Source of the DNA: Nitzschia sp. DOCU1
Lineage: Eukaryota > Bacillariophyta > Bacillariophyceae > Bacillariales > Bacillariaceae
Direction of reading: 5' to 3'
Length of the DNA: 64,000 bases
Assembly (NCBI GenBank): GCA_951394045.1
Contig: OX595988.1
Span: 1,751,352-1,815,351 of the forward strand
The translations under genes were made by a program, and so were the position numbers. The notes below the pieces were generated by a model. The model ran no database searches, was not told the DNA's origin, and was given only the letters and a program-made list of their open reading frames with translations. Shown here piece by piece: positions 1 through 64,000 of this stretch. How positions within the stretch are numbered: the first letter of the stretch is position 1; every line of letters starts with the position of its first letter.

Positions 1-744
1 TCGGCGTGGCTTTCCTGAAAATTCCTACCGCTGCTTGACCGAACGTCTGCCTCAGTGTTGGGGCAGTGCAACTCCGTGGGGGAGATCAGATCCCGACAGA
101 AACCACAGGATATCCTCGTTGTATAAACCTTGTCGAGTGGAAGTATTTGCGAATCGGTACAGTACAGCTGGATGGGGTCGGGAAAAGGATGCTGGGGATA
201 CGCCTGAAGTGGCCTTCTGCTGGGTCGTTCTCATCGGCAGCATTTTAACTTGCATCAATATCTATTGAAGACATGATGGTGCAGACATTCTTTACCAGCT
301 TGGTGCTCTTAGGATTAGGATGCAACAACACATCTGCAACATTTTTGTTTTCGTCGTCGCATCTCATCATCAAATGTGGGTTCCGCTTCAGAAAAATGAC
401 CGCCAAAAGGAAAAATGACGCTCGATGAGACGACGAGCAACCTTCTTACCGAAAGATCGCGTTAGTCAAATCTCTTTTGATCGAATGAATCATGCGTCGT
501 CGTTTGAATGATGATCAAACCGACAAAAATCTACCCGTTTGCGGACCATGGTTTATCTGTGGCCTAGAGTTGTGTTGTTGCTATTGAGAGTGAAGCTTCT
601 ACTGTAACCACCTCCAAACCACCTTTTGTCATCTCAATGAAAGACCGCGGAGGAAATTTCTGAGTGGCAGCAGTCACTGGAGAGTGCGGCTGGTCTACGA
701 GTCGAGATCACGCGGCAAATTTTGTGTGGGAGCTTGCAATTGTC
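1..744. other. Left-edge intergenic region
   Basis: No convincing gene is seen. Several short overlapping ORFs of 60-77 codons occur at 35-268 on both strands, but none resembles a known protein or shows consistent splice signals. The right part is the presumed promoter and 5' UTR of the HEAT-repeat gene that starts at 745. The far left could hold the end of a neighbouring gene outside the window; this cannot be decided from the sequence. Confidence 0.5.
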
Positions 745-3700
745 ATGGGCCGGTGGGATGCGCTGAAGCCCGAAGAAAGCAAGGCAGACGGGGGATCTTC
801 CAAAGGAAGTTCTCGAAAGGGCGTCCTGGAATCTGGCAATCGATGGAAACCACAAAATTCAGGAGATTCGACTTCTCGAGGGAGCCATCAACCTGGACAA
901 GCAACGCGGAATCAAACTTCTGCTGGTCAAACGAATGGAAAGGCATTGTCAACAATTCTATCCAATCAGCTGTGCTATTATAGACTGAAAAGCAAGGACT
1001 TTGAGTTGCAACGGACACTACGGACGCTGGAAGATTGCAATGCGTCGTCCAAAGCAGCCCTTGAGAATGTGTCGCTCGTTCTTCTGGTGGATTTATTAGA
1101 AACTGACGACAAGGCGATCCAAGAAAAGGCCCTGAACCTAGTCGATCGGAGACTGCAGGACTCCAAGCTAGCGTCTGATGAGAAAGTGGTAGAATGCGTG
1201 CAAAAGCTCACAAAGTTTGCTGAAGGTACAGCGTGGCACGGTTCTTTTCCAATCGAGTGTCTTTGCCGGCTGATCTCCTTGCATGCTAAAGCACTCCCCG
1301 CAGAAGAAACGGCTCACAAGATTGTAGGGCCGCTCTTTCTACCGACCCTACAGGTCACACAAGGCGACGAATCGATCTGTGTAGTCGTTTGCAATACAAT
1401 TGAGGCACTCCTTCTGCAGTCAAAGTTTGCTTCGGCAATCTTGTCACCATTGGTCGAGGATGTGTCCAACGACGGCAAAGAAGAAACGGTAGCTAATCCT
1501 ATTCGGTGCGAACTATTTCGCTCTCTTCAGGCTATGCTCTTTGCGGAAAAGACGGCACCTATACTACAGAGGAAAGCATGTGCAACCTTGGCTTGTGCTA
1601 TCGAGACTCTGCGAAAAACAGATGGGACTAGCAACACGATGCCCATTGATCTTGATCTGAGCGGATTGGAGCATTCCATCACCAGAAATCTCAACGCACA
1701 ACAATCAATGTATCATTCTTCACTCCTTCTACTACGGGCACTGCTTCGAACATATCCAAAAGCTATGACCCAGCTTGGACCGCGTCTATTTTTTCCAACC
1801 CCGGCAGGAACGAATAGAGCTGGGCGGCAAAAATGCACTATGTGTTCCTGCCCACTTGCAGAAGTCAGCCATTTTCTTCGCTCCGTTCATGATTCGATTG
1901 GTACAGATATGTCCGGTCTCTCGTTGGATTGTACAGAGATTCTTATTAGAGCTCTTCCGTGGGACCTCTGGCTGAAAAGGCAGCTTCGGCAACCCGTTTC
2001 TGGCTTTTATAGAAAGGTGGTGGATTCTTTGGCAAGTATCATCTTGATTTCCCGATGTGCTGTTCTTCCTCGACCTGAAGTGAAGTGGGACGACGAGCTT
2101 GGTCGCCTCTGTACGACTCTCTTTGCGGAGATTCCATGGGAAGACGACACTTTGGTTAGGGCTGGGGAAGAATTGTGGTCGACGCTGACAGCAGCACTCT
2201 CGGATCCAAGAACAAGTTCAAATTCGAAGTCAGGTATTGTTGCGATCTTGATTTCTGGTGTGGGTGGCCGCGTCACACCCCAGGGTGACTTGCTTCCGAT
2301 GGCACTACCAGCACGGCGGTATATGGCAAGTAAAGACGGAATGTCATTTTTGGAACAGATACGTGTAGGTATTTCTTCCTTGCGAGATGCGTCGTCATTG
2401 GAACTTTTCTGTGCCGTGCTGAGGACACGACCGGAGACGGTGGTCCCACTATGGGGAGAATTTCGAGGCTTTGTCGAACAACCAGCAAGTTGTGATGCCA
2501 TCAAGGTTGAAGTCCGCCTGCGTCTCGTTGAATCTTTGCTCTTGGGGAGACGTGATTTTTCATCCGACGAGCTACGTGGCCTAGAAGATACGCATTCGAT
2601 CACGAAGCTGGCATTTGACTTGCTGGAGACGCTCTGGGATGATTCCAATGTCAAGATCCGGTCCCGAAGTATGAATGCCTACGCCACTCTGCTGAAGGAC
2701 GACTGGGAGTACCTGAAACTGGACCATCCTCGCTTCACGAGCCACTTCGATGCCATGATACGACTTTGCTCGGATTCAAAAGCCGATGTACGAAGAGCTG
2801 CATGCAAAGCTATTGGCGAATTCTGCTGTCAGTCTCTAACTTTGCCCGCTCCTACCGAGGACAAGGAGCAGTGTGCCACATCCACTGTTGCAAGTCAGAT
2901 TTGTCGTACCATGCTGACTGGGCTGAAACACGAGAAGAACGCGGCAGCGCTGGCAATGGTATGTGTATCCGTCGATTGCACGTGCTATCTTCATTCAAAT
3001 ATCGATTGACAACTTCTTGTTTTTGTAACACAGTCAGTTTTTGCTTTGGGGAACCTGGCACTTGTCATGAGCGACCACGACTTGTGGGAGCTTATTCCGC
3101 TGGAGACTGTCGTCGAAATTGCGGGTTGTATATTTGATCTACTGGACGATTCGAACGACAAGGTGAGTAAAGCTCCGGTTGACGGGTGCTCGGCACTCAG
3201 TTTGGACGCATGCTAATGTGTGTGTCATGTCATCCACCAGGTGGCTGGAAATGCCATTCGCTCAATCGGGCACTGGAGTAGCATTCTAGCTCGAAGAGTC
3301 GGCGAGGATCGAATATCCGGCAACGATGATCACGTCCAATATCAAAGAACTCTCGTGTCAATTGTTCGGGGACTGTCCCTCAAAGTCGGTCGTACGTTGG
3401 CTCTAACTTCCCCCGAACAGCAGGCCACTATGAGCTGGAAGGAACGCTCGGCTGCCAAGAAACACGGCTGGGGTGCCTGCCATTCCTTGGGACGAGCCCT
3501 CGGTGCTATCACTGTCTGGGGGGAAGACGACAACGTGGACGTTTCGGAGAATCTGGAACAAGCTGGAAGGATTGCCGTTCAGAATCTAATCCAATGCTTG
3601 CGTTACGCCGCAAAACTACCGGAAAAGGTCGTTCTGGCGGCCATGACGTCGTTGCGTTCGATCAAGCCTTTGCAGCTCATCCGTGTGACTGGAAAGAAGA

Positions 3701-4104
3701 GTGGTTTGATTGGAGATGCCTTGACGGCATGCTGCGCTTTAGTCTTTGTGCCACAACAACACCAACAACAAGGAGGAAGCAAAGTTGTCCAAGAAGGTGC
3801 CCGCTTGTTGCTGTCACATTTACTCTCGTGTGCTTCCATATCCGATGTTGTGATTGTAATCCAGCACGAGGAAACATCTACTACAGCCATGCTAGAATCC
3901 TTGTATCAATGGATGGTAGAACAGGATTTGGAAGGACGGGCCTTTGAGATGTTTTCGCTTGGCATGCAACGAAAACAACATGATGTATCTCTTGAGCAAC
4001 GATTTGCCAGTCGAGCCGTGATGCAGTACAAAAAGGAACAATCGATTGCACTAAATGGCGGCGACAATGAAGGAGATGATGATTGTGGCGGAGATGAGCT
4101 CTAA
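745..4104 (+). CDS. HEAT/ARM-repeat protein, HEATR6-like
   Basis: Three exons are read: 745-2958, 3034-3162 and 3241-4104. Both introns are short (75 and 78 nt), GT-AG and phase 0, giving about 1068 aa. The open frame reaches back to a GTG at 664, but the first ATG (MGRWDALKP) is at 745. The protein is alpha-helical with HEAT-like repeats, clearest around residues 650-820 (for example DVRRAACKAIGEF, then SVFALGNLAL, then VAGNAIRSIGHW across the exon joins). The segment KKHGWGACHSLGRALG near residue 855 resembles the conserved region of HEATR6-type proteins. The C-terminus is acidic. HEAT solenoids act as protein-binding scaffolds; no partner can be named. The HEATR6 label rests on overall pattern and is moderate. 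A decayed copy of the last exon follows directly. Confidence 0.75.
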
Positions 4105-4158
4105 GACACCATGTACATTTCATTGTAGCTTGCTAGTGTCAAATTCTCCATGAAAGAT

Positions 4159-4455
4159 ACTTGTTGTTGCTTTCACATTTACTCTCGTGTGCTTCGATAT
4201 CCGATATTGTGCATCAGCACCAGTGCAGCCATGCTAGAATCCTTGCATCGATGGATGGATGGTATTGGATAGGGACGGGCCTTGGAAGTGGGTCTTCGTT
4301 TGGCATCCTGCAACACAAGTGTCAACTCACACACTCGAGCCGTGACTGCCGTACAAAAATGTCATCCGTACAATGAAAATGATGATTGCGGCAGAGACGA
4401 GGTCAAAGGCGTATGTATATATCCATGCAGGTTGCTAGTTTTCAATTAACGTAAG
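4159..4455 (+). pseudogene. Decayed tandem copy of the HEAT gene 3' end
   Basis: This stretch repeats, with many substitutions and small gaps, the end of the HEAT gene and its 3' flank (about 3805-4150). Shared blocks include cacatttactctcgtgtgct, agccatgctagaatcctt and gggacgggcctt, then the acidic tail region and gttgctagt of the 3' flank. The reading frame is broken, so this is a remnant of a partial tandem duplication. It may lie inside the 3' UTR of the intact gene. Confidence 0.85.
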
Positions 4456-4499
4456 AGCTACTCTCTTTCTTGACACACACATATACCCCCTCGATCACT

Positions 4500-6075
4500 T
4501 TAGTTGTCACCTTGCATGACCCAAGGAGGGCATCCAACGGCGGGAAGATTTTCTTGTGGCGCCGCACAGCTCGCCACCTTTTCATCCCACGTATTCATGA
4601 CACAATACCACTCTCCATCCGTCGCTCGATCCATGACATGCGACTTGGCATCCATACTCTTGAGAAGGACCCTCCATTTGCCACACGACGGATTGCAACA
4701 ACGAATCCATTCGTAGGGTTCTTTGGAACTAGTCGTATTTTGTCGTTTCTTGTTTCTCGTCAGAGTCGGTTGACGAGCTTCATAGGCTTCGTTGCTTTGC
4801 AAACGTCGACACCAAACGCGAATATGCTTGCGAGTTCGAGCATCGGCGGCACTTTCGGGAGTGGTAGCGGCATCGTATTCTTCTTCTGGGGCGGAGCAAC
4901 GCGAACGTTCGGGGTCGTTCTTGTTCATGGAACAATACCATTTCGGAGGCAACTTGCGTTCGTCCACGACTCCCCGGAGACGGCGCCACTGACACGAGAA
5001 ATGAGGGTGAGAACAAGCTCGGCAGAGTAATCTGAACAGTAACGCTGCGTTACTTACCTTTTTGCACTTGTCACATTCGACCCACGTCGAATTGCTTTGT
5101 CCCGTGGTTTGTCCAAAGATGGATCCTTCGTCACGTTCAAATTCATTGTCACCGCCACTCGCATTGGAACTAGCACTCATGACGTTGCTACCAGACGCAT
5201 CCGAATCACCAGGCTTACCACCCAGCTCATCCTTGCCGCGCTTGCCCTTTTTCTTTTTCTTATTGGCAGCCGCCGCCGCTGCAGCAGCCGACGATCCACT
5301 CCCACGAGACGGTCGAGAATCAGCATCCTCTCCATCGGCCACGGAAGTTGCAGCATCCTTGGAAATAGCAATCGCAGATGCCGTGGAGCCCGTCGATGAC
5401 AAAACCGTCGCATTATGACGTTCCAGCCATAAATGCTTGCGAGCAGCTTGGACCAAATAACTTCGATCCAATCGTACCGATTGTCCCTTGTAAGTGTATT
5501 GCAAATCATCATCATCCGAATCGGTATCGACAATACTACCATTAGCCGAGTATTGATCTTCTTCTAGGGCTCGTCGCATTTGTTCATTGACGGCTACTTG
5601 GGCGGCCGTCAAGCCACTACCTTCGGGGACGGCAATTTTCACGCGATGCTGTTTGCGGGCCTTTTTTGCCAAGCGACCCTCGCGACCTTCCAAACCTCCT
5701 TCCTTGTCCTGTATGGATAAGAGAGTGTGAGTGAGAATGATCGTTCCACATATTTGCGAGCTTTGCAATACAAGTACTTGCCTTTCGCTTGAGTTTTTGC
5801 TTCTTGAGCTTTCGGGGACCTCCTTCTTGAGTAGGAGCAGCAGCAACGTCCTCGTCTTCGGCTACTTTGGCTCGCATGGCTGTGGGCAAGCGTTTGTTTT
5901 TGCGAGATGCCTTGCGTTTGCGAACCACATCCGCGGCAGTAGCCATTGGCAAATTAGCGGAATTAGCCTGATCGGCAGGATGATTGGCAGCATCCTCGGC
6001 ATGACCTGCCGACGATGCGGGGCTGGAAGCACCACCCATGGATTCCGAGTGAGAAACAGGAGATGAGCGGTCCAT
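4500..6075 (-). CDS. Protein with two CW-type zinc fingers
   Basis: Three exons are read on the minus strand: 6075-5782, 5708-5058 and 4988-4500, about 477 aa. Intron 1 (73 nt) begins GCAAGT after AAG, so it is a GC-AG intron; the nearby GT would shift the frame. Intron 2 (69 nt) has no stop and is divisible by three, so an unspliced reading also looks open. Only splicing restores the CW signature CDKCKKWRRLR at residues about 306-349. A second CW finger lies at 408-460 (WIRCCNPSCGKWRVL, later EWYCVMN and SCAAP). The N-terminal half is low complexity with lysine-rich stretches that could be nuclear signals and an alanine run near residue 215. CW domains read histone H3 lysine-4 methylation in other eukaryotes, so a chromatin role is inferred. 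No enzymatic domain is visible. Confidence 0.85.
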
Positions 6076-6575
6076 TGCGTTTGTTTTTGTTGTGTGATTG
6101 TTTGCAATTCCTATGACACAATCACGTTGTTGAATGAAGGGATGTAGGAAATGAAATGACAGCTCTGTTGAAAAAGTCGGCACACGGACGGTGGAAGCGG
6201 CGGCGGCCGCTGTCGGGCATTATGTAGGAATCTGTACCAAGTCTACTTTGCCGCCAAAATCGCCGCGCGAAACTGTGCTGAAAGTTTGGTATGAGCCAGC
6301 CTACCTACTGCTCATGCCCAGAAAAGTACTGTATCACATAAAGGCGGGAAGAAAACGCGAGTCTGCCTCCCAAGCCAAAATGGCAACTGGGCAGTGGTGG
6401 CATTGCACATCTACTATGCGTATCTATTTCTACACGAGACAATTTCTCTGAACTATCGTACCGAAGTAAATGATGTGCTAGATCAGATGATTAGTATTTG
6501 GTATTGTGGCTGCAAGAGACGAGAAACCTTTTGATTGTATCCTGGCCGTAAAGACGCTAAACGACACTGTCGGAA
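6076..6575. other. Intergenic, upstream of the CW gene
   Basis: Presumed promoter and 5' UTR of the CW gene, and the DNA beyond the 3' UTR of the first peroxiredoxin. A short open frame at 6191-6451 (+) has no recognisable content. No RNA gene or repeat was seen. Confidence 0.4.
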
Positions 6576-6632
6576 TTTTCGGCCCCTCCAATCCAATTCT
6601 TTCTGGATGTTAAGAGGAGCGTCATTCATAAC
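6576..6632 (-). promoter_or_regulatory. SECIS-like hairpin of peroxiredoxin 1
   Basis: On the minus strand, about 95 nt after the stop, the sequence reads ATGA-TGAC-free text as follows: the 5' core TGAC is at 6624-6621 (context AATGACGCTCC) and the 3' partner CGAA is at 6581-6578. Between them an 8-bp helix forms (GCTCCTCT with GGAGGGGC, two G-U pairs). An AA follows in the apical part, then a short upper stem (ATCC with GGAT). This is the layout of a eukaryotic form-2 SECIS element, which recruits selenocysteine machinery to an upstream UGA. The 3' quartet has C where G or U is usual. It matches the arrangement after the paralogous gene. Confidence 0.7.
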
Positions 6633-6718
6633 CAAAAGGTTCGTTTTCTCACAGGCAACAAACTCCAACTAGTCCTACCATCGAAACCTATCACAGTTCA
6701 ACCCAAAGTCGTAAAACC

Positions 6719-7408
6719 TTAGCTGGATTCAGCGATTCCCTTCAAGAGGGCATCCGCAAGGGTAGCCTCCGGGAAGTCATCACCTGCAGGGTCGAATTCA
6801 GGATCCTCAGCAAGAGCGAAGAACTTTACCTCACCATCAACAACGTAAAGGGCGTATCGCTTGCAACGACCGAGCAATCCTTTCCCAATGGGACCAGGGT
6901 GGACCAGTTCCATGTCGCAGGCCTTGGTGAAGGCACCGGTGGGATCACCGTACATCTTGATCATGGAGTCGGTAGTCTTTTGGTCAGCGGCCCAAGCCTT
7001 CATGACGGCTGGAGGATTCAAGTAAAGTTAGCGTCATCGTTGCTGCGAGAACAAAAAACTCGGCATTCCTTACCTCCGTCGTTAACGCAGTAGACCATGA
7101 CTTCATCTAGGCCTGCTGCTTTAAGTGCGTCTTGTTTTTCCAGATAGCCTGGCACTTGCCGCGCCGATCAAGTGGGAGTAAAAGCGCCTGAACAAGAAGT
7201 TAGAGTGAGCCGAAAGGAAGATAAAGTTAGCCAAAGAGATCCTCAACGACACATTCCCTGATTGCTGGAAGAAACTCAACGTACCTGGCAGACCAAGGAT
7301 GATAACCTTCTTTCCCTTGGTGTACTCGGCCACATTGACCTTCTCAGGCGGAAAGCCGAAGTCAAGTTCGACGCTTGGGACCTTGTCCCCTACTTTGATG
7401 GGAGCCAT
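6719..7408 (-). CDS. Type-II peroxiredoxin, selenoprotein (Sec at residue 48)
   Basis: Three exons are read on the minus strand: 7408-7285, 7187-7074 and 7008-6719, 175 aa. Joined, they give the Prx5/type-II thioredoxin-fold peroxidase: LDFGFPPEKVNVAEY, LPGAFTPT, VPGYLEKQDALK, VYCVNDG, AVMKAW, GLLGRCKRYALYV and DDFPEATL. After GAFTPT, where the family has its peroxidatic cysteine, the codon is TGA (7170-7168), followed in frame by S-ARQVPGY. With a SECIS-like hairpin downstream and the same change in the paralogue at 8385-9062, this TGA is read as selenocysteine. The predicted role is peroxide reduction using a thiol donor. No targeting peptide is visible, so it is probably cytosolic. A TGACGTCA palindrome lies 239 bp upstream of the start. 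Conventional gene calling would split this gene. Confidence 0.9.
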
Positions 7409-8263
7409 GTTGATGATGTCTACTCTTTCGATGATGATCGAAATATGAGAAAGGACGCCGAGAGCGAGACGAAGAGTGCAGCCAATGTAATATCGTTGTT
7501 CTCGAGATCTATTTGCGCCTTCGCATCACATGCGCCGGCGCGCCTCTTGGCATCAATGAGTCAGTAAAGATAGGGTACTGAGTCTACGTAAGATCTACGA
7601 CTTCATCGCGAGATTCTTCGATTTCCAAGGCCTTTCTCAGGCTAAATGACGTCAGCAATAAACCGCAACGAGAAAGTATGTCGACGCAAGAAATACCCTT
7701 CTTGCGATGTGCCTACTATTGGACTAAAGTTAAAACTGCTCGTAGTACGTAGCTCATTCTAGTTCTTAGTAGAACCAGCAACCGAGTGCTGTGAATTGGT
7801 GAAAGCTACCACGCCCAATGCAGTTATGAGAAATTCAGCGAGAAGAGAGGGTTGCGAAATGATGGTACCGCGTTCCAGGAACTACCAGTATTGCATCGAA
7901 CACAGTGTTTGTTCCAATTCAAAGGAATTCATGTGGAATTGATCCGAGTAGCTGGGCCATAATGATGGGCACTACTTACATCGTGGAGTAGCACCATTTA
8001 ATGTCGACCCATCCATAGATTGCTGTTCTACTTAGCTTGGCTGTGTGGCAACTACGGCAAAAACAGACCCCGGACCTTTCTTACCAGGAAGAGCTTACTA
8101 AGTCAAGAACTAAAACATTGGCGGATACCCAAGTAAAATGAGATGAAGAAGTATCGTGTTGAATTGTGTTCTATGGTTTAGTATTTTGAAACTTAGCCTG
8201 CTCGCCAGAGTTTTCATTTGTGTGCATCCCTTGCCACTAGACGCTAAGTGACTTAATTGGGAT
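7409..8263. other. Region between the two peroxiredoxin genes
   Basis: This is the promoter side of peroxiredoxin 1 and the DNA past the 3' UTR of peroxiredoxin 2. It contains TGACGTCA, a full CRE-type bZIP palindrome, at 7647-7654. No further gene, RNA or repeat was recognised. Confidence 0.5.
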
Positions 8264-8325
8264 TTCGTCGGCCCTCCTTAACCAAACATTACGATTGATA
8301 CTTTGGGGAGCGTCATTCATACCTC
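8264..8325 (-). promoter_or_regulatory. SECIS-like hairpin of peroxiredoxin 2
   Basis: About 70 nt after the stop on the minus strand lies TATGAATGACGCTCC, with the TGAC core at 8315-8312. It is followed by CCCAAA and, after about 24 nt, by GGAGGGC and the 3' partner CGAC at 8270-8267. The lower helix (GCTCCCC with GGAGGGC) has one C-A mismatch. The 5' core and the GGAGGG(G)CCGA side are nearly identical to the hairpin after peroxiredoxin 1, while the loop differs. Conserved core with a changed loop is what a functional SECIS would show. Confidence 0.65.
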
Positions 8326-8384
8326 AAATGAAACCCTCGCGAAACATTCTACTTTTCCAAATTACTTACCATCTTCCCAAACTC

Positions 8385-9062
8385 TTAGGCAGACTTCTTG
8401 GCCATCTCAATCAGAGCAGGGGCCAAAGTCTTTTCGGGGAAGTCATCACCAGCAGGGTCGATTTCGGACTCGGCAATGGCGACGGCCTTAACGACACCGT
8501 CGACAACGTACATGGCGAATCGCTTGCATCGGCCGATGATTCCAACGCTTTTGGGACCGTCAGCAGTAAGTTCCATGCCAACGGCCTTGGTGAATTCACC
8601 AGAGGGGTCACCGAACATGGAGATCATGGAGCCAGTGGTTCCTTGGTCCTTTTCCCAAGCAGCCATGACAGCTCTGTGCAATTGAACACGTCTAAGTGAG
8701 AAAAACAAGTGTGGGTGACATCCGAATTCTATCGATTCCTGAACTTACCCATCGTTGACGCAGTACACGACGATTTCGTCGATGCCTGCCTCCTTAAGTG
8801 CGTCTTGAGATTCCAGATAGCCTGGAACTTGCCTGGAAGATCACGTAGGCGTGAAAGCTCCAGGAAGACCCACAATGGCAACCTTTCGTCCTTTGCAGTG
8901 TTCTGCCATGTCAACCATCGAAGGAGGGAAACCCGAATGCAGGTTGATAGCCGGGATCTTCGATCCTGGTGTAATAGCCGCGAACGCAGCAGAGTACCCA
9001 CCAAAGTGGGCAGCCGAAGCTGTGGACGCCAAGGTGGCGGCCAAAAGACTGAAGAGTTTCAT
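8385..9062 (-). CDS. Type-II peroxiredoxin with signal peptide, selenoprotein (Sec at residue 74)
   Basis: Two exons are read on the minus strand: 9062-8749 and 8673-8385, 200 aa. The N-terminus MKLFSLLAATLASTASA is a signal peptide, followed by HFGGYSAAFAAITPG, which could be a plastid transit segment or the start of a secreted protein. The mature part is a Prx5/type-II peroxidase closely related to the neighbour: VGLPGAFTPT, then TGA at 8843-8841, then SSRQVPGYLESQDALK, VYCVNDG, AVMAAW and GIIGRCKRFAMYV. The TGA occupies the peroxidatic cysteine position and the frame stays open after it. Gene order and sequence point to tandem duplication, with one copy gaining a targeting peptide. The two genes share no intron before the Sec codon: this copy lacks intron 1 of its neighbour but keeps the one after CVND. 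Confidence 0.9.
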
Positions 9063-9431
9063 GATGCTTACAACTGTTTGTCAGATGAAACAATGAGCTT
9101 CTGCATCACTTTGACAACAAACCGATCAGCGCCCGAAATCGGCAAAAGATGTGCATATTTTCCAAGGATTTCGGTGGTTGGAAGCGCGCGTATGAGTACG
9201 TCAGTCTGAGTCAGTCCAGATTGAGCAGAGCGAGATTGAAATTTGGGTGCTGCAATTTGCGTCTGTCGTTCATCCGCAAGAATTACAGCCGAACGGCCGT
9301 AATTTCTGCTGTCTGCTGTCTGCAGTCCTCCCAGTCATTCATTGGCATCCAGTACAATTTAACTACCGCGAGATGGGACGCACAACCTACGTCTCGCCTA
9401 CATCCCAAACGACTTGGGAAGCCATGCTCCT
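9063..9431. other. Intergenic, upstream of peroxiredoxin 2
   Basis: This holds the presumed promoter of peroxiredoxin 2 and the 3' flank of the AAA gene. No gene or repeat was recognised. Confidence 0.4.
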
Positions 9432-11156
9432 TTAGTGGTTCGAAGAAGGTATCGTATGGAGAAATCGTAGTGGTTGCCCTCTTCCATGAATATCCGCTTG
9501 AGATTTCATGGCTTGGGTACGTAAAATGGCTTGCTCGAAATGTTTCTGTTGTACTTGCGCACTGCCTTGTCGTACTGCCAACAACGCCGCATCATTTACG
9601 ACATTTCTCAAATCCGATCCTGAACATTGAGCAGTCCAAGCATCCGAAGCTAACATGTCCCAATCAATATCCTGCAAATGACAATTCGTAGAACGAGCAT
9701 GGACGCAAAAGATATCTCGGCGGCCTTTCGCGTCGGGATAGGACACGTGGATTTGACGATCCAATCGACGAAGAATGGCAGGATCCAAGACATCGACCCG
9801 ATTCGTGGCGGCAATGAGAATGATGGTGACTTCTTCTTGAGTAGTAAAACCATCCATTTCCGTCAAGAGTTGATTCAGTGTCGATTCGCGTTCGTCATTG
9901 CCATGCAGACCACCATAACCACGTGATTTGGCTAGAGCATCAAACTCGTCAATAAAAATGATTGCCGTCGGGGGCGGTGGTGGTACTGATGCTGTCGATG
10001 ATGAAATATTCCACAAACGATTCCACCAGGTTTGTTGACGCCGCGATCGTTGCAAGGCTTGACGCTTGGCCTGCGCAAACAAGGCCCGAACTCGAGCTGC
10101 ACCTCGTCCCACGTACATCTCCACAAATTCGCTCCCACTACACGACAAAAAGGCCGCATTGGCTTCTCCGGCCACGGCTCGTGCCAACAGCGTTTTTCCT
10201 CCTCCTGGAGGTCCATGTAGTAGAATTCCTCGGGGTGGTTTAGCCCCCAGCGCTTGATACGAATGTGAATGTCTGAGGTAATACACCAGTTCTTGAACTT
10301 CAGGCATGATGGGCTCCAATCCTGCCACATGAGAAAAGCGAGTGTCAATATTGTCTTGTAGAAGCGTTTGTTTCATGTCTCCATTATTTCCATTGTGTAT
10401 ACTGTGGAAAATCTTGTACACGAATGCCAAGTACACAAACGGCAAGGCCACCAAGAGTGGGCCTGTCAATCGCTGCCATAACGATTCTGGCAAGGCCGAA
10501 ACGTGATGGCAACCATGCTGCGACAGCAATTCCAACAAATCCCGTTGCAGTCCGGGACTATTGGGTGGTAATTGAGCTCGTTTCCACACGGAATTTCCTT
10601 CTCCTTCTTGATAGAGAATCTCATCCGATCCCACCATTGCCTTTGTCACTAGACCTTGCCGTGCCGCCAATCGCAACATGCCCAGCGATACATTTTCAAT
10701 CGTTTTTCGTTGAGGTGAATTACTCAGAAATTTCCATAAGAAAGAAAGTAACCAATACTGCCGTTGACTCTTTGTCGTCATGGACGACGACGACTTCTCT
10801 TTGTGTTTCTTGTTTGTTCTGGTTCCTCCACTAGTAGTCGGTTGTGCTCCTGCAATGACCCGTTGATGATTATTGTGATTGCCTTGACGACGTTGATAAT
10901 AAGCAGCCACAGCTGCCAAGATGACGATGGCCGTCCCTGCCGCCGTCCATTTCTTGTCCAAGAATGCTTCGTCCTTCCACCATTCTCGTAAGGTTCGAAG
11001 GACCTTTTGTTTCCAGTTCGACTGCAAGTCCATGTGACCGTTTTCTTCAAAGTCTTCCTCCATTACGACTCGTGGCGATGTTTGTTCGCTCTGTTCGCTC
11101 TGTTTCAAGGCCATGGGATCTAGTCGATGCGACGGCACTTCATCCTTGGGGGCCAT
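9432..11156 (-). CDS. FtsH-type membrane AAA ATPase without protease domain
   Basis: Single exon, 574 aa from the ATG at 11156. Two membrane segments are predicted (about residues 71-87 and 232-250), flanking a basic region that would face one compartment. The AAA module has Walker A GPPGGGKT (315-322), the pore motif EFVEMYVGRGAARVR, Walker B IIFIDEFDAL (about 397-406) and ATNRVDVLDP. These are FtsH-family features. The M41 protease domain with HEXXH is absent; the protein ends soon after the AAA lid. This recalls inactive FtsHi-type proteins, though those usually keep a degenerate protease part. The second region of homology reads ILRRLDRQI instead of the usual LRPGRFDRQ, so residues next to the arginine finger are lost. 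It may be a chaperone-like unfoldase or a partner subunit. A LINE has inserted 21 bp upstream of the ATG. Confidence 0.85.
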   Translation of the reverse strand: MAPKDEVPSHRLDPMALKQSEQSEQTSPRVVMEEDFEENGHMDLQSNWKQKVLRTLREWWKDEAFLDKKWTAAGTAIVILAAVAAYYQRRQGNHNNHQRVIAGAQPTTSGGTRTNKKHKEKSSSSMTTKSQRQYWLLSFLWKFLSNSPQRKTIENVSLGMLRLAARQGLVTKAMVGSDEILYQEGEGNSVWKRAQLPPNSPGLQRDLLELLSQHGCHHVSALPESLWQRLTGPLLVALPFVYLAFVYKIFHSIHNGNNGDMKQTLLQDNIDTRFSHVAGLEPIMPEVQELVYYLRHSHSYQALGAKPPRGILLHGPPGGGKTLLARAVAGEANAAFLSCSGSEFVEMYVGRGAARVRALFAQAKRQALQRSRRQQTWWNRLWNISSSTASVPPPPPTAIIFIDEFDALAKSRGYGGLHGNDERESTLNQLLTEMDGFTTQEEVTIILIAATNRVDVLDPAILRRLDRQIHVSYPDAKGRRDIFCVHARSTNCHLQDIDWDMLASDAWTAQCSGSDLRNVVNDAALLAVRQGSAQVQQKHFEQAILRTQAMKSQADIHGRGQPLRFLHTIPSSNH

Positions 11157-11176
11157 ACTACCGGTAGTAGTCGATA

Positions 11177-11189
11177 ATAACGAATTCGA
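11177..11189. repeat. LINE target-site duplication, left copy
   Basis: ATAACGAATTCGA occurs here and again at 20298-20310, immediately outside the 3' end of the LINE. A 13-bp perfect direct repeat is the size expected from LINE target-primed insertion. Confidence 0.85.
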
Positions 11190-11411
11190 CGAGCCCTCCT
11201 CGTGGCACCTGGAGCAGCTTTCACAAACCCCGCCGTTTTATCCAAATAGTTGTTATTGCTATGCTTTCCCCACCTTCATTGTAGCATACTGCTCAAGGTT
11301 GGAGCCGGACTGGTTGTGCTTTCGTCCCGGAAACGGACCGAGAGTTACAACGGAGGGTGGTCGTTTTTGTGTCTTCGCTGCGCGGTAGGATTTCTACGGG
11401 GAGCTACGTAG

Positions 11412-12212
11412 CTATTTTATCGACGACGAAAACAAAAACACGACAATGGCGACAGCGGTTGGGCGCCCCCCGGAGAGTCAAGCACTCGCTTCGGCACGTG
11501 GAATATACGCAATGGCCGGAACTCGGGGCTGGAAACAGCCTTACGAGCGATGGCCCAGATGAATCTCGATCTGGGAGTGCTGACGGAGACGAAAGTCACC
11601 AACGGCATTTACACTCGTCTTTCATCAGGTTTTCGGGTGGTTGCCACGGATGCGGCAAGCCCCCACCAAGGAGGAGTGGCTCTTTTTTTCAAAGAGTCGG
11701 AATTTTTCAGTGTGGAGTCCATCCGCCGCTGGGGACCCAATGTCATCAGTTTTGTGCTGCGGACGGGGAACCAACGCTTTGGGTGTGTTGGTGGGTATAT
11801 CCCACCGAACGACTCCACCACAATTGAGTCTGTCACGGATGCCCTTGAGTACCTCCCGGATGGTATACCTACCATCCTCCTGGGGGACCTCAACGCCAAT
11901 CTAGCACACCCTCGGGATGCCAGAGAGGCCAAGATTGCCGCCTGTGCGGCTACTTTTGGGTTGAAGGACATGCTGCCAGAGTTCAGGCAGCGCTCATGCC
12001 GTCACGGGCATGGCACTACTTGGCGGCAGCATCGGACTGACATTGGACTTGTCACTTCGCGATGTGACTACTTGTTGAGCTCGGATCGGCGTTTCATTCG
12101 GAATGTGCAGATCCGGCAGCCCCGCCTTCACACCTCGGACCACCTGCTGGTTCTGGGCGTAGTACAATCGGCCCCTCTTCATGAGAACCGGGCGTACGTG
12201 AAAGGACGGAAG
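11412..12212 (+). pseudogene. LINE ORF, 5' part: APE-like endonuclease
   Basis: The frame opens after a TAG at 11409-11411. It encodes GTWNIRNGRNSGLETALRAM, MNLDLGVLTETK, LLGDLNAN and TSDHLLV, the ordered motifs of the endonuclease/exonuclease/phosphatase fold used by LINEs to nick DNA. The first in-frame ATG (11550) falls after the first catalytic motif, so the true start is missing or in another frame. An ATG at 11446 in a different frame is followed by a C6 run at which a one-base change would join the frames. The frame runs without a stop to 12212, then is cut by gypsy element 1. It resumes in phase at 17734. Confidence 0.85.
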
Positions 12213-12628
12213 TGCACTACGCTGAAAGTACGATGAAAAAGTTGTAGTGGAAATAATTGTGAGATCTAAGTTATCGCTGATTCTATCGCTCCTAGACCAC
12301 CAGGGTCTTTCCTCAACGCATCCTACATGCGTTGGATACAACTCCCACCGATCTAGCTTCTCGAATCTCTTCAAGGTCCATAGCTAGATACCGTTGGAAG
12401 TTCTATTCCAGTAGTAGACGTCGACGGCTTGCCGCGCTCGCCGTTGTCGTCGTCATTGCTCGTCAGCCGCGCCGGCCTTGCCCGTCCGTCCGTGCGTCCA
12501 CGGACGTTTGACCAAGTTGACGTCAGCAGATATGTATCTAAGGTATGTTGGTACTACACGTAGGCCATTGTGTGTACTCTTTACTCTAACTACTTGTTAG
12601 ATCTAGAGGGGTATTCTAGTGTACTGCA
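12213..12628 (-). repeat. LTR of gypsy element 1 (3' LTR in element sense)
   Basis: 416 bp, beginning TGCACTACG and ending GTACTGCA on the plus strand. It lacks the 41-bp AT-rich expansion found in the LTRs of element 2. Confidence 0.95.
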
Positions 12629-12658
12629 TGCGCCCCCATGACAAGGGCTTCTAAGAGC

Positions 12659-15600
12659 TCACTCGTCAGCAGCATCGCGTTCCTCGTACGGATGCAGATT
12701 CCGGATATTGTATGTTTGTTGCACCGCTCCTTTTCTGATGCGAATAGAGCCATTGTCATTAATGTGCACGATCTCATACGGACCGCTATAAGGATTCGTC
12801 CCATACTTGCGGGATTGTTCATTACGGACCATCACCTTCTGTCCTACGCGATACCGGTAAACTCTTCGCGTCTTGTTTTCAGCTGTGTTATTTTGGATAA
12901 TACGAGATTCCTTTCGTTCCTTAATTTATTTCCAGTTAGCTTCGAACCGGGTATTTAGGATAGCGTCGCGGCCAAACACTAGCTGTGTTGGCGTCGCTTG
13001 CATCGTTGTGTGATACGTTGCGCGTACTGCGAACATAGTGGCTGCAAGGACTCCGTCCAGTGACTCCGTGTCTTCGGAGTTTTGCAACTCGAAAGTGCGA
13101 ATCATGTTCCCTATGGTTTGGTGAACTCGCTTGATAATTGAATTAGCCTGCGGGTTTCGCGCTGTAATTGGCTTGGTCATTACGCCGTAGTCTTCGCGCA
13201 CCATTCTTCGGAATTCTCCCATGAATTCAGTTCCGCGGTCATAAATAATCTTTTGTGGCCACGGGTATCTCGTAAACCACGCCATTTCGGCCGCACTGGC
13301 TATCGAAAAGGCTTCTTTATTTGCTATACGTACCATCTCGAACCATCCGGTTGCGGGATCTATCATCGTGAGACACCATAGTTGTAGTGTCTTCTTACTA
13401 CCTAGTTGTTTTATCTTATATGGACCTATCAGGTCGACACATAGCGTATCCCAAGGGTCTATTTCTGCCGCCTTGGGTGGAAGATGCCCGTACTTGATTG
13501 TCTTTCGCTTTGTCAGCTGACAGGTCGGACAGGACTTGCAGATCCGCTCGACATCGCCGCGGATGTTCTTCCAGTAGAAGTGTTGTCGAATCGTTTGTTC
13601 GGTACGCGTTTCTCCTGGGTGACAGAGCATCTCGTGATACCACTTGACGCACCGCTTCTGGAGACTCGTTGGGAGAACAATCTTGTCCTCGCGTACTATT
13701 AGTTCTTGCTTCTTTCCGCCCCCACGATAGACTTTGACTGAATATCGCGGGTTTGTACGTACTTTAGATAATAAGGCGCGGTCGGCATTCTGCATGCGCG
13801 CTATGTTCTTGTAAGTGAGGGGGAATGCATCGCGCGGTAATTCGTCGCCCGCCAAAAACTCATTTAAGTGAGATTCGGGGAAAGCTCTATCGTCGAGATC
13901 GAGTCGACTAAGCGCGTCCGCAACGACGTTGTGTTCGCCCTTGATATAGACGAGTTCGGGGCCAAACTCCTCGATTAGGAGGCGCCAACGCATGACGCGC
14001 TCCGTGTTAAATTCTTTATACGTAAGATTTTTATGGTCTGTGAAGACTCTGATTCGCTGTCCCAAAAGGATATTGCGAAATTCTTTAAGTGTTTCGACGA
14101 TAGCTAAAAGCTCTCGTTCCGTCGTAGTATAGCGCGTTTGCGCTGGGTTCAGCTTTCGACTATAGAACGCAATCGGTTTTCCGCGTTGCGATAACACTGC
14201 ACCTAGCTGAGTATGACTAGCATCGGTGTGTATTTCGAATGGTATGTTGAAATCGGGGTATGTTAGTAGTGTCTGTTTACTTATAATTCGTTTCATTGTG
14301 TCGAAGGCATTCTGCTCGACCGGACCCCATTGCCATTTGGCTTCTTTAGAAGTTAGTGCACTCAGAGGGGCTAAAACTTCAGAGCGACGAATCCACATGT
14401 TGCGGTAGTAGTTAACTACGCCTATGAACTTACGTAGCTCGCGTTTATTGGTAGGTGCTTTCATAGCGTGAATAGCCTCTACTTTCTTTGCGACTGGTTG
14501 GATTCCGTCTCGCGTTATCCAGTACCCAAGGTATTCTAGTTCGCCCCGGGCGAAGAACGACTTTCGGGCGTTCACCTTAAGACCGGTGTCTTTTAGACGT
14601 TTGAAAATGACTTCTAGTTTCTCTAGGTGGTCATCAAAATCGCCTTTAGTTAGTTCTAGTAGATCGTCGATGTACACTCGTACGTACTCTAGATCCTCAA
14701 AGAGGGTGCCCATTTTCTCTTGGAAAATGTCGGGACTATTCGAGAGTCCCATCGGCAAGCGTTGCATCTCGTACTTACCCCAAGGTAGTACGATAGTACA
14801 TAGCTTCTTACTATCTGGACTTAGCTCTATGTGATAGTAGCCCATGTTGAGGTCGAGACTCGTCACGTACTGAAAGCCTTCTAGCTTCATCAGTAAGTCC
14901 TGAATCTTCGGGATTGGATACGGCTTGCGTTTAATCCGTTTGTTCAATTCTCTAAAATCGTTGATGAATCGAACTGTTCCATCCTTTTTGGGGATGATAA
15001 AGGTGGGCGCACCCCATTCGGAGCGGTTCACCTTTTTGAGTACTCCGACTTGACAGAGTCGTGCGACTTCATCGCGGAGAGTGCGCTCGTACGCTTTCGG
15101 TACAGGGTACGCTCTAGCATGGTACGGCTTGGCACCTTCTACTAGTTCAATGTCATAGGGGGCCCCACGCCATCGGCCGAGGGTACCGTCGAATAGAGTC
15201 TGGTATTTTGCTAGTAGCTGTTCTAGCTTACTCTGCTCGTCCTTACTAAGGTGAGCTTGCTCTCTAGCAATGCTACGTGCATCGGCTTTCTCGTACTTGG
15301 CGTCGAGAATTTCCTTGACGCGGTCCGACATCTCGTCGACGTGTCCACGTTCATGTACATGATACGACGTCGCCGTCGTCGCATCTATTTCTTTCATTGG
15401 CATACGTGCATCGTCCCATTCTACTTCCATAGCCTTGAAGTTGATCACTAGACCTAGCTCTTGCATGAGGTCTCTGCCTATAATCATGTCGTAGTTACCT
15501 AGATCATCTGCTAGGTGAAAGTCCCACTCGATCAATCGATCGTCGTGTAGTTCCGGGAAACTGAGTTGCGTGGTCACGCGTTCAGTACACTTATAACTAC

Positions 15601-16096
15601 CGCTCATAGTTGTGAATACAGTAGTCGCTTTTTGGGTCTTTATTTTTAGTTTGCTAGCACTGCTCTTCTTCCAGAGACAGCCACTACCGCCAGAGTCAAG
15701 AAGTGCTTTGACGGTTACTACTTGTTGCCAACGTCCGCCGCGTTGGTTAACACGTGCAAACGTGATCGGTACTAGATGACTGGATTTTTGTCATTTGTTT
15801 GAGCCTACAGTTCGACTAACTCGAATCGTGTTCAATAAGTAAAGCTCGCGCTCACGCTGTGCTTCCGCCAGACATGCATCGAGAGAGCTGAAACTTCGAG
15901 ATTTTGTTAGTTTAACGAAATTTCGACTTGCGTGTGATTTTTGCAAATTTTGTGTTGTGCTTGTAACGCTATCGCTATTGTAAAATGATTCCATCTGTTG
16001 GACATCGTCCCTTTGGATAAAACTAGTGTAATCGTTCAATTCACCACTATTATTACTGTTGTATTCATATTCACACGTAGTCACCGGCTCACGTCG
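12659..16096 (-). pseudogene. Gypsy element 1 pol, two nonsense mutations
   Basis: It aligns along its whole length with the intact pol of element 2. Protease, reverse transcriptase (YIDD), RNase H (HTDASH), integrase (HHCC and DDE) and a GPY/F module are all present in order. An arginine codon has become TGA at 15793-15791, just before the protease. A leucine codon has become TAA at 12928-12926, after the integrase core. A substitution turns the integrase glutamate context SIIERVHQ into SIIKRVHQ, removing the third catalytic acid. The frame is otherwise intact. Confidence 0.93.
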
Positions 16097-17275
16097 TCAA
16101 TCCATTTCGGTGTCGCTGTCGTCGCTGACACTGAGTTTGTCGAAGTCGATACCGTCGAGATCATCCATATCGTAATTGAAATTATCCATCGAGGGAGGAT
16201 CTTCGGCCTTGCGTTTCTTTGCGGATTGTTTGACCGCGTTCTCGACCATCGACTTGATGTAGGCATGAAGCTCGCCTGTTTTCTTTTTCTTTTCGCCATC
16301 GCCATCGCTGTCGCTGCGGCGCCAAGTTTTGTTTTCGAAGCGGGCCTTTTTGAAACGACCTGCGACGTTCGAATGGGCAGCCGCCATCTTCTTTGCTTGA
16401 TCCTTCAAAATAAGGCAATCATGGGTAGCATGGGTGTTGTTAGCGCCATGATAAAGACAATCATACTTGGCCTTACCGTCGGTTCCCGCTCTCGGGCCTC
16501 CGCGCTTCCTCTTCGAGGGATTTTTGTCATTCGACTTGCCGTTGTTGTCTGTCTTCTTGCTGAGGGCTTCATTGATCTCCTCAGTAGCTTCCAGCCGTTC
16601 GCAGAAGTCTACAAAGTCTTGAACCGTGTGGTCCACGGGCTCGAATCCCTGTAGGATCATCTCCTTGCGCCACTTGGCGGGGATTCCAAACTCGCAATTC
16701 TCCATGAGCTCGTCGTCGGGAATTTTGTTTTTCTCGCCTTTCTCGTCGAATAGTGCGAGGTAATCGTTTAGCTCGCGGAGCCGAGCCACATACGCCTTCA
16801 TTGTCATCGTCGGGGGCTTTCGGCAGATCCAACGCATATGGCGCTTTTGAAGTTGCACTGCGTGTTTTGGGAGGACATACGCCGTAACCGCGTGCAAACT
16901 TTTCTCAAAACTCTCAGGAGTTTCGGCTTCGAGTTCTGAGGCCTTCGCGTTGAACGCGGCCAATACCTGGCCTTTCAGCAAATTGCGTGTTAAAGCAAAT
17001 TTCTGAGGTCCCGTAGTCAAGTCCTGACCCGCGATCACATCCTTAAGTCCGATAAGGAAAAGGAACCACTCTTCGGGCGTTCCGTCCGTGAAATGCGGTT
17101 GTTTGACGCGTCGCATCAACGACTTTTTATCTTTTGGGTCAATGCGCAAGTCGTATTGACTGTACGCCCCATCTTTGAGCTCCTTGGGCTCGGGTCTTTC
17201 GATACTGACCGGTGCTGATTTGAAGCCCTGCTTCTCGGCAGCGGTCTTCTTCGGGATGCTGTTTGCAATCTTCAT
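16097..17275 (-). CDS. Gypsy element 1 gag
   Basis: 392 aa from the ATG at 17275 (MKIANSIPKKTAAEKQG). The open frame extends a little further into the LTR but without ATG. It has a gag-like helical core (RKEMILQGFEPVD region) and near the C-terminus a Cys/His cluster CLYHGANNTHATHDC, which may be an unusual zinc knuckle. The tail is acidic. It ends TGA and pol continues in the same frame, so pol probably depends on readthrough. Nearly identical to gag of element 2. Confidence 0.9.
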   Translation of the reverse strand: MKIANSIPKKTAAEKQGFKSAPVSIERPEPKELKDGAYSQYDLRIDPKDKKSLMRRVKQPHFTDGTPEEWFLFLIGLKDVIAGQDLTTGPQKFALTRNLLKGQVLAAFNAKASELEAETPESFEKSLHAVTAYVLPKHAVQLQKRHMRWICRKPPTMTMKAYVARLRELNDYLALFDEKGEKNKIPDDELMENCEFGIPAKWRKEMILQGFEPVDHTVQDFVDFCERLEATEEINEALSKKTDNNGKSNDKNPSKRKRGGPRAGTDGKAKYDCLYHGANNTHATHDCLILKDQAKKMAAAHSNVAGRFKKARFENKTWRRSDSDGDGEKKKKTGELHAYIKSMVENAVKQSAKKRKAEDPPSMDNFNYDMDDLDGIDFDKLSVSDDSDTEMD

Positions 17276-17299
17276 CTTTAGCTCACGCGTGTAACGTGG

Positions 17300-17311
17300 A
17301 GTGTTAACACT
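17300..17311. other. 12-bp palindrome at the primer-binding position, gypsy element 1
   Basis: AGTGTTAACACT is perfectly self-complementary and starts one base inside the 5' LTR (element sense). That is where a tRNA primer-binding site would lie. Confidence 0.7.
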
Positions 17312-17312
17312 G

Positions 17313-17729
17313 TGCACTACGCTGAAAGTACGATGAAAAAGTTGTAGTGGAAATAATTGTGAGATCTAAGTTATCGCTGATTCTATCGCTCCTAGACCAC
17401 CAGGGTCTTTCCTCAACGCATCCTACATGCGTTGGATACAACTCCCACCGATCTAGCTTCTCGAATCTCTTCAAGGTCCATAGCTAGATACCGTTGGAAG
17501 TTCTATTCCAGTAGTAGACGTCGACGGCTCGCCGCGCTCGCCGTTGTCGTCGTCATTGCTCGTCAGCCGCGCCGGCCTTGCCCGTCCGTCCGTGCGTCCA
17601 CAGACGTTCGACCAAGTCGACGTCAGCCAGGTATGTATGTAAGGTATGTAGGTACTACACGTAGGCCATTGTGTGTACTCTTTACTCTAACTACTTGTTA
17701 GATCTAGAGGGGTATTCTAGTGTACTGCA
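17313..17729 (-). repeat. LTR of gypsy element 1 (5' LTR in element sense)
   Basis: 417 bp, about 98 percent identical by eye to the LTR at 12213-12628. Most differences cluster around 17600-17655. Confidence 0.95.
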
Positions 17730-17733
17730 GAAG

Positions 17734-20190
17734 CAGTTTCCATTGAAGCCCCCCACGGGGGCTACAATGTCGAGAGCCGATACCCTCTTCCAAGGGCTCA
17801 AGAAATTCATGACGGCCGCGTTGCCGAGGGACCGACAGAGTCGGGACCCCTGGATTTCCGAAAGAACATGGAAGCTGGTGGACGAACTCGCGGCAATGCG
17901 CCGGGAGCAACCCCACCTCAGGGCACGGTGCAAGCAACTTTCTTGGCAGATCTCTCAGTCCTTCAGGGCTGATAGGCTTGCCCAGACCAGGAAGGCCGGC
18001 GAGACCATTGAAAGTCTCGTGAGAGGGGAGACCCCCGGGGGCTTGCAGGGGGCATGGGATACGTTCAAAGGCTGGTATCGTGAGGCCAGCAAACAGCCTC
18101 CCAAGCCCTCTCGAATCGAACTTGAGCGCATGTCGGCAGAGTACGCGGCGTTTTATGCAAAGGGCATGGATCTCCCGCCAGAATCCATCCCTGTGCTTGT
18201 GGCACCTGCGAATATCTCTGACCACACCCCCCAGGAAGATGAGATTGCTGCGGCAGTACGACGTCTCCGTCCCAACCGGGCACCAGGCCCGTCTGGGATG
18301 AAATCCGACCATTTAAAGAGATGGTTGGCCGACACCACGCGAGAGGAAAACCCAGATGGACGGGCGTGGACCGCACTGGTGGAACTAGTGCAACATGTAT
18401 ACTCAACTGGAGATATGCCAGTTGAGTTATCGTGGGGCACTATGATCCTACTCCCCAAGGGCGAAGGGCAGTACAGGGGGATCGGCCTCCTGGAAATTGT
18501 CTGGAAATTAATTACGAACATCATCGATGCGCGTATTAAGGCCCAGGTCGAATTTCACGACTCCCTCCATGGCTTCCGAGCCAAGAGGGGGACGGCTACT
18601 GCAATAATCGAGACGAAGTTGCTCCAACAACTCGCTACGGCCCAACAATCGGCACTTTTCACGATCTTCTTAGATCTGCGGAAAGCCTACAACACGTTGG
18701 ACCGAGAGCGAGTGCTGGATATCCTAGAAGGATACGGGGTGGGCCCAGCGGCCCTGCGTCTACTCCGGATCTTTTGGGACCGCCAGCAAGTCATAGCGAA
18801 GCAGAGTGGTTACTATGGCAACCCGTTCCGGGCCACCAGGGGAGTCACCCAGGGAGATATTATCTCCCCCACAATATTCAATATCATATGCGATGCAATC
18901 GTGCGATACTGGCTGTCCATTGTGAGCGATGTGGGGACAGATGCAGTGTCAGGAATGGGCAGTCGCATAGTGGAACGATCCGCGTTCTTCTATGCTGATG
19001 ACGGGGCGATTTCCTCCCGTGATCCGGAATGGCTGCAGAGGGCAATCGATGTCCTGGCTGACCTCTTCGGACACGTGGGACTGAAAACCAACACAGAGAA
19101 GACTGAGGTCATGACCTGTCATCCCGGCTACATTTGTACCGGGACTTTGGAGGCGGCCTATGGTCGCCGAATGCATGAGGAAGGCCCTTGCTACCGTGAA
19201 CGGAGCCGCCGGCGGGTGGAATGTCCGGAATGCAAGGCCCCCCTCACTGCAGGCTCCTTGGGGCCCCACATGCAACGTGCGCACGGGAAGGAAAGCCTCC
19301 CCGAGGCGCCTCCACCCATGAGGGTGGCGGCCACGTCGGTAGCGAGTTTCCCTCGTATCCTCACGGACATATGTTGTCCAGTGGAAGGATGCACGGGACG
19401 GGCGAAAACCAGATCGGCGCTGAGAAGGCACTTTGCCTTCCGGCACCCCAGAGATAGCCTCTGCATTCTGGAAGAGGGCCCAGACCCTCTTCCGAAATGC
19501 GAGATGTGCGGAATGCACGTGCCTTCAAAATTGTTGATTGGTGTGAGAGGTCATCGGAACACAGCGTGTTGCCGAGACGGGACCGAACGACGACGACAAA
19601 GGCAGGCAGCAGAGGATGCCCGTCGGGCCCGTGAAGTGGTTTTCCACTTCACGGTCTACGACCAGCCCCTCAACTCGGTGGAAACATTTAAGTACCTTGG
19701 TAGGCCCCTGTCCAGCACGGATAGCGACTGGCCCGCCGTGTACCGGAATATTGCCAAGGCCCGACAGAAGTGGGGTATGGCGGCCGGCGTCCTGGCGAGA
19801 CAAGGGGCCTCACCAAGAATCTCAAGTATGTTCTACAAAGCGGTTGTTCAGAGCGACGTGCTCTATGGTGCAGAGACGTGGGTTATTACACCCACTCTGC
19901 TGAAACTATTGGAAGCGTTCCACCACCGGGTCGCCCGCCAGATGACTGGCAAACGACCCAAGCTCGACCCACGATCGGGCATGTGGACGGTACCACCGAT
20001 AGCAGAGGCGTTGGAGGCAGCGGCCCTTCTGCCGATCCAGGATTACATCCAGAATCGACAGAATCGGATCGCTGACTACGTTGCAACTCAGCCCATCCTC
20101 GAACTTTGTACGGCGGCAGGACGACAGCGTGGCTCCCCACCCAATCGGCGGTATTGGTGGGAACAGGCTGGTGTGGCGGAACTAGTATAG
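17734..20190 (+). CDS. LINE ORF, 3' part: reverse transcriptase with zinc fingers
   Basis: The frame resumes in phase after gypsy element 1 and its target duplication; 818 residues follow. Reverse-transcriptase motifs appear in order: PGPSGMKSDHLKRW, then LHGFRAKRGTATAI, FLDLRKAYNTLDRE, GVTQGDIISPTIFN and FYADDGAI (catalytic ADD). After the RT core lie three Cys/His clusters: CPECKAPLTAGSLGPHMQRAH, CCPVEGCTGRAKTRSALRRH and CEMCGMHV with GHRNTACC. They resemble C2H2-type fingers and may bind nucleic acid. The last third (KYLGRPLSS, LYGAETWV) is the usual LINE C-terminal region. No RNase H was recognised. The frame is intact, so only the gypsy insertion and the 5' end disable the element. Confidence 0.92.
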   Translation, partial: QFPLKPPTGATMSRADTLFQGLKKFMTAALPRDRQSRDPWISERTWKLVDELAAMRREQPHLRARCKQLSWQISQSFRADRLAQTRKAGETIESLVRGETPGGLQGAWDTFKGWYREASKQPPKPSRIELERMSAEYAAFYAKGMDLPPESIPVLVAPANISDHTPQEDEIAAAVRRLRPNRAPGPSGMKSDHLKRWLADTTREENPDGRAWTALVELVQHVYSTGDMPVELSWGTMILLPKGEGQYRGIGLLEIVWKLITNIIDARIKAQVEFHDSLHGFRAKRGTATAIIETKLLQQLATAQQSALFTIFLDLRKAYNTLDRERVLDILEGYGVGPAALRLLRIFWDRQQVIAKQSGYYGNPFRATRGVTQGDIISPTIFNIICDAIVRYWLSIVSDVGTDAVSGMGSRIVERSAFFYADDGAISSRDPEWLQRAIDVLADLFGHVGLKTNTEKTEVMTCHPGYICTGTLEAAYGRRMHEEGPCYRERSRRRVECPECKAPLTAGSLGPHMQRAHGKESLPEAPPPMRVAATSVASFPRILTDICCPVEGCTGRAKTRSALRRHFAFRHPRDSLCILEEGPDPLPKCEMCGMHVPSKLLIGVRGHRNTACCRDGTERRRQRQAAEDARRAREVVFHFTVYDQPLNSVETFKYLGRPLSSTDSDWPAVYRNIAKARQKWGMAAGVLARQGASPRISSMFYKAVVQSDVLYGAETWVITPTLLKLLEAFHHRVARQMTGKRPKLDPRSGMWTVPPIAEALEAAALLPIQDYIQNRQNRIADYVATQPILELCTAAGRQRGSPPNRRYWWEQAGVAELV

Positions 20191-20297
20191 TAACTACAAT
20201 TATTAGGATCGAGAGCCTACGTGGGTGGCGGCCGCTGCCGAGGGACGCGTTCCCGTTGTGGCAAGCCTCTCTCCCACTGTGGCCGGTTAATATATAT

Positions 20298-20310
20298 ATA
20301 ACGAATTCGA
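20298..20310. repeat. LINE target-site duplication, right copy
   Basis: ATAACGAATTCGA, identical to 11177-11189. Host DNA that once lay upstream of the AAA gene resumes at 20311 and runs for 232 bp to the next element; no gene was seen in it. Confidence 0.85.
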
Positions 20311-20542
20311 GTCAAAGAGAACAATCGTGAATCTCAATCACACAACGTTTTCACGATGACGATTTTGTGTCCGTGTGTTCCGTAGGTCTGATTTTCGGCT
20401 TTTCAACAACAGCAGCAAGTATACTCTGCAGATGATAACTTCTGTCAATTTGCTTCCATGGTACATACCAAGAGCAAAGTTCTTCAAGGTTATGGCCATA
20501 TGACGATGATGATGATGCGTCCAATTTTTCTCGCTCGTGTCT

Positions 20543-20729
20543 TGCATACTCCCGGCGATGGACGGACGGACAGAAGCCCCGAAGAAGTTCTGGCCACAAA
20601 CTATCGGAATGACCGGAAGCCAGAGACTAGCTTCGGAGGGCGACCCGATGAGAGAGTGAGAGAGGAGTCATAATCTCATCGGAAACGAAGAGTCATTGCC
20701 CCTTGCGTCTAGCTGTAGCGTTTTAAAAA
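20543..20729 (+). repeat. YR1 repeat A1
   Basis: Matches A2 (27126-27313) at nearly every position. It begins TGCATACTCCC and ends in a short A run. Contains agagagtgagagaggagtca. Confidence 0.92.
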
Positions 20730-20737
20730 CAGGTTCA

Positions 20738-22858
20738 ATGGTGTTCCCTCCATCTACCCTCAAGTGGTTCGACTACCTAGTTGGTCGTACCAGTAGCGAC
20801 GGTACCTGGCCGAAGTCCGTGTGGCATGAGCCCCTTTCCGCCCTCGACGCGAACGTTGGAAAGTTCAAGGAGTTTGTGTTCGAGGTGGCTGTAGCCCGAG
20901 ATGACGGGGCCATCTTGGTGGCCGAACCTGAAGGAAAAGTCCGCTTCGTTCATAACTTGCGTGTTGTGAAGGATAGCGGCAACGACCATTTGGTCATTGG
21001 TGTTTTGGGACTGGGACATACGCCCACTCCTGTGGTCATCGACTCGGATGTGGTCAAGGGAGAACTGGGCCACCGTACTCGTTTGGCTGCAAAGGCCCCA
21101 TCGTTGGACGACCTTGTGAGGGCTAAGTCAGCTGGCGAGTTCAAGAGTGTGAAAGCGGGAGAAGATGGAGAAGTTCTCGCCGAAAGGTACCAAGAAGCCG
21201 TGGGAATCTTCTGGATCCACCCAAAGTTGTGGAAGTTTATGCCAACTACGCCCATTCCCGGAGAGGACATGGCGTGGACTTTGCTCCAAAACTTCGAACT
21301 AGACAGCGTGAAAGAGGGAGATGGAGACGACGGAATGATTGGATACGCCCCGTCCGAGGAACAGAAGGAGTTGAAAAACTTTCTGACCTGGTTGTGGATG
21401 GTGGCCAATCGAGTTGTTAAAAGCTCCACTAAGGAGTTCAACGGATCCCCAACCGTTGACCAAGCCTTTTTCGAGATGGGGATGAAACTTAAGGCGCCTC
21501 CTGAAGGGACATCGGCCAGTAATCCGGTGTTGATCAACACGGGCGAGGCGCCAACCGTGCCAGCCAATGATGCGGCTTTGAGAGATGCGCTGCGTGCCAT
21601 GGCGACTGTACAAGAAGAGGTCTTGAAGCATCAGGTCAAAGATCGCGAACAAAAGAAGATGACTCATCGCTACACAGACGAGAACAAGGAGTTGTTCCGT
21701 CTGTTGGCGGCGAAGAACTGGCAGGACCTCAACCCCGAAGTGACACGATTTACCAAACGGCTCCTTAGCAACAAGGACCCACCCAGGGCACTTGAGTACG
21801 TTCAGGGAGAAGTCGAACGAATGGAGCTGCCCTGCGTTCTGAACACTGGCTGCCTTGTGCAGTTCTTTTCCCAAGGCTACATATCGCGTGAGTTCAGAGT
21901 CACCCCAAGCGGCATCACTCTGTTCATGTGTAGACCCAAGACTGTACCCAAGGCTCTGCCTCAGAAGGAAAGAGAATTCCTCATTCGTTCTGCGTTTGGC
22001 GGAGAAGACCTAGGTGATGAGGGGGTGAAACTGTTTGCAAAAACGGACCTCTACATCCCCAAAACGTCTGATGAACTACAGAAGCAACTTGAAACACTAC
22101 TAGGACTCCTTAAACTCCTCAATGGAGACGAGAACATTGCAATTCAAGGCTACCAGATGGGACTGGGGCAGATCATTAAGCACCAGACTAGCCTAGCGAT
22201 GATTGAGGCCCAAGAGAACAAGGGAATGTGGGCAAAGTTAGCCTTCATGATGGACACAACCTTCCAGTCTTTCCTGAGGGGCTTCCTCGAAGTCATCGCT
22301 GCGACACCGACGGGAGAATCCGCCATCGCGTTAGGGCGAGAGCGGCTCCAATGGGAGATGAGCAATGACATCGCGTCCATCTTCGCACTTGTCAAGTTTG
22401 GGCATTTGCCAAAACTACACAGGCCAGCCGTCATCATGAGTTCTCCATCGACCAGAGGGGACAGAACACCCGCTTCGCCTGCATCCAATCCCACGGGAAG
22501 CAACGAATCGGACACCCCAACTAGGCGAGGGACCCTTTGGCACGCGAAGAACCCAGCCCCGGTAGCGGCGTGGAAGCTACCGGCGCAGTGGACCATGGTG
22601 TTTGATTTTGAGAACCCAAGGAAACGTCCGTTTTGTATGGGATGGCCCAAGGCCGAGCACCATCGAACGGGTGACATGGAGTACTTGTGCATCCGTTATC
22701 AGACGGAAGGCATCTGCCGCAAGGCCTGTCGCCTCGCCCACAAGCCAAGCAACTTGCTGACTCGTGAGGAGAAAGAGGTGGTCGAGTCGAAGATTAGAGA
22801 AGGTGTCACTTTCTATGAACAAGAGCGGGCCAACGTGGCCAACGGAACCAGCAGCTGA
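20738..22858 (+). CDS. YR1 ORF1, gag-like protein
   Basis: 706 aa from the ATG at 20738 (MVFPPSTLKWFDYLVGR), eight bases after repeat A1. The frame extends upstream into A1 without ATG. No enzyme motif is present. Near the C-terminus CIRYQTEGICRKACRLAH is a C-x-C/H cluster that may be a zinc finger, as expected for a nucleic-acid-binding capsid protein. The rest is helical and charged. It ends TGA, directly followed by ATG of the next ORF in the same frame (tgaatg), so pol may be made by readthrough or by reinitiation. The gag role is inferred from position. Confidence 0.8.
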   Translation: MVFPPSTLKWFDYLVGRTSSDGTWPKSVWHEPLSALDANVGKFKEFVFEVAVARDDGAILVAEPEGKVRFVHNLRVVKDSGNDHLVIGVLGLGHTPTPVVIDSDVVKGELGHRTRLAAKAPSLDDLVRAKSAGEFKSVKAGEDGEVLAERYQEAVGIFWIHPKLWKFMPTTPIPGEDMAWTLLQNFELDSVKEGDGDDGMIGYAPSEEQKELKNFLTWLWMVANRVVKSSTKEFNGSPTVDQAFFEMGMKLKAPPEGTSASNPVLINTGEAPTVPANDAALRDALRAMATVQEEVLKHQVKDREQKKMTHRYTDENKELFRLLAAKNWQDLNPEVTRFTKRLLSNKDPPRALEYVQGEVERMELPCVLNTGCLVQFFSQGYISREFRVTPSGITLFMCRPKTVPKALPQKEREFLIRSAFGGEDLGDEGVKLFAKTDLYIPKTSDELQKQLETLLGLLKLLNGDENIAIQGYQMGLGQIIKHQTSLAMIEAQENKGMWAKLAFMMDTTFQSFLRGFLEVIAATPTGESAIALGRERLQWEMSNDIASIFALVKFGHLPKLHRPAVIMSSPSTRGDRTPASPASNPTGSNESDTPTRRGTLWHAKNPAPVAAWKLPAQWTMVFDFENPRKRPFCMGWPKAEHHRTGDMEYLCIRYQTEGICRKACRLAHKPSNLLTREEKEVVESKIREGVTFYEQERANVANGTSS

Positions 22859-25800
22859 ATGGCAAGCCGATCCGGTCGGGCCACCAGTTCTTGGTTCAAC
22901 GATCGTTTGCTACGCGTTGATTCCAACCGGATCGGCCGTAGTAGTCGTCAAGACATAGTAGAAAACAATGACATGACTACACGCCGCCACCATTCCACAC
23001 AAACTGCACATCTTCTCACTGCATTTCAACATACTGCATTCCAAACTGCACGCCCCCTCACTGCACTTCCACATACTGCATCAAACCAAACTGCACGCCC
23101 ACATACTGCACTTACCACTGCACGAACCTCGCGTATCACCCTGCACGCGCCAACATCATCACAGCAGGGACCACGGCGCGAACTGCGCCAGTCAGCACTT
23201 ACGCCCCCACGCGAACTATCCGAGCGACAAGCAGCTGTCAAGGCCCTGCGAGCCATGCACCAGGCCAGGGCCCAAGAGCTGGACACGGCCAGACAACAAT
23301 ATCAAACAGCATCACAAAACGTAAGCCCAGCAATGATGACGCAAGCTACGCCTACAAACCTGACTCCTATGGCGACCGCCATGCACGGCCACAAAAATGA
23401 GGGCCCGATTGGCAAGATGCAATCGACGCCGTGGGTCACGGCTCAAATCGTTGGTAGCCCGTCAAAGCTTGCTCATCATCGATCACAAGAACGCAATCTA
23501 CACCGAATCAACGCACTCAACGCACGAGACACGAGAACCATCAGTAAGTATAGCTCAGTACACGAATTATTTCCCACCCTCCCCGCCCCAGATGACTTCT
23601 TTCAACCACCCCCGTGGCTGGCCCAGTCCGTCCATGCGATCAATGGCTCCGACGTAGCGGTTCCGGACGCGCCACCCTTCATCTTCGACACGGGAGAAGA
23701 AGCACAACTACACAACATAGCCAAGCTGAAAGAATTCGACTGTGACCTGGACGCGTTGATACGCCGACACGAGTCGACAACGATAGCGTACGGGAAGGAA
23801 TTCCGACCGTTGAAAGATCTTGCAAGAATATACGAGAGGCACCCAAGCTGGCCAAGGATTAAAGAGTACATGACGAAAGGAGTCTCATTCTACTTCAAGC
23901 GAGAGATAACAGAAGAAGAACGAAAAGAGGACCTACGACTGGCCATGGACTATGGCAACCACAAGTCAGCCACAAAGGAAGAAGCCGAGGTGGAAAGACT
24001 ATTGAAGAAAGAGGTAGAACACGGATTTGCACTACCTATTCCCAAGGAATGCCTAGAAGACATCCCTGGCGCCATCTTGCAGCCCATGGGAGCGGCGAAG
24101 CAGTCGACACTCACACCCACAGGTCAGAGGGTGGAGAAACTACGGCTAACACACGACAGCTCGTTCAACTTCACAAAGGACAGGCGGTCAGTGAACGATA
24201 GAATCAACGAACAAGCCTACAACGAACTTATCTATGGACACTGCTTGCAGAGGGTACTTCACTTCGTGGTGGCGCTGCGGCTGAAGCACCCAGACAAGAC
24301 AATCTTCACAGCAAAATTCGACTACTCGGATGCGTATCGCCGCTTGCATCACAACGGGGCCACGGCGCTCATGCAAATCATTGCCTTGGGGAAGATGGCG
24401 CTGATCATGTGGCGAATGGCATTTGGCGAGACCCCAAATCCCGCCGGGTGGACCACAATATCAGAAGCCGTGACGGATCTATCGAACGAACTCTTGGTTG
24501 ACTCAAATTGGGACCCAACGAAGACGTTCCCACCTGGCCGAGAGACGATCCCAGAACCAATGCGAAACAGCCCATCCAGGACCGTGGGCCAGGCTAGAGA
24601 GCTGGCCTATGGAATACCAGTGACCATCCCCTCGAGAACCGATGATTTTGTTGACGACTTGATCAACTCCTATATCGACGACAGTGAGTGGCTGCGCCGT
24701 AGCGGCATCTGTGTGCCACTGGCAGTCCACGTCACAAGCAGACCATTCGCAGGAGAGAAGGAACCAATCAAGCGCCGTCCAAACCTCAGTCCAGACAAGA
24801 TCGCCGTGGAAGGAACACACGCCGAAGTACAGATGGTTCTAGGCTGGGAATTGGATGGAAAAGCTCTAACTCTGAGACTGCCGGACGACAAGTATCTAGC
24901 ATGGAGCGCCGATCTGGGCGCTGCCGTCAAGGACATGGTGCTCACCATTAAGGAGCTCGAATCACTTATTGGTCGGCTGAACCACGCCGCATCCATTCTA
25001 CCCCTCGGCCGGCATTTCCTCACTCACCTTAGAGAGAAGGTAGACACGCTGAATCGTCGCTGGGGTAAGGCACAGCTCAGTTGAGTCGACGCCGATGACC
25101 TTGAACAATTTGCTCTGTTCTTGAAGAGAGCGAACCGGGGAATGTCCTTGAACCTGCTAGTCCACAGGAAGCCAACCAAGATTGGAGTTTCGGATTCATG
25201 TCCTGTAGGGCTAGGAGGATTTTCTTTATCTGGGAGAGCTTGGCGCGTCAGAGTACCCAGAGGGACTCGCATTCGAAAAGGAAGTGTGGCAAACAATGTC
25301 CTTGAGTTCTTGGCGCTGGCCATCACTGTGTGGATCATGTGCGAAGAGGCCAAGTCAGGAGAGCATGACTGCCTCCTGGCCGTGGCAGACAACACGAGTG
25401 CCCTTGGGTGGATGTTCAAAGCCGGGAGCCTGCAAAAAGACTCCCCCTACTTTGAGGTTGTGCAGATAGCGACATTGGTCTATGAGGCGGACGTCTGCCT
25501 AGGTCGCCAACACATAAAAGGAGAGGAGAACAAGGTGGCCGACTGGCTGTCGTTCGAAGGGGAGGAACGGGAAGAAGGGTCTTGTCCACTCACCGAGGAC
25601 TACCCGGACAATGTCACTCTAACACATCGCTTCCACGAATACTTTCCACAGATGATTCCAGACGGCTTTCGAATATCCCCATTAGAGCCAGAGAAGCTCT
25701 CCTGGATAGTGTTCATACTGCGAACTCTCAAATCATCCTTGATGCAAGAAGAGAGTCGTCGAACGAGAGAGAAGACAGGTACTGGAGAAGATTTCGTCGA

Positions 25801-26071
25801 TACGTCAAGTCGATGGACCTTGATTACGACGAGATCGATCAGTTACCCGAACAAGAGAAAGACGTGTTCGGAAAGGCCTTCCTGGAAACTGTTAGAACTG
25901 GCCGATTCAATGAAGGAGGACAACTGGTTGGGAAGCGTGATCGACCAGTGGCAGCGAGTACAGTCCGAGGTGCCGCAAGGGCAGTGGCTTTGGCGTTACG
26001 GCGCCATCTCAAGAGGAGCCCCTTTCACGACAATGAAGGAAGGCTCCGACCAGCACTGGGAGAGCTCATAG
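22859..26071 (+). pseudogene. YR1 ORF2, reverse transcriptase-RNase H with an in-frame TGA
   Basis: The frame starts with ATG directly after the ORF1 stop. The first 70 codons are a degenerate repeat rich in T-A and H (tandem ctgca units). RT motifs follow: FTAKFDYSDAYRRLHH, FGETPNPAGW and DDLINSYIDDS. The frame meets TGA at 25082-25084 and then continues open to 26071. Past that stop lies the RNase H-like part: SDSCPVGLGGFSLSG, NVLEFLALAITVW, VADNTSALGWM and GEENKVADWLS. The TGA lies between RT and RNase H, so it either inactivates this copy or is read through. Only one such break exists, so the copy is fairly young. The last part of this frame overlaps the recombinase ORF. Confidence 0.85.
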
Positions 26072-26880
26072 CTGCATACAAAAGCGTAGACCCGCCAAAG
26101 AAGAGCCAAAAATCCATCACACCCAAGTTCTTGACGACCATGTACAAGCACTTTGTAGATGATGATGGACGAAACCACGGCGACACGATGAACGCCCACT
26201 TTGTGGATCTCTACCTAGGGATGTTCTTCTTTGCGGGAAGGTGCTGTGAGTATTGCGTCACAAAAGAAGCAGGGAGAACCAAACGCCTAACAATGGCAGA
26301 TGTGACATTTCGGGATGATCAAAGACTCGTAATGACGGTGGATAACGAAAGGAGCCTTGATATGGCGAAGTATGTCACTCTCAGATTTAAGGACCAAAAG
26401 AACCGCGTCAAAAGCGAGAGCCAAACCCAAGGGAGAACCGGGAACAAAATATTGGACCCCGTCTCACGACTTGGGTACGCCGTGCTCAGAATCAAACGAC
26501 GCGTGAAAGATTGGAGTGGAGACGCCGACTTGTGCACAATAGGGCACGAGTCGAATGTGTTGAGAATCACAGAAGAGATCGCCCTAGAAACGGTGCGAAG
26601 CATATGTAGAATTTACGGGGGAAGCAAAGAGTTTGGATTCGACCCATCCAAGATTGGTAACCGCTCCCTCAGATCAGGGGCCGCAATGGCGTTGGCTCTC
26701 AGTCCCAAGAACCACCCAGACTTAAGAATCAAGACACTGGGAAGATGGAAATCTGACCCTTTCCTGGCATACATACGACCCCAGATACTAGAGCTGACGA
26801 GCAACCTAGCCGGAGACATGGTGGAGAATGCTGCCACGTACACCATGGCGGACCAGGCAGACATGAGACTAGATTTCTAG
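25582..26880 (+). CDS. YR1 tyrosine recombinase
   Basis: The open frame spans 25582-26880 in a frame different from RT-RNase H. The first triplet is TTG and an ATG lies near 25814, so the true entry point is unsure. The RT frame still reads sensibly (PLEPEKLSWIVFILRTLK) to about 25730, and the recombinase frame reads sensibly from about there. This suggests a frameshift, programmed or mutational. Catalytic features: AGRCCEYCVT near the first arginine region, NRSLRSGAAMAL (the H-x-x-R box, here with S for H) and TLGRWKSDPFLAYIRP with the nucleophilic tyrosine. The enzyme would integrate circular cDNA. Substitution of the box histidine is seen in some active recombinases. Confidence 0.87.
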   Translation: MSTHRGLPGQCHSNTSLPRILSTDDSRRLSNIPIRAREALLDSVHTANSQIILDARRESSNEREDRYWRRFRRYVKSMDLDYDEIDQLPEQEKDVFGKAFLETVRTGRFNEGGQLVGKRDRPVAASTVRGAARAVALALRRHLKRSPFHDNEGRLRPALGELIAAYKSVDPPKKSQKSITPKFLTTMYKHFVDDDGRNHGDTMNAHFVDLYLGMFFFAGRCCEYCVTKEAGRTKRLTMADVTFRDDQRLVMTVDNERSLDMAKYVTLRFKDQKNRVKSESQTQGRTGNKILDPVSRLGYAVLRIKRRVKDWSGDADLCTIGHESNVLRITEEIALETVRSICRIYGGSKEFGFDPSKIGNRSLRSGAAMALALSPKNHPDLRIKTLGRWKSDPFLAYIRPQILELTSNLAGDMVENAATYTMADQADMRLDF

Positions 26881-26952
26881 CGGGACGAAGAAGTCAACAC
26901 ACGATCCAAGGAGAAGGCTTAAGGGAGCTGAGTCACATCGGGAGTTCACTGG

Positions 26953-27125
26953 CCGCCCACCATCCCTTAAACCTTGAGCAATCGAGGCAAGGCGATGGAC
27001 TTTGAGGGGGAAGCCCAAAAGGGGGGCTTAGGCCATTTGAAATACCTCAAGGCACGACCACTAGTAGCACTAGTACATTGGGCAACCGTCTAGTAGTCGA
27101 CGGGAGTAGCTTGACGCTTGCGTCA
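26953..27125 (+). repeat. YR1 repeat B1
   Basis: 173 bp, nearly identical to B2. Starts CCGCCCACCATCCC and ends GCTTGCGTCA. Contains a run of G's and palindromic actagtagcactagt. Confidence 0.92.
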
Positions 27126-27313
27126 TGCATACTCCCAGCGATGGACGGACGGACAGAAGCCCCAAAGAAGTTCTGGCCACAAACTATCGGAATGACCGGA
27201 AGCCAGAGACTAGCTTCGGAGGGGCGACCCGATGAGAGAGTGAGAGAGGAGTCACAATCTCATCGGAAACGAAGAGTCATCGCCCCTTGCGTCTAGCTGT
27301 AGCATTTTAAAAA
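27126..27313 (+). repeat. YR1 repeat A2
   Basis: Second copy of A1, placed directly after B1. The B1/A2 junction marks where the ends of the circular intermediate meet. Confidence 0.92.
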
Positions 27314-27315
27314 AC

Positions 27316-27488
27316 CCGCCCACCATCCCCTAAACCTTGAGCAATCGAGGCAAGGCGATGGACTTTGAGGGGGAAGCCCAAAAGGGGGGCTTAGGCCATT
27401 TGAAATACCTCAAGGCACGACCACTAGTAGCACTAGTACATTGGGCAACCGTCTAGTAGTCGACGGGAGTAGCTTGACGCTTGCGTCA
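27316..27488 (+). repeat. YR1 repeat B2, right end of YR1
   Basis: 173 bp, second copy of B1, ending GCTTGCGTCA. About 111 bp of apparent host DNA (27489-27599) follow before YR2. Confidence 0.92.
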
Positions 27489-27599
27489 CGTCGTGGGGCA
27501 ACTGGCGATTACGAGTCAAATCAGTCGAACTAGTCCCGCCCGCCCGTCCGCCGCTTCACAAGGTGGTGGACTAACAGGACTCATTGAGGCAAAAGGTAG

Positions 27600-27847
27600 T
27601 TGTGAGGTAGCAGGTCAGACGGAGTACTACGGTAGTCCTGACGACCGGCCGAGCGCCTACCAAGACAGACGCGAGCAGGTCGTGCTCTGAGAAGAAGGAT
27701 TGGGAGAAGACGGACAGACAGTGCAAGAGTGAGAACGAGAAAAGCCATCCTCCAAGGATGCCGACAGATCATCCTCACAATTCCGCCGAACGAGCAACTT
27801 GATCAAGCATCGTGCCGTCGGAAGTTAGCTAGAGTAGTCTAAAAGCT
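27600..27847 (+). repeat. YR2 repeat A1
   Basis: 248 bp, matching A2 (42705-42952) with only a few substitutions. Begins TTGTGAGGTAGCAGG and ends CTAAAAGCT. Confidence 0.92.
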
Positions 27848-28548
27848 TCGATATCCAACAACCTTTCGCATCCAACCATCCAAGAAGGTAAGAAATGATA
27901 AGTTAACGCGAAATCAGGAACTCGAAGCACCTTTCCCGGGAGAAAACCGCAGAAACGACGGAAATCCAACCGGAAAGAGCTTCTCAGCTTCTCAAATCCC
28001 ACCCGCAAGACCTCGACCATGCCAGCACCCAGAAGCCTCATGGAACTCAAGAAGACGGCAACACCACTGAACAACACGATGAAATCCGAAGTCTCATCCT
28101 CGGTGGCACTAAGCAACGGGAAACCTGCCCAAGTCAGCCAACGATGACGGCAAAACCATTCCCACGCATCGCCCGAAAGTAGAACCCACGGCCTTGACTA
28201 ACCGTCAAACCACCATTGCGACTAAGCCAGCAATGACAGAACCTCAAGACAAGAGATGCTAGACATCACTCGAGCGACCCCCCCGGCCAAAGGCTACATA
28301 AGAATGCCAAACCGGAATGCAAACGCCCCACCGCAGCCACAAGAACCGGCCACGCAGCCTTGCTAACCACGAATCCCGTTCGACGCCCTAAACAACACTC
28401 TAATCGTTGTACAATCGAACTAACCTACTATTTGTCTAATTTACAGATGAAGTTCCTCAACCTCAAGCGCAAGCTCGAAGAGATCGAAAGCGACCCGAGC
28501 AAGAAGTCCGCCTTCGACCCGATGCCCCGTGGCATCTTGAAAGGCAAG

Positions 28549-28749
28549 TGCACTACGCCGTGCGCTAGTCGGCGTATGCGCGCGAAAAGGGGATTGAGGA
28601 GTTTGGTCTCGAACCCTCGACCTTGCTTAGAAGGTGATTGTAGGCAGTACCACTGCGCTACTGGAGCTCTCTTGTATGAGAGTGCGGGGAATTACATATT
28701 GTTGAATTAGTGCGCTATTCCATAGCCCACTATATTCCGGTATACTGCA
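28549..28749 (-). repeat. TRIM LTR, left copy
   Basis: 201 bp, TG...CA ends. Contains tRNA-like Pol III promoter boxes on the minus strand (see 28585-28660). Confidence 0.92.
28585..28660 (-). other. tRNA-like Pol III promoter motifs in the TRIM LTR
   Basis: On the minus strand TAGCGCAGTGG (28660-28650) fits an A box and GGTTCGAGACC (28615-28605) fits the B-box consensus. About 34 nt separate them, as in tRNA genes. A TTTT run follows at 28588-28585 and could terminate Pol III. The cloverleaf itself does not fold well: acceptor and T stems lack proper pairing. It is therefore tRNA-derived or tRNA-like, not a working tRNA. The second LTR has the same motifs at 29179-29169 and 29134-29124. Confidence 0.7.
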
Positions 28750-29054
28750 TGCGCCCCCATGTCATTCGTCGCACGCTCACATCTGTTCGTCAGTCACAGC
28801 ATTCGCGATTGCTAGAAGCACTCCTTATTTGCGGAGGTCTGGTAATTTGCCAGCACGAGGCAACGCTACGGCCTGTGTCTAGGTGATGCTACTGAGAGGT
28901 GGCGTGTGAAGAACGCAAGGTTCGTCAGGCTTATACCATTATGTTGAAGTTTTCAACCTCAACTTGATGTTCGACATGCTTCGCTCTTCGCTAGAAGGGG
29001 CATATCATTGGGTTGAAGTACGATGGTTGTACTGTTTGTACATACCAAAGGTGC

Positions 29055-29066
29055 AATGATATCATT
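29055..29066. other. 12-bp palindrome at the primer-binding position of the TRIM
   Basis: AATGATATCATT is perfectly self-complementary and begins one base inside the 5' LTR in element sense. The same position in both gypsy elements holds a different 12-bp palindrome. Confidence 0.7.
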
Positions 29067-29067
29067 A

Positions 29068-29268
29068 TGCACTACGCCGTGCGCTAGTCGGCGTATGCGC
29101 GCGAAAAGGGGATTGAGGAGTTCGGTCTCGAACCCTCGACCTTGCTTAGAAGGTGATTGTAGGCAGTACCACTGCGCTACTGGAGCTCTCTTGTATGAGA
29201 GTGCGGGGAATTACATATTGTTGAATTAGTGCGCTATTCCATAGCCCACTATATTCCGGTATACTGCA
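29068..29268 (-). repeat. TRIM LTR, right copy
   Basis: 201 bp, one visible difference from the left copy (T/C next to the B box). Confidence 0.92.
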
Positions 29269-30883
29269 CAAGAAGCCAGCAGGCAACCACCCCGCTAACA
29301 AGTGGAAGGACCTGACCCCATCCGAACGCTCGCTCATGTTGAACCCCAAACTTGCCCTCCTAGGCATGGACGGGGACACCTCGCAGCTCGTGACCATGTC
29401 ACAGTTCACCCCCATGACCAGCGACCCGCGCTCCATGGCCATCCACCTGGGCAGCAACCTACACCCATTCAAACCGGCCAAAGTCACCAGCAAAGACCTC
29501 GTAGCCAACACCCTTGTCATCATGAGTAACGAAGAGGCGGACAAGCACGGAATCCCGTACCTGGACCAGGACGTCTCGAAGGCCGTCCCGAACCCCACGG
29601 ATGGCACCAAGCCAGCGCTTGACGTGACGCGCAAGATCCCCCAAGCCATCAAGGAAGCGATGGCCACGAACACCGGCACCGAACCAATCTACCCAGTGAT
29701 TGCCATCATGCCCAAAACCATGCCACTAGCGGATGGTTCAGCCTGCCCGGAAGGACCAGCCGATGACGAAACCGTCCTAGCCTGCTGTCTCGACAACGCC
29801 GAGATCGTCCGGGAATACGCAGAAGCCATGGGCAGCCTAGTAGCAGCAGGCTCACCCTCCATCCTAACCGGCGGATTGTTGCTAGAAGACCTCCTTGAGT
29901 TCTTCAGCGACCCAGCAGAAAAAGAAAAATGGTCCAGCGCCCTCGCAGACCCCACGTTCCCGAGCGCATTCCAATCCCACTCGTGGCAATGCACCATATC
30001 CCCCCTCTGGAACGATGCCGACGAAGCAAGCAGCATCCAAGACGAGCTCCTCAAGGAACTGAGCTTCTGTCTAGAAGCATTCACCGAAGCCAACCCAGAC
30101 GCGGCCACCCTCTGGGATCCGCCGGCACCCCCAAGCCGCTCAGCCAGCAGACGCAACTCGGTCAGCTCCGAGCCCGACTTGGCCTCCCCACTAGCCGAAC
30201 TCATCTCGAACGCCACTGAAGGCACAGGATCACTCTCCAACAAAGCAACCTGCCGCAACGGCTTCCGGATCTTCTGCGTCCGGTACGACGAACTGAACAA
30301 GACGTTCGACGTGCCAGCGGAGGACGAAATGAATCCGCAGTTCCTCAGCCTCATAAAGACAGGCACACAACAACACGTACCTCTGGCCATGGAGCAAACC
30401 CTGAGCTCCTTCGTAGCCACCATGCGTGATAAGTATTATAGCCCAGTTGCCTGGCGAACCAAACTTCCACACTTTGCCCGAGGATTCTGGGGACTACTCC
30501 TGACCGGCTGCATCCGCAAGAAAGCCATCATCACCCATGCAGACTTCCAGCGCTCCGACGCCTGGACAGTCTTCCATTGTTTCCACCCCAACGAAACATC
30601 GGAGGCATACAAGAAGATGATAGCTAAAGCAGCAGCCCAAAATGCGCAAGCATTGGCAGGATGGGGTAAGGATCAGATAAACAAATCAACGACCACGGTC
30701 TTCTTCAGCACAGAAGTGACTGACCTAAAAACAGTGTGCACCATAATTGCCAACACAGGCATGCTGGCAGCCTGGATGGTAGCAAAAGACGACTGCACCG
30801 CCATCTCCCCAGCCCAATGGCCAATGATAACCGTCCTGGCGGACGAAATCATCAAGACCATCGTCGGTCATGACGACCTCGAC

Positions 30884-31340
30884 TGCAGTACACTAGAATA
30901 CCCCTCTAGATCTAACAAGTAGTTAGAACGTTAGAATGTTGTAACATTGGAATGTTAGAATGTTCGAACGATGAGTACACACAATGGCCTACGTGTAGTA
31001 CCAACATACCTCAGATACATACCTGGCTGACGTCGACTTGGTCGAACGTCTGTGGACGCACGGACGGACGGGCAAGGCCGGCGCGGCTGACGAGCAATGA
31101 CGACGACAACGGCGAGCGCGGCGAGCCGTCGACGTCTACTACTGGAAAAGAACTTCCAACGGTATCTAGCTATGGACCTTGAAGAGATTCGAGAAGCTAG
31201 ATCGGTGGGAGTTGTATCCAACGCATGTAGGATGCGTTGAGGAAAGACCCTGGTGGTCTAGGAGCGATAGAATCAGCGATAACTTAGATCTCACAATTAT
31301 TTCCACTACAACTTTTTCATCGTACTTTCAGCGTAGTGCA
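30884..31340 (+). repeat. 5' LTR of gypsy element 2
   Basis: 457 bp, starting TGCAGTACACTAG and ending GCGTAGTGCA. About 40 bp in, it has a 41-bp expansion relative to element 1, made of repeated GTTAGAATGTT-like and inverted AACATT units. A TGACGTC motif occurs at about 31026. Confidence 0.95.
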
Positions 31341-31341
31341 C

Positions 31342-31353
31342 AGTGTTAACACT
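31342..31353. other. 12-bp palindrome at the primer-binding position, gypsy element 2
   Basis: AGTGTTAACACT, identical to the site in element 1. It starts one base after the 5' LTR. No sequence beginning TGG, typical of tRNA-primed elements, is present here. Confidence 0.7.
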
Positions 31354-31377
31354 CCACGTTACACGCATGAGCTAAAG

Positions 31378-32562
31378 ATGAAGATTGCAAACAGCATCCC
31401 GAAGAAGACCGCTGCCGAGAAGCAGGGCTTCAAATCAGCACCGGTCAGTATCAAAAGACCCGAGCCGAAGGAGCTCAAAGATGGGGCGTACAGTCAATAC
31501 GACTTGCGCATTGACCCAAAAGATAAAAAGTCGTTGACGCGACGCGTCAAACAACCGCATTTCACGGACGGAACGCCCGAAGAGTGGTTCCTTTTCCTTA
31601 TCGGACTTAAGGATGTGATCGCGGGTCAGGACTTGACTACGGGACCTCAGAAATTTGCTTTAACACGCAATTTGCTGAAAGGCCAGGTATTGGCCGCGTT
31701 CAACGCGAAGGCCTCAGAACTCGAAGCCGAAACTCCTGAGAGTTTTGAGAAAAGTTTGCACGCGGTTACGGCGTATGTCCTCCCAAAACACGCAGTGCAA
31801 CTTCAAAAGCGCCATATGCGTTGGATCTGCCGAAAGCCCCCGACGATGACAATGAAGGCGTATGTGGCTCGGCTCCGCGAGCTAAACGATTACCTCGCGC
31901 TATTCGACGAGAAAGGCGAGAAAAACAAAATTCCCGACGACGAGCTCATGGAGAATTGCGAGTTTGGAATCCCCGCCAAGTGGCGCAAGGAGATGATCCT
32001 ACAGGGATTCGAGCCCGTGGACCACACGGTTCAAGACTTTGTAGACTTCTGCGAACGGCTGGAAGCTACCGAGGAGATCAATGAAGCCCTCAGCAAGAAG
32101 GCAGACAACAACGGCAAGTCGAATGACGAAAAACCCTCAAAGAGGAAGCACGGAGGCCCGAGAGCGGGAACCGACGGTAAGGCCAAGTATGATTGTCTTT
32201 ATCATGGCGCTAACAACACCCATGCTACCCATGATTGCCTTATTTTGAAGGATCAAGCAAAGAAGATGGCGGCTGCCCATTCGAACGTCGCAGGTCGTTT
32301 CAAAAAGGCCCGCTTCGAAAACAAAACTTGGCGCCGCAGCGACAGCGATGACGATGGCGAAAAGAAAAAGAAAACAGGCGAGCTTCATGCCTACATCAAG
32401 TCGATGGTCGAGAACGCGGTCAAACAATCCGCAAAGAAACGCAAGGCCGAAGATCCTCCCTCGATGGATAATTTCAATTACGATATGGATGATCTCGGCG
32501 GTATCGACTTCGACAAACTCAGCGTCAGCGACGGCAGCGACAGCGACACCGAAATGGATTGA
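31378..32562 (+). CDS. Gypsy element 2 gag
   Basis: 394 aa from the ATG at 31378 (MKIANSIPKKTAAEKQG). It has a helical capsid-like core, a basic region, the Cys/His cluster CLYHGANNTHATHDC and an acidic serine-rich tail ending DSDTEMD. It stops at TGA (32560-32562) followed by C. The same frame then runs on into pol with no ATG near, so gag-pol is expected to arise by UGA readthrough. Confidence 0.92.
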   Translation: MKIANSIPKKTAAEKQGFKSAPVSIKRPEPKELKDGAYSQYDLRIDPKDKKSLTRRVKQPHFTDGTPEEWFLFLIGLKDVIAGQDLTTGPQKFALTRNLLKGQVLAAFNAKASELEAETPESFEKSLHAVTAYVLPKHAVQLQKRHMRWICRKPPTMTMKAYVARLRELNDYLALFDEKGEKNKIPDDELMENCEFGIPAKWRKEMILQGFEPVDHTVQDFVDFCERLEATEEINEALSKKADNNGKSNDEKPSKRKHGGPRAGTDGKAKYDCLYHGANNTHATHDCLILKDQAKKMAAAHSNVAGRFKKARFENKTWRRSDSDDDGEKKKKTGELHAYIKSMVENAVKQSAKKRKAEDPPSMDNFNYDMDDLGGIDFDKLSVSDGSDSDTEMD

Positions 32563-35500
32563 CGATGTGAGCCGGTGACTACGTGTGAATATGAATACAA
32601 CAGTAATAATAGTGGTGAATTGAACGATTACACTAGTTTTATCCAAAGGGACGATGTCCAACAGATGGAATCATTTTACAATAGCGATAGCGTTACAAGC
32701 ACAACACAAAATTTGCAAAAATCACACGCAAGTCGAAATTTCGTTAAACTAACGAAATCTCCAAATTTCAGCTCTCTCGACGCATGCCTGGCGGAAGCAC
32801 AGCGCGAGCGCGAGCTTTACTTATTGAACACGATTCGAGGTAGTCGAACTGTAGGCTCAAACAAACGACAAAAATCCAGTCATCTAGTACCGATCACGTT
32901 TGCACGTGTTAACCAACCCGGGGGACGTCGGCAACAAGTAGTAACCGTCAAAGCACTTCTTGACTCTGGCGGTAGTGGCTGTCTCTGGAAGAAGAGCAGT
33001 GCTAGCAAACTAAAAATAAAGACCCAAAAAGCGACTACTGTATTCACGACTATGAGCGGTAGTTATAAGTGTACTGAACGCGTGACCACGCAACTCAGTC
33101 TACCGGAACTACACGACGATCGATTGATCGAGTGGGACTTTCACCTAGCAGATGATCTAGGTAACTACGACATGATTATAGGCAGAGACCTCATGCAAGA
33201 GCTAGGTCTAGTGATCGACTTCAAGGCTATGGAAGTAGAATGGGACGATGCACGTATGCCAATGAAAGAAATAGATGCGACGACGGCAACGTCGTATCAT
33301 GTACATGAACGCGGACACGTCGACGAGATGTCGGACCGCGTCAAAGAAGTTCTCGACGCCAAGTACGAGAAAGCCGATGCACGTAGCATTGCTAGAGAGC
33401 AAGCTCACCTTAGTAAGGATGAGCAGAGTAAGCTAGAACAGCTACTAGCAAAATACCAGACTCTATTCGACGGTACCCTCGGCCGATGGCGTGGGGCCCC
33501 CTATGACATTGAACTAGTAGAAGGTGCCAAGCCGTACCATGCTAGAGCGTACCCTGTACCGAAAGCGTACGAGCGTACCCTGCGCGATGAAGTCGAACGA
33601 CTCTGTCAAGTCGGAGTACTCAAAAAGGTGAACCGCTCCGAATGGGGTGCGCCCACCTTTATCATCTCCAAAAAGGATGGAACAGTTCGATTCATCAACG
33701 ACTTCAGAGAGTTGAACAAACGGATTAAACGCAAGCCGTATCCAATCCCGAAGATTCAGGACTTACTGATGAAGCTAGAAGGCTTTCAGTACGCGACGAG
33801 TCTCGACCTCAACATGGGTTACTACCACATAGAGTTAAGCCCAGACAGTAAGAAGCTATGTACTATCGTACTCCCTTGGGGTAAGTACGAAATGCAACGC
33901 TTGCCGATGGGGCTCTCGAATAGTCCCGACATTTTCCAAGAGAAAATGGGCACCCTCTTTGAGGATCTAGAGTACGTACGAGTGTACATCGACGATCTAC
34001 TAGAACTAACTACAGGCGATTTTGATGACCACCTAGAGAAACTAGAAGTCATTTTCAAACGTCTAAAAGACACCGGTCTTAAGGTGAACGCCCGAAAGTC
34101 GTTCTTCGCCCGCGGCGAACTAGAATACCTTGGGTACTGGATAACGCGAGACGGAATCCAACCAGTCGCAAAGAAAGTAGAGGCTATTCACGCTATGAAA
34201 GCACCTACCAATAAACGCGAGCTACGTAAGTTCATAGGCGTAGTTAACTACTACCGCGACATGTGGATTCGTCGCTCTGAAGTTTTAGCCCCTCTGAGTG
34301 CGCTAACTTCTAAAGAAGCCAAATGGCAATGGGGTCCGGTCGAGCAGAATGCCTTCGACACGATGAAACGAATTATAAGTAAGCAGACACTACTAACATA
34401 CCCCGATTTCAACATACCATTCGAAATACACACCGATGCTAGTCATACTCAGCTAGGTGCAGTGTTATCGCAACGCGGGAAACCGATTGCGTTCTATAGT
34501 CGAAAGCTGAACCCTGCGCAAACGCGCTACACTACGACGGAACGAGAGCTTTTAGCTATCGTCGAAACACTTAAAGAATTTCGCAATATCCTTTTGGGAC
34601 AGCGAATCAGAGTCTTCACAGACCATAAAAATCTTAGGTATAAAGAATTTAACACGGAGCGCGTCATGCGTTGGCGCCTCTTAATCGAGGAGTTTGGCCC
34701 CGAACTTGTCTATATCAAGGGCGAACACAACGTCGTTGCGGACGCGCTTAGTCGACTCGATCTCGACGATAGAGCTTTCCCCGAATCTCACTTAAATGAG
34801 TTTTTGGCGGGCGACGAATTACCGCACGATGCATTCCCCCTAACTTACAAGAACATAGCGCGCATGCAGAATGCCGACCGCGCCTTATTATCTAAAGTAC
34901 GTACAAACCCGCGATATTCAGTCAAAGTCTATCGTCTGGGCGGAAAGAAGCGAGAACTAATAGTACGCGAGGACAAGATTGTTCTCCCAACGAGTCTCCA
35001 GAAGCGGTGCGTCAAGTGGTATCACGAGATGCTCTGTCACCCAGGAGAAACGCGTACCGAACAAACGATTCGACAACACTTCTACTGGAAGAACATCCGC
35101 GGCGATGTCGAGCGGATCTGCAAGTCCTGTCCGACCTGTCAGCTGACAAAGCGAAAGACAATCAAGTACGGGCATCTTCCACCCAAGGCGGCAGAAATAG
35201 ACCCTTGGGATACGCTATGTGTCGACCTGATAGGTCCATATAAGATAAAACAACTAGGTAGTAAGAAGACACTACAACTATGGTGTCTCACGATGATAGA
35301 TCCCGCAACCGGATGGTTCGAGATGGTACGTATAGCAAATAAAGAAGCCTTTTCGATAGCCAGTGCGGCCGAAATGGCGTGGTTTACGAGATATCCGTGG
35401 CCACAAAAGATTATTTATGACCGCGGAACTGAATTCATGGGAGAATTCCGAAGAATGGTGCGCGAAGACTACGGCATAATGACCAAGCCAATTACAGCGC

Positions 35501-36000
35501 GAAACCCGCAGGCTAATTCAATTATCGAGCGAGTTCACCAAACCATAGGGAACATGATTCGCACCTTCGAGTTGCAAAACTCCGAAGACACGGAGTCACT
35601 GGACGGAGTCCTTGCAGCCACTATGTTCGCAGTACGCGCAACGTATCACACAACGATGCAAGCGACGCCAACACAGCTAGTGTTTGGCCGCGACGCTATC
35701 CTAAATACCCGGTTCGAAGCTAACTGGAAATTAATTAAGGAACGAAAGGAATCTCGTATTATCCAAAATAACACAGCTGAAAACAAGACGCGAAGAGTTT
35801 ACCGGTATCGCGTAGGACAGAAGGTAATGGTCCGTAATGAACAATCCCGTAAGTATGGGACGAATCCTTATAGCGGTCCGTATGAGATCGTGCACATTAA
35901 TGACAATGGCTCTATTCGCATCAGAAAAGGAGCGGTGCAACAAACATACAATATCCGGAATCTGCATCCGTACGAGGAACGCGATGCTGCTGACGAGTGA
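32563..36000 (+). CDS. Gypsy element 2 pol polyprotein
   Basis: About 1145 aa, in the same frame as gag. Counting from 32575: aspartic protease with LLDSGGSG (DSG about 130), reverse transcriptase with FINDFRELNKR, SLDLNMGYYHI and YIDD (about 471), RNase H with HTDASH (about 618) and HNVVADALSRLD. The integrase has an HHCC zinc domain (HEMLCHPG, CKSCPTCQ, about 815-850) and the DDE triad (VDLIGPY, YDRGTEF, SIIERVHQ at about 883, 947 and 983). A GPY/F module (SGPYEIVHI) follows. Order RT-RH-IN assigns it to Ty3/gypsy. No chromodomain or env-like region is present. All catalytic residues appear intact. Confidence 0.96.
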   Translation, partial: RCEPVTTCEYEYNSNNSGELNDYTSFIQRDDVQQMESFYNSDSVTSTTQNLQKSHASRNFVKLTKSPNFSSLDACLAEAQRERELYLLNTIRGSRTVGSNKRQKSSHLVPITFARVNQPGGRRQQVVTVKALLDSGGSGCLWKKSSASKLKIKTQKATTVFTTMSGSYKCTERVTTQLSLPELHDDRLIEWDFHLADDLGNYDMIIGRDLMQELGLVIDFKAMEVEWDDARMPMKEIDATTATSYHVHERGHVDEMSDRVKEVLDAKYEKADARSIAREQAHLSKDEQSKLEQLLAKYQTLFDGTLGRWRGAPYDIELVEGAKPYHARAYPVPKAYERTLRDEVERLCQVGVLKKVNRSEWGAPTFIISKKDGTVRFINDFRELNKRIKRKPYPIPKIQDLLMKLEGFQYATSLDLNMGYYHIELSPDSKKLCTIVLPWGKYEMQRLPMGLSNSPDIFQEKMGTLFEDLEYVRVYIDDLLELTTGDFDDHLEKLEVIFKRLKDTGLKVNARKSFFARGELEYLGYWITRDGIQPVAKKVEAIHAMKAPTNKRELRKFIGVVNYYRDMWIRRSEVLAPLSALTSKEAKWQWGPVEQNAFDTMKRIISKQTLLTYPDFNIPFEIHTDASHTQLGAVLSQRGKPIAFYSRKLNPAQTRYTTTERELLAIVETLKEFRNILLGQRIRVFTDHKNLRYKEFNTERVMRWRLLIEEFGPELVYIKGEHNVVADALSRLDLDDRAFPESHLNEFLAGDELPHDAFPLTYKNIARMQNADRALLSKVRTNPRYSVKVYRLGGKKRELIVREDKIVLPTSLQKRCVKWYHEMLCHPGETRTEQTIRQHFYWKNIRGDVERICKSCPTCQLTKRKTIKYGHLPPKAAEIDPWDTLCVDLIGPYKIKQLGSKKTLQLWCLTMIDPATGWFEMVRIANKEAFSIASAAEMAWFTRYPWPQKIIYDRGTEFMGEFRRMVREDYGIMTKPITARNPQANSIIERVHQTIGNMIRTFELQNSEDTESLDGVLAATMFAVRATYHTTMQATPTQLVFGRDAILNTRFEANWKLIKERKESRIIQNNTAENKTRRVYRYRVGQKVMVRNEQSRKYGTNPYSGPYEIVHINDNGSIRIRKGAVQQTYNIRNLHPYEERDAADE

Positions 36001-36030
36001 GCTCTTAGAAGCCCTTGTCATGGGGGCGCA

Positions 36031-36487
36031 TGCAGTACACTAGAATACCCCTCTAGATCTAACAAGTAGTTAGAACGTTAGAATGTTGTAACATTGGAAT
36101 GTTAGAATGTTCGAACGATGAGTACACACAATGGCCTACGTGTAGTACCAACATACCTCAGATACATACCTGGCTGACGTCGACTTGGTCAAACGTCTGT
36201 GGACGCACGGACGGACGGGCAAGGCCGGCGCGGCTGACGAGCAATGACGACGACAACGGCGAGCGCGGCGAGCCGTCGACGTCTACTACTGGAAAAGAAC
36301 TTCCAACGGTATCTAGCTATGGACCTTGAAGAGATTCGAAAAGCTAGATCGGTGGGAGTTGTATCCAACGCATGTAGGATGCGTTGAGGAAAGACCCTGG
36401 TGGTCTAGGAGCGATAGAATCAGCGATAACTTAGATCTCACAATTATTTCCACTACAACTTTTTCATCGTACTTTCAGCGTAGTGCA
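36031..36487 (+). repeat. 3' LTR of gypsy element 2
   Basis: 457 bp; differs from the 5' LTR at about two positions (one near the TGACGTC motif, one near the 3' quarter). Confidence 0.95.
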
Positions 36488-37667
36488 CGACGGCTCAGGA
36501 GGGGACTGGGTGCAAGCGGTCAATGAGACCGCCCCCTGGGCTTGCCTCCACATCATCAAGAACTGGCAGAACATCATCGCCGAACTAGCCAACCTCGGAT
36601 GGGAGAACCAAACAAACATGGCCATCGCCTCCACAGGAGCCATCCCCCCTACCAAAACTCGTTCCTTCGACATGATCTTGAAACTGTTCAAGAACCTCAA
36701 GGATGCAATCGAATCGGCCCGCATGAGCGGCGACCCATCCTGCGGCTATGGCAACCAAGCCCCAGCATACTACGCGCAGGTTTGCCCCCTCAAGGCCGAG
36801 TCCATCCTAGCCGAGCAACGTCGTCTCCTGGGAGTCAACACAGAAGGCCCCAGCCCAACAAAAGCCGACCGCAAGAAAGGCAAGGACCGAAACGCCAACG
36901 GAAACGGTGGCGGCAACAGGAAGAACGGCAACGATCAGGCCGAAAGGAAGAACCAACCGACAGCCCCCATCTTCATGAAGAAGGACGAAGCTCAACGATT
37001 CAGCGCGGGAGCAGTCCCCGAACTGACAGAAAACGGAAAGACGCTCACGATCTGCCTGTTTGGCAACATCAAAGACGCAGGTTGCCGATACCACAAATTC
37101 GGCCAATGCAAGCGCCACCACTTCCAGTCAACCGACGAATTCCTGAACCTGTCAGAAGAAAGCAAGAAGAAAATCGATGAATTCGTCAAGAACGCTACCA
37201 ATCTCCAGTACTGCACTGGATTGGCCCCGAATGAGCGCAAGAAAGGGGCGAAAGCCAACCCCCACAAGCAAGCGCGAGATAACCAAGTCGCTGCAGGTGA
37301 GCCAGCTGCAAACTAAGCGCCACAATCACGAAACATAAACTTACATAACTGCATGTCACATCAACCCAGACATTCGCACCCCAGTCACCCCTAGCCGTAG
37401 TTCACCTGCCAATAAGAAAGTGAAATGTTCTCCACCAAAAGATTGGTTAGACAAGAATCGAAATGCTCACAAATTCCCGATCAGAACGTACCGGAGCATC
37501 CCATCGCACACGAACCTCGACGAGTACATCGAAGGAGTTCTCTCCAAGACGATAACAACCGAGAACCGCTGCATCGCCCCCACAAGCCCATCCAGATTGG
37601 TAGTTCTCAGCGCAGCGAAGGAAAAAGGCTACCAGCTCTCAGAACAAGAAGCCACAGCCAAACAATA

Positions 37668-40600
37668 ATGCACGAATGCGAACTAGCCATGGACGCCATC
37701 ATGCACCACCGAGCCCGAGCGATCCAAGCCTTGCCACCCAAAGCAACGAAAGAAACGGCAGCATCCTTCGGTCTCCAATCCCTCTCCAAGAATATGCGTG
37801 AAGAGAGCACCCTACTGGCCCACCTCAAAGCAGTACACAGCCAGGAAAACAACCCCTATCGCCGAAGACGACTACCACCGTACATCGACCCGCGGACCCT
37901 CTTCCCATCCAAAGCATCCCTGTACAAGATATCCCACTTTGGTAAGTACGATATCAATAAGAGTTGGGTGACAGAGAACCCCGAATTGCCGCAAGTGACG
38001 TTACCTTTACTTCGATCAGGATTCCTTGACGAAGCCTCCACGTCCGCCCTGAGCCAAACCAGCCCAAGATTCCAACACATCGTCGACCTGCGGACGATGA
38101 CGACTGACGTGGATTGTCGAATGTTACGATTCCCACAATTCGAGTGGGAGCAAGCGGCTGAAGGACCGGACGATCAGATCCTCCGAGATCGCATGGCCAT
38201 GAGAACGGCCTGCCTCCTCCAGTACGATGGTAGCATTGAATCGCTCCAACGTTTCTGTGGATGGCGATGGATGAACGAACAAATGAGAACGTATGAAATG
38301 CTATTCTGGTTACACCCAATCTTACCGGAACAAGATTTCAAAGAACTCACGGCCGGATACTCCCTGGGCATCCCATACTGCCTCAAATCTAGCCCGGACA
38401 ACTCACAGGAAGAATTGCAAGAGTACGTGAGAGCAGGAAACAGCGTCACGGCCAACAAACACAGCGACCTCTGTTGGAAGCTGATGTCTAAAGAAGACCG
38501 ACGGGACGTCTCCTTCGTACTCCCCTCGATGCTCTTACCCTTCTTGCCCAACATGTGGCTGATCGTACTCGGAGTGGCGGCTCCAGAAGGACGAAAACCC
38601 AGGATATACCGCGACTGCAGCAAACGCATTACCACCAAGTCAGCCCCGATCAATGCCCTAATCGACCTGGCTACCGAACCCCGCATCGGATTCGGCAATA
38701 CATTCAAACAATATTGCACATACCTGTGGCATACCAGAGCCAATTTTCCGACCAAGCGAATAGCGATTATGACCGATGATGAAGCCGGGTGCTTCAATCA
38801 AAAGGCAATATCTCCTTCCTTAACGTCATCGATGGCCACAGTCTTTGATGGCGTCCTAATGATTGCAATCGGTAACCACTTCGGTGGATCCTACGGGCCG
38901 GCCTGCAATGAGCCAGTCGCCCGCGCAAAAGAAAAGGTGGTTCAGTTTCTCTTCGACAACTGCAACTTCCAACAGGAGGCAAACAAGGAATACCTACAGC
39001 ACATCCAGCTGGAAATCCCGCCACTGGAACAACCACTGGCCCAAGCCAAGCCAGCACCAGAATACCCTCAACGGAACGAAGCAGGAGCGCACCAGTTCGA
39101 GTACATGATGTACATCGACGACGCAAACACGGGGGCCCTAGCAGAAACGTCACAAGTACGCCAGATGGTCGCGTCAAGTGTGGAAGGAACCTATATCCTC
39201 CGCAGCTACCCGGGCCCGATCAACAACCCCATTCTGACCCCGGTGATGGCGTGGGACAAAGTGAATTTGACGATCTCCACCGAAGCCAAAATGCTGGGAA
39301 CCATCGTCAACACAGATGCCATGAGAATCAGCCTGCTAGCAGCCCGTCTGCAACGATTCCTCGACGAACTCCGACGCAACTGGAACCCCAACCGTAAAAC
39401 TTTCACCGCACGCCAAGCCGCAGTACTCCAAGGCAACTTGATATCAGCCCTAGCCAGCAACTACTGGCTCCAGGCGCTTGGCTTCCAATTCAATACGCTG
39501 CTCAAACTGGTGCTGAAACGAAATGCTGAACAACTGCTGCGCTCAAAACGCCACATGCAAGAAGCATTCCCCGATCCGAACGAGGCCAACCTCGACCCAG
39601 CAGCAGACGACCGAGATTGTGAGCTAATCGGCATGAAAAATAAATGGATGCGCCTGCTCTGGAAGAGCAAAGTCGAAACTTACATTCCAGCGGCAATCCA
39701 CACAACGGCCGGATGGCTCCGAGCAGTCATCGAAGAAGAGCTCCATCACCCCGGATCAACCTGGTACCGACCCATTAGCCACCTAGTCCAGCGAGAACAC
39801 GACAGCACGGCTTACCAAGATGCGAGTTCCGACTTTGGAGTCGGCGGTCACTCCCTGGACCTCTGCTATTGGTGGCAGGTAGAATGGAAAGAATTCGGTC
39901 CTCAATTCGTGGCCTGGCTTCGAGAGACACTCAACCAAGGGTTACCGACGAGTTCCCACATCAACTGGCTCGAGTATATTGCCGCTATCATTCAAATTGC
40001 CGGGATGATTGTCGTCTATCGCTTCCACAAGACCCACCTCCCATGGCCCCCGGTAGCCAAACTAATTGGGGACAACAATGTGGCGAACGCAGTCATCAAG
40101 AAACGCAGTTCCTCCTCGGATAGTGTGGTAGCTGCCGCCCTGGGCCGCTTGCTCAGCAACATCCTGCGCCTCGACGAAATTGGAATACGGTCAGGACGAG
40201 TGAATACAGAAGACAACAAATTCGCCGACGACTTATCGCGAATGCCCATCACACAACTCACCTTTGCGATCAATGACATGCCTAACGATGCTCTAACAAC
40301 CTACCTCGACCCCCTTTCACAGAGCTCTGGGAGGAAGGAATGGAAAACCTCCTATCTGAGGTTCCATCCAAGCACCGCACTCTTGTCAGCGATCTGTACT
40401 GCCGCGCTGGAGCCACAAACAATCGCCTTCTCTCAAATTCTGAGCGCAAGGCACTTGGGACAAGTATCAGACGGCAGCAACATTTTTTTTGAATTCGTTG
40501 TGAATGTCACAGGAGGCGAAGAACTTACCTGTAACTCTCTATCGCCTCTGGCCAGATGCGAATTACTCCACCTCTACGCGATGGTACTATGCTCCGGAGG

Positions 40601-41588
40601 AGCCATCAACGGCGCCCCCATCAAATCGAAAACTGTCAGGGAATACTTGAAAGCCGCCGTGGACTACTGGAAAGCCATCGGGCTCAACCAGGCTAGCCCG
40701 CTGCGGGACCCAGACTCATCCAAACCCTACCAACCGCTGGAGCGCACCATCAAGGAGTACGTCAAATGGGAAGAAATCCCGAACCGGCAAGAACCCGTGA
40801 CACCGTCCATGGTCATCGACCTGAGCAAGCGAATGCTCAGCACCCATCAGGACTCGAAGCACCAAGCATTCTATGACTGGTCGGTTGTTGCGTTACAAAC
40901 CGGATACCGTAAAATCGAATGGGCGGCAGAACGAGCGGTGAAATCAATCAACACATACCCTCGACACACTGACCCCAACCGCTCCTTCTACCAGACGACC
41001 AGCGAAGACTGGAGACTCCTCGACTGCCAAGGTACCCCAATCCCTGTCGAAGCCGAACTGTCCTTTCCCCCGGATGAACTAGGCGGAGCAAAGGCCAGAT
41101 GGAGATTTCAAAAGAACGGAAACAACGGTGAGCAACAGATCTTTGCTGCAAACCACAAGAATCCCATCATGTGTTGCCCCCGAGCCATTCAACGAATAAA
41201 ACAACGAGCAGCTCGCCTCGGCATCAAATCAAACGAGCCCCTGTCGGTCTACAGAAGCAACCCACGAAGCAACTTACCGTCTTTCTTCCATACCACGTCG
41301 GTGAACGACATGGTTCGCGAAATGGCCCGGTGTACCTACAACATCGACAACCTCAAAGAGGCCGGCCTACGATATACGGGACACTCCTTCCGAATAGGAG
41401 CCACGACCCTCATGCAGTCCATGGGGGCAGATAGCACCCTCATCCGCCAGCGCTTGCGATGGAAAAGTGATGCATTCGAGGTCTACTTACGTAAAACCCC
41501 GATGAACGCCCTCCGCCATATGCGGATGCTCAACGACCAAGACTTCAACTCTTGGCAGCCGCCTGAACCGGCTGAACCTACACTATAA
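37668..41588 (+). CDS. YR2 ORF2: reverse transcriptase-RNase H-tyrosine recombinase
   Basis: 1306 aa from an ATG that overlaps the ORF1 stop (TAATG). The same frame is open further upstream to 37425, but there ORF1 codes in another frame. The RT part contains RIAIMTDDEAGCFNQKAI, GNHFGGSYGPACNEP and YMMYIDDANTG. The RNase H-like part follows (YQDASSDFGVGGHSLDL, INWLEYIAAII, IGDNNVANAVI, DNKFADDLSRM). The C-terminal 300 residues are a tyrosine recombinase: ALQTGYRKIEW (first arginine), YTGHSFRIGATT (H-x-x-R) and LRWKSDAFEVYLRKT (nucleophile tyrosine). All three activities in one continuous frame is unlike YR1. The frame is fully open, so enzymes of this copy may be functional even though ORF1 is broken. 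Confidence 0.92.
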   Translation: MHECELAMDAIMHHRARAIQALPPKATKETAASFGLQSLSKNMREESTLLAHLKAVHSQENNPYRRRRLPPYIDPRTLFPSKASLYKISHFGKYDINKSWVTENPELPQVTLPLLRSGFLDEASTSALSQTSPRFQHIVDLRTMTTDVDCRMLRFPQFEWEQAAEGPDDQILRDRMAMRTACLLQYDGSIESLQRFCGWRWMNEQMRTYEMLFWLHPILPEQDFKELTAGYSLGIPYCLKSSPDNSQEELQEYVRAGNSVTANKHSDLCWKLMSKEDRRDVSFVLPSMLLPFLPNMWLIVLGVAAPEGRKPRIYRDCSKRITTKSAPINALIDLATEPRIGFGNTFKQYCTYLWHTRANFPTKRIAIMTDDEAGCFNQKAISPSLTSSMATVFDGVLMIAIGNHFGGSYGPACNEPVARAKEKVVQFLFDNCNFQQEANKEYLQHIQLEIPPLEQPLAQAKPAPEYPQRNEAGAHQFEYMMYIDDANTGALAETSQVRQMVASSVEGTYILRSYPGPINNPILTPVMAWDKVNLTISTEAKMLGTIVNTDAMRISLLAARLQRFLDELRRNWNPNRKTFTARQAAVLQGNLISALASNYWLQALGFQFNTLLKLVLKRNAEQLLRSKRHMQEAFPDPNEANLDPAADDRDCELIGMKNKWMRLLWKSKVETYIPAAIHTTAGWLRAVIEEELHHPGSTWYRPISHLVQREHDSTAYQDASSDFGVGGHSLDLCYWWQVEWKEFGPQFVAWLRETLNQGLPTSSHINWLEYIAAIIQIAGMIVVYRFHKTHLPWPPVAKLIGDNNVANAVIKKRSSSSDSVVAAALGRLLSNILRLDEIGIRSGRVNTEDNKFADDLSRMPITQLTFAINDMPNDALTTYLDPLSQSSGRKEWKTSYLRFHPSTALLSAICTAALEPQTIAFSQILSARHLGQVSDGSNIFFEFVVNVTGGEELTCNSLSPLARCELLHLYAMVLCSGGAINGAPIKSKTVREYLKAAVDYWKAIGLNQASPLRDPDSSKPYQPLERTIKEYVKWEEIPNRQEPVTPSMVIDLSKRMLSTHQDSKHQAFYDWSVVALQTGYRKIEWAAERAVKSINTYPRHTDPNRSFYQTTSEDWRLLDCQGTPIPVEAELSFPPDELGGAKARWRFQKNGNNGEQQIFAANHKNPIMCCPRAIQRIKQRAARLGIKSNEPLSVYRSNPRSNLPSFFHTTSVNDMVREMARCTYNIDNLKEAGLRYTGHSFRIGATTLMQSMGADSTLIRQRLRWKSDAFEVYLRKTPMNALRHMRMLNDQDFNSWQPPEPAEPTL

Positions 41589-41665
41589 AATAGGACGAAA
41601 ACCGTATTAGTGCAGAGGCGTCAGACAAACCACTCAGCACTGGAAAACTCACCTAATTTAAGGTC

Positions 41666-42112
41666 CTACTCGCTGACCGAATCCTCCACGTCCTCATCAT
41701 AGAGGCGTTGAAACTCCTCATACCCAGCAAAACCAGGGCGGCCCAAATCCGCCACATAGTCCACGCCTCGGAACGCAACACGAACCACCACCGCTCGACG
41801 CTCTAGCCCCTCATCCCATACGCCCTGATTCCGCGAGGCCCGTGCAGCGGGCGGAAGACGCCCAATCAACAAAATACGCTGACCCACGGTTGTATCCGAC
41901 TGCCGCGGAACCACCGGAAGCCGGACCCGGTCGAAGTAAACCCTCACGGCGCGATGAGCATCGACAGTATCACGGATCGCCGTCCGCACCTGACCAACCC
42001 GCCAAGAATGCTGTTCGACATGATCAAAATCCTCCATCGCCTGCAGCAAGGTCTCCACCTCCTCCCGCAACGTCGTAAACGACAAAATACACCGGTACAT
42101 AGCTACCATCAT
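41666..42112 (-). CDS. Possible antisense ORF in the YR2 3' region
   Basis: 148 codons from an ATG at 42112 (MMVAMYRCILSFTT) to a stop at 41666; the open frame extends a little further upstream without ATG. Protein-like composition with heptad-type helices near the start and an acidic end (YDEDVEDSVSE). No family was recognised. It lies between ORF2 and repeat B1, on the opposite strand, in about 900 bp that otherwise hold nothing recognisable. It could be a chance ORF. Confidence 0.35.
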   Translation of the reverse strand: MMVAMYRCILSFTTLREEVETLLQAMEDFDHVEQHSWRVGQVRTAIRDTVDAHRAVRVYFDRVRLPVVPRQSDTTVGQRILLIGRLPPAARASRNQGVWDEGLERRAVVVRVAFRGVDYVADLGRPGFAGYEEFQRLYDEDVEDSVSE

Positions 42113-42499
42113 GGATCGATTCAACCGACCAGCCCGCTCCCGATCGAGCTGCAAAACCAAAGGGCGTCATCCCGATGATCATGCCCTTCCGAAGAAGAAG
42201 TATCTCCATCATTACCGTCCATGGTGAACGACATTTGTCCTCATCGGTCGCCCGAACAACGCCAAGATGACCGTTGGAAGCAAGAACCAAAATATTTCGA
42301 AAAACCAACCGCCACGTGCGCTAGGCATATGCGCGGCGATAAGCCCAAAATTGAACTCGACGCCAGCCGAGCTAGGGCACATTCCCAGCGCGGTGGCAAT
42401 AATTGCCCCGTTCTCCGCACCTTCATTCGTTTGGCGGACAGAGCGCCGAAGACAGCTCTTGGTGTCGCTACGCGACACAGTGCTACGCACGGTCTCTTC

Positions 42500-42704
42500 G
42501 GCAGGACGAGCACCCACAGAGCTGCAGTCGAATTAGTCATTCGGCAGCAGCTCTGCGGGCTTAAGCGCTCTGTTTTCAGCCAATCACCTTCTACGACTAT
42601 CCCCGTAGAAGCCACCAGGCTAGCTAAACCGCCACGTGGAAGATGCGTCAGATCAAGGCGCGAGCGAGCGTGAGTCCACACGTGGCCACGTCCGCGAAGG
42701 ACTC
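42500..42704 (+). repeat. YR2 repeat B1
   Basis: 205 bp, almost identical to B2. Starts GGCAGGACGAGCACCC, ends CGAAGGACTC. Confidence 0.92.
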
Positions 42705-42952
42705 TTGTGAGGTAGCAGGTCAGACGGAGTACTACGGTAGTCCTGACGACCGGCCGAGCGCCTGCCAAGACAGACGTGAGCAGGTCGTGCTCTGAGAAGA
42801 AGGATTGGGAGAAGACGGACAGACGGTGCAAGAGTGAGAACGAGAAAAGCCATCCTCCAAGGATGCCGACAGATCGTCCTCACAATTCCGCCGAACGAGC
42901 GACTTGATCAAGCATCGTGCCGTCGGAAGTTAGCTAGAGTAGTCTAAAAGCT
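42705..42952 (+). repeat. YR2 repeat A2
   Basis: 248 bp, second copy of A1, directly abutting B1. Confidence 0.92.
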
Positions 42953-42971
42953 CCCACCCACCACACCCTAG

Positions 42972-43176
42972 GGCAGGACGAGCACCCACAGAGCTGCAGT
43001 CGAAATAGTCATTCGGCAGCAGCTCTGCGGGCTTAAGCGCTCTGTTTTCAGCCAATCACCTTCTACGACTATCCCCGTAGAAGCCACCAGGCTAGCTAAA
43101 CCGCCACGTGGAAGATGCGTCAGATCAAGGCGCGAGCGAGCGTGAGTCCACACGCGGCCACGTCCGCGAAGGACTC
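42972..43176 (+). repeat. YR2 repeat B2, right end of YR2
   Basis: 205 bp, second copy of B1. Nineteen bases rich in C and A separate it from A2. The element ends only 126 bp before the SET gene ATG. Confidence 0.92.
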
Positions 43177-43302
43177 GACTCGACCATTTTTTCCTCTATC
43201 GCCGTTGCGTTTTCTTGATGAGATGAGAGACATCAAAGACCTGATCGGTGCACAAACAAACAAACAAACTTGTGATTTAAAGATTGAAGTACTCGTTTGG
43301 CA

Positions 43303-44844
43303 ATGGCAGAAGACGATCCTTTCAGTGTCTTTAGTGATGATGACGACGACGACGACGAGGAAACTGCAGAGACCAGCACGGCCAAAGTGCAAGCTCAAAG
43401 GGTGAAATCTTTGGTGGACCAAGCTAACGCAAAGCTTCACACTGGCAAGGTGGGAACTTCTGGGGATGTTACAGCTACCCAAACAAAAGATGAGCCGGTT
43501 GACCTTTCTCATCTTCAAAGACTTGATTTGGGTTGGCCGACCCCTGCTTACCTGGGCCCGATGATTTTAGTGTCCGATTTAGAGGTCGGAGGTGGCCGTG
43601 GCTATGTTGCATCACGTGATCTAGAACCAGGGACACTGGTCCTAGTCGAAGAACCCGCTTTGCAATGGCCCGCGGATCAGCTGGGTCAAAAGTTGAGTCT
43701 TGTGTCCGTTCGACACTTGCTAGAACAGCCAAACGCGACAAATCTAGTGCGAGACTTGGAAGTATTCCATCCGAGCAAAGAAAATGTGGACCATCATGCA
43801 GACGAGGAAGAGAATCTAGAGCAAATCTCAAAAATGATGCATATCCTTCGGTCCGAATGTGAGAACGAACAAGTTTTGAAACTAGTGGAACTTGCCCGTG
43901 ATCGATGCATAACTTCTCGAGATGGTTCCAACTTGGACTCGAACGATATTTTGCGAATATTCTTGGCGTTGCGATATAATGGGCTAGAATCGGGTGTGTA
44001 CCGGCACGTTGCCATGCTGAATCATGACTGCCACCCAAACTGTGCCAAGCTTCTCCCAGAAGGGGATCAATCCTATTCCGAGGTTCGGACCACGCGACGA
44101 GTCGAGGCAGGGCAAAGCTTGACCATTTCGTACGTGCCTCGTGTCATGAGTCATGCCTCCCGGCGCAAATATCTATGGGAACAACACCGTTTTGATATTG
44201 GAGCTCAGTTGAAAGGCAGTGCTCTCAAGATGGAGTTGATCGGGAACGATCTACCTCAGTCACATATTCAAAGGTGGGAAGAAAATGGTGTCACTCATCG
44301 GATTGAAAACGCTATAGGTGAATTACAAACGATGCTTGATGACATACGGGATGATATCACCAGCGGGAGTGTAGCCTCGGATACCTGGAAGACTCTCAAG
44401 GCGCTGGAACAGACGTCTCTAGAGCTCTATCAAGAGTCAACCCAGCAGCTGAAGAACCCTGGTCACTACTTGTTAGTTCCTATACTTGGTGTGCATTCCG
44501 AAACATGTCACCAGTTGTACCAGGCCCCGGACCTTTCCGTGGCAACACAACTCGGCATTCTCAGTCGGCAGATGCTTAGTCTTCACCGTCTGATTCCCTT
44601 GCAGATTGCGGATCTCGGGCTCGACCATTTCGACATTGCTGCAACCCAACTCGATTTCGCGAATTGTATTCGAGAGCTACTGTCCCGGTCGCCCAAGAAA
44701 TTGTATGAGCTTAACCTTTCGTCTTTGACCAGCTTCCAGGAGTGGTCCGCTTTGGAACATCGGGCCCGGCAAGAACACCTACGGATAAAGAGTTTGTATC
44801 CTCATGACGCAGAAAGCATGATGCAGAAGGTGGTTCCCTCCTAA
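43303..44844 (+). CDS. SET-domain protein
   Basis: Single exon, 513 aa from the ATG at 43303 (MAEDDPFSVFSDDDDDDDEE). After an acidic N-terminus the SET fold begins near residue 88: GGGRGYVASRDLEPGTLVLVEEP. NHDCHPNC lies near residue 240 (the knot motif binding AdoMet and substrate), and AGQSLTISYVP near 270. The layout, with a helical insert between the two halves of SET and no MYND finger seen, recalls SMYD/SET-class-VII methyltransferases. The likely substrate is a histone or another protein lysine; this cannot be told. YR2 ends 126 bp upstream, so its promoter is probably altered. Its stop codon overlaps that of the convergent PPR gene. Confidence 0.85.
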   Translation: MAEDDPFSVFSDDDDDDDEETAETSTAKVQAQRVKSLVDQANAKLHTGKVGTSGDVTATQTKDEPVDLSHLQRLDLGWPTPAYLGPMILVSDLEVGGGRGYVASRDLEPGTLVLVEEPALQWPADQLGQKLSLVSVRHLLEQPNATNLVRDLEVFHPSKENVDHHADEEENLEQISKMMHILRSECENEQVLKLVELARDRCITSRDGSNLDSNDILRIFLALRYNGLESGVYRHVAMLNHDCHPNCAKLLPEGDQSYSEVRTTRRVEAGQSLTISYVPRVMSHASRRKYLWEQHRFDIGAQLKGSALKMELIGNDLPQSHIQRWEENGVTHRIENAIGELQTMLDDIRDDITSGSVASDTWKTLKALEQTSLELYQESTQQLKNPGHYLLVPILGVHSETCHQLYQAPDLSVATQLGILSRQMLSLHRLIPLQIADLGLDHFDIAATQLDFANCIRELLSRSPKKLYELNLSSLTSFQEWSALEHRARQEHLRIKSLYPHDAESMMQKVVPS

Positions 44845-47176
44845 GCTCTAGCTACGCCTTTCTTGATCAAATGTCGTTTTCGAGAATTCTTCGTGTAGTC
44901 TTCTCGTATGTTGCCAGTTTTGGGATCTCTGGCTTCTTGACGAAGCAGTGAATACTGGCTGGGTGTTACACCATATTTGATCTGATTCATGACCAGCTTG
45001 TTCAGTTGCCCGTCAGCACAGCATTGTCGAAATACATCTCGTACCAGACGCCACCTGGAAGCAGAATCGCCTTCGAAAGTACCAATCACACGCAAGCAAG
45101 TCCCATACGTTATAAAGTTCGCCCCACAGGTGTCCTGGGCTTCCTTCAACATCGCCATGGCAATAAGGAGGACTTCTTGTTTGTTGTCTCTTTCGGTATC
45201 GGAAAATGCGCAGGCATTTAGGATATTGTTGTAGGTTATAGTCAGCGGTCTCAGCGACACAGATTTCATTCGTCGCAATAGTTTCAGAGCAATCTTAGCT
45301 TTCGACTGTAATTTGGACTTGGCAACAGCATTGATCACGCAGTTATACGTATAGACATTAGCTCGAACGTCACCAAATCCCGAAGCGTGTAAATCTTCCA
45401 TTCTTGACAATATTGAATATGCTCGCTCGAAGGCGTCCTCGGCGCCACTAACAGCAATACAGTGGATGACATTGGTAAAAGTTAGCACATCGGGTTTGAG
45501 GTGGTGTTGCCCTTTACGAGCCCTTTCTTCCATTGTTTTCAAAACCCTTTCTGCTTCGTCGCCGACCCCGGGCCGTCGAACCTTTGACAAGGCTTCCAAA
45601 TATGCGTTCATCGAAAACTTGTTCGGAGCGATGGGGCTTTTGCCTTTGTCAAAGTTTTCTTGCATGCGTTCGATCCAATCTAGAATTCTGTCTGCGGCCT
45701 CCGGTTGGTTCGATTTGGCCCATGCATCAAACTATGGCGAAAGTGAGTCGCAACGAGGGAAGAGGCATGCGAGAACTAGCGAAGGGCGCAACTTACACAA
45801 GTGTTGAATGACCGGCTCGATGGCTTCAACCATGGATCTCCAGACCGCTCGTAGGCCTCGTACATTTCGCGTAGCAATTCCTCCACTTTCTGGGGCGCGT
45901 CCTTCTCCTTACTTTTGGCGTAGGCACTCATCACCGAGTTGTAGGAAACGGCATCAGGGCGTTGGTTTGCCATGCATTGATTTTGATGTCGGTCTTTCAT
46001 TTTCTCCAGAATAGCATGAGCAATTTTCGCTTTTTCCCTCAGTCCTGATCGGCTGTAGCATGCTATAAGGCAGTTGTACGTGTTGGTGTTTGGAAGCGTT
46101 TTGGTAGAGTTTCCGCATTCGGCATGGTAGTTCTCAAATTCTGCCACCAGAGCTTCAGCTCTATCGGTCATATTCCAATCCCCACTCTTACTCCAAGCAG
46201 AGATGACCATGTTCCACGACCAGACATCCGGCCTTGAGTCGTCATCCTCGCTTCTTAGCATTTCGTATAAATGCGCCTCCGCTCGAGCTGCAATGGTGGT
46301 GCCATCAGCGTCATCCCTTGTGATCATTGCAAGTAACGAGTTCAAGTACACATTATGGCATCGGTAGTCCGGCTTTACAGCAGGATAGCCGTTGCTAGCA
46401 AATTTTTCCATTCTCCTTATCATTTGGAGGACAAGATTTGCAGCGTTTGGTCCTTCCGTAGCCGCGAAAGCCCTCAATATTGTGGCGTAGGACTCGCCGT
46501 TGGGCAAGATATCTGTCCTTCCCATGGATCGAAGATCATGAAGCTTTTGTAGCACTCTCATCGCTTGCTTCGGTGCGTCTTTCGCCCTTGAAGATGAATA
46601 TGCGAGTAAAACTCCGTTGAAAGTCTCCGCGTTCGGTTTGATATCAATCTCTCCCATTTCGTGCAATCGAAGCATGGTATCAAAAATTTCCTCGACCCTT
46701 TGTGCTGCGCCCTTCTCCTTGCTTCTTGCCCAACCCATAATCACAATATTGTACATGTCCAACATGTTCACCGAGTCCACTTGGGCATTCCCAGCGAGTT
46801 TTTCTTCCACTACTCTGCGCAAAAGACGCTCAAGATTGACTGCAGATTTTCGACTTGGACGTTGAGACCAAAGTCTCATTACCTCAAAAACTCTTTGAAA
46901 CCTTTTGGAATCCCACGTTCCTTCATCCTGAAGATGTAATAGCTCATTCGTCTTGAGCTCGGCCTCTCTTTGCCACGTCAAGAAGTCGTTCGGGTCTGTC
47001 ACAGGATCCTCGTCTGTTTCGATGTCAGAATCGACCGCAAACAGTGTCGTTCTTCCCCCCTTGGGGCACAACGAAGCCTGAACCTTTAATTTCACACAAA
47101 GCGGAACGAAAGAACACGAAAAGGGCCAAATATAGATTGCCACAAAACCCACTACAGCGGCAAGCCTCCGTCTCAT
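44841..47176 (-). CDS. PPR-like helical-repeat protein, probably plastid-targeted
   Basis: Two exons are read on the minus strand: 47176-45797 and 45731-44841, about 756 aa; the 65-nt intron is GT-AG, phase 0. The first ATG is at 47176; the frame is open further upstream only from a TTG. The N-terminus RRRLAAVVGFVAIYIWPFSC is hydrophobic and followed by SFVP, which fits the diatom signal-peptide/ASAFAP plastid motif. Repeats of about 35-40 residues follow, for example YNIVIMGWARSKEKGAAQRV, FNGVLLAYSSSRAKDAPKQA, YNSVMSAYAKSKEKDAPQKV and TYNCVINAVAKSKLQSKAKI. These have the pentatricopeptide look. Such proteins bind organelle RNA in processing or translation. The convergent SET gene overlaps by four bases. 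Confidence 0.88.
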
Positions 47177-47761
47177 TTCCGAATTCTGAGCAAAGAAGCG
47201 GAGGAAGCGCCTTCGGGTCGAGTGGGAATGCCAATTGTCCCGTATGAAATGAGCTCGATCTACGCGTCGTTTAGCATGCCTCGCAGTTGCAAGTGACAAG
47301 AAAGATGAGTTGTCGAAAGTTGTCGCTTTCTATGATAGAGGATGGTAATGCAAGGTTTATCGTTTAACTGATAACTGCACTTTGTGATGGCTGATGATGT
47401 TCTACCGGTGTACTTTGATGTGATGATCTCTTTGGCCGGTTTTATGTGCGTGATGGGTGGCTGATGGCTTCCGACTGCCTCCACGTGGAGTCTGTCGGTC
47501 GCGTTAGTCGTACAAGTTGTCGCTGTCCCTTGATACACTACATCTTTTGTGAGCAAAAGCAGCAGGTAGAATAAAAGTATACAGTACGAATAGTCTTTGC
47601 CGATGGTCTCGGGGTAGATCGCAGGCGAGGGAATGCATCTAGAAAACATTGGAATCAGAGATTTAAAAATCTCTACAGTCGAACTAAATCACGTCTGGAA
47701 GGACAAACAAGTAGGTGCAGGCTGGTCCAACCGCACCGTATCCACGGAAAACATCCTATTG
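47177..47761. other. Intergenic, between PPR gene and 47762 gene
   Basis: This is the promoter side of the PPR gene and the 3' flank of the next gene. A minus-strand ORF at 47260-47649 shows nothing recognisable. No RNA gene or repeat was seen. Confidence 0.4.
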
Positions 47762-48689
47762 CTATAGCCGTCGCTCCTGCATCGATTTGACAGCATTTTG
47801 AACGACTTTGACTGCCGATATGCTTTCCATTTCACGCGCAATCTTTTGAAGCCGTTCATCGGCTATGATGATCATGGACATGGACCATCTATTCTCTCCG
47901 AGTGCAGTATACGAGCGCATCCACTCGCGCTTTTCATCCGAATAAACCGTCACTTCTAGGTTGCTCTTCTTCAGCCATCGCCGATTCTCTGCGGGTGTAT
48001 CTGCATTGATGATGATCAACTTACTCAAAAGATCTTTACCTAGGCCTTTGCTCAAGCTATCCGCTGCCTCGCGGAGTTCTGGAGATTGGACTCGCGGGTC
48101 ACACAGAATGATGAGAAAGTCCGACTTTGTGTTTTTCAGCCATGGAACCAAACGTCTCATTCCAGTATCACCTATCGCATTCTCGCTCTTTATATTGACC
48201 AATTCTTCGAAAGGCTGCGTAGGTGCAGGATCGCCTTCAAATAGCCTATCGAGCCCGCGTTCTGAACATTGTTGAAATTAGCAATGGGCACCATCTTTTT
48301 AGCATAGACGCGACATCCAGTCACTTACGGTATGCATCAATCTCAGCTTCTTCCTGCTCTTTACTCAGGTATCCGTCGGACGAGACATCGTTCAAAGAAG
48401 CGGTCTGTTTCTTCAGCATTTCTTCAAATCGACGTCGATCATTTTGTTCCTTAATCTTTTTGTCCGAGAGTCGTTCGCCACCTCCCATATCACTCTGAGC
48501 CTTTTGTTCTTTTGCTTCAGCCATCTTCTTCAACAACTCTGCTTGCTTATTTCGCATTTTCTTCACCATGCAGAGTCCAGTCGACCTCGCCCCATTCGTC
48601 GATCTGGATTCCGTGACGAGTGGTCTCGTTTGGAAGCCATTAGCTACCGAAGCCGAGTAGAGGAGCGCTGCCAAATAAAATAATTGCAT
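47762..48689 (-). CDS. Putative plastid protein of unknown function
   Basis: Two exons are read on the minus strand: 48689-48329 and 48261-47762, 286 aa; the 67-nt intron is phase 1. The start MQLFYLAALLYSASVANGF is a signal peptide with F at the predicted cleavage site (NG-FQTRP), suggesting diatom plastid import. A charged helical stretch follows (KKMRNKQAELLKKMAEAKEQ and onward). The C-terminal half (FLIILCDPRVQSPELREAAD, KLIIINADTPAENRRWLKKS, WSMSMIIIADERLQ) has alternating strands and helices that could be a thioredoxin-like fold, but no CXXC is present. Family not recognised. Confidence 0.7.
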
Positions 48690-50382
48690 GTCACTGGCTG
48701 TGGTCAACTTGTTTCAGGTACGAACTATTTGAATCATTCCCATCAACCTAAAGTATAAACGAGACATCACTTTTGCTCCCCTTTTCGCCATGATGCGGTG
48801 ACTCACTCATTTCGTATCCTGGGCGCGCCGCGTGGCGCGCTCGCAGCCGCAAAAAATCACTGACGGACAGACGCTTGGATACTTCCCGTCCTATCGAAAC
48901 TAGGTATACCTGCATAATAGAGTATGCTATCAGATTATTTGTAACGCGCCGACAGCGCCGGCCACCGCGCCGGGCGGGCTTCTTTTCGACCACATCTGTT
49001 GGGTTGAAGAAACAGAGCCACAGCCTGCCGCAAAGGAACTGGAACGCAAGCCGAGAATGGCGAGGAGAGAACACCGTAGATAGAAAATACCAGTTCATCG
49101 ATAACGTCGCCTACAAAGATAACACTTCTCTTACTATCTCTGTTGGAGTGGATACGATGCGTTGCTGGGCTAGCTTCACTGACGACCTTTTGGGCTCACA
49201 CTGTCGTCCACCAGCGCTAGTACTACTACTAGTAGTACATACAACGTTTGCACCATCAGCGACACTACCTGCTGGTAGCAGCAGCCCAAAAGTGCGAAAA
49301 TGTATGACATTGTTTCGAGGAGAGACGGCGTGGTAATGCGTCACGATGCTCTGGAGTTCTTGTAGACATCATCCTTCGCAACCTTGGAGTAGAAGAGGTC
49401 GTCCTCCCTTCTATGATGATGCTGTCACGACTTGCCTTCCGCATATCTCTTGGTGGTAGTAGAAGACGTCATCATCAAGCAACAGTTGCCGTTCCGACGT
49501 GTTCTTGGCGCCGTTCATCGGGCTGAGATAAAGTTCGCGGAACAGCAGACTTATCCAACGGTCTTGTTGAAGGAACTCCATGCGAAATTGTCAACTCCAG
49601 TCATTTGCCATGAGAATGTTCTGGCACTCATAATAGAATCTGCGATCGTGGTGCACCGCCATGCCAAATTTTGCAAAACGGACGGGAGTTGGCATCGTAC
49701 TAAGAGTGCACGATGGTTGTACTCCATATTCATACATTGGAGCCCTAAACAATCACGACGTCGCGTTGCATTTTACATGCGTAAGAAAGAAAGGGCCCAA
49801 AAAGATGTTCATAGATAGTACAAGGATAAGTCGAAGTGGCGGGCCATGCGTTGTGGACAAAGTTCCAGTCCGCGATCCGTTGGGGATTATGAGTCAACAA
49901 ATTTGCGGCGAGTTGGAGTGATCGATGTATGCAAAAATTGTAGCGAGGTCAGTGTCCGGAACTGACGCACTTAGAAACCTAAACTAAACAGAAATGAATA
50001 ACATATAAAATCATCTATCGCACATACTTATAATTTTTTTGATTTACTACGAGAATGACCATGTCGCTGGCGATGTCGTACATTCTCAAAACTCCTTAAT
50101 ATTCATCCATGTGCTTGCATGTGCTTGGAGTGCGATTTTCCCTTGGTGCTGATCAAGCAGTTTTCGAATCCCCAGCGCAACTTTCGTTCCCGCCCCCTCC
50201 GTTGACGCTGTCCAAAAGACGGGAACGGAACAAACTCTTCCCCATATTTTCTCCTCGCCCGTCTTGGTTGGAAGGAACTATTGCGTTTGGATCGCTCTCT
50301 GCTCCCTTGAGGTGTGGTATTAGTTCATTCTCTTAGTGAATGAATACGTGTCGATCTTTCTGTACGCTTTATTTGTTCCGCT
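48690..50382. other. Long intergenic region with an inverted-repeat structure
   Basis: This 1.7 kb lies between a minus-strand gene start and the cyclin start, so it holds two promoters. ORFs at 48875-49336 and 49432-49818 (+) lack recognisable content and are not called. A nested inverted repeat lies at 49187-49292 (separate entry). Confidence 0.5.
49187..49292. repeat. Nested inverted repeat
   Basis: CTTTTGGGCT (49187-49196) pairs with AGCCCAAAAG (49283-49292). Inside it ACCAGC (49210-49215) pairs with GCTGGT (49271-49276). Within that, GTACTACTA-C-TAGTAGTAC forms a further 9-bp hairpin near 49220-49238. Three concentric or nested stems make chance less likely. It could be a structured RNA, a cruciform or a small MITE remnant. 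Confidence 0.55.
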
Positions 50383-51306
50383 ATGTTGTCCGAAATTGAA
50401 ATCGATCCCGCCCAACAATGGCAAGAGGCGGCAGATATTGTATCGAATATGCTGAGGCAGCAGGATACAATCTATAAGCGTGAAGACTACATCCCAGCTC
50501 TGCTGACGAGGACTTCCGCAGGGGAAACAATCGATGGCTCGTGGAGACAACGGATCATCGAATGGATGTATGGTGTTGTGGACCATTGCAACCTACGTCG
50601 AGAATCTGTTGCTGTTGCCACTTACTTCCTCGACTTGGCGGCTGCCCGTGGTCTTGTGCATTGCCGAGTGGACTTTCAACTAGTAGCTATGACAAGTCTC
50701 ATGCTATCTATCAAATTGAATGATTCAACGATGGTGAAGCTTGACAGCATGGTGAAACTTGGAAGGGGTCTGTTCAACGAAGCAGACGTCATTGCCACTG
50801 AATCCAAGATGCTCCATGCGTTTGGATGGCACGTCCATCCACCTACTCCAGTTTGTTTTATGCGCCAATTGCTTCGGCTGCTGCCGCTAGAAACTTCTGC
50901 AATCGCTAGGTATATGATTGTTGAAGTTACAAGATTCATATCCGAGATATCAGCATGTCTCTACAAGTTTGTGAAGTATCCTGCCTCCACCATGGCCACT
51001 GCTGCCATTATCATTGCTATGGAGCGCATCGAAGAATCAACCCTACCTGCGTGGCAACGGAACCAGTTCATCTACAACATTGGTGCCTATACAGGGTTGG
51101 AGAGCACGTCCGAAGACGTCCTTAATGCCATGGATGAGCTTCGCGTTTCTCTAGACAACAATGTCAACCTGCAAGAGTTGATGCGAACCATCGACGCTCA
51201 ATGTCATAGGGGGCCTTCTGTGCCAAGCTCAAAAGCTCTCGATATGGAGGTGCATTCATCTCAGCCACATTCGCCTAGGGAAGTCCAGACTACAAACTTC
51301 CAATAA
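50383..51306 (+). CDS. Cyclin with N-terminal cyclin box
   Basis: Single exon, 307 aa from the ATG at 50383. The cyclin box covers roughly residues 45-160: WRQRIIEWMYGVVDHCNL (the MRAIL-like helix with W-x-x-x-I-x-x-W-M), YFLDLAAARGLV, LVAMTSLMLSIKLND and ESKMLHAFGWHVHPPTPVCF. A second helical half follows to about 260 and a polar tail ends the protein. It resembles the expanded diatom-specific cyclin group more than a canonical A, B or D cyclin; no destruction box or LXCXE was noticed. The expected role is to activate a cyclin-dependent kinase, possibly in response to nutrients. Confidence 0.85.
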   Translation: MLSEIEIDPAQQWQEAADIVSNMLRQQDTIYKREDYIPALLTRTSAGETIDGSWRQRIIEWMYGVVDHCNLRRESVAVATYFLDLAAARGLVHCRVDFQLVAMTSLMLSIKLNDSTMVKLDSMVKLGRGLFNEADVIATESKMLHAFGWHVHPPTPVCFMRQLLRLLPLETSAIARYMIVEVTRFISEISACLYKFVKYPASTMATAAIIIAMERIEESTLPAWQRNQFIYNIGAYTGLESTSEDVLNAMDELRVSLDNNVNLQELMRTIDAQCHRGPSVPSSKALDMEVHSSQPHSPREVQTTNFQ

Positions 51307-52018
51307 GAAATGCGCTCAAGTATCTATCCTTCTATTGGAGCTCACTTCTGGGGATTGGCGAACAGACAAGGAAGACTATAACACTCATAGACTCGCATAA
51401 GAATCGTTCAGTTGCTGCTATGCTTAATGCCTTGCACACGTCTCTCCCTAGTACTAGAAGCTTGCATTATCATCGCGTACACTAGAGGGAACTATTCAAC
51501 GGCTACTTCGATTGCTACCACCTTTTCACTGGCTCTAGGTCTCATTCCCGTTTTGCATCAAGGTCTGACGTCGGGGAGGAAGTTGCGTCTCTCTCTTGCC
51601 TTCGCTTTTGTCAACTTCCGAGAGCAAAGAGGAACAACGTCTAGGTGCACGAAGTGCAACGGCTTCGCTACCTCTTTTTTCGTTCATACCCGCGTGGCCC
51701 GCCCGCCCCAAGAGACGAGAGGAAAGGCCGCCCGGCGCTCACTTTTTAAAACTTCCAGTCGCGCGGCGAGAGATCGCGCAAAGCAATCGAATGATATGTG
51801 CAGATGACTTCAACGACCAAAACGACTCATTCGACCATTTCAGAAGGCTCCAGCGAGCGGGTTTGGGTTTTTGGATGCTGTTTCCACCACCATCATTTCA
51901 GCTTGGTTTTTTGCATCCATTCATCATCGTTGATGACAAAACGCTACTGGGGTATCTCAAACCAGCACCGCATTCGCATACACTCGCAATATATTCGAAC
52001 GATAGAGCACAATCAAAC
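51307..52018. other. Intergenic, upstream of the helicase gene
   Basis: An open frame continues upstream of the helicase ATG (from 51596) but the residues look non-coding and the first plausible initiation is at 52019. This stretch is taken as promoter and 5' UTR. An alternative start at 51791 (MICADDFND) cannot be excluded. Confidence 0.45.
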
Positions 52019-55000
52019 ATGGAAGCAATTTTACTGGAGTTAGAAGAGGAGGAAGGCTCTCGGTCGTCCAAGATTCCCTCTCACGACGACGTTGTACTGG
52101 CTCTCACACGATTCGTCGAGGCCTTGCGAGAGGCACTTCCCCTATTGGAAGGAGAATCAAAGTTCAATGAAAACGATGAAAGATCTGATGAAATCAACAT
52201 ACAATGGCTCATGTCGCTGGTCGAGAGAATACCGAGCGAGATGGGAACCCAGCAGCTCGCTCGCGCCGTCTGGGACGCCAGTCAACTTGCCGATGAAGGG
52301 CAGAAGCAAGAGGCACTGTTTGCGGCCCTTGGCGCTTCGGAAGAAGCCATGGATATTCTCTTTCAGATAGCACCTCATCTTCCAGAAATCAAGGAGAACA
52401 TTTCTCCACATGATTTCGACGATGGCATTTTTCAAGCAAACCATGCTCTACAAATCGACATTGTGGACGAAGACGAACAAAGGCGGCAAAGGTTACGGCA
52501 GGAGGCTTTGGACGCAGCACAAGTGGCAGCTATCGCTCAGGCAGAAGCCGATGCCTTGGGAGCTCCGTCGGGCCGAGGTTCGACGCATAGTGTGACGAGA
52601 TCCAGTGATCTGGAGGCACAAAAGATTGCCAAGAAAGCCGCTAAACGTGCGGCACAAGCAATGCAACGGGCACGAGATGCTGGGGCGATCATTGAAGAAT
52701 CTGAGTTACTCGCTGTAGATGAATCGGTTATGGGTAGTGGCGGGCTGATGCGAAGATCCGAGGACGAGCTTCGCGCTCTGCAGGAGTCGCTAATGCCAGA
52801 AGGATCTCGATATCTCCACAGTGATCATGGCCTTCCGAGCGGGACAGAACGGGAAGAAAACGACAAAATCGGATACGAAAAGGTCACCATTCCACCTCCA
52901 ATATTGGATGTAGCCAAGCTGCATCCTCGACTTAGGATCAACGATATTTTGGATCCAGACTGCGCTATTGCCTTTTCAGGTGTGGACTCTCTCAATCCGA
53001 TGCAATCAGCTGTCTTTGATACTGCCTTTCACAGAAGAGAAAACATGTTAGTGTGTGCCCCGACAGGAGCCGGTAAGTGTTTGTTTAATTTTTGGGGGTA
53101 TCTTTGGCTTGGATTCTGTGGGGTTGTCTGACGCCATTTTGAATCTTTGCGAGTAGGCAAGACCAATGTGGCCATGTTGGCTTTGACGGCCCACTTTCGT
53201 GATGTTGGACTGATTGGAGACGGAGATAATATCCTGGAGGCTGGTCAAAAGGTTGTATACATTGCACCAATGAAGGCTTTGGCTCAAGAGGTTGTCGAGA
53301 AGTATTCTTCCAAACTGAAACCTCTCCGCTTGATTGTTCGGGAATTGACGGGTGATATGCAGTTGACTCGGGCAGAGGCGCAATCGGCAAACGTTCTCGT
53401 GACGACTCCGGAGAAGTGGGACGTTGTAACTAGAAAGTCGGGAAGTGACGAAAACTCCTTGGGAAACCAATGCGGTCTTCTCATTATTGATGAAGTCCAC
53501 CTGCTTGCAGACGAGCGTGGGGCGGTAATCGAGTCAGTTGTATCAAGACTGCATCGGCTCGTGGAATCTCGACAGAAACAGCTTCGCATTGTCGGACTTT
53601 CGGCGACCCTTCCAAATTACCAAGACGTTGCAGAGTTCTTACAAGTACCACAACGAGGTCTTTACTTCTTTGGTCCCGAGCATCGCCCGGTGCCCCTCCA
53701 ACAACAATTCATTGGAGTTTTTGGAAACATCAAGAAGCGTCAGGAGATTGAAGAAAAGATGAATGATGCCTGCTACGAAACCGTCAAAGATTCCTTAGCG
53801 AGGGGCTATCAAGTCATGGTCTTTGTGCATTCGCGCAAGGGGACTGGTGATGCGGCAACTGCGCTGGCTCAACGGGCAACTGCAGACGGGGACCTGGATC
53901 GTTACTTTGTGACCCAAGGCAAAGACGGATCGTCTGGTGATGCATACAAAAAATACGTGGATCGGGTCCAAAAGTCACGAAACCGAGAAGTCTCAAATCA
54001 CTTCTATAACGGCATGGGAATCCATCACGCCGGTATGCTCCGAGGTGATCGCAAGCTGACGGAATCCATGTTTGCGGACGGAGCAATCAAAGTTCTCTGT
54101 TGTACGGCGACCCTTGCTTGGGGTATCAACTTGCCAGCCCACACGGTCGTTATCAAGGGAACCGATATCTACAACCCTGAGAAGGGAAAGAATGTGGATT
54201 TGAGCATTCTGGATGTGCAGCAAATCTTTGGACGTGCCGGTCGGCCTCAATTTGATACTTCTGGGGAGGCAACTTTGATCACGAACCATGCTGCCATGAC
54301 GCGTTATCTTGACAAACTTGTCCGTGCTGTTCCCATCGAATCGAACTTCGTCAAACAGCTCGCCGACCACTTGAATGCCGAAGTCGTCAGCGGAACGGTG
54401 ACGAACTTGAAAGAGGCGGCAACTTGGCTTGGATACACATATTTGTATGTTCGAATGGTAAAGAACCCACTTGCCTACGGTATCACTGCCGATCAACATG
54501 CCGATGACCCCATGTTGCGTGGTCGGTGTCTGGAACTGGTTCGGGACGCTGCCTCCTACCTTGCTTCCAACAAGATGGTAACGTACAATGCCGAATCTGG
54601 AAACCTGAGCATGACGACGCTTGGTCGAGTTGCAGCACATTTCTACATTCAAGCCGAAAGTGTTGCGAATTTCAACGAGTCCATGACGCTCAGACCATCT
54701 CCCACGGATGCAGAGTTATTGAGGATGGTGGCTTCTGCTACGGAGTTCGAAAACGTGCGGGTGAGACAAGAAGAGCAGAAAGAGCTTGATTCCCTTCAAG
54801 CAAAATGCCCACTGGCGCTAGTAGGCCCGGTCAACGACGCGGGCACAAAAACCTTCGTACTCATGCAGACGTATATTTCAAGGGAACGACCAAAAAGTTT
54901 CACACTTATATCTGATACAAACTATGTGGCCTCGAATGCAGGTAAGTTTGCTGAGGTGGGTCAACCCTGCGTGTCTTCTTCACTTCGTATCTTACAATTC

Positions 55001-58000
55001 ATCGGTATTTTTGCATAAGGACGTGTCGCCCGAGCGATTTTTGAAATGTGCCTCCAAACAAATAAGGCTGGGACTGCGCTGAAACTTCTCAGATTAGCAA
55101 AAAGTATCGACAATCAGTTCTGGTGGTTTCAAACTCCGCTCCGGCATTTCGAAGACGAGCTCGGTATCAACGTGATCAAGGCCGTTGAAAGCCGTCAAGT
55201 CGGCCACAGTCGTACGGCCGCCGACTCTTATGCCTCCACGCTGTCGTTGCTTGATATGACACCGGAAGAAGTGGGGCAGTTGTGCAGGGCCAAGAAGGCC
55301 ATTGGTCAGAAAGTCCAAAGATTTATTGGCATGATCCCTCGCCCCGTGGTTTCATGCAAGGTACTACCTGTGACCCGCGACGTTTTGAGATTTGAGGTGG
55401 AAGTATCGCCCGATTTCGAATGGCAGGGACGATGGCATGGTGGTGCGGTGGTGTTCTGGCTGATGGTGGAAGACTCTTCGAGCCAGAGAATGTAAGTGCC
55501 ACAGCATCTTGATTGCATTGGTTGCATGTCGTACGAGTACTAATATGGATTTCATCCAGATATCATCACGAGCAAATTAGATTTACAAAAAGAACTCATC
55601 CCGAGTCGGTCAAGTTAGACTTCCCCATACCGGTTTTTGACGGTTCCACAACGCAGTATCTCGTACGGGTTGTCGCCGACTCGTGGGTTGGTGTCGAATG
55701 CCTTTACCCAGTTTCTCTGCGAGATACCAGAATGCCAAGCCAGACACAAACGCACACAGATCTCATTGATCTGACACCACTTCCAACAACAGTGCTACAA
55801 GACGATAAATACGAGCAACTTTTCTCCTCGATAGATACGTTCAACCCACTGCAAACCCAAGTATTTTTCCCGCTATATCACACATCCATGCCAATTTTTG
55901 TGGGGGCTCCAACTGGCAGTGGAAAGACAAAGGTTGCAGAACTTGCTTTGCTTCGAATGAAAAAGTTGTACAAAGATGGCATTTGCGTATACATCGCTCC
56001 TCTCAAGTCTCTCGCCCGCGAAAGATTAAATGAGTGGAAGAAGCGATTTGGGGGCAACCCGTTGAGATGGAATGTGCTCGAGTTGTCGGGCGATACGCAT
56101 CATGATCGCAGAGCTCTTGATAGTGCCGATGGTAAGTTTATGTTGGAGCCTGGTTAGGTTGCTGTATTTTTTAGCAAACAATTGTTCATGACGTCGTTCA
56201 GTGCTTGTCTGCACCCCTGAGAAATGGGATCTCATTTCCCGAGGCTGGCGTGGAACCAGCTTCGAGACCGGATACGACGAAGGCAGGAAGAAATCATTTG
56301 TAAAGAGGGTTCGGCTTTTGGTGATCGACGAGATTCATTTACTAGGAGAGGAACGAGGTGCCGTTCTTGAAGCAATTGTTAGCCGAACGCGATTCATTTC
56401 TCGCCATCTGGATCAAGAAGAAGGAGAAAGCAACCAGGATCCCAAAGGAAAGATCGAACGCACCAGGATCGTTGGTCTCAGCACGGCGGTATCCAACCCC
56501 CTGGACCTGGCCGACTGGATTGGAATCGATACGCATAGTCGTGGCACCACGAGGCTTCTTGGTGTCTACAACTTTAGACCTAGTATACGCCCGGTTCCAA
56601 CGAAAGTTCACGTGCAAGGCTACCCTGGGAAACACTACTGTCCACGCATGGTAAGGCTCCACTTTGTACATATTCTCAAAATGATCTGATCGTTCGATTC
56701 TGACTTCATAAACGTTCCCCAAAGGCGACAATGAATAAGCCATGCTATGCGGCAATCAAGGATCATTGTCCGGACCAGCGACCAGCGCTTATATTCGTTG
56801 CATCGCGACGGCAAACTCGCCTAACTGCTTTTGACCTAATCAGCTACGCAGCAGCAGATGAAAACCCCAAGACATTCCTTGGATGCGACGAAGCGTACGT
56901 GGAGGCCATTGCGGAAGGTATCCGGGACGAGGCCTTGAAACATACAATCACTTTTGGCATCGGACTACACCACGCGGGGCTAAGTGTCCACGATCGAGAA
57001 GTGGTGGAGCGTATGTATCTCAGTGGTGAAATCCGTGTGCTGGTAGCGACAGCAACACTAGCGTGGGGGGTAAATCTTCCCGCGCGCCTTGTAATTGTGA
57101 AAGGGACAGAGTACTTTGATGGAAAGTCCTCGCGATACGTTGACTATCCTTTGACGGACGTGCTCCAGATGATTGGTAGAGCGGGTAGACCTGGTTTCGA
57201 CACGGAAGGACGAGCTGTGGTCATGGTGGAGAGCTCGAAGAAGAACTTTTACAAGGTGCGAACCAAGACAATATGATAGCACGAGGAAACGACGATTGCT
57301 CACCTTTTGATTTCCAGAAATTCCTGTATACACCCTTTCCAGTCGAATCTTGTCTTCGAGGGCGCCTTTGCGAGAACCTGAACGCCGAAATCGCATCGGG
57401 AACTGTGAAGTCGCTAGTTGACTGCGTTGGCTATCTTACGTGGACATTCTTTGCCCGAAGAGTCAAGGCAAATCCTTCCTATTACGGCGCAGACTCATCA
57501 GAAGACGAGGACGTGGAGCGCTTTCTCTTGGATGTGGCAAAGGACACACTTAAGCTCCTCAACGAGGAGCGTTGCATTACAATCATCGGCGACAAGCAAG
57601 AAGTCGACAGTGAAATTCGACCGTCTTCACTCGGTGTGGCCGCGTCGGATTACTATTTGACTTACCGGACACCAAAACAGATGCAATTCGGATTGACTCA
57701 ATGTGCCAAGATGATAATGCAGGACGAGACATCATTAAGCGAAGAGATCGTATACTCAAGTTGCGAATCTCATCCTTTTCTTCGCCCTACACGATTAGAT
57801 GAAGCATCGATTGCATGGCTGCTCTACACAATATCTTGCACCCATGAATTTGATGAGTTGCCTGTGCGACACAACGAGGAAATTCTAAATGAGGAATTGA
57901 GCAAGGCACTCAAGTGGGGTCCAGATACTTCGAAGATCCTCTCTCCGAATGGTCGATCTGCATACATCGATCCCGAGATTTTCGCACAACCGCACACTAA

Positions 58001-58936
58001 GTAAGTCGACAGAGCGCTGATACAATTCAACTTTCCAATTACTAACCTGATGCGCGCACAACTACCAGGTGCTTCCTTTTGATCCAGGCACACCTAGAAA
58101 ACGCACGGCCTCCTATCAGCGACTACGTAAACGACACGAAAACTGTGATGGACAGCGTTCCTCGGCTTCTTGCAGCGCTGCAGTTCATAGCCACCAAAGA
58201 GGTCCAAGTTGAAGGATCATTGGAGGTTGTTTGCCAAATCGTCAGAACCAGACAACTGATTTCCACAAAGGGCACGGTAAGTCCACCAATTCGTGTTACG
58301 TCGAGGATGCTTTTTTAGGCGCATATATCTCACTGTAATGCGCAGGTAACGACCAACCCAGCTGTCCAGGCCATTGGTCTTGGGGCTGGAGCAATCCCGA
58401 TTTTGGCAAAGAATCTTTTAGAAGATTCCGGAGAAAATTCAGGCAACGGTTTGCTGCAATCAATGAGAAGCCGATCGAGGGACGTTGTTGCCAAGGAACT
58501 CAAAAAGATACCCAAAGGAAAGCTTGGGAATACGCCCATACGGAGCCTGCTGGATTCTCTCTATGCCATCCCACAAGTCACTGTCACCGAGACCCAGATA
58601 CAACACACGACGCAGAAAGAAACCGGGAAAAGCCAAGGAATTTTACGCTTGAAGCTGGAAGTGCAACGCGACGCTTCCAACGTCAAGAAGGATGACAAAG
58701 ACGAGTTTGCCACTATTGTAGTCGTCCTCGGGACGCGGGAAAGGCGAATGATTCTGGCACAGACAGATGTGGCCATTGGCGCCTTCAAAACGAAAATGTC
58801 AATGGAAAGGGAACTCAATTTTGACTGGGACGTTGCGAATGCGGATGGCGGTGAGGGCGGAGGCTCGGTGATTCTTCGAATTCTCCAAGACAACACTCGT
58901 GGAATGGACTCAGAGGTTCAAGTCAAGCTACGGTGA
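52019..58936 (+). CDS. ASCC3/Slh1-type double-cassette RNA helicase
   Basis: Nine exons are read: 52019-53072, 53157-54941, 55020-55491, 55560-56131, 56202-56650, 56725-57255, 57318-58000, 58069-58276 and 58346-58936. All joins keep frame; total about 2114 aa, near the usual size. Two Ski2-like cassettes are present. The first has APTGAGKT (about 346-353, split by intron 1), LLIIDEVHLLADERGA, IVGLSATLPNY, RPVPLQQQFIG and QIFGRAGRPQFD. The second has APTGSGKT (about 1220), LLVIDEIHLLGEERGA, GLSTAVSN and MIGRAGRPGFD. Each is followed by a Sec63-like region. The wording around HYCPRMATMNKP, ALIFVASRRQTRLTA and LPVRHNEE matches ASCC3/Slh1 better than the spliceosomal paralogue Brr2. The family splits collided ribosomes and aids alkylation repair. 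Both cassettes look catalytically complete. Confidence 0.93.
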
Positions 58937-59855
58937 ATTGAACTGGGTAAGCAACAGAAGTTCTTTCAGTTGTTTGCAAAAATTGGGTCGTCTGGAAGCT
59001 GTATACCGACGAAGCATCGCATTAGAAACCCACTATGATTTCTCTACGAATAAAGTGCTTCGTATCCATAGTTCCTACGCTTTCTGTGGTACTGTACCCT
59101 GCTCAGACGGCAAGAAGCATCCTCGGCTGTAAAATATGAATCTTCTCACCTTAAAACTACGCCGAAGTAGTGCCCGTTGCGAGAAGCAGCAAAGAAATGT
59201 ACAAGGTAGCGATTCGCTAGCTAGAGGAAAAACTACGATACCTCTCCGGGACGATTCTGTGTATCCGTATGTTCATCACCATGTTTCGTACAGCCAAAGA
59301 TACGAACTATCTTAGCTAGCGGCCTTGCATGGCGAAATTTCAATGTCGCTCTCGTGTCACATCAAACCAATTACGTATTTTCGACGAACGTAGGACCAAG
59401 TGGTGCATGTTGTTAAATCGCCAACGTGCTCATCGTTTCAGATGCTAAAGTAACTTGGTGTAGCATGTCTGCTTCTACTTCGAGTCGTAGTTTTTTTACC
59501 GCATTGTTTTCCCAAGTCGCTACGGCTTAACAGACTTTCGTCAACGTTCGTTAAACCCCTCCTTTCGAAGATCTGCCACAATCGCCACGTAGGGATATAA
59601 CTATCCTCTGGCCAATCAAATTTCTGCAAACGATTGACGACAGGTCGCACTTCGAGCGATGGCCACACATCTTATCGATATGTAGTCGGACACACAACAT
59701 ATTACGCACAAACGCCACACCCTTCTTCCGTCTTCAACTCTATTGCTTTCCACGTCTTCTCATATTTTCACAAGCCTCTCCGCTTTCCTGACGCACCAAG
59801 ATCGAACCAAATCCATTCGAAACTAATTTGTTACTTCCATCTCGATCAATTTACT
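58937..59855. other. Intergenic, helicase to DUF2358 gene
   Basis: This holds the 3' flank of the helicase gene and the promoter of the plastid gene at 59856. Open frames here are short and featureless. No RNA gene or repeat was recognised. Confidence 0.45.
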
Positions 59856-60649
59856 ATGGTTCGAAAGCTATTTCCTCTGCTCTTTCTCGCGGCATGCAGT
59901 ACGTCTGCGTTCACCCCATCCTCGACGGTTTCTCGCATCCGCTTGGACCTGCAGGTTGTGGAACCTATGCCGAGCACCGATGATTCACCTGTGAAGACCG
60001 ATGAAAATTTGCTGGATCTTCCGCCAGTCCTTCAGCAAATCGCAGATGAGCGAAGGTCATTTCAATTAAACCTTGGAAAGGCTATGGACACGTTACGAAA
60101 AGACATGCCGTACATTTTGAAGCGAGCTCCAGGTACGTACAGTGAATCTTCAGATTCTTGTGACCCTCCGGGAATCACAAGGCAGCCCTCGTTTACTTTC
60201 ACGTCTAATCCTCCTTTGCTTTGACCGCTACAGACTATAGCATTTATCACGATGAAATCGTAGTGATCGATCCTTCCGGAGTCCAGATGTCGGGACTAGA
60301 TTCGTACAAAAGTGCGGTTAGTTTCTTGCAAACATTTTGCAAGTTTTGGTTCCAGGAACGATCGGGTCTTCAATACAGAATGGTGTACGACTTCGCTAGG
60401 AGCTCTATTCGTATTTCATGGCATGCGGTTTTGGTTCCAAAGTTCCCTCTTGGGCGTCCCCTTCACGTGGATGGTATCTCCATGTACAAACTGGATTCGG
60501 CATCGGGGAAAATTGTTGAACACAAGATTGAGAATCTTATGATCAACGATTCGAAAGTGATGCCTCCCTATGGAATTATGTCATTGATGCAACAAGAACT
60601 GATTGGCTTTGGAACCCAGCCTGGAGTTGGTATCCCCGCAGGAATCTAA
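59856..60649 (+). CDS. Plastid-targeted DUF2358 (NTF2-like) protein
   Basis: Two exons: 59856-60132 and 60234-60649, 230 aa; the 101-nt intron is phase 1. The start MVRKLFPLLFLAACSTSAFT is a signal peptide with the diatom plastid motif SAFTP, so import into the complex plastid is well supported. The mature part contains LRKDMPYILKRAPDYSIYHD (joined across the intron), VIDPSGVQMSGLDSYKSAV, IRISWHAVLVPKFPLGRP and DGISMYKLDSASGKIVEHKI. This is the pattern of DUF2358, a small alpha+beta fold related to SnoaL/NTF2 found in plants, algae and cyanobacteria. Molecular function is not known. Confidence 0.88.
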
Positions 60650-61575
60650 AGGTGGCTGATGAAGCGTGCTATGATTTTGAATCAATCCATGGGTACCGAT
60701 CCGAATCTTGGGATTCAAGCAACGGCCAGATCAACACCAGCGAAGTGTCGAGCTCAGAAACTTGCTCGATCACAATTCGCCTAAGCAGATATCATCTATT
60801 TCTTGTCTGGCACTGCCGCAACGCTAAAGGTCGAACCAAGATGCCACGGCTGGTTACACTCGCGGGAATACAATACAATGCGATAGCGGTACAGATGTAC
60901 CCAATAGTTTTCCACACCTGGTACATATAAAGAAGTTTCAACCCCGAATCTTCTTGATATCAGATCACTTTATAAATTACTTTTATGTTGCCACTATATG
61001 TTGACTACGTTGCACTACAACATGCCCCGAGATTTCCAAGTCCGCTGAAATTTGTTGTTTACGATACAAGCACAGCTATGGGAGAGCATCAATGATCGTC
61101 TAGCTAGCAATTAAACCATAACCTACTACGGGGGTTCGTTGCCCATCACAAAAATGACGGTGGAGCAGCGAAACGCCAAATCTTGGTGGTCGAGCGTCAC
61201 CGGGAGCGAAATGCTGAGGTGGAGAACGACAAAGAGAGAAAGTTACACGTGATGAGTCCAATGAGTCCAACTTTGCGGGCGGCGGCAATTTCGCGGCCAT
61301 TCCATTTTGAGTTTCCTAGCCCCTTTGGTTGTCAACACAACCACAACATTTCTTCTACCGTTAGTAGTTTCTAATCATCGTCTCTCGAAACGGTCTTCGA
61401 GGATTGTACTGCACCCTCCTAACCGTAGAGGCAACAAACGGCCCTAGTTGTAGAATTCTATTCTCCCGCAAAGAACGCGCACCGCATCACATCGGCACCA
61501 CTTAGAATCCACAATGAATCCGAATAAGTGACAGTTTCCAAAAATCCATTGAGACGACTGCAAGAACTCTCAAAT
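60650..61575. other. Intergenic, DUF2358 gene to TrmA gene
   Basis: A short frame at 60652-60930 (+) starts two bases after the previous stop but has no recognisable content and is not called. The right part is the promoter of the methyltransferase gene. No repeat was seen. Confidence 0.45.
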
Positions 61576-62838
61576 ATGATGATGGAATCCAGTCATCAAG
61601 ACTCATTCGTCCTACCGGGGTACGAGGCCGGGCCGCAAGATAGCGGGGTCGAGCACTCGAAAAGGAAACTGGAGCAATCGGCGCAGAATCTAAAGGCACA
61701 CTTGCCTCGATATTTGGTGATTGAATCTCAGCCTTGCCGCGACGAAGCCGAGTCCTGGGGATATCGATGCAATTGTACCTTTCAACTCGTCAAGGACGAT
61801 GAGCACCAAAAGTTTCACTACGCGATGCGCACCAAGGGTCAACCGATTCGCCTCGGAGCGAGCTACTTTCCCGTTGCAACACGCCGCATACAGGCTGCCA
61901 TGACAGGATTACTCGAGGAGGTTCTGAATAAGGAAGCTCATCACGATTCCGCGCTAGTAAATGGATTGACTAGTGTCACTTTTGCGTCAGCGTGGACAGA
62001 TCTGCCGATATCCGATTGCATTGTTACCTTACTCTACGGAGAACCCTTGGATGAGGAGAAATGGAAATCAGAGGCCACCGAAGCATTCCATCGCCTTGAG
62101 CTGCGACAACTCAATGCCCGCTCCAAAAAGTGTTTCTTATCCATTGTGGATCAATCATCATCATTATCATCTTCGACACTTCGAGATTCTGTCTTTGTAG
62201 ACAAATCCACATGGACGGTGAGCCTCTTCAACAATCATCCTCCTTCTGAGAATTGTATCGAAATCAAGTATGAAAAGCCAGAGAGCGCATTTTACCATCC
62301 CAATGCAAACGCAATGAAAGATGCCTTGTTTTGGATGCTAGAGCGCATCGCAACCATCAAAGCAGACCTTGGAGAATCATCGTCTTGTCGATTGTTGGAG
62401 ATGTATTGTGGTTGCGGGGCTCACACGGTGGCGCTGGGCAAAAGTGGCATGCTCCAGCAGATTCTCGCCATTGAACTTGACCACAGGCTGGTTCAAGCCT
62501 GCCATGAAAATGTACGACTCAACCAGCTGGACGATATGGTCCAAGTGTCACAAGGAGACGCTGGGACCTGGGCCGCACGATACTACAAGAAATCAAGCCA
62601 GAACTACAACATACTTCTAGTCGACCCACCAAGGGCTGGATTGGATCAAGATGTTTGTGACATGGCCAAACAAGGGAGTTTCTATCATTTTCTATACATC
62701 TCTTGTGGCCATAAGGCGTTGTTGCGCGATTTGGAACGTCTGTCGGACACTTTCGAGGTGATTCACTGTCGGCAGTTGGACTTGTTTCCTAGAACTGATT
62801 CTATTGAAACATTGGTTCATTTGCGGCGAAAAGCATGA
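61576..62838 (+). CDS. trmA: tRNA (uracil-5-)-methyltransferase, TrmA-type
   Basis: Single exon, 420 aa from the ATG run at 61576 (MMMESSHQDSF); upstream the frame opens only from a GTG. The N-terminal part (YLVIESQPCRDEAESWGYRC, then CTFQLV) corresponds to the substrate-binding region. AFYHPNANAM precedes the AdoMet site LLEMYCGCGAHTVALGKSG (about 272). LLVDPPRAGLD is at about 348 and YISCG at about 373 carries the catalytic cysteine. FPRTDSIETLVHL near the end holds the base glutamate. Order and spacing follow bacterial TrmA, which makes m5U54 in the T loop of tRNA using AdoMet, and not the larger RlmD/RumA with an N-terminal TRAM domain. No obvious targeting peptide; plastid, mitochondrial or cytosolic location is open. 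Confidence 0.92.
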   Translation: MMMESSHQDSFVLPGYEAGPQDSGVEHSKRKLEQSAQNLKAHLPRYLVIESQPCRDEAESWGYRCNCTFQLVKDDEHQKFHYAMRTKGQPIRLGASYFPVATRRIQAAMTGLLEEVLNKEAHHDSALVNGLTSVTFASAWTDLPISDCIVTLLYGEPLDEEKWKSEATEAFHRLELRQLNARSKKCFLSIVDQSSSLSSSTLRDSVFVDKSTWTVSLFNNHPPSENCIEIKYEKPESAFYHPNANAMKDALFWMLERIATIKADLGESSSCRLLEMYCGCGAHTVALGKSGMLQQILAIELDHRLVQACHENVRLNQLDDMVQVSQGDAGTWAARYYKKSSQNYNILLVDPPRAGLDQDVCDMAKQGSFYHFLYISCGHKALLRDLERLSDTFEVIHCRQLDLFPRTDSIETLVHLRRKA

Positions 62839-62954
62839 GATGACGTTACCCCCAATTATTGTAGTCGGGTCGTGTCCTCTCTGAGTGGCCGTTGAAATGC
62901 TTGGGTGGAGTTTTTGAGAGTCGAAGACGAGGCAGTAATGGCACTTGTGTGTCA

Positions 62955-64000
62955 TTATCGGATAAAGTTTCCGATACGTGTAAGCCATTTGCCGACATCC
63001 GTCGAGTATCGAGCGGAAAAGGCTGCCTTGGACTGTTTATAGTCGTTGAGATGAATAGTACTCTTGGGTGTGATGGTAACGCTAGCGCTCAGTCGGAGCT
63101 GCTTTCGCTTTCCATCAATATGAATTTCTCGAAAGCGAGCATTGTGACCCACGTCAATGTCAATCGTTGGCACAACGGGGACAAACAAACCAAGATCGCC
63201 AGTGAGGGAGACTTCCAAACCAGGAAAGGTGAGGACGTGTCCCCGCGTGGAAGAGTCAATGCCCGATCGGACCTCAAAATTCAAGGGAGAGTCAAAGAGC
63301 GTCTTTGCCTTTCCCTTGACAGAGATCTTGCCAGATGGCTGTTGTTTGAAACAAGAAAGAGTAAGATTAGCCAGAAAATCGTTGCAACTCGCTTTAAGTA
63401 ACCCAGACAATCGTCCATTTGTACTTACCAAAACATCCAATGAGTCGACTTGGATAGAGGATTCCTGAACTCCTCGATCCCGAAGAATACGTACTAGCAA
63501 AAGCCTCAGCCCGTTGCGCATGCATGGAGAAAAGAGCAAATCATGCCGTGAAAAGGTCCAATCATGCGCATGCAGATCAAACTGCTTGGGGAATCGAGTG
63601 GGAGTCTTCTTTGTCTCGCCGCTATTTTGTCCCAAAAAGCCCAAGAGCTGCAGCGTCAACCGCTTCACCTCCAAGCGTCCACTCGACATTCGAATGGCCG
63701 GAAAGACCAAGCGACCCACATCCAGTTCAGCGTCGATACAGAATTGACCACGTAACAGAGTCGCCATGGGGTTACCTTGTGGAAAGGCTCGAATCCGCAA
63801 ATTCTCAGGAGATTCCTGTGCTTTTCGTTCGATAATGCCAGTGAGGATGTTTTCAAACAAAACACCGAGCCACCGACTGACAAAGGCTGCCTTGGAAGAG
63901 CTGGTATTGCCAGAGGTCTTGGTGGTGGTGACAGCAGCGGCGGTGACATCTGGAACGGCCGCTTGTTCAATCTTGACGTTATAAAACTCCTCATCCAACA
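62955..64000 (-). CDS. DUF2993-like protein, 5' end beyond the window
   Basis: The minus-strand frame runs off the right edge with no ATG at its start, so the N-terminus lies outside. A 90-nt GT-AG intron (63428-63339) is in phase 0 and free of stops, so retention would not break the frame; splicing joins SLDVL to PSGKISVKGK. The visible 310-340 residues include LDVGRLVFPAIRMSSGRLEV, LRLLLVRILRDRGVQESSIQ and LRLSASVTITP. These fit the beta-rich DUF2993 (LmeA-like) family of lipid-binding proteins found in cyanobacteria, actinobacteria and algae. Any signal or transit peptide is outside the window. Function uncertain. Confidence 0.7.
   Translation of the reverse strand, partial: LDEEFYNVKIEQAAVPDVTAAAVTTTKTSGNTSSSKAAFVSRWLGVLFENILTGIIERKAQESPENLRIRAFPQGNPMATLLRGQFCIDAELDVGRLVFPAIRMSSGRLEVKRLTLQLLGFLGQNSGETKKTPTRFPKQFDLHAHDWTFSRHDLLFSPCMRNGLRLLLVRILRDRGVQESSIQVDSLDVLVSTNGRLSGLLKASCNDFLANLTLSCFKQQPSGKISVKGKAKTLFDSPLNFEVRSGIDSSTRGHVLTFPGLEVSLTGDLGLFVPVVPTIDIDVGHNARFREIHIDGKRKQLRLSASVTITPKSTIHLNDYKQSKAAFSARYSTDVGKWLTRIGNFIR

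Follow-up and report, generated by a model that had tools for sequence, protein, structure and literature searches.

The window, that is the whole 64,000 nt stretch of Nitzschia DNA analysed, contains two tandem genes for Prx5-type peroxiredoxins on the minus strand, lying head to tail with copy A upstream of copy B (Table 1). GT..AG ends were found in all three of the modelled introns. In the spliced models of both copies the sole internal stop is a TGA codon (residue 74 in A, 48 in B) followed in due course by a terminal TAA, and no frameshift was detected. The initial annotation had placed these TGA codons directly after GAFTPT, at 8843-8841 and 7170-7168, and held that the frames continue beyond them with conserved family sequence. 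The positions were confirmed on the minus strand, as was the intactness of the frames, with one internal stop each and scores for the Pfam Redoxin domain (PF08534) of 82.9 (A) and 82.8 bits (B) against a cut-off of 26.6. The introns, the SECIS-like elements and two further TGA-bearing paralogues are additional to that annotation.

Table 1. Features of the two genes and of related loci (positions without a prefix are those of the window; those with the prefix G000 refer to contigs of the source assembly)
Feature	Position	Strand	Remarks
Copy A gene	9062-8385	-	One intron
Copy A exon 1	8749..9062	-	N-terminus resembling a signal peptide; GAFTPT-TGA; reaches VNDG; splice sites GT..AG in the gene model
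Copy A TGA (predicted Sec74)	8841..8843	-	Peroxidatic Cys position; PRDX5 alignment made with paralogue B
Copy A intron	8674..8748	-	GTAAGT..GCACAG
Copy A exon 2	8385..8673	-	Terminal TAA
Copy A SECIS-like element	8267..8317	-	AATGAC, GCTCCCC / GGAGGGC (one C.A mismatch), CGAC; not the minimum-energy fold
Copy B gene	7408-6719	-	Two introns
Copy B exon 1	7285..7408	-	Without presequence
Copy B intron 1	7188..7284	-	Gene model
Copy B exon 2	7074..7187	-	Contains GAFTPT-TGA
Copy B TGA (predicted Sec48)	7168..7170	-	Gene model and PRDX5 alignment
Copy B intron 2	7009..7073	-	Near the site of the copy A intron
Copy B exon 3	6719..7008	-	Terminal TAA
Copy B SECIS-like element	6573..6627	-	TGAC, GCUCCUCU / GGAGGGGC; UAAC internal loop; upper stem AUCCA / UGGAU; CGAA
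Copy C (L056)	G000:C2:407501-408368	+	TGA after GAFTPT; SECIS-like element 76 nt after stop
Copy D (L058)	G000:C13	-	TGA after GAFTPT; SECIS-like element 143 nt after stop; one splice junction provisional
tRNA-Sec genes (five)	G000:C5:639526-640069 (four, tandem) and C6:887673-887758		Rfam, ARAGORN

Both proteins combine the Redoxin domain with PxxxTxxC(U), which we take to be the Prx5 motif, and with a conserved Arg that is presumably the catalytic one; the active site reads PGAFTPTU, and GRCKR is aligned with RRLKR of PRDX5. The top matches of copy B among solved structures are named peroxiredoxin 5, and its TGA residue, read as Cys, falls opposite the peroxidatic Cys in the alignment with PRDX5 (4k7i, 1.5e-30). 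Copies A and B align with each other at this residue without a gap. The in-frame TGA occupies a residue that is Cys in homologues (PRDX5, listed relatives and the paralogue L006). The pair shares with PRDX5 (4k7i and 1oc3, both presumably human structures) the same domain and the PGAFTPxC(U) active site, and differs from it in having a predicted Sec where PRDX5 has Cys. The resolving Cys of human PRDX5, which we take to be C151 near the C-terminus, is without counterpart in A and B, as the C-terminal tails of their gene models contain no Cys; a resolving Cys of the animal type is thus absent.

Copies A and B are 64% identical (112/174), with dN 0.31, dS 1.29 and dN/dS of approximately 0.24. 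The two frames are under purifying selection, and the dS value implies that the TGA has persisted while each synonymous site changed, on average, more than once. As an in-frame TGA would halt normal translation of either copy, the genes could be taken for decaying pseudogenes with one nonsense mutation each. This is exceedingly improbable in view of the low dN/dS, the spliced frames free of any other internal stop or frameshift, the SECIS-like elements present and the sharing of the codon by four paralogues.

These additional paralogues, copies C and D, were found in the source assembly (52.1 Mb, 63 contigs) by a search with the copy B protein, and both have TGA following GAFTPT. A fifth Prx5 gene (L006) is of the Cys type and reads TPGC; a TGA seen in it was discarded, being intronic and not the catalytic codon. 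A whole-genome search for the Redoxin family gave 13 matches and missed copies B, C and D, which have short exons, so that the count of four TGA-bearing Prx5 genes is a lower bound. The initial annotation had pointed to the same codon in a pair of genes; this applies to both copies, but the set is larger, the pair belonging to a family with no fewer than four predicted Sec-Prx5 genes in this genome. It should also be noted that copy C apparently needs a 3 nt micro-exon, AGG (G000:C2:407787-407789), for the conserved STRQVPGY, with the in-frame alternative lacking it reading STRLPGY. Judged by eye, the N-termini of A and C are like those of secreted or plastid proteins and that of D like those of mitochondrial proteins; B has no presequence. 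The earlier claim that one copy has a signal peptide and the other none fits the appearance of the sequences: the N-terminus of A, MKLFSLLAATLASTASA, resembles a signal peptide by eye, and B begins at the start of the domain.

Two protein searches, one with each copy, matched 7954 and 4863 proteins, and the best 120 of each were listed (170 different proteins). In the 120 proteins listed for copy B, the catalytic residue is W in 67, C in 27 (including P0089 and P0091, short proteins aligned there by chance), a gap in 20 and another letter in six. W was found at this residue in at least 92 of the 170 listed relatives. The best reading of this W is a TGA called under a code with TGA=W, since in the closest listed relatives (64–75% identical) W stands in place of the TGA of the window, and many other relatives begin just downstream of the residue. 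If so read, conservation of the codon would extend from the two further paralogues to many metagenomic relatives. Viral contigs were scanned for DNA of the relatives and nothing was found. The named listed relatives of copy A are from Nitzschia (69%) and, as transcripts, from Corethron (63%), Dactyliosolen (56%) and Eucampia (52%), all of which we take to be diatoms, with the dinoflagellate Polarella lower in the list (51% to copy B). Three diatom transcript proteins (P0042, P0141 and P0153) are garbled exactly at the catalytic site.

A tree was constructed from 130 of 173 rows, the remaining 43 having been dropped for lack of a readable FTP..W/C motif or for shortness; the rows comprised 94 Sec-like sequences (92 of them listed relatives with W) and 36 Cys sequences. 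In this tree A belongs to an all-Sec group of 17 (support 94) and B to another of 11 (95*), and both lie within a larger all-Sec set of 28 (96*). The neighbours of A are P0004, P0006 and P0007 and those of B are P0003, P0001 and P0002. The duplication behind the pair seems to predate its split from several metagenomic relatives. With copies C and D added (132 rows), the B group is starred (96) and no starred set retains A; C and D are placed elsewhere in the tree than A and B. The best tree of the relatives has 12 changes of Sec/Cys label, of which the starred branches force four (132 rows) or six (130 rows). The longest contig given for P0003, which is B-like, and for P0004, which is A-like, is in both cases 4594 bases, a shared figure that would fit an old tandem order.

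Within both 3′ flanks of the pair, an AATGAC core is followed by a helix and a closing CGA, these SECIS-like elements starting 68 (A) and 93 nt (B) past the stop codons. The core is common to the pair and to the TGA-containing GPx (three), SelT and SPS2 genes of the genome. The element of copy B lies within the minimum-energy fold, with an 8-bp helix, the internal loop and a 5-bp upper stem, and its stretch folds slightly better than shuffled sequences (z −1.31; 16/200 as good). For copy A the SECIS fold has −9.9 kcal/mol versus −17.4 kcal/mol for the best alternative, and the stretch is no more stable than shuffled versions of it (z 0.20; 107/200 as good). The SECIS of copy B is strong and that of copy A is weak, forming the weakest link of the case. 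When the sequence between the two genes was scanned under looser SECIS criteria, no better element for copy A came up, and an Rfam scan of positions 5900–9500 with E up to 10 detected no SECIS, the only match being a snoRNA far under threshold.

A first SECIS scan requiring an apical AA missed four of the seven TGA genes (SPS2, two GPx and SelT) and was replaced by a pattern consisting of AATGAC, a 7-bp helix in which one mismatch was allowed, a loop of 10–60 nt and NGA. This pattern was shaped on the seven TGA genes, the pair included, and was already fixed when copies C and D came to light. It was present in the 3′ flanks of all seven TGA genes (500 nt each; 1000 nt for SPS2) and in neither of two Cys-gene flanks, against a background of 246 matches among 20000 random 500-nt pieces from the rest of the window. 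Over the whole window six matches were obtained, two of them being the pair, and five of 42 other loci (284,058 nt, both strands) contained one, three of these (L044–L046) overlapping on contig C3. A stricter pattern gave three matches in the window versus a shuffled mean of 0.55 and a maximum of three over 200 shuffles. The cleanest test is provided by copies C and D, as the unchanged pattern matched both of their flanks.

A published search rule places an unpaired AA 10–13 nt after the NTGA quartet (passages of PMC2375036). In copy B the AA follows by 10 nt and in copy A by 8 or 9 nt; several other elements of the genome appear by eye to be without it. MAFFT aligned six SECIS elements without regard to structure and so gave no basis for a covariance model; helix II of 11 elements was instead tabulated from fixed anchors. 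Of its 77 cells, 73 are paired, with two to five standard pair types per position, a high degree of pairing that is partly by construction, the elements having been picked for at most one mismatch. The predicted coding region of the TGA-bearing SPS2 gene (L028) is followed by three SECIS-like elements (2716–2790, 2939–3009 and 3240–3332), the first two of which sit in similar repeated surroundings.

The genome was also searched for selenium machinery, the absence of which had been named in the initial annotation as a ground for rejecting selenocysteine. Absence was not what was found. Ten matches to tRNA-Sec were obtained with Rfam, five of them above the cut-off (a tandem row of four on contig C5, and a single one on C6), and ARAGORN called all five as tRNA-Sec with anticodon TCA. 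Three of the five sub-threshold matches were given to ARAGORN and proved to be Ser or Leu tRNAs on contig C63. Several tRNA-Sec copies are not new for diatoms, as the passages available from a report on Fragilariopsis cylindrus mention eleven predictions, four of which were counted (PMC5330540). SepSecS was identified through TIGR03531 (339 bits with 307 aa given; cut-off 224.85). For eEFSec (380 aa given) the best match is 5izk (4.4e-100), and its match to TIGR00475 falls under the curated cut-off; its N-terminal part recurs, incomplete but almost identical, approximately 5 kb away (L022 and L023; G000:C5:3467000-3473200). Candidates read from single frames are a fragment of SBP2, an L7Ae-domain frame with its best match to SECIS-binding protein 2 (7zjw_B, 5.4e-14; 139 aa given), and PSTK, reached through the KTI12 family and judged by eye. 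Two matches to SPS/selD were found, one of which (SPS2) has TGA in the expected place. Together these form a near-complete predicted gene set for Sec synthesis and insertion.

Among four GPx matches, three have TGA at the usual Sec site and the fourth has Cys, and one Rdx-family match, presumably SelT by its motif, likewise has TGA at the usual Sec site. With TGA contained in several genes, and W at the site in many listed relatives, a genome-wide reassignment of TGA to an ordinary amino acid might be considered. It is scarcely credible, since the GPx, SelT, SPS2 and Prx genes that were read have their in-frame TGA at the Sec site and long TGA-free frames exist, for example that of SepSecS (544 aa).

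The pair is thus very probably composed of eukaryotic selenoprotein genes of the Prx5 (Redoxin) type, with UGA read as predicted Sec. A further explanation is that the UGA is read through with another residue, or removed by RNA editing or splicing, the latter having been named by the initial annotation as a possible refutation. This is most unlikely: the TGA of copy A is mid-exon, the garbling of P0042, P0141 and P0153 at the site is as would be expected if the mRNA keeps its UGA, and with another residue or with editing the Sec machinery and SECIS-like elements would be unneeded. Compatible with selenocysteine, and adding to it, is the notion that the UGA also serves as a selenium switch, whereby at low selenium the messages would be truncated or degraded and their role would pass to the Cys-type Prx5 (L006). 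Selenoprotein mRNAs from genes with an intron downstream of the TGA are open to nonsense-mediated decay. Both A and B have one intron in this position, and a Cys-type Prx5 is encoded in the genome; such a switch is nevertheless considered rather unlikely.

Selenocysteine at the peroxidatic position of a peroxiredoxin occurs in bacterial selenoproteins of the PrxU type, in which the SECIS adjoins the UGA. The pair differs from these in having its SECIS-like element in the 3′ flank. It resembles the algal and diatom peroxiredoxins with predicted Sec that were traced by way of their SECIS elements; the report on them credits Thalassiosira pseudonana with two, Ostreococcus tauri with one and O. 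lucimarinus with three (PMC2375036; diatom report 2007). Those proteins are compared here by description, and the passages of the source drawn upon do not mention a tandem order. A cluster of three PRX genes was reported in a dinoflagellate in 2020, going by the portion of that report available; the diatom studied here has two genes in tandem and two elsewhere. As far as these passages extend, Sec-peroxiredoxins of this sort are already known, and the pair is a new example.

Standard gene calling breaks such genes or, it seems, swaps Sec for Trp. With W in 67 of the 120 listed copy B relatives, diatom peroxide defence may be more selenium-dependent than annotated. A genome that combines at least four predicted Sec-type genes with a Cys paralogue makes for a good system in which to ask why Sec is kept or lost.

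For synthesis of the proteins, SBP2 on the 3′ SECIS would recruit eEFSec carrying Sec-tRNA-Sec, and UGA would be read as Sec. The selenolate would then attack hydrogen peroxide or an organic hydroperoxide, and the resulting selenenic acid would be resolved by a thiol, whether that of the Cys within VYCVND of the same protein or that of glutathione, before reduction of the resolved enzyme by glutaredoxin or thioredoxin. The VYCVND residue, Cys75 in B and Cys101 in A, is found in most Sec forms and could be the resolving residue. At the Cys75 position, Cys was present in 58 of 66 W rows versus six of 25 Cys rows (Fisher p 1e-8; 29 of the 120 rows left out), and in a larger set in 84 of 96 Sec-like versus 13 of 36 Cys rows. 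On independent pairs the link between Sec and Cys75 was not significant (median p 0.5), and it therefore stays a hint. A literature search, little of which was aimed at this point, returned no paper on the VYCVND residue as a partner of Sec. The metagenomic protein P0019 is a fusion of a Grx domain and a Prx5 domain whose Sec site is occupied by W, which suggests glutaredoxin as the reductant.

Copy A would probably be a plastid or secretory-pathway enzyme and copy B a cytosolic one, and the pair may accordingly serve two compartments. A system of at least four Sec-Prx5 genes in several compartments, with Sec pairing with the VYCVND Cys, which lies in the strand ahead of VND at a position that differs from those in human PRDX5, and with regeneration by glutaredoxin, is a tentative proposal, somewhat more doubtful than probable.

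Reverse transcriptase frames were also observed a few kb from the pair, at 12926–15607 on the minus strand and 17671–20190 on the plus strand of the window. The former frame additionally has RNase H and integrase-type domains.
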